40,223 bases of DNA, from positions 1 to 40,223 of the forward strand of contig WRAC01000023.1 of assembly GCA_009780415.1 (NCBI GenBank). The letters are read 5' to 3'. Within the stretch, counting starts at the first letter, position 1; each line of letters starts with the position of its first letter. Source of the DNA: Defluviitaleaceae bacterium (GTDB lineage Bacteria > Bacillota > Clostridia > Lachnospirales > WRAX01). Positions 1 to 40,223 of this stretch are shown piece after piece. The notes beneath the pieces were generated by a model. That model worked only from the letters and a program-made list of their open reading frames with translations, had not been told where the DNA came from and ran no database searches. The translations under genes were made by a program, and so were the position numbers.

Positions 1-423
1 CATGGTCGGTGATACCCGGAACCGGAACCGCCAGCATCAGCTCCGCCGGCCTATTAACCGCCGCAAACAACGGCACGGTAACGGTAAGGGCTACGGCGCA
101 GGACGGCTCGAATGTTTTCGGTGAAAGGGTTATCACTATCAGCAACAATCCTCCTCCGCCTGTTTTGGCGCAATCAATAAACGTCACAGGCGCAGGAAAT
201 TGGACAACTATCACTGCCCAGAGCGGTACGCTTCAAATGTCCGCCGAGGTTTTACCCGCAAACGCCGCCAACAAGGCCGTTACATGGTCGGTGATACCCG
301 GAACCGGAACCGCCAGCATCAGCTCCGCCGGCCTATTAACCGCCGCAAGCAACGGCACGGTAACGGCAAGGGCCACGGCGCAGGACGGCTCGAATGTTTT
401 CGGCGAAAGGGTTATCACTATCA
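1..423 (+). repeat. Two near-identical 141-bp direct repeats at a 282-bp period
   Basis: Bases 1-141 recur at 283-423 with only a few substitutions (for example aaacaac/aagcaac and ggtaaggg/ggcaaggg). Each copy encodes the second half of a BIG2 repeat. A third, more diverged copy lies near 626-770. The near identity, including synonymous sites, suggests recent duplication or gene conversion. Because the window begins inside a copy, more copies probably lie upstream. Confidence 0.85.
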
Positions 424-2579
424 ATGTCATTGCTACGCCTACCCCCGCACCAACCCCGGCACCTACTCCAACCCCGCCCCCAACGCCGGCACCCGCCGCA
501 ACGCCTATTCCGGTGCAGATGATAACGGTATCGGGCTCCGGCGGCGCGGCGGCAATTACGACGAAGGGCGGAATGTTGCAAATGTCCGCTTCAGTACTGC
601 CCAACAATGCCGCCGAAAAGTCTGTGCAATGGTCCGTAATAGCCGGATCGGGTACGGCGTCAATCAACACTGCCGGCTTATTGAGCGCCGCAAGCAACGG
701 CACCGTAACCGTAAGGGCCACGGCGCAGGACGGCTCCAATGTTTTTGGCGAGCGGGTCATTGTAATCAGCGGTCAGGATTTGGTTGTCGAACCGCCTGTA
801 ATAACCAGCTTAGAGATATCGCCTGAGACCGTAAGCGTTGAAAGGGGCGGCACGTACGTGTTTGCCGCGATCGTGTCCGGCACGGGCGCTTTCAGCCGCG
901 ATGTGAGCTGGCGCGTTACCGGGGGCGGCAGGGGTACAAGTATCTCCGCCGCCGGAATCCTAACGGTTTCACAGAACGAGAGGGCGTCAAGGCTGCGCGT
1001 AACCGCTGAGGCGGGCGGATTCTCCGCCACCGCGACGGTAATAGTAACAGATCCCCCGGCACAGCCCGCGCCGACAACATCTCCAAAACCGGCTGCAACC
1101 GTAACCTTCCACGGCAACGGCGGCACGCCTACGGTTTCATCCCTTGAGATTGAGACCGGCACGTCCATCGGGCAGCAAATGCCCTGGGCGTACCGCACGG
1201 GCCATACGTTCCTTGGATGGTATACTTACGACGGGGTTCAGCTGACTACCGGATTTTTCATAAACGGCAATATAACCGTTCACGCCAGATGGCTGAACAA
1301 CAGCACGGGCATAACCGAACCCGACCCGGCGCCATCGCCGTCTCCGACGCCGTCCCCGGCGCCAACTCCCGCCGTGCCGGTAAGGCATGACATTACCGTC
1401 GGCGATATGCGGCTGAGGGTAGATGTAAGTGAAACACACGCCAATATTCCTATGACGGACGCGATCCTTGATGCGATTGTTTCAGGCGCGGGAAGTGTGG
1501 TTAGCTTTGATCTTACGGAAATTGAAGGCGTTACGAGCGTTACATTCCCCGCAATCGCGATGAGAGAGCTGAACGAAGCGGGCGCAAACCTGCGGGTCGC
1601 TTTGCCCGGCGGGTCGGTAACCTTCGGCGAAAACGCCATGATATACCTGCTGGAGCGCGCCGCGGGCAGCAGGCTCACCGTCACGATACAGCGGATACAG
1701 GCTACCAATGAGACATACTCGCAGCACCTAACGCTCTCGCAATGGCAGCAAATAGGAAATAACCCGGTTTTCAGCCTCTCCGTGTCCGACGGGCGGATTA
1801 ATATAACGAACTTCAGCGCGCCCGTTGAGGTAAGGCTGCCGCATACCCTCTCCCCGGGCGAAAACGCCAACCAACTTGTGGTTTATTTCGTTGACAGGCA
1901 CGGCAATGTAAAGCCGATGCTAGACGGCCATTTCGAGCTGCGGGAGAGCGAATACGTCTTTACCACAACGCATTTCTCCTCCTTCGCGATTTTGAAAAAC
2001 CCCGTCACGTTCACCGATATTGCCGGGCATTGGGCGCATGACTCTATTTTACGCAGCGGCGCGAGAAGGCTTGTCGTGGGTTATCCCGACGGAAGCTACA
2101 GGCCCGACAATTCCGTTACCAGGGCGGAGTTTGTGCAAATGCTGTATAACGCGCTGGGCTTGTTCTTCAGCGCGCACTCCGGTCAGTATATTTACGGTGA
2201 TGTGCATACGCTGGATTGGCATTATATGGCTATAGGCGCGGCGAAAAACGCCGGGCTGCTGACCGGACTTGAATTCTCCGACGGAACATTTCGGCCCAAT
2301 AACCCGATAACAAGGCAGGAAATGGCGATGATCCTAGCCAATCTGGCCGATGTAAGGAACGCCGGCAGCGTTAATAATTTCAGGGTAAGCTCTTTCACCG
2401 ACGCGCGGGATATCGGCGCCAGGTATACAAGGTCGGTGGAACGCGCCATAAACGTGGGGTTCCTTAACCAAGCCGGAATGGGCGACGGCAGGTTCGCGCC
2501 GAACAGCTTTGTTACAAGGGCCCAGGCCGCGTCGATTCAAAATACGGTGCTGCAGATGCTTGGCAGGATAAGCCGGTAG
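1..2579 (+). CDS. SLH-domain cell-surface protein with Ig-like repeats (5' partial)
   Basis: The reading frame is already open at base 3 and ends at TAG 2577-2579, so the N-terminus and signal peptide lie outside the window; the GTG at 9 is an internal Val codon. In order I see: three BIG2-type bacterial Ig-like repeats (about 1-140, 170-425, 515-770), the first two nearly identical in DNA; a Pro/Thr/Ala linker (about 430-510); a fourth Ig-like domain (790-1050); an InlB B-type repeat with its typical GHTFLGWY motif (1100-1290); a second Pro/Ser/Thr linker (1320-1380); an unassigned beta-rich region (1385-1995); and three SLH domains (2010-2160, 2185-2345, 2385-2560) with the usual DGSYRPDNSVTRAEF-type cores. 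SLH triplets bind pyruvylated secondary cell-wall polymer, so the protein is probably displayed on the envelope with the Ig stalk facing out. Its ligand is unknown. Confidence 0.9.
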   Translation, partial: WSVIPGTGTASISSAGLLTAANNGTVTVRATAQDGSNVFGERVITISNNPPPPVLAQSINVTGAGNWTTITAQSGTLQMSAEVLPANAANKAVTWSVIPGTGTASISSAGLLTAASNGTVTARATAQDGSNVFGERVITINVIATPTPAPTPAPTPTPPPTPAPAATPIPVQMITVSGSGGAAAITTKGGMLQMSASVLPNNAAEKSVQWSVIAGSGTASINTAGLLSAASNGTVTVRATAQDGSNVFGERVIVISGQDLVVEPPVITSLEISPETVSVERGGTYVFAAIVSGTGAFSRDVSWRVTGGGRGTSISAAGILTVSQNERASRLRVTAEAGGFSATATVIVTDPPAQPAPTTSPKPAATVTFHGNGGTPTVSSLEIETGTSIGQQMPWAYRTGHTFLGWYTYDGVQLTTGFFINGNITVHARWLNNSTGITEPDPAPSPSPTPSPAPTPAVPVRHDITVGDMRLRVDVSETHANIPMTDAILDAIVSGAGSVVSFDLTEIEGVTSVTFPAIAMRELNEAGANLRVALPGGSVTFGENAMIYLLERAAGSRLTVTIQRIQATNETYSQHLTLSQWQQIGNNPVFSLSVSDGRINITNFSAPVEVRLPHTLSPGENANQLVVYFVDRHGNVKPMLDGHFELRESEYVFTTTHFSSFAILKNPVTFTDIAGHWAHDSILRSGARRLVVGYPDGSYRPDNSVTRAEFVQMLYNALGLFFSAHSGQYIYGDVHTLDWHYMAIGAAKNAGLLTGLEFSDGTFRPNNPITRQEMAMILANLADVRNAGSVNNFRVSSFTDARDIGARYTRSVERAINVGFLNQAGMGDGRFAPNSFVTRAQAASIQNTVLQMLGRISR

Positions 2580-2601
2580 GAACCTGCGCACACGCCTAAT
2601 T

Positions 2602-2629
2602 TAAGGGGCAGTCCTAGTGTCTGCCCTTA
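2602..2629 (+). terminator. Probable terminator hairpin after the SLH gene
   Basis: An inverted repeat pairs TAAGGGGCAG with CTGCCCTTA around a 9-nt loop (2612-2620), with one bulged G at 2605. It lies 22 bp after the stop codon. The following bases are AT-rich but hold no real T-tract, so intrinsic termination is plausible and not certain. Confidence 0.45.
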
Positions 2630-2653
2630 TCATAATATAAAGGATGGGATATC

Positions 2654-4684
2654 TTGAAACGAATCATTTTAATACTATCGTCCCTGATATCGGTATTTTT
2701 TATCGCAGTTCCCCTGTTCCCGGTAAATATTGTGCTATTTAATAATCTTGTTCATCTTTTTATGGTTTTAATAATCGGAACAGCCGCCGGATTTATTTTT
2801 CGCAGGTTTGCCCGAAATCCGCGCAGCTTGGGCACGGCTTGCGGGTTTTTGGCCGGCGGGTTTTTAGGCGCGCTGATATGTGTTGTTGATGCCGTAATAA
2901 ACAGGTATATTACACATATTTCACTGTATTATTTGTTGTTTCCCTTGTTTTATGGCGGTTTGCTCAGCCTTATAACCATATTGCCGGGTGAAATAAGGAA
3001 TAGGGTAAAGCCGGGGTATTTAACAAAAGCCATTGGCATTTTATTGACTGTTATTGGCTCTATTGCCGCAGCTTTCATATCTTTTGTTATACTCATTTTC
3101 ATTATTAATTTTGCAAACATACCCAACTTGTATTTCCCGCTTATTATGGGTGGGATTTTTGCTCTTATAGCCTTGATTGCAAGCAAGGCAGCAGCGGCTA
3201 AAAAGCCGGGGCATTCCACATGGCTGTTCAGGGTTCTGTTTACGGTAATTAGCTCTGTGGCGGCTTGTTATATTGCTTACGGCATTATATTTCTAATAAG
3301 AAACGATATGCTTTTCCCTTTGGTTCACGGCGGGCTTTACGGCCTTGCTTCCATTATTACATACGAAATAAAGGGCAGGGGCAAGCCTTTGATTATGTCT
3401 GCCACGAAAACCCGCGGGAAAAGACGTAAAGTTTTGGGCGTTGTTTTAAAGGCGGTTTTCGGTTCATTAGTTGGTATTTACATGGTTCTTATCGTTGTAG
3501 TCAACTGGAGCCTTATAAGGCTTGCTGATTTAAATGAACTTGGCGTTGGTTCCGGGCCGTTGATAGCCTTTGACACGCCCGCGCGGAATTTCCCTTTGCG
3601 GCAAAGCACGTCGCTTCAATCAAATAACGGCTGGTATGATGTGAGGTTCATTAATTCTGCGGGTGCCGATTGGTCGGACAGGGAGGATGAATTAATGAGG
3701 GCTCATTTTTCCAACAGGACTGTTTGGCCCGATTTAATGCCCGAAGGCTTTTCACCCAATCTTATTATGGAAATGGGACTGAACCCCGGCTTGGGCGTCA
3801 GGAAACTGCATGAACGGGGAATAACCGGCGCGGGTGCGGGCGTTGCCATAATTGACGCAAGCTTGATTGCCGGACATATTGAATATACGGATACCCTGCG
3901 TTTATACGAGCAGTATTACTCTGCGGCCACCGAATCTGCGTACGCGGCGATGCATTCATTCGTGGCAAGCATGGCTGTGGGTAAAAACTCCGGCGTTGCG
4001 CCCGGCGCGGATTTGTACTATCTTTCGGGCAAGTTTGGATATTTTGTTACGCCTTTTTGGTCTAATCATAATTATCTGGCGGCGGCGATTGACAGGATTC
4101 TGGAAATAAACGGGCATTTGCCGCAAGACGAAAAGATACGTGTTATCTCTATATCCAAGGGTTTTGCATTGTGGGAAATCGGGGCAATGGCACTCAGGGA
4201 CGCGATAAACCGGGCAAATGAAGCGGGAATATTCGTAATAACCACCTCCCCCGAGCATAATTTTGATTTTACGTTGATGGGGCTGGGCAGGGAGCCGCTG
4301 GATGAACCCGACGACTTCACGTCATATACACCGGGCAGTTGGTGGAGCGCGAACTTTTTTAGGAATTACCCGCATTTTGAAAACCTAAACATGCTGCTTG
4401 TCCCTATGGATTCACGGGCCGGAGCATCGTGGACGGGTGAAACCGACTATATATTCCAACGCACGGGCGGGCTAAGTTGGTCGGTGCCGTGGTTGGCGGG
4501 CATGTACGCGCTGTGCGTTCAGGTGTATCCTGATATAACGCCCGAGCTGTTTATATCCCTGGCGTTTGAAACGGGAGATTCCTTGCAGATAACAGAAAAT
4601 GGCGCCCTGTATACCCTTCAAACCATAATAAACCCTATCCGGTTGATTGAACGGCTGGAAATATTAGGTGATTCGTCTTTTTAA
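2654..4684 (+). CDS. Polytopic membrane protein with C-terminal subtilisin-like (S8) domain
   Basis: I chose the TTG start at 2654, preceded by AAAGGATGGG; no better start in this frame precedes the first membrane segment. Residues 1 to about 285 contain some nine hydrophobic helices in repeated pairs separated by short basic loops. A linker is followed by a subtilase-like domain (about 370-660). Catalytic-triad candidates are Asp401 (in GVAIIDAS), His434 (in MHSFVASMA, replacing the usual HGT) and Ser608 (in GLSWSVPWLAG, replacing GTSMAAPHVAG). The segment GVAPGADLYYL also matches the family. The usual oxyanion Asn (AAGN) is not seen; this stretch reads VITTSPEHN, with Asn536 nearby. The subtilase assignment is firm at fold level. 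Activity, side of the membrane and substrate are inference. It stands alone between the SLH gene and the first transporter operon. Confidence 0.75.
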   Translation: MKRIILILSSLISVFFIAVPLFPVNIVLFNNLVHLFMVLIIGTAAGFIFRRFARNPRSLGTACGFLAGGFLGALICVVDAVINRYITHISLYYLLFPLFYGGLLSLITILPGEIRNRVKPGYLTKAIGILLTVIGSIAAAFISFVILIFIINFANIPNLYFPLIMGGIFALIALIASKAAAAKKPGHSTWLFRVLFTVISSVAACYIAYGIIFLIRNDMLFPLVHGGLYGLASIITYEIKGRGKPLIMSATKTRGKRRKVLGVVLKAVFGSLVGIYMVLIVVVNWSLIRLADLNELGVGSGPLIAFDTPARNFPLRQSTSLQSNNGWYDVRFINSAGADWSDREDELMRAHFSNRTVWPDLMPEGFSPNLIMEMGLNPGLGVRKLHERGITGAGAGVAIIDASLIAGHIEYTDTLRLYEQYYSAATESAYAAMHSFVASMAVGKNSGVAPGADLYYLSGKFGYFVTPFWSNHNYLAAAIDRILEINGHLPQDEKIRVISISKGFALWEIGAMALRDAINRANEAGIFVITTSPEHNFDFTLMGLGREPLDEPDDFTSYTPGSWWSANFFRNYPHFENLNMLLVPMDSRAGASWTGETDYIFQRTGGLSWSVPWLAGMYALCVQVYPDITPELFISLAFETGDSLQITENGALYTLQTIINPIRLIERLEILGDSSF

Positions 4685-4738
4685 AGGTTATTATTAATAT
4701 TTCGGTGCATTTACGCCGTTTTTTTATTAGTTTTGTAA

Positions 4739-4768
4739 TTGACAAACCATGAGCCTCCATGTTATTAT
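4739..4768 (+). promoter_or_regulatory. Sigma-A-type promoter for the first ABC operon
   Basis: A perfect -35 TTGACA (4739-4744), an 18-bp spacer and -10 TATTAT (4763-4768) lie 69 bp before the start codon of the binding-protein gene. No competing gene lies between. Confidence 0.75.
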
Positions 4769-4837
4769 AGGTAATGTGGCTTCAAATCCAGCCATATGGC
4801 ACGGAATTTTATGCATTTTATTTTAAGGAGGCTTTTT

Positions 4838-6739
4838 ATGAAGAGGAAGTTGGCTTTGCTGCTTGCCGTTGTTATGGCAAGCACGATGTGGTTCTCGACC
4901 GCGGCCCATGCTTCAGGCCGGGTTCAGATGACCCCAGTGGGTACTCCCCGCGCGCAGACGCTGATTGTTGAGTTCCAGGAGCCCACCGACACGCCCGGGC
5001 AGTTTAACAGCTACATGCAGGGCACTTCGATGGGTACCGGTATCCATCAGCTTATGTCCGCCATGATGTGGGAAATGGACACCATTTCCGGTGAGCAGTT
5101 CGGTGAGGTAGCCGCCGGTATGCCCAGGTCCAACGAGGACTTTACCGAGCACTACATAGATATCCGCGAGGGTATCAAGTGGTCTGACGGCACGCCTCTT
5201 ACCGCTAAAGACGTCGCGTTCACGATGAACATGATCCGTGACACCCCGCACTTACACCTTTCGGCTTATTACCAGCTGATTTTCGAATCCATTGAGCAGG
5301 TAGACGAGTATACCGTGAAAGTCGTTACCACCGAATCCTTCCCGCGTTTGTCAATGCGTTTCGGCGTTACGATTTGGGGTAATGACCTTCGTATAGTGCC
5401 GGAGCATATCTACTCTCAGGTGGAAGACATAACCCTCTTCAAGGACGAGTTCCCCGTGGTAGCCGGGCCGTACACCGTTCACAGCTATGACCCGCTGGGC
5501 AACTGGGTGCTTTATCAGCTCCGCGAGGATTGGGAAGCCAGCACGCTGGGCGTCGTAACAGGCCAAAAGCCCGCCGCGCAGTACGTTTGGATGCGCTATA
5601 TCGGCGACGACAACACCCGTCAGATGGCGCTTATCAACAATGAAGTTGACATCCTTTGCGAAGTAACCCCGGAAATGCTGGAAGTCATGGTCAGGCGCAA
5701 CCCGAACATCGCCGCCTGGTATGACGAGTTCCCCTATGCTACCTCTGACGACCCCTGTTCAAAGGGTATCGCGTTCCAGATGGCTAAGGCTCCGTACGAC
5801 AACCCGGATTTCCGTTGGGGCGTCGCTCTTGCGATGAACTTTGACGAAGTGTCAATGGCAATCTTTGAAGGCGCGGGTCGCGCAAGCGTTATCCCGATCC
5901 TGACAGCCACCAGCGCTATGCAGGAATTATACATGAGGCCCACCCTTCCGTGGCTGGAAGCTTTTGAACTTGACTTGGGCGATGGTACAACCGTAAAGCC
6001 TTGGGATAACGGCTACGCCAACCGTATGGCGGAAACACTCCGCGCTCAGGGCAGAAACCTCCCCACCGACCAGGAAGAGCTCTACGACATGTTCGGGTTC
6101 GGCTGCTGGAAGTATGACCCCGAAGCCGCTACCAAGCTGTTCATCAAAGCCGGTCTTGAGTTAAGGGACGGCAACTGGTTCTTCAACAACGAGCCCTTTG
6201 TCATCAACCTGACCCAGCTTGCCGACACCGAAGTGCAGGCAGGCCGCGGTGTTGACGCTGCAGCCGACCAACTTACCAAGTTCGGTTTCAATGTGACCAA
6301 CAGCAAAGAGAGCAGCTCTACCTGGTGGAACAACAACGATACCGGTAACTGGGAAATGGCCGGCTACTGGCCCACCGGTTTCATCACGAAGGATATCTAC
6401 TCTCAGATCAACGGTTTCGACAACACCCTTATCGTACCGTTGGGTGAGCGCGGCTCCGGCCAGCAATCCCGCTGGGATAACGACAGAGCTACCGAAATCA
6501 TCAAGGAAATGGCAACACTCTCTCCTGAGGATCCCCTGTCCTACGAGCTGGGCCTTGAGTTCCTGAGGGTCGCTATCGAAGACATGGCGTTCCTCGGCTT
6601 CCACTCCGGCGTCAAGTTCGTGCCCACAAACAGCACCTACTGGACCAATTTCCCCAGCGCCGCCAATCCCTACAACGGCCCCTGGTGGTGGTGGAGCTGC
6701 TTCAAGTACATCGTAGCCGAAATCGTTCCGGTAGAATAG
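4838..6739 (+). CDS. ABC transporter substrate-binding protein, family 5
   Basis: The start is ATG 4838, seven bases after AAGGAG (4825-4830); an upstream in-frame ATG at 4796 has no ribosome binding site. The 633-residue product fits the SBP_bac_5 family (peptide, nickel and oligosaccharide binding proteins): REGIKWSDGTPLTAKDVAFTM, typical of the family, is followed by the long two-lobe fold. The N-terminus is a classical Sec signal (MKRKLALLLAVVM) ending in an AHA-S signal-peptidase-I site. There is no lipobox cysteine, which is odd for a Gram-positive binding protein. It is the first gene of an operon with two permeases and two ATPases. The partner ATPases resemble the oligosaccharide-type branch more than the classical peptide branch, so sugar oligomers are a possible ligand, but the substrate cannot be read from sequence. 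Confidence 0.9.
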   Translation: MKRKLALLLAVVMASTMWFSTAAHASGRVQMTPVGTPRAQTLIVEFQEPTDTPGQFNSYMQGTSMGTGIHQLMSAMMWEMDTISGEQFGEVAAGMPRSNEDFTEHYIDIREGIKWSDGTPLTAKDVAFTMNMIRDTPHLHLSAYYQLIFESIEQVDEYTVKVVTTESFPRLSMRFGVTIWGNDLRIVPEHIYSQVEDITLFKDEFPVVAGPYTVHSYDPLGNWVLYQLREDWEASTLGVVTGQKPAAQYVWMRYIGDDNTRQMALINNEVDILCEVTPEMLEVMVRRNPNIAAWYDEFPYATSDDPCSKGIAFQMAKAPYDNPDFRWGVALAMNFDEVSMAIFEGAGRASVIPILTATSAMQELYMRPTLPWLEAFELDLGDGTTVKPWDNGYANRMAETLRAQGRNLPTDQEELYDMFGFGCWKYDPEAATKLFIKAGLELRDGNWFFNNEPFVINLTQLADTEVQAGRGVDAAADQLTKFGFNVTNSKESSSTWWNNNDTGNWEMAGYWPTGFITKDIYSQINGFDNTLIVPLGERGSGQQSRWDNDRATEIIKEMATLSPEDPLSYELGLEFLRVAIEDMAFLGFHSGVKFVPTNSTYWTNFPSAANPYNGPWWWWSCFKYIVAEIVPVE

Positions 6740-6778
6740 ATTAATAATCAACATAAGTGTAAGTAAATTAGCACAACG

Positions 6779-6823
6779 GGGCGTGCGCTATGCTTAACGG
6801 CGGCGCACGCCCTTTAGTTTTTT
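6779..6823 (+). terminator. Intra-operon terminator between binding protein and permease
   Basis: A perfect 10-bp stem, GGGCGTGCGC (6779-6788) with GCGCACGCCC (6803-6812), closes a 14-nt loop and is followed by TTTAGTTTTTT. It lies between the binding-protein gene and the first permease gene. Partial read-through would give high binding-protein and lower permease levels. Confidence 0.85.
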
Positions 6824-6871
6824 ATTAACTATCAGCTTTTAAATATTAACTGTTCTTTAAGGGGTGTTGTC

Positions 6872-7870
6872 GTGAAATTCCGCACCTATTTTGTGTTACG
6901 TGTTTTTACGTGTATATTGACTATTTGGATTGGCGTTACGTTTATATTTTTTATTCCCAGGATGTTCCCGTCGGACCCTGTGGAGAACATGCTGGGGCAG
7001 ATAATATCGCGCGCGGGGTCGATGGATCCAAGAGAATTGGAGCTGATGCGCAGCAGCCTGCGCGTTCAGTTCGGCATGGAAGGCTCTTTGATAGAGCAAT
7101 ATTTTTCATATTTAAGGAGAGGGCTGTTACGGTTTGATTTCGGCCCTTCGCTGATGAATTTCCCGGAACCGGCCGGTAATATTATTGCCAGGAATTTGCC
7201 GTACACTCTGTTTTTAGCGCTGACGGCGACGGTATTCGCGTGGATTATAGGCAATTTAATCGGTCTGTTCGCTGGGTTCCGGAAGAACAAGATGTCGTCC
7301 CGGATAATGGAGAGTATAGCCATTTGCATTTATCCCATCCCGTATTTTATCATTGCGCTTGTTTTGCAAATTATATTCGCGTTTATATTGGGGTGGTTCC
7401 CTTTACAATCCACTATATTCCATCACGGTACGTTTTGGGATTTCTTTGCGTCGCTGCTGAAGGCATCGGTCTTGCCCGGTATTTCGTTAATGCTGATCGG
7501 TACGGGCTGGTGGATTATTTCAATGAAATCGCTGTCGTCCACCACCGCCGCGGAGGATTTCGTGCTGTTTGCCCGGTTCAGAGGGCTGCGCGAAAGTGAG
7601 ATCGGATGGAAATACGTGTTCCGCAACTCTATTCTGACACAGGTCACCGCTCTTGCGTTAAGTTTGGGCGGAGTGTTCAGCGGAGCCATTATGACCGAAA
7701 TTATTTTTGGATATCCCGGCGTAGGCACATTGATACAGAGAGCGATTTTGCAATCGGATTACAACATGATTTTAGGCACCATAACCATTTCAATCGTCGC
7801 CATTTCCGTGTCTACGCTAATTATAGATTTAATACTGCCGTTTGTTGATCCGCGCATACGGTACAGCTAA
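6872..7870 (+). CDS. ABC transporter permease, DppB/OppB type
   Basis: The start is GTG 6872 behind AAGGGG. The 332-residue product has an N-terminal membrane helix followed by an external region (about 40-95) and five further helices, the layout of the BPD_transp_1 permeases that pair in Opp/Dpp-class importers. The EAA-type loop that docks the ATPase is visible around residues 225-250 (FARFRGLRESEIGWKYVFRN), followed by FGYPGVGTLIQRAI, a typical OppB C-terminal motif. The gene follows the intra-operon hairpin and is 12 bp ahead of the second permease gene. It forms a heterodimeric channel with that protein. The substrate is unknown, but the opening IFFIPRMFPSDPV pattern is compatible with an oligosaccharide-type member. 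Confidence 0.9.
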   Translation: MKFRTYFVLRVFTCILTIWIGVTFIFFIPRMFPSDPVENMLGQIISRAGSMDPRELELMRSSLRVQFGMEGSLIEQYFSYLRRGLLRFDFGPSLMNFPEPAGNIIARNLPYTLFLALTATVFAWIIGNLIGLFAGFRKNKMSSRIMESIAICIYPIPYFIIALVLQIIFAFILGWFPLQSTIFHHGTFWDFFASLLKASVLPGISLMLIGTGWWIISMKSLSSTTAAEDFVLFARFRGLRESEIGWKYVFRNSILTQVTALALSLGGVFSGAIMTEIIFGYPGVGTLIQRAILQSDYNMILGTITISIVAISVSTLIIDLILPFVDPRIRYS

Positions 7871-7882
7871 AGGAGGGTAAAG

Positions 7883-8737
7883 ATGGCAGCCGGAATATCA
7901 ATAAAAAAGTTTTGGAAAAATGCTAATTTCCGCCTGAAAGCTGGCTTGTTCGGCACCGCTTTTTTCCTGTTCCTGGGGTATGTTGTGTATTATTTTCCCC
8001 ACGACAACCCCATTTTGTTCTATACCCATACCCCAAGACTGCTTCCAAACTCCGTAAACTGGCTGGGTACGACTACTTTGGGGCAGGACATCTTTTGGTT
8101 ATTAATAGAATCAATACATAATTCATTGACGATAGGACTTATTGTCGCCACAATCGGCACTGTTGTGGGTGTTTTTGTGGGCTTGCTGGCGGGCTTTACC
8201 GGCGGCACCGTTGACCGCGTGCTGAGTGTGGTTACCGATACCTTTATCGTGATACCTTCGCTGCCCATCTTGATTTTAATGGCTTCTTTGATGAGGGGTT
8301 CCGCGACCACCATTATGATGGCGCTGGTGCTGTCCATGTTCGCCTGGGCGTGGCCCAGCCGCCAGATACGCTCCATGGCGCTGTCGATGAAAGAGCGGGA
8401 TTTCATACACACGGCTTGGTTTTCCGGCGAGGGTACGGTACAGGTTATCGCGACGGAGATTCTGCCATACGCGCTGACATGGTCGCTGTCCAACTTTATG
8501 AACGCGACGTTGGTAGCTATCGCCGCCGAGTCCGGTCTGGCGGTATTGGGGTTGTCCCCGGCAAACCTTGTTTCGCTGGGCAACATGATCCAGTGGGCCA
8601 GGGACCGCAACGCCATCTTCGCCGAGCAGTGGTTCTGGATCGGCTCGCCCATTGTGGCTACGGTGCTGCTCTTTATCTTCCTGTTCCTGCTGATAACAGG
8701 GTACAACGACTATTTATCCATGAAGAGGGGGAGGTAG
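7883..8737 (+). CDS. ABC transporter permease, DppC/OppC type
   Basis: ATG 7883 sits behind AAGGAGGG. The 284-residue protein has an N-terminal helix (about 20-37), an external segment containing LGTTTLGQDIFW (the conserved LGTDxxGRDxxS-like region) and a five-helix BPD_transp_1 core. The ATPase-docking loop is near residues 165-190 (RSMALSMKERDFIHTAWFSG). It partners the preceding permease. The ATPase gene begins 3 bp after its stop codon, so translation is probably coupled. Residues typical of the first half of the family are retained and no truncation is seen. Confidence 0.9.
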   Translation: MAAGISIKKFWKNANFRLKAGLFGTAFFLFLGYVVYYFPHDNPILFYTHTPRLLPNSVNWLGTTTLGQDIFWLLIESIHNSLTIGLIVATIGTVVGVFVGLLAGFTGGTVDRVLSVVTDTFIVIPSLPILILMASLMRGSATTIMMALVLSMFAWAWPSRQIRSMALSMKERDFIHTAWFSGEGTVQVIATEILPYALTWSLSNFMNATLVAIAAESGLAVLGLSPANLVSLGNMIQWARDRNAIFAEQWFWIGSPIVATVLLFIFLFLLITGYNDYLSMKRGR

Positions 8738-8740
8738 CAT

Positions 8741-9721
8741 ATGTTTAAAGTAGAGAACCTGTCCACCTCTTATAAAACGATTAACGGGGACGTACGCGTC
8801 ATTAACGATGTGAGTTTTGAGATACGTGAAAATGAGGTTTTCGGCATCGCGGGGGAATCGGGATGCGGAAAGACCACATTATTGAAGGCTTTGTACGATA
8901 TTGTGGAGTTCCCCTTGCAAATCGATTCGGGCCGTGTAATATTAAGCGGCGAGAAGAACGGTAACGCCTTTTCCTATGAATCCGGCAATATCAGGAAAAC
9001 ATGGTGGGACAATATCACCTACGTGCCTCAGGCCGCACAGAGTGTACTGAACCCTATAACACGCCTTAAACAGCATTTTATTGACTCTGTTCCTAAAAAA
9101 GAGCGAAAAAACCAAAGCCCGGAGCAGGTACTCGGCAGGGTAAGGCAATATTTGGAAGAGCTGAATCTTTCGCCCGATCTGCTGGAAGCCTTCCCTTTCC
9201 AGCTTTCCGGCGGTATGCGCCAGCGTATTATCATAGCCCTGGCTACGTTTATGTCACCCGGCGCAGTGCTTGCGGATGAACCCACAACGGCGCTGGACGT
9301 GGTCGTACAGCGCGGGATATTGATGATGCTGACGCGCCTGCAGAAGCAACTGAAAAACACCTTGGTGCTGGTTAGCCATGACATGGGCGTCCATTATCAG
9401 ATAACCAACAGGATGGGTATTATGTATTCGGGAAGTTTCGTGGAAATGGGCGAAACAGAGAAGATATTCGCGGATCCGATTCATCCGTACACGAAGATGC
9501 TTGTGGGCGCGCTACCAAGAGTTGGCGATAAAAGCACAAGGGTAGGCATACCGGGGCGCCCGCCCGCGCTGACGAACCCGCCGCCCGGTTGCCGTTTCGC
9601 GCCGCGCTGCCCCGAAGCCACAGACCTTTGCCGTAAGGACGCTCCGTCCTTTGCGGAGGTAAAACCCGGCCGTTTTGCCGCTTGCCATTTCCTGGCTAAA
9701 GATACGACGGAGGTAGTGTGA
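8741..9721 (+). CDS. ABC transporter ATP-binding protein, DppD/OppD type
   Basis: The 326-residue ATPase has Walker A GESGCGKT (38-45), Q-loop VPQ (95-97), signature LSGGM (155-159), Walker B VLADE (176-180), D-loop TALD and H-loop His213. The C-terminal oligopeptide-transporter extension carries four cysteines in the order seen in the family (GCRFAPRCPEATDLC and then AACHF). The motif TALDVVVQR replaces the [10 protein letters not shown] of classical peptide-type OppD; I associate the former with oligosaccharide-type members of this class (inference from memory). Working with the next gene product, it powers import by the two permeases. A ribosome binding site, GGGGAGG, overlaps the end of the upstream gene. 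Confidence 0.92.
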   Translation: MFKVENLSTSYKTINGDVRVINDVSFEIRENEVFGIAGESGCGKTTLLKALYDIVEFPLQIDSGRVILSGEKNGNAFSYESGNIRKTWWDNITYVPQAAQSVLNPITRLKQHFIDSVPKKERKNQSPEQVLGRVRQYLEELNLSPDLLEAFPFQLSGGMRQRIIIALATFMSPGAVLADEPTTALDVVVQRGILMMLTRLQKQLKNTLVLVSHDMGVHYQITNRMGIMYSGSFVEMGETEKIFADPIHPYTKMLVGALPRVGDKSTRVGIPGRPPALTNPPPGCRFAPRCPEATDLCRKDAPSFAEVKPGRFAACHFLAKDTTEVV

Positions 9722-9722
9722 A

Positions 9723-10697
9723 GTGGATAAATTGCTGGATATAAAGAATGTAACGAAGGTATTCCGTATAGGCGGTATGCTGCGGGGCAGGAAGCTGGTG
9801 GCTGTTGACGGCGTTTCCCTCTCCATTGACGCGGGAACCCCGACCATATTGTCCGTGGTGGGCGAATCCGGCTGCGGCAAGACCACTTTGTGCAAGTTGA
9901 TTTTACGTATGCATGACCCGGACGGGGGCGAAATTATTTTAGCCGGTAATTCCTATGCCGATAAAAAAAATTACAACCCTCTCCGTTTCCGTTTGGATGT
10001 CCAGCCCATTTTTCAAAATCCCTACGAAACCTTTTCGGCGCGCAAGCCGGTTGATTCGTATCTGTTCAACACCGCGCTCCGTCTGAAAATCGCGAAGAAC
10101 CGCGCGGAAGCGGAGCATGTGGTTGACGAGGCGTTGAAAAGCGTCGGCATGTCGCTGTCCGTGGTGAGAAAAAAATACACCACCCAATTTTCCGGCGGCG
10201 AGCTTCAGCGTATATCAATAGCGCGGGCGCTTATAACGCGGCCCAAGCTCATCATTGCCGACGAGCCCGTGGCGGCTATAGACGCGTCCATGAAGATGAA
10301 TATCATCAATTTGTTCAAGGAGCTAAAGGACAAATACAACGTCTCCTTCGTCTACATAACCCACGACCTTTCCACGGCCTACTACGTATCCGACTATATC
10401 GCCACCCTGTATCGCGGCTGCCTTATTGAATACGGCCCGGCCCGGGAAATAATGGACAATCCCGCGCATCCGTACACCGAGCTGCTGATGAACGCGGTTC
10501 CCCGGGTAGGCGACAAATGGGACGAATCCTTGGTTCTGCCGGACACGGAGGAAAGCGAGTATTCCATCACCTATTGCAAATTCGCGCCGCGCTGCCCTTA
10601 CGCAACCGACGGCTGCCGCCAGGAGCGGCCTTCAATGAAGATGTTTGGCGAATCCAGAAAGGTATTGTGCAATCATCCGTTGGTATTGGCGGAATAA
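9723..10697 (+). CDS. ABC transporter ATP-binding protein, DppF/OppF type
   Basis: The GTG start at 9723 lies one base after the previous stop, behind GGAGG at 9709-9713. The 324-residue protein has Walker A GESGCGKT (47-54), a Q-loop in PIFQNPYETFSARKPV, signature FSGGE, Walker B LIIADEPVAAID and an H-loop THD. The C-terminal extension again has the cysteine pattern CKFAPRCPYATDGC. In these importers the D and F ATPases form a heterodimer. In the D-loop region it reads VAAIDAS, where classical OppF has SALDVS. Substrate specificity is not determined by this subunit. The next gene, glycerate kinase, starts 21 bp later, so it could be co-transcribed. Confidence 0.92.
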   Translation: MDKLLDIKNVTKVFRIGGMLRGRKLVAVDGVSLSIDAGTPTILSVVGESGCGKTTLCKLILRMHDPDGGEIILAGNSYADKKNYNPLRFRLDVQPIFQNPYETFSARKPVDSYLFNTALRLKIAKNRAEAEHVVDEALKSVGMSLSVVRKKYTTQFSGGELQRISIARALITRPKLIIADEPVAAIDASMKMNIINLFKELKDKYNVSFVYITHDLSTAYYVSDYIATLYRGCLIEYGPAREIMDNPAHPYTELLMNAVPRVGDKWDESLVLPDTEESEYSITYCKFAPRCPYATDGCRQERPSMKMFGESRKVLCNHPLVLAE

Positions 10698-10718
10698 TAA
10701 GCGCTTGTTATTTAAGGT

Positions 10719-11867
10719 ATGAAGAAGTTTATTCTGGTTCCCGACTCATTTAAAGGTACGATGAGTTCCGCCGAAATCTGTGCGATAATGAAAGAGAGGA
10801 TATCCGCGTATTATCCCAATGCGCGGATAATTTCGATTCCCATTGCCGACGGCGGTGAGGGGACGGTTGACGCGTTTTTACTGGCAATGGGCGGCGAAAA
10901 GGTATATATTCCCGTAAAAGGGCCTTACATGGAAGGCATGGAGGGTTTTTACGGCATTGTTGACGGCGGCTCCACCGCTGTAATCGAAATGGCGTCCTGC
11001 GCCGGGCTGCCCTTGGCTGGTAATAATCTAAACCCAGGTAAAACAACTACTTTTGGCGTGGGCCAGATGATGGCGGACGCGGCGCGGCGCGGTTGCAAAA
11101 AGTTAATTATGGGGCTTGGCGGCAGCGCTACAAATGATTTTGGGGTTGGTGCGGCAGCGGCGGCGGGCATTCGCTTTCTTGACAAATCCGGTAAAGAGTT
11201 TTTGCCCGTGGGAGAGACATTGTCAGATATCGGCTCTATTGATATGACCGGCTTACTGCCCGAGCTTGCCGGTATGGAGATAATAACTATATGCGATATT
11301 GACAATCCGTTGTACGGGAAGACGGGCGCGGCTTATGTATTTGGCCCGCAGAAGGGAACCGGGCCGGCGATGGTTGAGTTTCTGGACGGGCAGCTGCGCG
11401 CGGTTTCGGATACGGTAAAACGTACATTGGGTACCGACGTTTCGTCCATACCCGGAGCGGGTGCCGCAGGCGGCATGGGGGGCGGGATGACCGCGTTTTT
11501 TGGCTCACGCTTGCAAATGGGGATAGAAACCGTGCTGGATACAATTTGCTTCGATGATTTACTGACAGATACCGACATGGTATTTACCGAGGAAGGTAAA
11601 ATAGATATGCAAAGCCTTAGGGGAAAGGCGGCAATCGGTGTGGCCCGCCGGGCAAAGAAGCGCGATGTCCCGGTGGTTGCCGTAGTGGGAGATATCGGCG
11701 ACGGCATAGGTGAAGCTTACGAAGAAGGCATATGCGGCATATTCAGCATAAACCGCGCCGCCATACCGTTTGGCGAAGCCAAAAAACGCAGCAGGCAAGA
11801 TCTTTTCCATACTATGGATAACCTGTTGCGTTTTTTAATACATATGGATAATAAGCCTATGTTTTAA
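10719..11867 (+). CDS. glxK: Glycerate kinase (GarK/GlxK family)
   Basis: The 382-residue length matches the family. Conserved blocks are visible in order: DSFKGTMSSAE at the N-terminus, PIADGGEGTVDAFL (about 42-55), GLGGSATNDFGVG (about 132-144), DIDNPLYGKTGAA, PGAGAAGGMGGGM and TEEGKIDMQSLRGKA near residue 290. The enzyme phosphorylates D-glycerate, most family members giving 2-phosphoglycerate, which feeds glycolysis. The ribosome binding site (AAGG, 3 bp from ATG) is weak. It follows the ATPase gene by 21 bp and precedes a CapA-like gene by 15 bp, so it may be the tail of the transporter operon. No glycerate dehydrogenase or hydroxypyruvate gene is nearby to explain the source of glycerate. 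Confidence 0.93.
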   Translation: MKKFILVPDSFKGTMSSAEICAIMKERISAYYPNARIISIPIADGGEGTVDAFLLAMGGEKVYIPVKGPYMEGMEGFYGIVDGGSTAVIEMASCAGLPLAGNNLNPGKTTTFGVGQMMADAARRGCKKLIMGLGGSATNDFGVGAAAAAGIRFLDKSGKEFLPVGETLSDIGSIDMTGLLPELAGMEIITICDIDNPLYGKTGAAYVFGPQKGTGPAMVEFLDGQLRAVSDTVKRTLGTDVSSIPGAGAAGGMGGGMTAFFGSRLQMGIETVLDTICFDDLLTDTDMVFTEEGKIDMQSLRGKAAIGVARRAKKRDVPVVAVVGDIGDGIGEAYEEGICGIFSINRAAIPFGEAKKRSRQDLFHTMDNLLRFLIHMDNKPMF

Positions 11868-11882
11868 CGGAGATACATAATT

Positions 11883-12953
11883 ATGACGGAAATGAGCTGG
11901 CGTATACTCGCAAAGACCATATTAGTGGTTTTGGTGATAAACGGGATAACCGGCGGCAGTAAAGCAAACGCCTCCGCGCTTTCCTTACGGTGCGCAAATG
12001 AAGCGGCATACATTTCCGAATCACGCCGCCCCACTATGTTGTTTGTCGGCGATATAATGACTGACGGCTGGGTTAGGGCAAGGATGGAGCGCGACGGCCC
12101 GGACTCGGTTTTTCCTCCCCAGTACCGTACGCTTTTCCAAAACGCCGATGTCGTTATGGGGAATCTGGAAATGGCGGTCTCCGAACGGGGTGAGGCCAAT
12201 CCGGACAAGTTATACTCATACCGCGGCGACCCCGGCCATTTATCCCTGCTTGCCGATATCGGCGTGAATATCGTTTCCGTGGCGAATAATCATACACTTG
12301 ACTTTGGGCGGGATGCTTTCGCGGATACCTTGCATTATTTAACAGACTACGGCATTAAATACGTAGGCGGCGGCGCGGATTTGGACGAAGCGATGAGATT
12401 TCGGATTATCAGCGTCGGTGATTATAAAGTTGCCTTTCTTGCAGCATCCCGAGTGATTCCCACAGTGGATTGGTACGCCGGTTACAATAGATCCGGGATT
12501 TTTCAGGCATATGACCCAAAGCCTTTGAACGCGCGGATCACCCTTGCGAAAGAAGAAGCGGACTATGTAGTCGTATATATGCATTGGGGGGTAATGTATA
12601 ATACCGTGCCAGAGCAATTTCAACGCGATATGGCGTACGGCTTTATTGACGCCGGAGCGGATCTTGTGCTGGGCGCGCATCCCCATGTGCTGCAGAGCTT
12701 TGAATTTTATAAGGGTAAGCTGATTGCGTACAGTTTGGGCAATTTCATTTTCGAAAGCAGGGCCATGGACATTGCGGCCCTGGAGGTAACGGTGGGCGAG
12801 GACGGAAACCTGTCCGCGCGGCTTCATCCGTATCATTTAATCAGGCAGTCCGTTGTTCCCATGACCGACCAATCCGCACTGGAAAATTTGCGGGCTCACC
12901 TTAACGAAATATCCTTTAACGCGGAAATTGATGATGATTTCTATATACGGTAA
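11883..12953 (+). CDS. Secreted CapA-family (PGA_cap) metallophosphoesterase-fold protein
   Basis: The 356-residue product has a hydrophobic N-terminal segment (about 7-24) that could be a signal peptide or anchor. A complete PGA_cap domain follows: VGDIMTDG, GNLEMAVSERG, NNHTLDFG, MHWGV, GADLVLGAHPHVLQ and YSLGNFIF, the metal-site motifs of the calcineurin-like fold. CapA was named for poly-gamma-glutamate capsule synthesis, but no capB, capC or capE gene is present, so a capsule role should not be assumed. It is a clear paralogue of the C-terminal half of the minus-strand Memo-CapA protein (22645-24483), sharing VMGNLEM, SERG and NNHTLD in register. The ATG at 11883 follows CGGAGATAC; an ATG at 11892 is an alternative start. 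Confidence 0.85.
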   Translation: MTEMSWRILAKTILVVLVINGITGGSKANASALSLRCANEAAYISESRRPTMLFVGDIMTDGWVRARMERDGPDSVFPPQYRTLFQNADVVMGNLEMAVSERGEANPDKLYSYRGDPGHLSLLADIGVNIVSVANNHTLDFGRDAFADTLHYLTDYGIKYVGGGADLDEAMRFRIISVGDYKVAFLAASRVIPTVDWYAGYNRSGIFQAYDPKPLNARITLAKEEADYVVVYMHWGVMYNTVPEQFQRDMAYGFIDAGADLVLGAHPHVLQSFEFYKGKLIAYSLGNFIFESRAMDIAALEVTVGEDGNLSARLHPYHLIRQSVVPMTDQSALENLRAHLNEISFNAEIDDDFYIR

Positions 12954-12990
12954 AAGCGGCATTGCTAAGGAATCATAGAATACCCGGGAT

Positions 12991-13001
12991 GGAGGATGGA
13001 T
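12991..13001 (+). promoter_or_regulatory. Ribosome binding site that decides the acetyltransferase start
   Basis: GGAGG at 12991-12995 abuts the ATG at 12996 but is six bases from the in-frame GTG at 13002. The spacing favours GTG 13002 as the start. Confidence 0.6.
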
Positions 13002-14216
13002 GTGGAAATACGCGCGCTTAAAAATCATGAGGGATTTGAGCTTGACAAGATATCAAATATCTGCTTTTCGTTTACAAATCAAAAAGAAACCGACAAACAG
13101 ATGTTCCTTGACAAAATGTACGGGAAGCATGAAAACTGGAACCCCGATGCATGTGACAATACCCGTTACGGCGCGTTTTTGGACAATTATCTGGCGGGCG
13201 TTGTGCAGGTTCCGCGTTTTACAGTGAATTTTGACGGCGGGATGTATGATATGCGCGGGATTGGAGGGGTGTGCGCTATGCCCGCCTACCGCAAGCAGGG
13301 GATTACATCTAAAATCATGGAAATCATTTTAAGTGATATCTATACGGACGGCGCTGTTTTTTCATATCTTTATCCGTTCAGCTTTGAATTTTACCGCAAG
13401 CTGAGTTATGAGGCGGCAATGACATTGCTTTCATACAGTGTCCCATTGTCCGCTTGTCCGAGGAGTGATTCAAACGGAACCGTCAGGCTCTGCGAGTCCC
13501 GGGAGGATTTTGCGGATGCGGCGGAGGTTTATCGTATTTATTCAGGAAAAGCAAATATGTCCTCCGTTCGCGATGAAAAATATTGGGACGAGGAATATAA
13601 TAAAAAGCCTTCCACCTACGGTATAAGCACATATTTATGGAGTGATGACGGCGGAAAGCCGCGTTCCTATTTTAGATATAAGCTCGGCAGACGCGATGAA
13701 AAATTCTTTCTTGATGTGCGTGAAATCTGTTTTACAGACAGGGAGGCGTTACAGGCGCTGTTCAGCTTTGCGCGAGACGCCTTTGAAGGTTTTTACACCC
13801 ACATCGACTTTACCATTCCCGATGGGATTGATATACGCTTTTTATTCTCAAATTATTACGATATTCCCGCAAGGATGTCCGTTAAGGGTATGGCGCGGAT
13901 CGTAAACGTAAAAAAAGCGTTTGAAGTGGCGCGAGCCAGAAGCTCGGGCACGGTATGTATCGAGACATGGGATAGGCAAATTCCCGAAAACACCGGGATT
14001 TGGCGCGTAGAATTCAACCCTGATGGGGTAAAGGCTGAAAAAACAGGCTGTAAGCCTGAGCTATCAGCGCCGATACATGCCCTGTGTCCGCTTTTAATTG
14101 GTTTGATGGATTTAGGGAACGCGGAATATTATCCCGAAATTACAATACACGGGAACCGTGAAATGCTTTCGGGGCTGTTTTACCGCAAGATTAATTGGAA
14201 TAATGAGAATTTTTAA
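13002..14216 (+). CDS. GNAT acetyltransferase, Eis-like
   Basis: A 404-residue protein with the Eis-family layout: an N-terminal GNAT domain with the acetyl-CoA motif GGVCAMPAYRKQGITSKIM (about residues 88-106), a second GNAT-like domain, and a C-terminal sterol-carrier-like domain (about 295-400). Eis enzymes in mycobacteria acetylate aminoglycosides and other amines, but the many Bacillota homologues are uncharacterised, so the substrate is open. GTG 13002 is preferred over ATG 12996 because of the ribosome-binding-site spacing. It lies 48 bp after the CapA-like gene and 49 bp before the GH18 gene, all on the plus strand, which allows one transcript. No catalytic feature marks it as a resistance gene. 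Confidence 0.85.
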   Translation: MEIRALKNHEGFELDKISNICFSFTNQKETDKQMFLDKMYGKHENWNPDACDNTRYGAFLDNYLAGVVQVPRFTVNFDGGMYDMRGIGGVCAMPAYRKQGITSKIMEIILSDIYTDGAVFSYLYPFSFEFYRKLSYEAAMTLLSYSVPLSACPRSDSNGTVRLCESREDFADAAEVYRIYSGKANMSSVRDEKYWDEEYNKKPSTYGISTYLWSDDGGKPRSYFRYKLGRRDEKFFLDVREICFTDREALQALFSFARDAFEGFYTHIDFTIPDGIDIRFLFSNYYDIPARMSVKGMARIVNVKKAFEVARARSSGTVCIETWDRQIPENTGIWRVEFNPDGVKAEKTGCKPELSAPIHALCPLLIGLMDLGNAEYYPEITIHGNREMLSGLFYRKINWNNENF

Positions 14217-14223
14217 GCATGAT

Positions 14224-14241
14224 GCGGGCGGGACGCCCGCG
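14224..14241 (+). repeat. REP-like palindrome, copy A
   Basis: The core GCGGGCGGGACGCCCGCG contains a perfect 7-bp stem around GGA and ends eight bases after it with CCAG. The same 18-bp core occurs on the opposite strand at 25553-25570. Both copies are intergenic. The form resembles dispersed extragenic palindromes. Confidence 0.6.
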
Positions 14242-14265
14242 TTACCAGTAAAAGGAGGCATCAAT

Positions 14266-15285
14266 ATGATTACGCTGGCATATCTATCCGATTGGAACTT
14301 CACCGAGCTGCCCGAACGCGACGCGGCAAAGCTTACACATTTGCAATACTCGTTTGCGTTGATTGCGGATGGCAGGGCAAGCGCCGCGCACTGGCAAAAC
14401 GGCGATAAAATACGTGAAATAATACGGCGTTATCCCAATCTAAAAGTTGGCTTGGCCCTTGGCGGGTGGGGCGCGGACGGGTTTTCACAGGCAATGGAAA
14501 ACGCTCAGACGCGGCAGGCACTGGCGGATTCTTTTGCGGAATTGGTCGGGGAATACGGTTTTTCCGGTGTGGATCTGGATTGGGAATATCCATGTGAAAG
14601 CATGGCCGGGATTGCGGCTTGCCCGGAGGACAGAGAGCGGTTTCCCGTCTTTGTGCGGCTTCTCCGCGATAAGCTTGATTCTTTGGGCAAGAAAAACAAC
14701 AAACGTTATTTTATGACCATGGCGGTCGGCGCGGCTGAAATGTTTGCCGAAAATTTGCTTTTTGCGGAAATGATCGGATGTCTTGATTATGTTAACCTTA
14801 TGACCTATGATATGGGCCTGCCGGAAGGGTTTTCGGGGCATCATACCCACTTGCGCAGGGCTTTCGATGAAAAAAATCCTGTAAGTGTGGAACAGTCAGT
14901 GGAAATATACCACAGGTATGGGGTGCCTATGGAAAAAATCGTGATCGGCGCAGCATTTTACGGCAAGGGCGCAAAGGTTACAGGGCGTGGTGAGCACAAC
15001 GGGCTGTACATGCCGCAGGTTCCGGATTCTGCCCGTTCCATCAGACACGATGAAATAAACCGCCGCGTCTCCGCCGGCGCAAAAATATATTGGGACGACA
15101 CAGCCCAAGCACCCTATCTCTATGACGAATCCGACAATTTTTTCGCCACCTTCGACAATGAACGGTCACTCCGGGAAAAGACAAACTATGTACGCCAAAA
15201 CCGCCTCGGCGGAATCATGTTTTGGGAGTACAACAGCGATAAAACAGGAACGCTGTTAAACGCCGTTTATGAAGGAATGATTTAA
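14266..15285 (+). CDS. Glycoside hydrolase family 18 protein (chitinase-like)
   Basis: The start is ATG 14266, five bases after AAAGGAGG; the frame stays open upstream through a repeat but has no binding site there. The 339-residue protein is a single GH18 barrel: VGLALGGWG (the SxGG-type strand 3 motif), then SGVDLDWEYP with catalytic acid Glu107 and Asp105 and Asp103, then MTYDM near residue 185, and a final MFWEYNSDKTG. The first Asp of the DxxDxDxE motif is Ser100. Asp105 and Glu107, which drive substrate-assisted hydrolysis, are kept. No signal peptide, LysM or carbohydrate-binding module is visible, so it is probably cytoplasmic. It might cleave imported N-acetylglucosamine oligomers, in keeping with the transporter operon upstream, but this is inference. 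Confidence 0.88.
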   Translation: MITLAYLSDWNFTELPERDAAKLTHLQYSFALIADGRASAAHWQNGDKIREIIRRYPNLKVGLALGGWGADGFSQAMENAQTRQALADSFAELVGEYGFSGVDLDWEYPCESMAGIAACPEDRERFPVFVRLLRDKLDSLGKKNNKRYFMTMAVGAAEMFAENLLFAEMIGCLDYVNLMTYDMGLPEGFSGHHTHLRRAFDEKNPVSVEQSVEIYHRYGVPMEKIVIGAAFYGKGAKVTGRGEHNGLYMPQVPDSARSIRHDEINRRVSAGAKIYWDDTAQAPYLYDESDNFFATFDNERSLREKTNYVRQNRLGGIMFWEYNSDKTGTLLNAVYEGMI

Positions 15286-15317
15286 CCGATATTAAAATAG
15301 TTTGCGATTTTAAAAGA

Positions 15318-15352
15318 AAAAACCTTGAAAATGTGATAAATTCAAGGTTTTT
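15318..15352. terminator. Bidirectional terminator between GH18 and tRNA-Leu
   Basis: AAAAACCTTGAA (15318-15329) pairs perfectly with TTCAAGGTTTTT (15341-15352) around an 11-nt loop. The T-rich 3' flank exists on both strands, so it can end the plus-strand GH18 transcript and the minus-strand tRNA transcript. Confidence 0.8.
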
Positions 15353-15356
15353 AGCC

Positions 15357-15436
15357 TGCCGATGGTGGGAATCGAACCCACATGGTTTCCCGCACGATTT
15401 TGAGTCGTGTGCGTATGCCAGTTCCGCCACATCGGC
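15357..15436 (-). tRNA. tRNA-Leu (anticodon CAA)
   Basis: On the minus strand, a 7-bp acceptor stem pairs GCCGATG with CATCGGC, with discriminator A. The anticodon arm is CACGA-CTCAAAA-TCGTG, giving anticodon CAA (reads UUG). A variable arm contains GGGAAACC, and the T-arm is GTGGG-TTCGATT-CCCAC. The long variable arm and the anticodon identify leucine. The length is 80 nt, and the 3' CCA is not encoded (the genome reads GGC there). It stands alone, convergent with the GH18 gene. Confidence 0.93.
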
Positions 15437-15490
15437 AAATCTATGAACATTTTAGCAAAATATTAACCGCTCGTCAAGAACATTTTTTGC

Positions 15491-15519
15491 TTTACAAGAT
15501 TGATTGAGTATGGTAATAT
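15491..15519 (+). promoter_or_regulatory. Sigma-A-type promoter for the second ABC operon
   Basis: -35 TTTACA (15491-15496), a 17-bp spacer and -10 TAATAT (15514-15519) lie 39 bp before the ATG of the binding-protein gene. Confidence 0.65.
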
Positions 15520-15558
15520 TAATTTTATTCATATTTATTGTTAAGAAGGAGGAATTTC

Positions 15559-17511
15559 ATGAAACGGTTTTTTGCTGTTATGTTGGCTCTTGCGCTGACA
15601 GTCGGGATGTTTGCGGGCTGCGACGGCGACGGCACCGCGGCCAATGAGTGGAGCGGAGAATACGGCCCCCACGGCATCCGGTACGCCGCGGACCAAACGC
15701 TTAGGAGGCTCTACGCCGCCGAGGTAACAAGGCTTTCGCCCTTCAACAACAGTGATTCCCAGAACGACAGCGAGTTCAACGCCCTTGGCACCAAAGGGCT
15801 TGTGAGCCGCGACAATTACAACATTGTGATGCCCGCGCTGGCCCACAGCTGGGACATCAGCGAATGCGGCACGGTTTACACATTTTACCTCCGCGAAGGC
15901 TTGGTGTATGTTGACCATACGATGACGCCCGTCCCGGGTTCCGAGCTTACGGCTGACTGTTTCGTGGCGGTTATGGAATGGAACCTTAACCCCGAGCATC
16001 TTTCGCCCAACGCCCGCAACTGGAACGACTATGTTGTAGGCGCGCTGGAATACTACACTTGGGAATCGGGCGATGAAGCCGCGATAGAGAGATTGGGGCT
16101 GACGGAAGAGGTAACCCTTGACGAAATAGGCTTTAAGGCCATCGACAAACACACCCTTGAAATCACGTTGAGATTCCCCGTTCCGTTCTTCCTTGAATAT
16201 ACCCCCTATTATCCCGCGTGGCGCCCCTTCCTTGAGGAGCAAGGCGTGCTTTACGGCACAGACCTTGATAGGATTATCTTCATCGGGCCTTATGTTCTCA
16301 CGGTCTTTGAACCCCAATACAGAAGGGTTTACACAAAAAACCCCTATTATTACAACGCCGACGGGATTTTTGTCGAGAGGATTATTGACACATATAACAG
16401 CGAAGCCGGCTTGCTGGCGCCTGTGATCTTCATGAACAATGAAATTGACTACGCCGTAATAAACGCCGAAATAGTGGATACATGGCTGGATAACCCGCTT
16501 TTCGCGCCTTATGTGTGTTCGGGCCGTCCCGACCCCAGCTTCATTTGGTACTATATGTTTAACTTCTGGCCGCAATTTGACGAAGAGTACGAGCCGGCCA
16601 ATTGGGACTTGGCCGTAAACAACGAAGCCTTCCGCCAGTCCATCCTATGGGGGCTTGACACCTACAGGGCGTTGTTAACAACGGACGCATTCAACGCACA
16701 CGCATACCTTGGCAGCACGCTTACACCTGTGGGCTACTCTGTGCTGGGTAACGTGGACTATGTCGATTTGCCGCCCCTCGAGGATTTCGCCCATCATCCC
16801 ACATGGCTGTATGATAGCGACAAAGCCCTTGCTTACAGGGACCAGGCTATTGCGGAGCTGACCGCTCAGGGCGCGACCTTCCCCATAAAGATGCTTATGC
16901 CCTACAACCCCTCCGGCTCTCTTGGAGTAGCGTGGGCTTTGGAAGTTCAGGTTGTGGCACAGCAGCTCCAAGGCTTGCTGGGCGCGGATTACATTGAGCC
17001 TATCATCGTGGTCGGCCCCGCCACAAACTTCCTTGCCGATGTACGCCGCATGGGCAATTATGCCTTTATGAAGGGCAACAACGGCGAAGTGGCGCATGGC
17101 GACCCGCAATCCTGGACCTGGGCATTCGAGCCGTCAACTGAATTAAGGAACGTAAACTGGAACTTTATAGACCTCGCCACAGGGGCCGAGACCCAGAGGG
17201 TCTACAGTGAGTGGGTAGAGCTTTTGGAGGCGGCTATGGCTATCAGGATAAAGAGCGAAGAGCGCTATCTCGCTTTTGCCGAAGCCGAAGCCCATCTGAT
17301 ACGGCACGCGCTGGTTATCCCGTATTACCAGACCGGCGGCGGCTACTACGCTTACCGCTACAACCCCTTTGACGCCTACGGCCAAGGCGGGCAGCCGAGC
17401 TGGAGGTTTGAGGGCTTGAGAGTGCTGGCCGAACCTTTGACGTCCGAGCAATGGGAACTCCTTTACGCCGACTGGTTGGCCGAAAGAGAGGAAGCCTTAG
17501 CTAACAGGTAA
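15559..17511 (+). CDS. oppA: Oligopeptide ABC transporter substrate-binding lipoprotein
   Basis: ATG 15559 follows AAGGAGG. The 650-residue protein starts with a lipoprotein signal (MKRFFAVMLALALTVGMFAGC, cleaved before Cys21), so it should be tethered to the outer face of the membrane. The mature part fits SBP_bac_5: YTFYLREGLVY, near residue 111, is the family signature region, followed by the two-lobed fold. Downstream genes encode an AmiC/AmiD-like permease pair and AmiE/AmiF-like ATPases, so oligopeptides are the likely substrate. The gene has its own promoter, and a hairpin separates it from the permeases. A sequence-based call on peptide length or signalling role is not possible. Confidence 0.9.
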   Translation: MKRFFAVMLALALTVGMFAGCDGDGTAANEWSGEYGPHGIRYAADQTLRRLYAAEVTRLSPFNNSDSQNDSEFNALGTKGLVSRDNYNIVMPALAHSWDISECGTVYTFYLREGLVYVDHTMTPVPGSELTADCFVAVMEWNLNPEHLSPNARNWNDYVVGALEYYTWESGDEAAIERLGLTEEVTLDEIGFKAIDKHTLEITLRFPVPFFLEYTPYYPAWRPFLEEQGVLYGTDLDRIIFIGPYVLTVFEPQYRRVYTKNPYYYNADGIFVERIIDTYNSEAGLLAPVIFMNNEIDYAVINAEIVDTWLDNPLFAPYVCSGRPDPSFIWYYMFNFWPQFDEEYEPANWDLAVNNEAFRQSILWGLDTYRALLTTDAFNAHAYLGSTLTPVGYSVLGNVDYVDLPPLEDFAHHPTWLYDSDKALAYRDQAIAELTAQGATFPIKMLMPYNPSGSLGVAWALEVQVVAQQLQGLLGADYIEPIIVVGPATNFLADVRRMGNYAFMKGNNGEVAHGDPQSWTWAFEPSTELRNVNWNFIDLATGAETQRVYSEWVELLEAAMAIRIKSEERYLAFAEAEAHLIRHALVIPYYQTGGGYYAYRYNPFDAYGQGGQPSWRFEGLRVLAEPLTSEQWELLYADWLAEREEALANR

Positions 17512-17538
17512 TAACCGGAACCAATTTATAAATTAATT

Positions 17539-17574
17539 AGATCGGGTCTGTTCCATACGAGCAGGCCCGGTTTA
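17539..17574 (+). terminator. Hairpin between oppA and oppB (attenuator-like)
   Basis: CGGGTCTG (17543-17550) pairs with CAGGCCCG (17562-17569), with one G-T wobble and an 11-nt loop; the stem extends through A/T and wobble pairs to about 17539 and 17573. Only TTT follows, so it is a weaker terminator than the one in the first operon. It occupies the same place, between binding protein and permease. Confidence 0.6.
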
Positions 17575-17614
17575 ATAAAATGCAGCTTCACCTAAAACGG
17601 GGGAATGACGGCAG

Positions 17615-18562
17615 ATGTTCTTATACATAATCAAAAGGATTCTGAGATCATTTTTAAGTTTGTTTTTAATTATATGCATTGTTTTTGTGCTTCTGAGGCA
17701 AATGCCCATCGAAGGTTACTTCCCGTCAAACTATGACAGGCTGACCGAGCTTGAGCTTAATAATATTTTAAGAAACCTGGGGCTCTTAGACCCCGTTCTG
17801 GTTCAATTGTTCAACTTTCTTAAACAACTGTTTACCGAGTTTGATTTCGGGAGGTCCATCAGGTATTTACAAGGCCGCCCCGTAATTGAAATTATTGCGT
17901 CAAAAGCGCCCATATCGTTCCGGTTCGGCATGATAGCGATTTTTTTCAGCATGCCGCTGGGCATGTCCCTTGGCGTAATGATGTCCCGTAAAAAGAGCGG
18001 CGCGTGGGATAAAATCGGCACCGGTTATATCGTGCTGCTTCAGGCTATGCCGGCGGCAATTTATTTCGTTCTGATACAGCTTTACGGCTCGTCATTGCTG
18101 GGGCTGCCTTTGCTTTACAACCCGGAAGTGCCGCGCAGTTTAATTTTGCCAATATTTACCATGTGCTTGCCGAATATCGCGTTTTACGCGTTATGGATGC
18201 GCAGATACATGGTTGATGAGATAAATAAGGATTACATAAAGCTTGCCAGGGCAAAGGGCGTGCCGAACACGACGATCTTTTTCCAGCATGTGTTCCGGAA
18301 CGCCGTTGTCCCCATGACCAACACCATCCCTACAGCTATACTTATGACTATTGTCGGCGGTATCATAATAGAGTCCCTTTACTCCATACCCGGTACGGGC
18401 GGCCTGCTCGTGGACGTTATCAGGCGGCAGGACAATCCTATGGTGCAGGGGCTTGTTATCGTATATTCATCGCTGGGAATCCTTGGCCTCCTATTGGGCG
18501 ATATCTTAATGGCTTTTGTTGACCCGCGGATAAAGCTGCACAAAAAGGGGGATCAGAGGTAA
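17615..18562 (+). CDS. oppB: Oligopeptide ABC transporter permease OppB (AmiC-like)
   Basis: A 315-residue BPD_transp_1 permease with an N-terminal helix (about 8-28), an external segment (about 30-100) and five core helices. The ATPase-docking loop is seen at KDYIKLARAKGVPNTTIFFQHVFRN, longer than quoted motifs elsewhere and typical of OppB. SIPGTGGLLVDVIRRQDNP is the usual C-terminal block. The start ATG 17615 has a poor binding site, with GGGGGAA 10 or more bases away, which fits low expression relative to the binding protein. The stop codon overlaps the next ATG by one base (TAATG), so translation of oppC is coupled. Confidence 0.92.
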   Translation: MFLYIIKRILRSFLSLFLIICIVFVLLRQMPIEGYFPSNYDRLTELELNNILRNLGLLDPVLVQLFNFLKQLFTEFDFGRSIRYLQGRPVIEIIASKAPISFRFGMIAIFFSMPLGMSLGVMMSRKKSGAWDKIGTGYIVLLQAMPAAIYFVLIQLYGSSLLGLPLLYNPEVPRSLILPIFTMCLPNIAFYALWMRRYMVDEINKDYIKLARAKGVPNTTIFFQHVFRNAVVPMTNTIPTAILMTIVGGIIIESLYSIPGTGGLLVDVIRRQDNPMVQGLVIVYSSLGILGLLLGDILMAFVDPRIKLHKKGDQR

Positions 18563-19683
18563 TGAGCAAATACTCTTTTACGCTGAACAGCGCCAACAAG
18601 CTGGAAGAAGCTGTCCTTGAAGATTTCCGCCGGAGAGTAAAGGGCGCCCCCGATGATTTGAGCAAAGAGGAGATGCAAAGCCTCGACCCCGAATATTTCG
18701 CTTTCATACAGAGCAGCATGAAAGAAGCCGAAAAAGCGGGCTATTCCAATTATTCGTACTGGGGCAGCACCTTACGTATGTTCTTTAAAAACAAGGTTGG
18801 GGTAACGACCTTTGTGATTTTAATAATTCTTATCGGATTCTCGCTTATCCAGCCGTTTTTGCCGAATCAGAAATCCCCGACGCAAATATATAACCAAATG
18901 GTATTGCGTCCCAACGGAAGATGGTACGAGCAGCAAATACGCAACCACGGCCCTTTCCAAGGCTTATCGTATTTCGGCACAACCAACGACGGTACGGAGA
19001 TATGGGAGAATTTCGTGTTCGGAACCAATAATATCGGGCAGGATTTGTGGGCGCGCATATGGTCCGGTACACGCACTTCCTTGCGGATTGGCGTTACCGT
19101 GGGTTTTGTAAGCATACTCATCGGTATTTCCATCGGCATGATGTGGGGATATATCCGTCCGCTTGACTGGTTCTTTACCGAGCTGTACAATGTCATAAAT
19201 AACATACCAAGCACTATAATACTGATACTCGCGTCCTTTTTGATGCGGCCCAGCGTAGGAACCATCATATTTGCCATGTGCATATATACCTGGCTTAACA
19301 TGGGGCGCCTTGTCCGCAACCTGACCATGATGCTGCGTGACCGCGAGTTTAACCTGGCCTCCCGCTGCTTGGGCACCAGCGTGTTTAAGATTATCTTCCG
19401 CAATCTTCTTCCGCAGATGGTTTCGATTATCACCCTCAATTTCGCCCTTGCTATCCCGGGCGCTATCAATTCCGAAGTTTTCCTGTCCTACCTCGGCCTG
19501 GGTGTGGACGTGAACACCCCGTCGCTGGGCAACCTTCTGAACGCCGGGCGCGCGTTAATGATGTCGCCGGCGCTCAGGTATCAGCTGCTCATCCCCGCCG
19601 CCGTTCTCTGCGTCATTACCATCAGCTTCTACCTGATGGGCAACGCGTTCTCCGATTCGGCCGATCCGCGGAATCACGTCTAA
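18562..19683 (+). CDS. oppC: Oligopeptide ABC transporter permease OppC (AmiD-like)
   Basis: A 373-residue permease. Its long cytosolic N-terminus (about 1-72) includes a YSYWGSTLRMFFKNK segment just before the first helix, which I recognise from AmiD/OppC of Gram-positive oligopeptide transporters. After the first helix comes an extended external region (about 95-165) with GTNNIGQDLWARIWSGTRTS, then the five-helix core. The ATPase-docking loop reads MLRDREFNLASRCLGTS. It pairs with OppB. Translation starts at the ATG that overlaps the oppB stop. The last residues, FSDSADPRNHV, are the family C-terminus, so the gene is full-length. Confidence 0.92.
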   Translation: MSKYSFTLNSANKLEEAVLEDFRRRVKGAPDDLSKEEMQSLDPEYFAFIQSSMKEAEKAGYSNYSYWGSTLRMFFKNKVGVTTFVILIILIGFSLIQPFLPNQKSPTQIYNQMVLRPNGRWYEQQIRNHGPFQGLSYFGTTNDGTEIWENFVFGTNNIGQDLWARIWSGTRTSLRIGVTVGFVSILIGISIGMMWGYIRPLDWFFTELYNVINNIPSTIILILASFLMRPSVGTIIFAMCIYTWLNMGRLVRNLTMMLRDREFNLASRCLGTSVFKIIFRNLLPQMVSIITLNFALAIPGAINSEVFLSYLGLGVDVNTPSLGNLLNAGRALMMSPALRYQLLIPAAVLCVITISFYLMGNAFSDSADPRNHV

Positions 19684-19695
19684 AGGGAGGTTTAT

Positions 19696-20727
19696 ATGGA
19701 TCATACCAATCAAGAAGCTTTGGTTTCTATAAAAGATTTAAATGTGAAGTTCAAATTACGCGGTAAGCGGCTGCACGCCATCCGTAATATTTCCCTTGAT
19801 ATTCTCCGGGGCGAAAGCTTGGCTATAGTCGGTGAAAGCGGTTCCGGTAAATCCGTGCTTATGAAGAATCTGATCGGGCTGCTGGATAAAAACGGGGAGA
19901 TTGAGTCAGGGGCTATTTATTACGGCGGGAAGGATTTGGGGCAGTTTAAAGAGAAGGACTGGCAGGGGTTCCGGGGCAGGGAAGTCGCCATGGTTATGCA
20001 GGACCCGATGACCAGCCTGAACCCGCTTAAGAGAATCGGCTGGCAGATTTGCGAGGCTCTGCGGTATAACCAGGATATGCGCGGCGAACAAGCGAAACGC
20101 AAAGCGGTAGAGCTGCTGTCGGACGTTGGGATACAGGAGCCGGAAAGAAGGTATAAGCAGTATCCGCACGAATTTTCCGGCGGTATGAGGCAGAGGGTCG
20201 TTATCGCCATGGCGATGGCTTGTAACCCAAGGCTGTTGATTTGCGACGAGCCTACGACCGCGCTGGACGTTACGATCCAAGCGCAGATACTGAACCTTTT
20301 GCGGGACCTTAGGAATAAATATGACCTTACGATGGTTTATATAACCCATGACCTGGGCGTTGTGGCGAATGTCGCGGACCGCATCGCCGTTATGTACGCG
20401 GGCGATATCGTCGAAATCGGCACATGCAACGAGGTGTTCTTTTCGCCGCGGCATCCGTACACATGGGCGCTGTTGTCCTCCCTGCCGCAGCTTGGCGTAA
20501 AAAAAGAGGATTTGTTTTCTATAAAAGGTACGCCGCCCAATCTTTTCCAAGGTATACGCGGCGACGGCTTTGCGGCAAGAAACCCCTTACCGCTGGCGAT
20601 AGATTTTCTGCACCGGCCGCCTTATTTCGAGATAAGCCCGACCCACAAGGCACGGACATGGCTGCTTGACCAACGGGCTCCCAAGCTCGAACCGCCGGAG
20701 CAGATAGAGAGTATTAAAGAGATATAG
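19696..20727 (+). CDS. oppD: Oligopeptide ABC transporter ATPase OppD (AmiE-like)
   Basis: The start ATG 19696 lies behind AAAGGGAGG. The 343-residue ATPase has Walker A GESGSGKS (46-53), Q-loop [13 protein letters not shown], signature FSGGM, Walker [17 protein letters not shown] and an H-loop THD. The C-terminal tail reads [25 protein letters not shown] and [13 protein letters not shown]. This is the AmiE/OppD tail of Gram-positive oligopeptide systems and lacks the four cysteines present in the first operon's ATPases. This difference is the main reason for calling the second operon oligopeptide-specific. It forms a heterodimer with the next gene product. Confidence 0.92.
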
Positions 20728-20738
20728 GAGGAGCGGCT

Positions 20739-21683
20739 ATGAATAACGAAGCGCTTTTAAGTGTTCACGATATGGAGGTTACATTCGGAACGGGGCGGAA
20801 AAAGTTCGTCGCGGTTAAAGGCGTATCCTTCGATATTTATAAGGGTGAGACCTTTGGGCTGGTTGGGGAGTCCGGTTCTGGAAAAACGACGATAGGGCGG
20901 GCGATAATACGCGTAAACCCCACAAGCCGGGGTGAGGTGTTTTTCAAGGGCGAGAAGATAAACGGCAAAATAACCAAGGAGCTGGACAAAAGGATTATTT
21001 CCGAAATCCAAATGGTTTTCCAGGACCCGATGGCGTCACTTAACGAGCGCGCAAAGGTTGATTATATAGTTTCCGAGGGATTGCAAAATGTGGAGAAAAA
21101 GCTCCCCTCGCGGGAAAGGCGCGAAAGGGTGGCTAAAACGCTGGGGGATGTCGGGCTTTTGCCGGAATTCGCAAGCCGCTTCCCGCACGAGTTTTCCGGG
21201 GGCCAGAGGCAGCGCATCGGCGTCGCCAGGGCGTTGATTATGCAGCCGTCGTTTATTATCGCGGACGAGCCGATTTCCGCGCTGGACGTGTCTATCCGGG
21301 CGCAGGTGCTGAACCTTTTGTCAAAGCTGCAGAAAGAGCGGAATTTGACTATTTTGTTTATATCGCATGATTTGTCCGTAATGAGGTTTATAACGGACAG
21401 GATAGCTGTTTTACACAAGGGCGTGCTGGTCGAGCTGGCGGATACGGAGACGTTGTATACAAACCCGCTGCACCCATATACCAAGGCGCTGCTATCAGCC
21501 GTGCCGCTGCCAAACCCGATAAAGGAGAAGCAAAAGCAACTGACGGTTTATGATCCCTCCTGCCATGATTATTCAACGGACAAACCGATATGGGAAGAGA
21601 TTGAGCCGGGGCATTTTGTACACGGAAACAATAAAGAGCTTGAGGAATACAGAGCTGCAACCAGCAGGATAAAAAATGCATAA
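20739..21683 (+). CDS. oppF: Oligopeptide ABC transporter ATPase OppF (AmiF-like)
   Basis: The start ATG 20739 follows AGGAGGAG. The 314-residue ATPase has Walker A GESGSGKT (43-50), Q-loop [15 protein letters not shown], signature FSGGQ, Walker [13 protein letters not shown] and an H-loop SHD. After the nucleotide domain come [17 protein letters not shown] and a short tail ([21 protein letters not shown]) typical of AmiF. It is the last gene of the operon and converges with a minus-strand phosphatase gene only 14 bp away, with no terminator visible between them. Confidence 0.92.
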
Positions 21684-21697
21684 CGAAAATTGACCGG

Positions 21698-22633
21698 CTA
21701 TATTCTTATCCAGCCGGAAACACCGTCTTTCTTAGCGTAAATCCTGTCGGGGAACGCCTCCACCAGGCTTACTGTGTCGCCAACGGTACATGGTAAATGA
21801 TAATTTGTCGCCATATCGCAAATACATGTTTTGCCGTTGTTACGGTCTGCCCAAATTTGGGATTTTGGAACCACAAGGATTTCTGAGGTTTGCAAGTGCT
21901 TTACATAACATAATTGCCCGCGTTCCTCTGTAACCTCCACAAAGCGGTCAAGCCAGGTTACGGACAGGCTTCCGCCCGATTCCTCCTGTGCTTTGGCGAT
22001 TTTATAAATGGGCAGGCTGTCCGCGGAAACATGGGAAAACCGCCCGTCCCGGATGATAAAAGCGTTAAGCTGCCCATCGGTTTTCAAAACGTTTCCGCCG
22101 TCAATGGCAATGATACGCTTTTCCTTGTTCACAATGGGGTTGCTGTTTGGTATATTATGGCAATACATAGCCACGGGCCAATGACCCACGACGACCCATT
22201 TGTCAAAAACCGGGGCAGTTTCCATAAAATTATCATATTTTTCACAGGTTGCGGCTTTATGTTCGTCCAGTTTATTGGAGTTAAGCCCCGAGTGTACAAA
22301 TGTAAATTCTTCCGAGTCTATTATATCGGGCAAATCATCCAGCCACCGGTTTTCCCGCTCACTGAGAAAATCATCGCCTCCCCAATCCGCGTTGCCCCTC
22401 AAGATATGCACATTGGGCTTCTCGCTTAGTTCTACGCAAAATTTAAAGGCTTCGCGGCACTGGCTTCCCTTTGTATATAAATCCCCCAGCAAAACCAATA
22501 TATCATCATCGCAAAACCCCGTATTATCCAATAACGTTTTAAATAAATCAAGCTCGCCGTGTATATCGCTTACGCAAATCACCCTTTTTTCTTTGGGGAT
22601 GCTGATTCGTTTTATCTTTGCCAATTCAGCCAT
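21698..22633 (-). CDS. PPP-like metallophosphoesterase with C-terminal SH3-like region
   Basis: A 311-residue protein with the order of calcineurin-type motifs: SDIHG (22-26, metal ligands Asp23 and His25), GDLYTKG (50-56), RGNAD (79-83), HSGLN and VVVGHWP, then IAIDGGNVLKTDGQLNAFI as in bacterial PPP phosphatases. The GNHE motif has Ala82 in place of the His that acts as proton donor. The last 100 residues form a beta-rich region ending SLVEAFPDRIYAKKDGVSGWIRI, which looks like an SH3-type domain. No signal peptide is visible, so it is cytosolic. It starts 11 bp after the Memo-CapA gene on the same strand, so the two share a transcript. Phosphoprotein, Ap4A or other nucleotide substrates are all possible. 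Confidence 0.8.
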   Translation of the reverse strand: MAELAKIKRISIPKEKRVICVSDIHGELDLFKTLLDNTGFCDDDILVLLGDLYTKGSQCREAFKFCVELSEKPNVHILRGNADWGGDDFLSERENRWLDDLPDIIDSEEFTFVHSGLNSNKLDEHKAATCEKYDNFMETAPVFDKWVVVGHWPVAMYCHNIPNSNPIVNKEKRIIAIDGGNVLKTDGQLNAFIIRDGRFSHVSADSLPIYKIAKAQEESGGSLSVTWLDRFVEVTEERGQLCYVKHLQTSEILVVPKSQIWADRNNGKTCICDMATNYHLPCTVGDTVSLVEAFPDRIYAKKDGVSGWIRI

Positions 22634-22644
22634 AAAAACATATC

Positions 22645-24483
22645 CTAATCTATTGAAGTAATAACTAAATCCTCGTCTATGTACACCCCGAATGAGATAT
22701 CCGAAAGATGCCTCCGCATGTTTTCGATACGCGCCGGATCTGTAATAAGTAAAGTCGCGCGGTCAACAATCTCAAAGGGATGGATTTTCGCGGACAGGCT
22801 GCCGTCGCTGTCTATAAGTATCTCAAGGGCGGCGGTATCCTTTTGCGCATCGGTGAAGATAAAATTGCCAAGGCTGTAGGCAATCAGCTTCCCATTATAA
22901 AATTCAAATCCCTGCAATACATGCGGGTGGCTGCCTATTACCATATCGGCTCCGGAGGTTATATATCCGCGCGCCATAGTCCGCTGGTAATTCTCTGGAA
23001 CTGTGCTGCGCTCAACGCCCCAGTGGACGTAAACTACCACGTAATCCGCAATCTGCTTTGCGAGGGTTATCTGGCTGTTCAATTCCGCCGGGTCATAAGT
23101 GGCGAAAATCCCCGGCTGGTATCTGGTCGCGTACCAGTTGACCCAGGGCAGAACCCGCGAAGCCGCCAGAAACGCGACGGTTTTATTCCCGATATTTAGA
23201 ATTTCCCATCTTTTGGCTTCGTCCAAATCTCTTCCCGCGCCGACGTGCTTTATACCGTATCCGTCAAGATATTCCAAAGTGTCCAGAAGCGCGTCCCTTC
23301 CGTAATCCAGCGTGTGGTTGTTCGCCAGCGACACTATATTCATGTTCATATCCACAAGCAGGGAAAGGAAGGAGGGGTCGCCCCGGAAGTTCCACTGCTT
23401 TCCCGGCCACGGTGCTCCGCGCTCCGATACCGGCATTTCCAGATTGCCCATCACAATATCTGCGTCAAGGAATAAACCGCGTCCCTGAACGGGTAAAACC
23501 GAGTCAAGCCCCTCCCTGGTTATCCTGCTCCTAACCGAGCCATCCAGCAAGATATCCCCCACAAACACTATGCTGTGGGGATAGTTGCATTCCGGTTCGG
23601 GTGCGGTTTCCGTATATATGTAAACATGGTAGCTGTACCCGATGTCCGGCGTAACCGGCGATTCCGGCGTTATCACGCTGTCGCGCAGGGCCGCTCCCGC
23701 GTTTTCAAAATGCGCCGCGTATTTCATCAGGAGGATCACGGCTTCCGGGGAATCCAAATATGAATTATCCAAATCCTTGAGCGCGCGGTAATCTTCCGCC
23801 ATAATAAAACCATGGGTTGCGGCGTCCCTCCGCTCTGTTTCGGAAATTTCCTGAAAATGTGAAAAATCTACGGAGGATAACAACAGGATGTTTTTCTCCA
23901 GGCTTATTTCATGGAGAATCCCGGCCAGTGCCTCCAGCTCTTCCATGGTACAGCCGCGCGAAAGCATAATGCTGACGATTTGCGCTTCGGGTAAATAATG
24001 CCGGATAAAGGGCGTAATAACCGCCAGCGAATGGTCGCTTTCCAATATATCCGTATCACTGTTTAGCATAAGACCCATCGCGTCCGCGATTGTATGTACG
24101 GCTTCGGTGTCCGGCTCAATTAAACCCACCGGCGTGTCCCAGCCGTAATCGGTAAGGATGATGGGCGGACCTGCGCCCCTATGGTTTGGGCCGGCTAGAA
24201 TAACGGTGCCGTAATCAACATCCTGCGCGGTAACTGAGTTAAGCAGATTCGCGGTAAAAAACATGACTGGGAGAAAATGGGGGGTGGTGGCTCCGATGAT
24301 TTTACTGTCCGCCGGATACAGGTTGGCGGCGGCGACAGCGCTTAAAAAGCTGCTTTCCTCGAAATGATGGCATGTCAGATATCGGGTTTCCGGTATGTTA
24401 ACAGAACTGCCGCCGCCGGGATTAGCATATACCGCGCAGCAGCAGATAAATATGGCGCAAAGGATTTTAAAGAATATTTTCAT
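22645..24483 (-). CDS. Secreted fusion of Memo-like (AmmeMemoRadiSam B) and CapA domains
   Basis: The 612-residue protein begins with a signal peptide (hydrophobic 3-20, VYA-N cleavage). Residues about 30-290 match the Memo family: ATTPHF (His69), AGPNH (His101), SDHSLAVITPF (His151) and SSVDFSHF (206-210), the conserved metal-site region of Memo proteins. Residues about 300-605 are a complete PGA_cap/CapA domain: VFVGDILLDG, MGNLEMPVSERG, NNHTLDYG, VHWGVE, GADMVIGSHPHVLQG and YSLGNFIF. The CapA half is paralogous to the plus-strand gene at 11883-12953. Memo proteins usually occur with AMMECR1 and a radical-SAM partner; neither is in this window. The gene is first in a two-gene minus-strand unit and is divergent from the WG-repeat gene. 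Its function is unknown. Confidence 0.85.
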   Translation of the reverse strand: MKIFFKILCAIFICCCAVYANPGGGSSVNIPETRYLTCHHFEESSFLSAVAAANLYPADSKIIGATTPHFLPVMFFTANLLNSVTAQDVDYGTVILAGPNHRGAGPPIILTDYGWDTPVGLIEPDTEAVHTIADAMGLMLNSDTDILESDHSLAVITPFIRHYLPEAQIVSIMLSRGCTMEELEALAGILHEISLEKNILLLSSVDFSHFQEISETERRDAATHGFIMAEDYRALKDLDNSYLDSPEAVILLMKYAAHFENAGAALRDSVITPESPVTPDIGYSYHVYIYTETAPEPECNYPHSIVFVGDILLDGSVRSRITREGLDSVLPVQGRGLFLDADIVMGNLEMPVSERGAPWPGKQWNFRGDPSFLSLLVDMNMNIVSLANNHTLDYGRDALLDTLEYLDGYGIKHVGAGRDLDEAKRWEILNIGNKTVAFLAASRVLPWVNWYATRYQPGIFATYDPAELNSQITLAKQIADYVVVYVHWGVERSTVPENYQRTMARGYITSGADMVIGSHPHVLQGFEFYNGKLIAYSLGNFIFTDAQKDTAALEILIDSDGSLSAKIHPFEIVDRATLLITDPARIENMRRHLSDISFGVYIDEDLVITSID

Positions 24484-24523
24484 AATTCAATATTAACATA
24501 CATCACCGCATAAAAAAAGGTTT

Positions 24524-24552
24524 TTGGCAAACAATACTAATGTTTGTATAAA
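24524..24552 (+). promoter_or_regulatory. Promoter of the WG-repeat gene
   Basis: -35 TTGGCA (24524-24529), a 17-bp spacer and -10 TATAAA (24547-24552) lie 21 bp before ATG 24574. It sits in the 90-bp region shared with the divergent Memo-CapA gene. Confidence 0.6.
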
Positions 24553-24573
24553 ATTGAAAAAAAGGAGGATTTT

Positions 24574-25539
24574 ATGTTACGTAAAATTACCGTAGCGGCG
24601 GTTTTTGCCGTTGTTTGTCTGAGCGTGCATTCAACGGCATACGCCGGGGAAAACTGGGAATGGGCCGTTCAGCCTATTTTTACCCTCCCGGATGCTTCCG
24701 GCGGGTTTGGCGACGCCCTTATCTTTTCTGAAGGACTGGCCCGCGTCGGGCATGGCGGCAAATGGGGCTATATAAACGAAAACGGCAGGATAGTTATCCC
24801 GATTGCTTTCAACTGCGCGGGGGATTTTAACGGAAACCTTGCCCTGGCGTCCCTTAGCGGCTCCAGCTACGGGCTTATCCGTTATAATGGGGAGCATTCG
24901 GAAAAACAATGGGAATGGGCCGTCTCGCCGTCTTTTAACATGTCCTATGTCACCGGTGACGCAATAAAAATGAAGGGTTTCTCCGAGGAGCTGACCTTGG
25001 TAAAACAGGACGGCAAATGGGGCTACATTGATAAAGACATGGAAGTGGTCATCCCCTTTGTTTTTGAAGTTGCCGGATGCTTTTGGGGCGATATGGCGCT
25101 GGTTTCAACGGACGGCGAGGCATATGGATTTATACGCTTTAAGGATACCTCTGCGGCGGAACCCAAAACCGAAGCGCCGCACGTTCCCTCAACCATAGTA
25201 TTGTACAACGGCGAGCTGATTAATTTTTCAAAACCCTCCGTTGAAAAAAACGGCATCGTTTTCCACCCGTTTGAGGATTTTATGCAGGCTGTGGGCGGCG
25301 GGTATGAATGGAACGGCGAAACAAAGGTGATCTCGGGCCAGCTTAACGGCAAGATGCTTGGCGTGTCGCTGCCGGACAGCAGTTACCTGATAAATGATTC
25401 AATTGTGCCCATGCCGCCGGAAACAGCGCCCTTTGTTGAGAACGAGCGCATATATGTGGATTTGGCATATGTTATTGAAAGCTTGGGGCTGTTTGTGGAG
25501 TGGGATACGGAAGCCGCGCGTACGATTTCGATTAAATGA
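24574..25539 (+). CDS. Secreted WG-repeat protein with copper-amine-oxidase-N-like domain
   Basis: ATG 24574 follows AGGAGG (24563-24568); the frame is open further upstream but without a binding site. The 321-residue protein has a signal peptide (cleavage near AYA-G, residue 23). Two WG repeats follow, with the cores LARVGHGGKWGYINENGRIVIPIAF and, 80 residues later, a second VKQDGKWGYIDKDMEVVIPF unit. Residues about 210-321 look like the copper-amine-oxidase N-terminal (stalk) domain common in Clostridia surface proteins: VEKNGIVFHPFEDFMQAVGG and YVDLAYVIESLGLFVEWD. Neither domain has a catalytic role that I can name; both are thought to act in binding or envelope scaffolding. There is no anchor (SLH, LPxTG or lipobox), so the protein is probably secreted. 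Confidence 0.85.
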   Translation: MLRKITVAAVFAVVCLSVHSTAYAGENWEWAVQPIFTLPDASGGFGDALIFSEGLARVGHGGKWGYINENGRIVIPIAFNCAGDFNGNLALASLSGSSYGLIRYNGEHSEKQWEWAVSPSFNMSYVTGDAIKMKGFSEELTLVKQDGKWGYIDKDMEVVIPFVFEVAGCFWGDMALVSTDGEAYGFIRFKDTSAAEPKTEAPHVPSTIVLYNGELINFSKPSVEKNGIVFHPFEDFMQAVGGGYEWNGETKVISGQLNGKMLGVSLPDSSYLINDSIVPMPPETAPFVENERIYVDLAYVIESLGLFVEWDTEAARTISIK

Positions 25540-25552
25540 CTTACTCTGGGAG

Positions 25553-25570
25553 CGCGGGCGTCCCGCCCGC
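25553..25570 (-). repeat. REP-like palindrome, copy B
   Basis: This is the same 18-bp core as at 14224-14241, here on the minus strand, again followed by CCAG on its own strand after three to five bases. It lies in the 38-bp space between the ends of two convergent genes. Confidence 0.6.
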
Positions 25571-25577
25571 AACCAGT

Positions 25578-26057
25578 CTACGCCATATCGCGCATTATTC
25601 GGGCCAATTCCTCATAAAACAGGATTTTATTCATTAGGCCATGCACACCCCTCAACACGTAATGGGAACTTATCGCCAGCACAAACATGGCAATCCCGGC
25701 ATACAAGAAGTAATCCTTGGCAAAAAGCGTTAAGGACACGGATAAAAGCACCGCGAATACAGCAGCGTAAACGGAATAAGAGAACATAAGGCTCTTGTTC
25801 CGGACACGCCTGTGATATTCAAGGACTTTTGCGGTGTCCTTAATCCATGCGCCGGAATACTGGCCGTAATCGCTGCGCACCTGCTCCTCCCACTGAAGCA
25901 GGGTTTTATACCGGCCCTTTTTCACGCTGACGCTTTTATACGTTCTGTACACTATACGTTCATTTTTAACGGGCTTATATCTCTTGTATTCTTTTTCAAT
26001 TACAATATACCTTTCGTACTCATCGGTAATCATCCTGTCAAAAGCGACTTCGTTCAT
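25578..26057 (-). CDS. Small two-helix membrane protein of unknown function
   Basis: I do not recognise this 159-residue protein. Residues 1-85 are hydrophilic and rich in Lys, Arg, Glu and Tyr. Two hydrophobic helices follow (about 90-112 and 115-135), then a short tail (VHGLMNKILFYEELARIMRDMA) predicted to be helical. Both ends would lie in the cytosol. The start ATG 26057 is behind AGGGGGGAT. It follows mgtE by 28 bp on the same strand, which suggests co-transcription, but no functional link to magnesium can be read from it. Its stop lies next to the REP-like palindrome. Confidence 0.7.
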   Translation of the reverse strand: MNEVAFDRMITDEYERYIVIEKEYKRYKPVKNERIVYRTYKSVSVKKGRYKTLLQWEEQVRSDYGQYSGAWIKDTAKVLEYHRRVRNKSLMFSYSVYAAVFAVLLSVSLTLFAKDYFLYAGIAMFVLAISSHYVLRGVHGLMNKILFYEELARIMRDMA

Positions 26058-26085
26058 CAGGCAATCCCCCCTGGTTGTATTACAG

Positions 26086-27426
26086 TTATATCTTTAAAAT
26101 TATTCTGGCAATGTAAAAATAAAAAAGCAGTGCTGAGGCATCGGCGATTGTTGTTATAAGCGGGGCAGCCATTACAGTGGGGTCGATTTTAATTTTCTTC
26201 GCCAGTATCGGCAATAAACAGCCAACGGATTTGGCTATAATTACGGTAACAATTAGGGTAACGGATATAGTAAACGATACCCAAAAATCCCTTCCGTTCA
26301 TTAAGAATACGCGTGCAAAATTTACCAGTGCCAGAGCGCACCCGCACAATGTCCCAACCCGTATCTCTCTCCAGAGGACACGAATCACATCACGCGCGTG
26401 TATTTCGCCAACCGCCATACCGCGGATAATAAGCGCCGATGTCTGTGCGCCCGCGTTGCCCGCCGTGTCCATAATCATAGGGACCATTACCGCAAGGAGA
26501 TACACGCTGCTTATAATCTCCTCGGCGCTTTCGAGAATAGCGCCCGTTATTGCAGCGGATAACATAAGAAGCAAAAGCCATGTAAAACGGTTTTTGGCAA
26601 GTTTCACAACGCTGGTTTTTAAATACGGATCCTCCGACGGGGTAAGAGCCGCCATCTTTTCAAAGTCTTCCGTGGTCTCTTCCTCTATGACCTGCACGAT
26701 ATCGTCAACCGTAACGATACCCACAAGGCGCCCTTCTTTATCGACAATGGGCAGCGAAAGCAGGCCGTAGCGCTTGAACAGGTCGGCTATAACCTCTTGG
26801 TCGTCGGTAGTATGGGCAAAAACCATGTTTGTGTCCATTATATCGCCGATGGTGTCCTCCGGGTCGGACAAAAGCAGCGTTTTTACGGAAACCACGCCCA
26901 CAAGCAGCCTATCGCGCCGCATCACGTAACAGGTATAAATAGTCTCCTTGTCAACGCCGATATTACGGATTATCTCAAAAGCCCTGCCTACGGTATTATA
27001 TTCCTTCAACCCCACAAACTCCGTCGTCATAATCGTTCCGGCGGAATCCTCGGGGTATTGCAGGAGTTGGTTGATGGTTTTACGGGTATCCACGCTGACG
27101 CTTTGAAGCACGCGCTTCACGACGTTTGCGGGCATTTCCCCGATAAAGTCAACGGCGTCGTCAACAAATAGATCTTCAACAATTTTATTAACTTCAATGT
27201 CCGTCAAAGCTTCAACGATAATTTGCTGGTTTTCGGGCTCGATATATGAAAAAACATCTGCCGCCATGCTTTTAGGCAAAAGCCTGAACATCTGCACAAC
27301 CTTTTCCCTGCTGAGATGTTCAAAAACATCGGCTATATCCACCGTGTTAGTATCCATCAAAAGCTGGTACAGATTTCTGTGGTTTACCGGCTGCTCGTTC
27401 ATAAGCTCAAAAATTTTTTCAATCAT
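26086..27426 (-). CDS. mgtE: Magnesium transporter MgtE
   Basis: The 446-residue length fits the family. Domains in order: MgtE N domain (about 15-125, helical superfamily), with YPEDSAGTIMTTEFVGL at the join; a CBS-domain pair (about 130-250) containing VGVVSVKTLLLSDPEDTIGDIM and LPIVDKEGRLVGIVTVDDIV; a plug helix (EETTEDFEKMAAL); and five membrane helices with the pore-region motif GNAGAQTSALIIRGMA. MgtE is a Mg2+-gated channel whose N and CBS domains bind Mg2+ and close the pore when the cytosolic concentration is high. A promoter at 27529-27557 gives a leader of about 95 nt, but I do not see the M-box riboswitch consensus. Confidence 0.95.
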   Translation of the reverse strand: MIEKIFELMNEQPVNHRNLYQLLMDTNTVDIADVFEHLSREKVVQMFRLLPKSMAADVFSYIEPENQQIIVEALTDIEVNKIVEDLFVDDAVDFIGEMPANVVKRVLQSVSVDTRKTINQLLQYPEDSAGTIMTTEFVGLKEYNTVGRAFEIIRNIGVDKETIYTCYVMRRDRLLVGVVSVKTLLLSDPEDTIGDIMDTNMVFAHTTDDQEVIADLFKRYGLLSLPIVDKEGRLVGIVTVDDIVQVIEEETTEDFEKMAALTPSEDPYLKTSVVKLAKNRFTWLLLLMLSAAITGAILESAEEIISSVYLLAVMVPMIMDTAGNAGAQTSALIIRGMAVGEIHARDVIRVLWREIRVGTLCGCALALVNFARVFLMNGRDFWVSFTISVTLIVTVIIAKSVGCLLPILAKKIKIDPTVMAAPLITTIADASALLFYFYIARIILKI

Positions 27427-27528
27427 GGCTTTACCCCATTTCTATTTGTTCTATAGTCCATCCTCCATAAAACATAATGTAAAAAGACCCATAGTCAGCA
27501 TTAACTGTACTTGAGCCTGTACAATCTA

Positions 27529-27557
27529 TTTATACCACGTTAAGCCTTGTTTGTCAA
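27529..27557 (-). promoter_or_regulatory. Promoter of mgtE (minus strand)
   Basis: On the minus strand, TTGACA (27557-27552), a 17-bp spacer and TATAAA (27534-27529) form a near-consensus promoter. The implied leader is about 95 nt and includes a small TGTAC/GTACA hairpin near 27506-27524. Confidence 0.75.
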
Positions 27558-27565
27558 ATATTTTA

Positions 27566-27595
27566 TTGGCAATTCCAACGCGTTTATGTTATAAT
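27566..27595 (+). promoter_or_regulatory. Promoter of the 5'-nucleotidase gene
   Basis: TTGGCA (27566-27571), an 18-bp spacer and a perfect TATAAT (27590-27595) lie 48 bp before ATG 27644. Its -35 box is only 8 bp from the -35 box of the divergent mgtE promoter. Confidence 0.75.
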
Positions 27596-27631
27596 GTTTT
27601 CAGCCTTTTGAATAAGTAAAAGGTAAAACAT

Positions 27632-27643
27632 AGGAGGATGAAA
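27632..27643 (+). promoter_or_regulatory. Ribosome binding site that decides the 5'-nucleotidase start
   Basis: AGGAGG at 27632-27637 abuts the ATG at 27638 but is six bases from the in-frame ATG at 27644. The second is therefore the likely start. Confidence 0.75.
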
Positions 27644-29419
27644 ATGAAGAAATTCAAGGCACTGGCAGTTGTAACGCTTGTTGCGGTTCTCGCGCTGTTC
27701 GTCGCGCGTCCCGATGTAGCTTTCGCCTCGGGAGAAACCACGGTAACAATTTACCACACAAACGACACTCACGGCAGATTTGTAGGCGGCGGCAGCATCA
27801 TGGGCATCGACATGATCGCGGCCATCAAAGCCGATACGCCTAACGCGCTTTTGGTTGACGCAGGCGACACCCTGCACGGCCTGCCCTTTGTTACGCTTAA
27901 CAGGGGCCTGGATGCCGTAACGCTTATGAATATGGCGGGTTATGACGTATTTACCCCCGGAAACCACGACTTCAACTACGGCTACGAACGCCTACTTGAA
28001 CTTGAGGCCGAAGCCGCGTTTGGGTTCGTGTCCACCACTATAACAAAGGACGGGGCGCATTTATTCAATTCGACCCTTATAGTTGATGTAGACGGCGTGA
28101 GCATAGGTTTCATCGGCGTCACCACGCCCGAAACCTATTACAAAACCAGCCCCACGGGCATCGTCGGCCTTACCTTTGCAATCGACACCGATATGGTAGC
28201 CGCCGCCGTAACATCGCTTCAGGGAGCCGGCGCCGACCTCATCGTCGCCCTTGCCCACCTTGGTATTGACGAAACCAGCGAATACACCAGCATATGGCTC
28301 GCCGAAACGGTTCCGGGCATCGACCTCATCATCGACGGGCACAGCCACTCGCTCTTCGAGGAAGGCTTTACAGTGGGCGGCACGCTCATTGTCAGCGCGG
28401 GAGAGTATGAAAACCACTTAGGCGCAGTCACCGTCGTATTTGGCGAGGACAACAGCGTTATCTCCATCGAAGCCGCCGTCATCAGCGCCGCCGAAGCTCA
28501 AGAAGCCTTTGAGCCGCATCCGGAGCTAACCGCTCTGATCGAAGAAATCCGAGCCGCCCAGAACCTTGTCCTGGACGTCGCCATCACCGATATTACATAC
28601 AGCCTCAGCTCCGCGCGCGAGCCGGGCGTCCGCACGCAGGAAATGGGCCTTGGCAACCTTGTGACCGACGCTATGCTTGCCGCCACCGGCGCTGACATCG
28701 CACTCACCAACGGCGGCGGTCTGCGCGCCGACCTTGAGGAAGGCACCGTCACAATCGGCAACGTTATCGCCGTCCTGCCCTTCGGCAACTATGCCGTAAC
28801 AAAGTTCGTAACCCCCGCCGAGTTGAAGCTTCTCCTTGAAAACGGCGTAAAAGGCGCCCCCGCCGCCGCCGCGGAATTCCCGCAAATCGGCGGTTTCAGC
28901 TTTACATACACCGTTGACCACGAGCCGGGCGACCGCGTTTTGAGCATCGCAATCGGCGGAGTGGCCGTCGATATGGCGGACGATGCAACTCAATACCTCC
29001 TCGTAACCAATGACTTTATGGCCGCCGGCGGCGATGGATACACCGTTTTCAAAGCTATCCCCACCGAAAACGAGTTCCCCGCGCTGGAAGAGATACTGCG
29101 CGATTTCCTGCTTAGCGGCGACGCCGGGGATTACTCCGAAACCGAGGGCAGAATTACGGTAACCGACGCAACCTCCGGTACTCCCCTCGCTCCCGTCACT
29201 TCCGGCACGCCCGTAGCCGCTGCTGAAGGCCAAACCGGCGTAGTTGCCAATACACCGGCGGTTTACGTACGCACCGGCCCGCATCCCACCTACGATATCG
29301 TAACCGCCATCACCAGGGGTACGGTTGTAGCGGTGCATGACCTTCAGCGCCAGTGGTACCAGGTAACCGTAGGCGAGGTTGAGGGTTGGGTTTACATGGA
29401 ATACATTGAATTAAACTAA
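27644..29419 (+). CDS. Secreted 5'-nucleotidase/UshA-family phosphoesterase with SH3 domain
   Basis: The 591-residue protein has a signal peptide cut near AFA-S (28/29). The metallophosphoesterase domain shows HTNDTHG (38-44), DAGDTLHG (72-79), GNHDFNYG (106-113), ALAHLG and DGHSH; the C-terminal substrate-binding domain (about 315-495) shows NLVTDAML, LTNGGGLRADL and TNDFMAAGGDGY. A Thr/Pro-rich linker leads to a bacterial SH3 domain (about 532-591; VYVRTGPHPTYD, then GWVYMEYIELN), which may bind cell wall. Such enzymes hydrolyse nucleotides or UDP-sugars outside the cell to recover phosphate and nucleosides. No membrane or sortase anchor is present. The gene has its own promoter and a strong terminator, so it is probably monocistronic. 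Confidence 0.92.
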   Translation: MKKFKALAVVTLVAVLALFVARPDVAFASGETTVTIYHTNDTHGRFVGGGSIMGIDMIAAIKADTPNALLVDAGDTLHGLPFVTLNRGLDAVTLMNMAGYDVFTPGNHDFNYGYERLLELEAEAAFGFVSTTITKDGAHLFNSTLIVDVDGVSIGFIGVTTPETYYKTSPTGIVGLTFAIDTDMVAAAVTSLQGAGADLIVALAHLGIDETSEYTSIWLAETVPGIDLIIDGHSHSLFEEGFTVGGTLIVSAGEYENHLGAVTVVFGEDNSVISIEAAVISAAEAQEAFEPHPELTALIEEIRAAQNLVLDVAITDITYSLSSAREPGVRTQEMGLGNLVTDAMLAATGADIALTNGGGLRADLEEGTVTIGNVIAVLPFGNYAVTKFVTPAELKLLLENGVKGAPAAAAEFPQIGGFSFTYTVDHEPGDRVLSIAIGGVAVDMADDATQYLLVTNDFMAAGGDGYTVFKAIPTENEFPALEEILRDFLLSGDAGDYSETEGRITVTDATSGTPLAPVTSGTPVAAAEGQTGVVANTPAVYVRTGPHPTYDIVTAITRGTVVAVHDLQRQWYQVTVGEVEGWVYMEYIELN

Positions 29420-29435
29420 GGCTTTGAGGTATAAT
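29406..29435 (+). promoter_or_regulatory. Possible promoter of the zincin gene
   Basis: TTGAAT (29406-29411), an 18-bp spacer and a perfect TATAAT (29430-29435) overlap the end of the nucleotidase gene. The predicted transcription start falls at the foot of the following GC hairpin. Confidence 0.45.
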
Positions 29436-29441
29436 GTATTA

Positions 29442-29475
29442 TGGGCGGGGTCAATTTCCCCGCCCAATTTTCTTT
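29442..29475 (+). terminator. Strong terminator after the 5'-nucleotidase gene
   Basis: TGGGCGGGG pairs perfectly with CCCCGCCCA around the 7-nt loop TCAATTT, followed by ATTTTCTTT. It is the most stable-looking hairpin with a T-tract in the window. Confidence 0.85.
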
Positions 29476-29485
29476 GGAGTAATCT

Positions 29486-29872
29486 ATGATCTCATTTGAC
29501 GAAATCGGCGATATGCTTGAAGAGATAGCGTGCTCGCTGCCTCCGGAGTTTTACAAAGACCTGAACGGCGGAGTTAATCTGCTGCCCGACATTAAAATGC
29601 ATCCCGAAAGCGTCAGGCCCGGCGATTTGTTTATCATGGGCCAATACCATTATGAACCGCGCGGCTTGGGCCGTTACATCACCATCTTCTACGGTTCTTT
29701 CATTCAGGTTTTCGGGCATTACGGCCCAAGAAAGCAAAAAGAAGAGCTGCGTAAAATCCTTGTGCATGAGTTCACCCATCATCTTGAATCTTTGGGCGGC
29801 GAACGCCATCTTGAATATAGGGACGAAATTGAAATGGAGAAATATAAAAGGAGACGTGGAAGAAAGGATTAA
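29486..29872 (+). CDS. Small zincin-like metallopeptidase family protein
   Basis: A 128-residue protein of the family with an HExxHH-type zinc motif: LVHEFTHHLESLGG at about residues 92-105, preceded by ITIFYGSFIQVFG. This matches the compact bacterial zincin family (Zincin_1/metallopeptidase family) in length and motif order: an N-terminal helix with MISFDEIGDMLEEIA, a beta-hairpin, then the zinc helix and an acidic/basic tail (RDEIEMEKYKRRRGRK). No signal peptide is seen, so it is cytosolic. Substrates of the family are not known to me. The ribosome binding site TTGGAG lies 6 bases before ATG 29486. A promoter-like element at 29406 could drive it independently. Confidence 0.85.
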   Translation: MISFDEIGDMLEEIACSLPPEFYKDLNGGVNLLPDIKMHPESVRPGDLFIMGQYHYEPRGLGRYITIFYGSFIQVFGHYGPRKQKEELRKILVHEFTHHLESLGGERHLEYRDEIEMEKYKRRRGRKD

Positions 29873-29947
29873 TATCGACGTTCGTGAAATCACATTGATG
29901 ACGCCAATTATAAATGTTGCTGGCAGAGAATTTTATCCACCCTTCAA

Positions 29948-30010
29948 GGAGCTTCGCCCCTTGTCCCCTCGTTTAGATGTTTAAACGAATGGGTCAAGGG
30001 GCGAAGCTCC
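29948..30010. repeat. 63-bp palindromic element
   Basis: GGAGCTTCGCCCCTTG (29948-29963) is repeated exactly inverted at 29995-30010. Inside the 31-nt centre, TCGTTTA (29969-29975) pairs with TAAACGA (29982-29988). There is no T-tract. It lies in the 207-bp space between the zincin and chemoreceptor gene ends, which holds no other recognisable feature. Confidence 0.75.
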
Positions 30011-30079
30011 TGTCCGCTTGTTCTTTGCGCGGACTGTGAAGGGTTTGGGGGCGTTGTGTGCCCTGAGGTCTTATCTTTA

Positions 30080-32338
30080 CTATTTCAAATTAAACACCTT
30101 AACCATATTACGCAGCATCTCCGACTGGCTGGACAGTTCCTCGGCTGCCGACGCGCTTTCCTCGGAGGTGGCGGAGTTTGATTGGACAACCTGCGCTATC
30201 TGGCTCACGCCGTCGTTTATCTGGGATATGGCGATGGCCTGGTCGTTCGAGGCTTCGGAAATATTAACTATGATGTTCGATACCTCGGACACGGCGTTAA
30301 CGATTTTCTCAAGGGCCTCGTCGGTTTTTTCCGCTATGCCGGTGCCCTCTTTAACCCGATGGATGCTGGCTTCGATAAGCTCCGTGGTGTTATTCGCGGC
30401 CTCTTGGCTCTTAACAGCAAGGCTCCTTACCTCGTCCGCGACAACCGAGAACCCCGCGCCGTGTACGCCCGCGTGCGCGGCTTCGATGGAAGCGTTAAGC
30501 GCCAGCAGGTTTGTTTGGAATGAGATGTCCTTTATGATGCTGATGATCTTCGAGATATTAGCCGACGCGTCGTTGATGGCTTTCATAGATCCCAGCATGT
30601 CCTTCATCTGATTGTTGCCTTCGATGGCGAAATTCTTCAGCTCGTCTGAAAGCATCGCCGCGCGGTTGGAGTTTTCGGCGTTCAACTGTGTTTTTTCGTT
30701 AACGCTGATAGCCGTCGCATTCAGTTCCTCGATGGCCGATGCCTGCTCCGTTGCGCCCTGGGCCAGCGTCATGCTGGATTCAGAAATCTGGCGCGCGCCT
30801 GTGGTAACCTGATCCGTGGCGTTGGTAATTTCAGAGATAACGCCGTTGAACTTTTCGATGATATTGTTAATCGCGTTTTTAATTTCAATGAAATCGCCGT
30901 GGTAATCGCGCGTGATCGACTGGTCAAGGTCGTTGTCCGCAAGCTTGTTCAATACAAGGCTGATTTCCTTGATATAGCTGGAGACATCGTTTACCATGCC
31001 GTTTACGGCGTTCTTTATATCGTTGAACTCGCCTTTGTAACTGCCGACCATCTTTTCGTGGAAATTACCCTTGGATAATTTATCTAGCACGTCCATCATT
31101 TCGTTCAGCGGAACACTGTAGTTCTCAAGCACATTATTAAGGCCGGCCATCAATTCAACCCAGTCGCCCGTGTATTTCCTGGTATCTATGCGCGTAGATG
31201 TCCTGCCCTCGCCGACGCTCTTGATAATGCCGGAAATCTCGCCGCTTACGCCTAAGATGCCCGAACGCACGGCCTCAAGAACCTCGTTAAGAACGGCTTT
31301 CTTGCCCGGCAGCTTATTCATCTGTATCTTGAAGTCGCCGCTGCTCAGGTCTTTAACCTTGTTGGCGAACATTATCGATTCGGAAACATACGCGGTGATC
31401 ATTTGGTTTATTCCGCCGGACAGCTCGCGGTAAGAACCCTGATACTTACTTTCGTCTACTCTGAAGTCAATGTCGCCGGCGTTGTGCTTATCGCTCATTT
31501 CCTCCAGGTCAACGACAAGCGACTTCATGACGTTTATGACAGTAAAGAAATTCGTTACGAGTATGCCGATTTCATCCTTCGTCTCGGGAACGCTGTTTAT
31601 GTTAAGGTTACCGGCGGCGACATCGTGCGCTATGTTAACAAGCTGCCCGACGGGTTTGGTGATGCTCTTGGCCGTAATGACGGCCACAACAACGGAAACC
31701 AGCGCGGCGGCAACGCTTATGATAATCAGTATCAGGGTTGACCTCTCGGCGTTTTGGCTTTCCGCATCCGACATGGTATCGGAATACGTTCTTAAATCGC
31801 CATATTTGGTTTCCATTAACTCAATAAGCTCGCCCATTATGCTGACGCCGGATGCCATTAACTGAGTGGCTTTATAAGCATCGCCGGCCAAAGCGTCATT
31901 ATACATGGGGTAGCTTACGGTGGAAACGTAAGAATCAAGAAATCCTATGATCTTATTGACATCGGCGATGTATGCCCTTGTATACGCCTGATCCATGCGC
32001 GGGTCCGCTTCCATACTTCTGCTGACTTCGTTGAAAAAATGCTTCGCTGTGGCGACGTGGTCGTCAAATTCACTTTTCGAATTATTCAACGCTGCGGTAT
32101 CCCCGGCGTACGCAACGAAAGAAACCGTTAAGCGGCGTACGGAGGCGACGCTTAATCGGGCTTGGAGCAAGTTTTCAAGTCTTGCGTTTGGAAATTCGAG
32201 GATGTAGGAGTAATTCGCGTCCATAGTAGAAGCTGTGGTAATCCCGACTACGGCGATTGTTACAGACAGCGCAATAGCCAATCCGAAGCCGATGATGAAC
32301 TTAACCCCTATCTTTAAATTACCGAACCATTTACCCAC
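30080..32338 (-). CDS. Methyl-accepting chemotaxis protein with tandem HAMP-like region
   Basis: GTG 32338 is preceded by AAGGAG at 8 bases; an ATG nearer the binding site is in another frame. The 752-residue receptor has a first membrane helix (about 10-32), a four-helix-bundle sensor domain outside (about 33-190), a second helix (about 200-222) and a HAMP domain (about 223-275). A long segment (about 276-490) follows with repeated units such as GSYRELSGGINQMI, GDWVELMAGLNNVL and GEFNDIKNAVNGMV, read here as tandem HAMP-like modules. The signalling hairpin (about 500-752) has its tip at DISFQTNLLALNASIEAAHAG. No CheB/CheR-tethering pentapeptide ends the protein. No other chemotaxis gene is nearby, so it is an orphan receptor whose ligand is unknown. 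Confidence 0.93.
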   Translation of the reverse strand: MGKWFGNLKIGVKFIIGFGLAIALSVTIAVVGITTASTMDANYSYILEFPNARLENLLQARLSVASVRRLTVSFVAYAGDTAALNNSKSEFDDHVATAKHFFNEVSRSMEADPRMDQAYTRAYIADVNKIIGFLDSYVSTVSYPMYNDALAGDAYKATQLMASGVSIMGELIELMETKYGDLRTYSDTMSDAESQNAERSTLILIIISVAAALVSVVVAVITAKSITKPVGQLVNIAHDVAAGNLNINSVPETKDEIGILVTNFFTVINVMKSLVVDLEEMSDKHNAGDIDFRVDESKYQGSYRELSGGINQMITAYVSESIMFANKVKDLSSGDFKIQMNKLPGKKAVLNEVLEAVRSGILGVSGEISGIIKSVGEGRTSTRIDTRKYTGDWVELMAGLNNVLENYSVPLNEMMDVLDKLSKGNFHEKMVGSYKGEFNDIKNAVNGMVNDVSSYIKEISLVLNKLADNDLDQSITRDYHGDFIEIKNAINNIIEKFNGVISEITNATDQVTTGARQISESSMTLAQGATEQASAIEELNATAISVNEKTQLNAENSNRAAMLSDELKNFAIEGNNQMKDMLGSMKAINDASANISKIISIIKDISFQTNLLALNASIEAAHAGVHGAGFSVVADEVRSLAVKSQEAANNTTELIEASIHRVKEGTGIAEKTDEALEKIVNAVSEVSNIIVNISEASNDQAIAISQINDGVSQIAQVVQSNSATSEESASAAEELSSQSEMLRNMVKVFNLK

Positions 32339-32377
32339 TTTTCCATCTCCTTAAAAATTTATTCTGAAGATTTCATG

Positions 32378-32419
32378 CTTTAAAAATAAAAAGGGGCACC
32401 CAAGTTAAAGGAACCCCTT
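32378..32419 (-). terminator. Terminator after rpsT
   Basis: On the minus strand AAGGGG (32419-32414) pairs with CCCCTT (32396-32391), with extra inner GG/CC pairing, and is followed by TTTTTATTTTTA. It separates rpsT from the chemoreceptor gene. Confidence 0.75.
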
Positions 32420-32428
32420 CCCGTTTAC

Positions 32429-32692
32429 TTATTGGGCGGTTTTATTCATCATCTTAGCCAGCCGGGATTTCCTTCTCGCGGCCGTATTTTTATGGAGAAC
32501 CCCTTTTGTCTTAGCCTTGTCAATGAGAGACGCGGCGTTGATGAACGCAGCCTGCGCCTGCGGCCCGCCGCCCTCAATCGCGGCTACGGCCTTTTTAACG
32601 GCGGTCTTGGTCCGGGATTTAATCATCTTATTTCGCATTGTTTTCTTGCCGGTAATCAGAATACGCTTTTTTGCGGACTTCGTATTTGCCAA
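32429..32692 (-). CDS. rpsT: 30S ribosomal protein S20
   Basis: The TTG start at 32692 gives an 87-residue protein beginning MANTKSAKKRI, the hallmark start of bS20 (MANIKSAKKR). The upstream GTG at 32701 directly abuts the binding site and would add three residues. The protein is Lys/Arg-rich with the expected three-helix bundle, ending HKNTAARRKSRLAKMMNK. bS20 binds 16S rRNA early in small-subunit assembly. It is divergent from gpr, the usual arrangement in Bacillota, and has a near-consensus promoter. A TTG start on rpsT is known to allow translational autoregulation in Escherichia coli; whether this applies here is inference. Confidence 0.95.
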   Translation of the reverse strand: MANTKSAKKRILITGKKTMRNKMIKSRTKTAVKKAVAAIEGGGPQAQAAFINAASLIDKAKTKGVLHKNTAARRKSRLAKMMNKTAQ

Positions 32693-32706
32693 TTTGTTCA
32701 CCTCCC
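32693..32706 (-). promoter_or_regulatory. Ribosome binding site that decides the rpsT start
   Basis: On the minus strand GGGAGG (32706-32701) is 8 bases from TTG 32692 and overlaps the alternative GTG at 32701. Spacing and bS20 homology both favour TTG. Confidence 0.8.
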
Positions 32707-32721
32707 ATTACAGCAAAATCT

Positions 32722-32750
32722 ATTATATCCGACAAACAAGGTAAAGTCAA
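32722..32750 (-). promoter_or_regulatory. Promoter of rpsT
   Basis: On the minus strand TTGACT (32750-32745), a 17-bp spacer and a perfect TATAAT (32727-32722) precede the rpsT binding site by about 16 bp. Confidence 0.8.
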
Positions 32751-32807
32751 CGTATAATCGTAAAAATTTTTGAAAAAATAAAGACATAATGAATATCGGA
32801 GGTTACT

Positions 32808-33815
32808 ATGTCGGAAACTGAAGCGCATATACCGCTTTTTTACACGGATCTTGCAATGGAGGCAGCTGAAAATCTTGGCACGGGCGGGGAGGGTATACCG
32901 GGCGTCCGCATGGAATTGGAAGATTGCCAAATTGACGGCGGCACGGTAAAAATAACCAGGGTTTTTATTGAGGATGAAAACGGCGCGAAAGCGCTGGGTA
33001 AACCCGTTGGCACATACGTAACGGCCGAAAGCGCGTCAATGAAACAAAATGACATCCATGCCCACGAAGGCATCATTAAAGTGCTGGTTGACCTGCTGGC
33101 CGGCCTTGAGCCGTTGAAAAACGCCAAATCCATTTTAATAGTGGGCCTCGGCAACCGCTATATTACGCCGGACGCGCTGGGGCCGCGTGTTGTTTCGAAA
33201 GCTTTGGTAACGCGCTATTTTGAAGGGGAGCCGGCGGAAGACCTTAAATCGGGGAAGCTGCGTTACGTCTGCGCCGTTGCGCCGGGCGTGCTTGGCACAA
33301 CGGGCATCGAAACCGGTGAAATTATCAAGGGTATTACCCAGCATGTAAAACCTGATGTGGTAATAGCGGTTGACGCGCTGGCTGCAAGAAGCGCGGCGCG
33401 GGTTAACACAACCGTCCAGTTTACCGACACTGGGCTGAGCCCCGGCTCGGGCATGGGTACGGGACGCACCGCCCTGAACGTTGAAACGCTGGGCGTTCCC
33501 GTCATAGCCATCGGTGTGCCGACGGTGGTGGACGCGGCGACCTTGGTCAATGATACCTTGGATTTAATGCTGGATGATATGATAGCCGCAACCGATGAGG
33601 GCAGCGATTTTTACAACACTTTAAAAGACCTGGGAGACACGGAAAAATACGGCTTGATCAAACGCATACTGGACCCCTATGTAGGCGCGATGTTCGTAAC
33701 GCCTAAGGATGTGGATACCGTTATCGACAGGCTGTCCAACATTATCGCGAACGCATTGAATATAGCCCTGCATCCGGGGATCGGCAAGGAAGATATTAAC
33801 AGGTATATGTATTAG
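32808..33815 (+). CDS. gpr: Germination protease GPR
   Basis: The 335-residue protein is the A25-family endopeptidase that degrades small acid-soluble spore proteins at germination. Conserved points: YTDLAMEA near residue 12 (the region of propeptide cleavage), VGLGNRYITPDALGP with Asp122, and VIAVDALAARSAARVNTTVQ with Asp189, the two Asp residues matching those proposed as catalytic in the Bacillus enzyme. SPGSGMGTGR and the C-terminal HPGIGKEDINRYMY also fit. The ribosome binding site is CGGAGG before ATG 32808. In spore formers the gene is made in the forespore under sigma F or G; a CATAATG element at 32786-32792 could be part of such a promoter but has no clear partner box. Its presence shows that the host forms endospores or descends from one that did. 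Confidence 0.95.
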   Translation: MSETEAHIPLFYTDLAMEAAENLGTGGEGIPGVRMELEDCQIDGGTVKITRVFIEDENGAKALGKPVGTYVTAESASMKQNDIHAHEGIIKVLVDLLAGLEPLKNAKSILIVGLGNRYITPDALGPRVVSKALVTRYFEGEPAEDLKSGKLRYVCAVAPGVLGTTGIETGEIIKGITQHVKPDVVIAVDALAARSAARVNTTVQFTDTGLSPGSGMGTGRTALNVETLGVPVIAIGVPTVVDAATLVNDTLDLMLDDMIAATDEGSDFYNTLKDLGDTEKYGLIKRILDPYVGAMFVTPKDVDTVIDRLSNIIANALNIALHPGIGKEDINRYMY

Positions 33816-33817
33816 TT

Positions 33818-34513
33818 TTATTTGCTGAACAGCATTTCATAAAGCGTGTATTGATCAAACCAGCCGTTCCATTCAAATGAGACATAGCAGTGGACTCCGC
33901 CTGCCGTACCTTGCCAAATGAGGGCTTCGGGATGACCGTGGCTGGCTAAGCGAGGCTCGGTGAAATCGAAATTGCTGAAATATTCCATGCATTCCAGGGC
34001 CAAATAGGAGATTTCATCAGCGGAGTCAAGTATCAATCCCGCCAGCGGCCAGAAAAGCGGCCACTCATATGACAGAAAGCGGTTGTAATAATATACATGC
34101 TCTTCCGGGGGCACGTATTGCCCCCGGAAAAAGAAAGACATATCCAAATGCGTATTTGCGCGGAAAACATGTCCATGCCTGAACGTGTTAGCATACAAGC
34201 TCATTGAGCATGTGGCAAATTCAATACGGTCTTCTGTATAGATATATACGCTATCCGGATCGAGTTTGGGTGGCTGGGATAAAATTTGTTGTAATAATTC
34301 ATACATATAATGCCAGATGTCCCAATCCAGTCCCACCTCTTCAAACGCCAATATCATCCCGGCTTCACGGGTCGGAAACGGCAAATAATGTTCCTGAAGC
34401 AGGAATTCAGGGATTTCGGGTTCGGGGGGTTCCGCCTGTTCGGGTATGGGAGAAACGCATCCCGTACCGCATAATAAAATAAATAAAATTAAAAAAGATA
34501 ATAATTTTTTCAT
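33818..34513 (-). CDS. Putative lipoprotein of unknown function
   Basis: I do not recognise the family of this 231-residue protein. The N-terminus is a lipoprotein-type signal with hydrophobic residues 4-15 and a GTGC box (Cys19; the -3 residue is Gly, which is not canonical). A Pro/Glu-rich linker follows (PIPEQAEPPEPEIPEF). The rest is mixed alpha/beta and rich in aromatic residues (many Tyr, Phe and Trp), with Cys and His residues in FATCSMSLY, FRHGHVF and ASHGHPEA. The gene ends 2 bp from the gpr stop (convergent) and has its own near-consensus promoter. An extracytoplasmic location is likely. Confidence 0.75.
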   Translation of the reverse strand: MKKLLSFLILFILLCGTGCVSPIPEQAEPPEPEIPEFLLQEHYLPFPTREAGMILAFEEVGLDWDIWHYMYELLQQILSQPPKLDPDSVYIYTEDRIEFATCSMSLYANTFRHGHVFRANTHLDMSFFFRGQYVPPEEHVYYYNRFLSYEWPLFWPLAGLILDSADEISYLALECMEYFSNFDFTEPRLASHGHPEALIWQGTAGGVHCYVSFEWNGWFDQYTLYEMLFSK

Positions 34514-34542
34514 TATGAATCACCTATTAATAGTATAAATAT

Positions 34543-34572
34543 ATTGTACCGCAACATTTTATTGTTTGTCAA
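34543..34572 (-). promoter_or_regulatory. Promoter of the putative lipoprotein gene
   Basis: On the minus strand TTGACA (34572-34567), an 18-bp spacer and TACAAT (34548-34543) lie 30 bp before ATG 34513. Confidence 0.65.
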
Positions 34573-34606
34573 TATATAATACATAAAGTCAATATGTTGA
34601 AAATCC

Positions 34607-34635
34607 TTGAATCCTGTATAGTTTTATTGTATACT
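34607..34635 (+). promoter_or_regulatory. Promoter of the MATE gene with direct repeats
   Basis: TTGAAT (34607-34612), a 17-bp spacer and TATACT (34630-34635). The octamer CTGTATAG occurs at 34614-34621 and 34634-34641, 20 bp apart, once in the spacer and once overlapping the -10 end, which could be an operator. Confidence 0.5.
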
Positions 34636-34675
34636 GTATAGGTTCACTACATAAAAAGGGTTGATACGGCATAAA

Positions 34676-36037
34676 ATGAGAAAATACGACCTTACCCAGG
34701 GCGGCATCATGCGCAAGCTGCTGCTTGTGGCGGTGCCGATTATGAGCACACAGCTTCTCCAGATGTCATACAACCTTACGGATATGTTCTGGTTGGGACG
34801 GCTCAGCTCGGACGCGGTTGCGGCGTCCGGCACGGCGGGCATGTATCTTTGGCTGAGCATGGCTTTCCTGCTGTTCGGCAGAATGGGCTCGGAAATCGGC
34901 GTATCGCAGAGCATGGGGAAGAACGACTCCGCCAAAGCCCAAAAATACGCGCAAAACGCCATATGCCTGGCGGCGGTTTTGGGGCTTGGCTACGGCTTGC
35001 TTTGCATCTTCGGAAGCGATATGCTTATCTCGTTTTTCGGAATACGCGAGGCGCATGTGGCGCGTGACGCCGCCGATTATCTGAGCATAACCGGCTTCGG
35101 CATACCCCTTGCCTTTGTTTCATACGCCATCACCGGCACCTTTAACGGCTCCGGCAATTCGCGCATACCGTTTTTGGCGCATTCCGTCGGCTTTATTACA
35201 AACATGGCGCTGGATCCCCTGTTTATATTCGGGCTGGACATGGGGGTAAGGGGCGCGGCGGTTGCCACGGTTATCGCAAACATTGTCTGCCTTTCGCTTA
35301 TGGTTTTGTCGCTGAAAAAGAGTAAAGGCCGCCCTTTTGCGGAATTCCGCTTCTTTGTTAAACCCTGCCGCGATATCATGAAACAGATATTCCGGTGGAG
35401 TTTTCCGATATCGTGCGAGAGCCTGCTGTTTACCTTCCTTTCGATGATTATAACGCGGATTGTGTTTATATCCCCATTTGGCGGGGCGGACGCGCAAAGC
35501 GTCATGCGCGTGGGTTCGCAGATAGAGTCGCTTTCGTGGCTTATAGGCGGCGGGTTCGGATCGGCCGTGACGGCGTTTACGGGGCAGAACTTCGGTGCGG
35601 GAAAATGGCCGCGCATACACAAAGGACGCCAAATCTCGGTTTTAGTGATGAGCTGCTGGGGAGTTGCCGTAACGCTGGCGCTATACTTCTTCGGGCGGGA
35701 GCTGACGGGGATTTTCCTTGCGGAAGAGCATTTGCGCGATATGGGCGCGACTTACCTGCGCATACTGGCTTTCTGCCAGCTTCCGATGTGCGTTGAGGCC
35801 GTCAGTGCCGGCATCTTGCGCGGCATGGGTAAAACGCTCCCCCCGTCTATAATCAGCACAGGTTCAAACATATTACGTGTACCCCTTGCTTACGCGCTTT
35901 CGCTTACCGCCCTCGGTCTGAACGGCATATGGATAGGCGTTACCGTCGGCGCGGTTCTACGCGGCGCGGGGATGTTTGTGTGGTGCCGGATCGATGCCGC
36001 CAAAAGGCCGAAAAACGAGGCATCTGTTAATTATTAA
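34676..36037 (+). CDS. MATE-family efflux transporter
   Basis: I prefer ATG 34676, giving MRKYDLTQGGIMRKLLLVAVPIM, the usual start of this family; a TTG at 34661 directly abuts AAGGG and would add five residues. The 453-residue protein has twelve hydrophobic helices in two homologous halves, with typical segments YNLTDMFWLGRLSSDAVAASG (first half) and GADAQSVMRVGSQIESL, GQNFGAG (second half). MATE proteins export cationic drugs and metabolites using Na+ or H+ gradients; the substrate is not predictable. It may be co-transcribed with the CmpB-like gene 18 bp downstream. Possible operator repeats overlap its promoter. Confidence 0.93.
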   Translation: MRKYDLTQGGIMRKLLLVAVPIMSTQLLQMSYNLTDMFWLGRLSSDAVAASGTAGMYLWLSMAFLLFGRMGSEIGVSQSMGKNDSAKAQKYAQNAICLAAVLGLGYGLLCIFGSDMLISFFGIREAHVARDAADYLSITGFGIPLAFVSYAITGTFNGSGNSRIPFLAHSVGFITNMALDPLFIFGLDMGVRGAAVATVIANIVCLSLMVLSLKKSKGRPFAEFRFFVKPCRDIMKQIFRWSFPISCESLLFTFLSMIITRIVFISPFGGADAQSVMRVGSQIESLSWLIGGGFGSAVTAFTGQNFGAGKWPRIHKGRQISVLVMSCWGVAVTLALYFFGRELTGIFLAEEHLRDMGATYLRILAFCQLPMCVEAVSAGILRGMGKTLPPSIISTGSNILRVPLAYALSLTALGLNGIWIGVTVGAVLRGAGMFVWCRIDAAKRPKNEASVNY

Positions 36038-36055
36038 CTATTAACTGGGGTTCCT

Positions 36056-36763
36056 ATGCGCCTGACCATTGTCCACTGGTTCTTAATATTTATACTATAC
36101 AGCTTTTGGGGATATATCCTTGAATCGGTTATAGTTTCGGTACAGCGCCGCAAGCCTGTAAACAGCGGGTTTCTTGGCAGTCCCCTTATGCCGTTCCACG
36201 GCATTGCCGCGCTTGCGGCGTCCGTATTCCTTTTCGGGCATACGGACAGCCCGGTTATCATGTTTCAGGCGGGCGCGATAATCAATTTCGCCTTGCAATA
36301 CGTCACGGGGCTTTTGCTGGAAACGGTCTTTGGCATATGCTTCTGGGACTTTTCACACCACCGTTACAGTATACACGGGCGTGTAAACTTTGCCGCGGTG
36401 CCGGTAAATGGTTTGTTTACAATGTTTTTGATTATATTTGCGCATGGCCCTGTTACAGAGGCCATTGTGCTGATTCCGGGCAGCATAGCGAGGATTGCCG
36501 CCGCTGTCCTAATCTGCATTGCCGGGGCGGACGCGATGTGTGTCGTCCGGCATCTTGTGCGATTGAACGAACTGCTTTCAAACCTTGGCAAAAGCAGGCT
36601 TTACGGCAGCGCCGTCCAAGCCCGGCTGCGCCGCGACATGCCGCAGAACAAACGGTTATTTTCCGCTTTCCCGCGTATGCGTCACAGGCATTACCCGGAC
36701 GCATTGCGGAAAATTAAGCGGTTTATAACCGGGGCGCCGGGAATGCCGTCCCTTACGAAATAA
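36056..36763 (+). CDS. CmpB-type putative ABC transporter permease
   Basis: A 235-residue membrane protein of the PF06541 type (putative ABC transporter permease, CmpB). Family blocks: FILYSFWGYILESVIVSVQRRKPVNSGFLG at the start, PFHGIAALA, and FWDFSHHRYSIHGRVNF in the middle, plus about five hydrophobic helices. The last 65 residues are basic and cytosolic. No ATPase partner is adjacent, and the name ABC permease for this family is historical and not well supported. The start ATG 36056 is behind TGGGGTTCCT. It follows the MATE gene by 18 bp, separated by two TATTAACT repeats, and converges with the cyanophycinase-like gene. Confidence 0.85.
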   Translation: MRLTIVHWFLIFILYSFWGYILESVIVSVQRRKPVNSGFLGSPLMPFHGIAALAASVFLFGHTDSPVIMFQAGAIINFALQYVTGLLLETVFGICFWDFSHHRYSIHGRVNFAAVPVNGLFTMFLIIFAHGPVTEAIVLIPGSIARIAAAVLICIAGADAMCVVRHLVRLNELLSNLGKSRLYGSAVQARLRRDMPQNKRLFSAFPRMRHRHYPDALRKIKRFITGAPGMPSLTK

Positions 36764-36819
36764 AAATCGGGGAAACAAGCACCGTCACGACGCAAATTGT
36801 TTATGCCGCCGCGTTTAAA

Positions 36820-38010
36820 CTACATCTTCTCAAGTTTATATGGAACGGTATCCATTAAAACCCCGCAGAACGAATATTTGTTGTTTCCAAAATCGTAAGC
36901 GCGGGAATCCGGCGTTTTTTGGTAACGCAATTCCTGACCGTATAGCTTGCCGTTATGCTCTCCCGCGATAAAGCTGCGTATAAAGAGCTTGCCGTCCCCT
37001 TGGGTCTGGCCGTCGTCCTTGCTGTTTACGACGAATTGAAAGATGAACCCGCCAAATGACGGGCAGCTCGGCACCATGCCGGAAACCATGCCGTGCCCCG
37101 GCCTGTAACCGCCGCATTCCCCTCCGGCAAGATAAAAACGGTATTCCCTGTTATGCGTATCGAAGGAGCTGTTTTCGTTTATCATACCCAACTTAACGCC
37201 GGTGTAGGCGTAGGCGCCGAGTTCGCCCATGCGCATGGTATCGCGGCAGTCAACGATATACACGGCTCCGCTGCCCGCCACGGTTATCTTACCCGTCGCG
37301 CCATCGTAAATAAGGGCCGTATCCTCGGAAACGCCAAAGCCCATGTTGCTTTTTCTGTCACGCGTCACCGTTACCGCCTCCACAAGGCGGAAAAAGCGCG
37401 GGCGCGCGTCCCAGTGCTGGTCAATAACCCCGGCGGGGAAGTAGCCCAATCCTTTGGAAATGCGCAGCATAGAGCCGGTTTCTTCGTTTAAATCATCATA
37501 ACCCCATGAAATCGGGGCGTTCAGCGCCGTTCCCGTTTCACCCCCGCAGATCATTACCTCGCTCATTATCGCGGCCCCGGCACCGCATCCGCCGATAACG
37601 CCGCCATTTTCATAAATCCTTCGCGTAATCTCCAAGGCTTTGGTATCCGAACCGTCCGCGCGGCAGAATTCCTTCGTAATATAAAATTGGTCGCCGCCTG
37701 TGAACCATACGCCCGTAGCGCCGTCCAGCATCGCGGTTATTCCGGCGGTATCGCAGACCGGCTCCGCCCCTTCCATGCGCGGGCCGTCCGTACCCGGAAT
37801 AGGCAGGCGTATAATGTTTTCCGGCTTTACTCCCAGTTTTTTCCAGATTTCAAATATATATTTCGAGTTCTCCTCATGCTCCCCCCCGCCAGCGGTTGGT
37901 ACGATGGCTAATTTCGCTCCCGTTCCGCCTGCCGCGTCGATAAACCTCGTATGTATGCTGCGTTCGGAAGCCTCGATTGCGCCTCCGGCTATTATCAGTG
38001 TGCCAGGCAT
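36820..38010 (-). CDS. Cyanophycinase-like protein lacking the canonical serine
   Basis: The first 270 residues match the S51 cyanophycinase family: GTLIIAGGAIEASE, AIVPTAGGGEHE, WFTGGDQFYI, GGVIGGCGAGAAIMSE, GVIDQHWDARPRFFRL (Asp197, Gln198, His199) and GFGVSEDTALI. The nucleophile elbow, normally GTSAGA, reads GCGAGA: Gly143 takes the serine position and Cys142 precedes it. Codons TGC and GGT are clear in the sequence. About 120 extra residues follow compared with the typical 270-residue enzyme. Cyanophycinase releases Asp-Arg dipeptides from cyanophycin; without its Ser the protein may be inactive, use Cys142, or have another role. No cyanophycin synthetase is in this window. The gene has its own promoter and a hairpin leader. 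ATG 38010 is behind AGAGGAG. Confidence 0.85.
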   Translation of the reverse strand: MPGTLIIAGGAIEASERSIHTRFIDAAGGTGAKLAIVPTAGGGEHEENSKYIFEIWKKLGVKPENIIRLPIPGTDGPRMEGAEPVCDTAGITAMLDGATGVWFTGGDQFYITKEFCRADGSDTKALEITRRIYENGGVIGGCGAGAAIMSEVMICGGETGTALNAPISWGYDDLNEETGSMLRISKGLGYFPAGVIDQHWDARPRFFRLVEAVTVTRDRKSNMGFGVSEDTALIYDGATGKITVAGSGAVYIVDCRDTMRMGELGAYAYTGVKLGMINENSSFDTHNREYRFYLAGGECGGYRPGHGMVSGMVPSCPSFGGFIFQFVVNSKDDGQTQGDGKLFIRSFIAGEHNGKLYGQELRYQKTPDSRAYDFGNNKYSFCGVLMDTVPYKLEKM

Positions 38011-38026
38011 GATTTTCTCCTCTGTA

Positions 38027-38061
38027 TACCATGTTGCAATCTAAGTGATTGCAACATGGTA
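38027..38061. promoter_or_regulatory. Perfect 15-bp inverted repeat in the cyanophycinase-like gene leader
   Basis: TACCATGTTGCAATC (38027-38041) and its exact complement (38047-38061) flank a 5-nt loop. On the minus strand it lies between the predicted promoter and the AGAGGAG binding site, with no T-tract, so it acts as a leader stem-loop or an operator and not as a terminator. Confidence 0.75.
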
Positions 38062-38087
38062 GTAGTCATGATTATAAACCGCCATAA

Positions 38088-38116
38088 ATTATAACAAAAC
38101 ATAGTTAACAAGTAAA
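38088..38116 (-). promoter_or_regulatory. Promoter of the cyanophycinase-like gene
   Basis: On the minus strand TTTACT (38116-38111), a 17-bp spacer and a perfect TATAAT (38093-38088). A second TATAAT at 38076-38071 lacks a good -35 partner. Confidence 0.55.
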
Positions 38117-38118
38117 TA

Positions 38119-38148
38119 TTGTATTTTATTCCATGTTTATGTTATAAT
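38119..38148 (+). promoter_or_regulatory. Promoter of the DHH phosphoesterase gene
   Basis: TTGTAT (38119-38124), an 18-bp spacer and a perfect TATAAT (38143-38148) lie 32 bp before ATG 38180. Its -35 box is two bases from the -35 box of the divergent cyanophycinase-like gene. Confidence 0.6.
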
Positions 38149-38179
38149 ATCAAAAACTGTAAATTGCGGGAGGTATATT

Positions 38180-39100
38180 ATGCGTTTGTTGACAAGGTCG
38201 GATTTTGACGGGCTTGCTTGCGCCGCTATATTGAAAGCAATCGGTGTTATCGACCATTGGAAATTCGTTCATCCAAAGGATATTCAGGACGGGATTGTAG
38301 AGGTAACTGATAACGACGTCCTTGCGAACATCCCTTATGTGCCGGGCTGCAACATGTGGTTTGACCATCATTCCAGCGAAAACACGCGCATTGGTGAGGA
38401 TATTGAGTTTATCGGGGAAAGCCGTATTGCGGACAGCGCCGCCCGCGTTATCTACGATTATTACGGCGGGGCCGAGAAGCTGCCGAACCTTGAGGAGCTT
38501 GTCAAAGCCTGCGACAAGGTTGACTCGGGCAAGCTTACGCGTGAGGATATACTGAACCCCGAGGGCTGGGTGCTTTTGGGCTTTATGATGGATCCGCGCA
38601 CGGGGCTTGGGAGGTTCCGCGAATTTCGCATCCCGAACTATATGCTGATGGAGCATCTTATAGACGCGTGCAAGAGCCAGAAAATAGATGAAATCCTTGC
38701 GAACCCCGATGTCGCGGAGCGCGTAAAGCTTTACTTTGAACAGGAAGCTTTATTTAAGGAAATGCTGCGCAAATATACGCGCGTTGACGGCAATGTTATA
38801 GTAACGGACCTGCGCGGCGTCCACCCGATCTATACCGGCAACCGCTTCCTTATCTACAGCCTTTTTCCCGATCAGAACATATCCCTTTGGATTGTTGACG
38901 GGCGGGAGAAACTGAACGTTTCCATCGCCTGCGGGTACAGCATTTTGGACCGCTCATGCAAAACCGACGTCGGCGAACTGATGCTCCAATACGGCGGCGG
39001 CGGGCATAAGCAGGTCGGCACCTGTCAGGTCCCGTATGCCGAGGCCGATAAAGCTATCGCTGAAATCGCGGAAAAAATAAAAGCGGATGAAAACGCGTAA
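38180..39100 (+). CDS. DHH-family phosphoesterase (exopolyphosphatase-like)
   Basis: A 306-residue protein with DHH motifs: TRSDFDGLACAAIL (Asp8, Asp10), WFDHHSS (62-66; the DHH signature), ACDKVDSGKLT (Asp112, Asp115) and the DHHA1 substrate motif GGGGHKQVGTCQV (272-284). Family members are Mn2+-dependent phosphoesterases acting on nanoRNA, cyclic dinucleotide products or polyphosphate; annotation as exopolyphosphatase-like follows the group with an RSDFDG first motif, where the usual His is replaced. The true substrate cannot be read here. A typical ribosome binding site (GGGAGG) precedes ATG 38180. It has its own promoter and is followed by the DUF975 gene after 58 bp. Confidence 0.88.
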   Translation: MRLLTRSDFDGLACAAILKAIGVIDHWKFVHPKDIQDGIVEVTDNDVLANIPYVPGCNMWFDHHSSENTRIGEDIEFIGESRIADSAARVIYDYYGGAEKLPNLEELVKACDKVDSGKLTREDILNPEGWVLLGFMMDPRTGLGRFREFRIPNYMLMEHLIDACKSQKIDEILANPDVAERVKLYFEQEALFKEMLRKYTRVDGNVIVTDLRGVHPIYTGNRFLIYSLFPDQNISLWIVDGREKLNVSIACGYSILDRSCKTDVGELMLQYGGGGHKQVGTCQVPYAEADKAIAEIAEKIKADENA

Positions 39101-39158
39101 ATTCCAGACCTATCCCTTTGTTTTTACGTATTCATGTAAGAAAAGGGGGCAGATATAA

Positions 39159-40112
39159 ATGAGGCTAATTATAAACAGAGCCGAATTAAAGGGCAGGGCA
39201 CGGCGGGTATTGAAATCATATTACTGGCTGCTGTTTGTGGTCAGCTTGGTTGCCGTGCTTTTCGGCGGCAGCGGGAATGGCAGCGGCAGCAACAGCAGAA
39301 ACACCCGTTCCGGCGGTTCGTCTTCCGAATCGGCTATAGTCAGGATAAACGATGTGACGATAGTCGGGTTTGACGGAGTGCGTGAACTGAGCCGGACGGA
39401 TTGGAACAGGGTCGCGGGCTTTAACACAGCCCATGTAAACACCAATGTAAACAACGTAAGGCACATGTTTATATGGGGCATACTTGCCGCAAGCTTATTC
39501 GGGATTGTTATGTTTGCGGGCTTTATGGGGTTGGCGTTCCGTATTCTGGTGTCCTTCCCGCTAAAAGTGGGATGCTGGAAAATATTCGTTAATACGGCCG
39601 GCGGCACGCGAAGGCCGAATTTACGGGAAATGCTTTACGCGTTCCGCAGCGGGCGTTATGTGAACATCGCGTTGGCGGGATTTCTTACAGGGCTTTATAC
39701 CTTGCTTTGGACACTGCTGTTTGTTATCCCCGGGATAGTAAAAACCTACGCGTACCGCATGGTTCCCTACATCCTAGCCGAAAACCCGGACATGAACGCC
39801 AGCGACGCCATCCGCCTGAGCATGGCAATGACGAACGGGCATAAATGGGATATGTTTGTTCTGGATCTAAGCTTCATTGGTTGGTACCTTCTGGGGATGC
39901 TTGCCCTGGGATTCGGGATTTTCTTCGTGCATCCGTACAAGGACGCGACGTTCGCTCAGCTTTATCTGGAACTCCGCGACATTTCGATCCACCATAAAAT
40001 CGCAATGCCGGCAAACTTCGGGCTGCACAGCCATACGCCCGAAAACCCGCTCCAAAACAGCCCGGTTGACAACGGCATAGTCGATTACCGTGACAAACCG
40101 TTCAATGATTAA
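39159..40112 (+). CDS. DUF975 family integral membrane protein
   Basis: The 317-residue protein has the DUF975 hallmark in its second half: IPGIVKTYAYRMVPYILAENPDMNASDAI, then a GHKWDMFVLDLSFIGWYLLG segment and a closing HPYKDATFAQLYLELRD. One helix near residues 22-38 is followed by a Gly/Ser/Asn-rich stretch (GGSGNGSGSNSRNTRSGG), a predicted external segment (about 40-100), and then about five more helices. This insert makes it longer than most DUF975 proteins that I know. The function of the family is unknown. The start ATG 39159 is behind AAAGGGGG. Confidence 0.85.
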   Translation: MRLIINRAELKGRARRVLKSYYWLLFVVSLVAVLFGGSGNGSGSNSRNTRSGGSSSESAIVRINDVTIVGFDGVRELSRTDWNRVAGFNTAHVNTNVNNVRHMFIWGILAASLFGIVMFAGFMGLAFRILVSFPLKVGCWKIFVNTAGGTRRPNLREMLYAFRSGRYVNIALAGFLTGLYTLLWTLLFVIPGIVKTYAYRMVPYILAENPDMNASDAIRLSMAMTNGHKWDMFVLDLSFIGWYLLGMLALGFGIFFVHPYKDATFAQLYLELRDISIHHKIAMPANFGLHSHTPENPLQNSPVDNGIVDYRDKPFND

Positions 40113-40149
40113 TTTTTAGCTATTAACTGTTATTAATAGGGGTATTCAT

Positions 40150-40223
40150 ATGCAAAAGCTGGTTTCTAAGGTAACGGATGATATTGATTTCTACGTGGGA
40201 AACGATCCGGGTAAACTTCTGGC
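40150..40223 (+). CDS. Start of an unidentified gene (3' partial)
   Basis: ATG 40150 follows AATAGGGGTATTC and opens a frame that runs off the window after 24 codons (MQKLVSKVTDDIDFYVGN at the start). It is in the same direction as the DUF975 gene, 37 bp after its stop. The fragment is too short to identify. Confidence 0.5.
   Translation, partial: MQKLVSKVTDDIDFYVGNDPGKLL

Follow-up and report, generated by a model that had tools for sequence, protein, structure and literature searches.

The window, the whole stretch of DNA that was analysed (40,223 nucleotides), carries an intact gene for a cyanophycinase-family protein in which Gly143 takes the place of the nucleophile serine. The protein is best explained as a former intracellular CphI-type cyanophycinase that would no longer be able to cleave, its pathway having been dismantled and its serine lost very recently, a reading to which we give a probability of about 0.5. 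Cyanophycin is a nitrogen-storage polymer that is digested by cyanophycinase, and the host of the gene is an uncultured spore-forming bacterium. The gene and its principal parts are as follows.

36820–38010, minus strand: cyanophycinase-family protein (S51) of 396 aa, with Gly143 for the nucleophile Ser (open reading frame, profiles, homologues and model)
37582–37587, minus strand: codons TGC GGT, giving Cys142-Gly143 in place of the Thr/Ser/Val-Ser of the nucleophile elbow (sequence and alignment)
37387–37422, minus strand: D197-Q198-H199...R203, R205, R208, comprising the catalytic His and substrate pocket, all conserved (alignment; roles from a section of PMC3235067)
36820–37200, minus strand: C-terminal extension, about residues 270–396, common to relatives (alignment and model)

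The reading frame runs from its ATG to the stop codon over 396 residues with no interruption, and the gene is therefore intact, as the original prediction had it. The protein scores above the curated cut-offs of both the TIGR02069 cyanophycinase profile (149.8 bits, cut-off 126.6) and the PF03575 Peptidase_S51 profile (35.2 bits, cut-off 23.9); it starts directly at the first strand with no signal peptide and looks cytoplasmic. An AlphaFold2 model built on a 50-sequence alignment (mean pLDDT 88.2, pTM 0.90) has the cyanophycinase fold and superposes on the CphB structure 3en0 with a Z score of 30.0 and an rmsd of 2.1 over 257 residues, in agreement with the earlier view that the fold blocks are kept. 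The roughly 120 residues added at the C-terminus, to which that prediction also drew attention, are present but not peculiar to this protein: relatives of about 390–400 aa that look cytoplasmic have C-termini that align with them, as do secreted long forms, some of them tandem and some ending in LysM-like tails. The nearest of the short relatives, from Tissierellales and other groups, lack these residues. No relatives of the protein were found in phages and viral contigs, and a phage link is thus not indicated. A search of the same genome for other S51 proteins found only one (G000:C17, elbow GVSAGA), which was ruled out as a replacement cyanophycinase, being peptidase E-like and encoded by a short, 217-aa frame.

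The elbow of the protein reads GGCGAGAAIMS, with Cys142 for Thr and Gly143 for the catalytic Ser; codons 142 and 143 are TGC GGT at 37587–37582 of the minus strand, encoding IGGCGAGAAIMS, and so confirm the predicted residue pair. Ser132 is the catalytic residue of CphB, and Gln101, Asp172, Gln173, Arg178, Arg180, and Arg183 are critical, with a His and a Glu completing the triad, according to a section of PMC3235067 that cites Law et al. 2009. In the alignment the six critical positions are occupied in the window protein by Q108, D197, Q198, R203, R205, and R208, and the catalytic His and Glu, with roles as given in the same section, by H199 and E229; the DQH motif is accordingly retained at residues 197–199, where it had been predicted. 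The Ser of the G-x-S-A-G motif expected of an active cyanophycinase is the one element replaced, by Gly143. The title of PDB entry 7uqw describes CphB in its S132DAP form with a cyanophycin dimer covalently bound, and the residue at the nucleophile position is therefore the acyl-forming one. The window protein would thus have no acyl-forming residue and is most likely catalytically dead.

The homologues compared came from genomes of the family (16), the order (392), and the class (391), together with the best 80 relatives from a GTDB-wide scan of one-genome-per-species contigs (about 85,000 species), the patterns for which exclude the elbow and so carry no bias against the variant. At the nucleophile column, 135 of the 136 homologous domains have Ser; the exception, with Ile, is domain one of L112, a tandem protein of Cytobacillus. 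The column of residue 142 holds Thr in 112, Ser in 23, Val in one, and Cys in none. Judged from this alignment, the loss of Ser at the nucleophile column is far beyond chance drift. No second Cys-Gly elbow was present among the family, order, and class homologues and the best 80 GTDB-wide relatives, and the nearest relative (L050, the same gene as L004 and L045; JAISWZ010000647.1), 47–48% identical over the full length, has the elbow GVSAGA. On present data the Cys-Gly elbow is a lone substitution, in a compared set with a single genome of the genus. It had been proposed that the CGAGA pattern defines a subfamily, a proposal that was to fall if close relatives had the normal serine; every close relative found does have it, and the subfamily is on present data refuted. 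With one genome of the genus compared, a very young CGAGA subfamily within it is conceivable. A literature search of partial coverage found no paper joining cyanophycinase and pseudoenzyme. PDB entry 7uqv ("pseudo-CphB") was considered as a known dead homologue and rejected, because a Ser aligns at its nucleophile position (gtsagasvm); "pseudo" in its title presumably stands for Pseudobacteroides, the source of the enzyme.

The original prediction also allowed that Cys142 had taken over catalysis, which would make the protein a thiol protease-like variant of S51. In favour of this, the thiol adjoins the position that lost its serine, the protein retains His199 and Glu229, and G-G-C-G-A would loosely fit the Sm-X-Nuc-X-Sm elbow. 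However, no indel shifts the register, and in the model the strand spans residues 138–142, residue 143 lies at the turn and the helix starts at 144, so that the elbow register is predicted to be normal, with Gly143 occupying the nucleophile site and Cys142 ending the strand. Moreover, the position preceding the nucleophile varies (Thr, Ser, or Val) in Ser-bearing relatives, and 6nqc has a Cys there beside an intact Ser. Because the modelled elbow keeps its standard register, catalysis by Cys142 is unlikely, and Cys142 as the replacement nucleophile is given little credence.

The genomic surroundings of the gene, which the original prediction did not consider, point to a cause for the loss. The relatives' loci that were examined, 20 in all, came from the wider clade and covered both long and short forms, none with a signal peptide. 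In 20 of 20, oppDF lies directly upstream of the cyanophycinase gene or within about 1.6 kb of it, usually with the rest of opp; iadA falls inside the stretch examined in six, and an M14-type aspartoacylase-like gene is present in many. These loci match the "cyanophycin utilization locus" that has been published for genomes without cphA1 (in a passage of PMC10206079 citing Ben Hania et al.). The order oppABCDF, cyanophycinase, M14-type gene, iadA recurs in L048, L049, L052, L054, and others, making the M14-type gene a candidate for an unrecognised step in cyanophycin utilisation. The window itself has two oligopeptide ABC transporter operons (4796–10697 and 15538–21683), about 5 kb apart, one of which enters the argument.

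15538–21683, plus strand: oppABCDF operon, orthologous to the cyanophycinase-linked opp of relatives (percent identity)

The products of this second set are 59–63% (D and F), 45–48% (B), and 37–42% (C) identical to those of the locus-linked opp, as against 22–38% for the first set, and by these values the second set is likely the ortholog of the locus-linked opp and the first is not. The orthologous operon is about 15 kb from the window cyanophycinase gene.

The genome as a whole (2.53 Mb in 85 contigs, with a marker completeness of 100%) gave no match to cyanophycin synthetase (cphA) above the cut-off, and neither iaaA nor an intact iadA was found; nor was the M14-type gene of the relatives' clusters, in a weak search that had no positive control. 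What was found is a C-terminal fragment of iadA, about 46 residues long, on another contig (G000:C6:35262-35399; L130 1450-1656). Its sole NCBIfam match is to positions 343–389 of the IadA model TIGR01975 (37 bits). Its neighbours are an intact M42 peptidase gene immediately ahead of it and, on the far side, a gene resembling that for topoisomerase IV subunit A. The M42 protein is 43% identical over its full length (365 aa) to the M42 protein encoded beside the cyanophycinase gene of the sister. The fragment is 33–43% identical to intact IadAs, the tails of which are 25–79% identical among themselves; it is thus not clearly more diverged than an intact tail and fits a recent truncation. The cyanophycinase, transporter, and isoaspartyl dipeptidase genes that cluster in a cyanophycin utilisation locus do not do so in this genome. 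With opp 15 kb away, cphA and iaaA not found, and iadA reduced to a fragment, these data suggest that the pathway has been taken apart, apparently recently, and that cyanophycinase activity was lost with it.

The truncation of iadA also bears on whether the substitution is real. An error of assembly or consensus, or a mixture of strains, at 37582–37587 would leave a normal elbow in the true sequence, and the draft state of the assembly and the finding that the two changed residues are adjacent and unique would be in keeping with this. However, two to four separate base substitutions would be needed to turn ACC AGT, TCC AGC, or GTC AGC into TGC GGT without a change of frame, and a simple slip in sequencing is therefore unlikely; the frame and flanks are normal, and the iadA fragment is an independent sign of pathway loss in the same genome. 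An artefact at this site is consequently held to be improbable.

The region ahead of the gene has a ribosome binding site (AGAGGAG) and two further elements.

38088–38116, minus strand: sigma-70-like promoter, TTTACT-17 nt-TATAAT, with TG before the -10 (pattern match)
38027–38061, no strand assigned: perfect inverted repeat (15-nt arms, 5-nt loop), downstream of the promoter-like site and upstream of the ribosome binding site

A promoter-like site and a ribosome binding site, both called good in the original prediction, are thus present, but the former counts for less because such matches are about as frequent as shuffling predicts (3 found, against 1.7 expected). The arms of the inverted repeat are TACCATGTTGCAATC and GATTGCAACATGGTA, and it is possibly an operator or a 5'-leader hairpin. 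One pattern search for copies across the genome returned a copy with three mismatches at G000:C14:21708-21736 (L043), at a similar distance ahead of a 40-aa Lys-rich open reading frame, and a shared operator or leader hairpin is possible.

Against a dying gene stand the intact frame, the lack of clear decay inside the gene, and the lack of any rate acceleration. In Tajima-type counts, changes unique to the window protein and to its Ser-bearing sister number 31 and 37 (with the outgroup L051), 35 and 40 (L053), and 38 and 41 (L055), the upper 95% limits of the window/sister ratios being about 1.35–1.44, and with the outgroups L052, L061, and L054 the sister is the faster of the two. The end branches measure 0.71 for the window protein and 0.90 for the sister. 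By these counts the window gene evolves no faster than the sister. The window protein alters five of the 46 columns conserved at 90% or more, the third highest number among 50 sequences and a little above the norm, but F190Y and F200W, two of the five, are conservative. Prolonged neutral drift therefore seems unlikely, and since the rate has not accelerated, either the loss of the nucleophile is very recent and went along with the truncation of iadA, or constraint persists because the inactive protein serves as a binder. The frame and the rate are compatible with the claim that this is a maintained variant and not a decaying gene, but no relative shares the substitution.

The second of these options, also raised by the original prediction as a binding or scaffold pseudoenzyme, is plausible in that the serine is gone while the pocket, His, and Glu are kept and the frame is open without acceleration. 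The protein would then be a retained binder or sensor of cyanophycin or β-aspartyl peptides, and might buffer imported peptides, present them, or control their uptake. The complete pocket (Q108, D197, Q198, R203, R205, and R208), the gene's own promoter-like site, the perfect 15-nt palindrome ahead of the ribosome binding site, and the intact orthologous opp operon would all suit such a role, and we regard it as a tentative alternative. Its more specific form, a maintained pseudo-cyanophycinase whose β-aspartyl pocket binds cyanophycin-derived peptides as a cytoplasmic sensor or carrier working with the orthologous Opp importer, is rated as rather doubtful. A very recent loss predicts an identical picture, however, and the occurrence of the substitution in no relative means that there is no comparative sign of maintenance after the change.

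Recent loss is preferred over a retained binder for that last reason, and because a broken downstream pathway removes the need for cleavage. With no clear decay inside it, a dying gene can only have lost its activity very recently. The ancestor would have had its cyanophycinase gene beside those of an OppABCDF peptide importer and IadA, importing cyanophycin-derived peptides and degrading them to β-Asp-Arg and on to amino acids. Once the locus was broken up and iadA truncated, the cyanophycinase product would have had no known use; Ser143 could then have changed to Gly, with Cys142 as an incidental change in its neighbour. The Ser-less protein should still fold and may bind β-aspartyl chain ends. 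If real, this is a natural nucleophile-loss cyanophycinase with an otherwise complete active site and the rest of its degradation locus visibly broken, and it offers a testable case of the collapse of a nutrient-scavenging pathway or of the emergence of a pseudoenzyme that binds.

Of known systems, intracellular CphI/CphB (S51; TIGR02069; PDB codes 3en0, 7uqw, and 7uqv) is among the nearest. The window protein shares with it the fold, with VIA-align Z scores of 29–30 over 251–257 residues, the catalytic His and Glu, the substrate pocket residues, and the lack of a signal peptide. Unlike CphB it has Gly for the nucleophile Ser and Cys at the preceding position, and its C-terminal extension of about 120 residues is absent from the solved CphB structures. 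The identity to the Clostridia opp-linked cyanophycinase of JAISWZ010000647.1 (L050/L045) includes the C-terminal extension, and both genomes have the opp ortholog; that gene, however, encodes GVSAGA and adjoins opp, with intact iadA and M42 genes in the same cluster, whereas the window gene has opp about 15 kb away, an iadA fragment, and M42 on another contig.

The extracellular CphE and the secreted long forms of Bacillota (L016, L017, and the Cytobacillus tandem L044) have the S51 core in common with the window protein, and the Bacillota forms a homologous C-terminal region also. L016 and L017 differ in a signal-peptide-like N-terminus and a LysM-like tail and the tandem forms in a second domain, and all keep the Ser. 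Among other S51 variants, the tandem two-domain cyanophycinase of Cytobacillus oceanisediminis (L112 6001-7161) has GTIAGA, with Ile at the nucleophile, in its first domain and Ser in its second, the first domain being, by its sequence, another natural nucleophile loss. Clostridia cyanophycin loci L062 (8692-11658), L063, L064, and L065 have an extra open reading frame of about 900–1100 aa, the S51 domain of which has DTH in place of DQH. Extracellular CphE is reported to have Thr at the middle DQH position in a section of PMC3235067, and by analogy these large proteins may be giant extracellular cyanophycinases. What is new in the window protein is probably a nucleophile-less natural variant of a known enzyme family rather than new chemistry.
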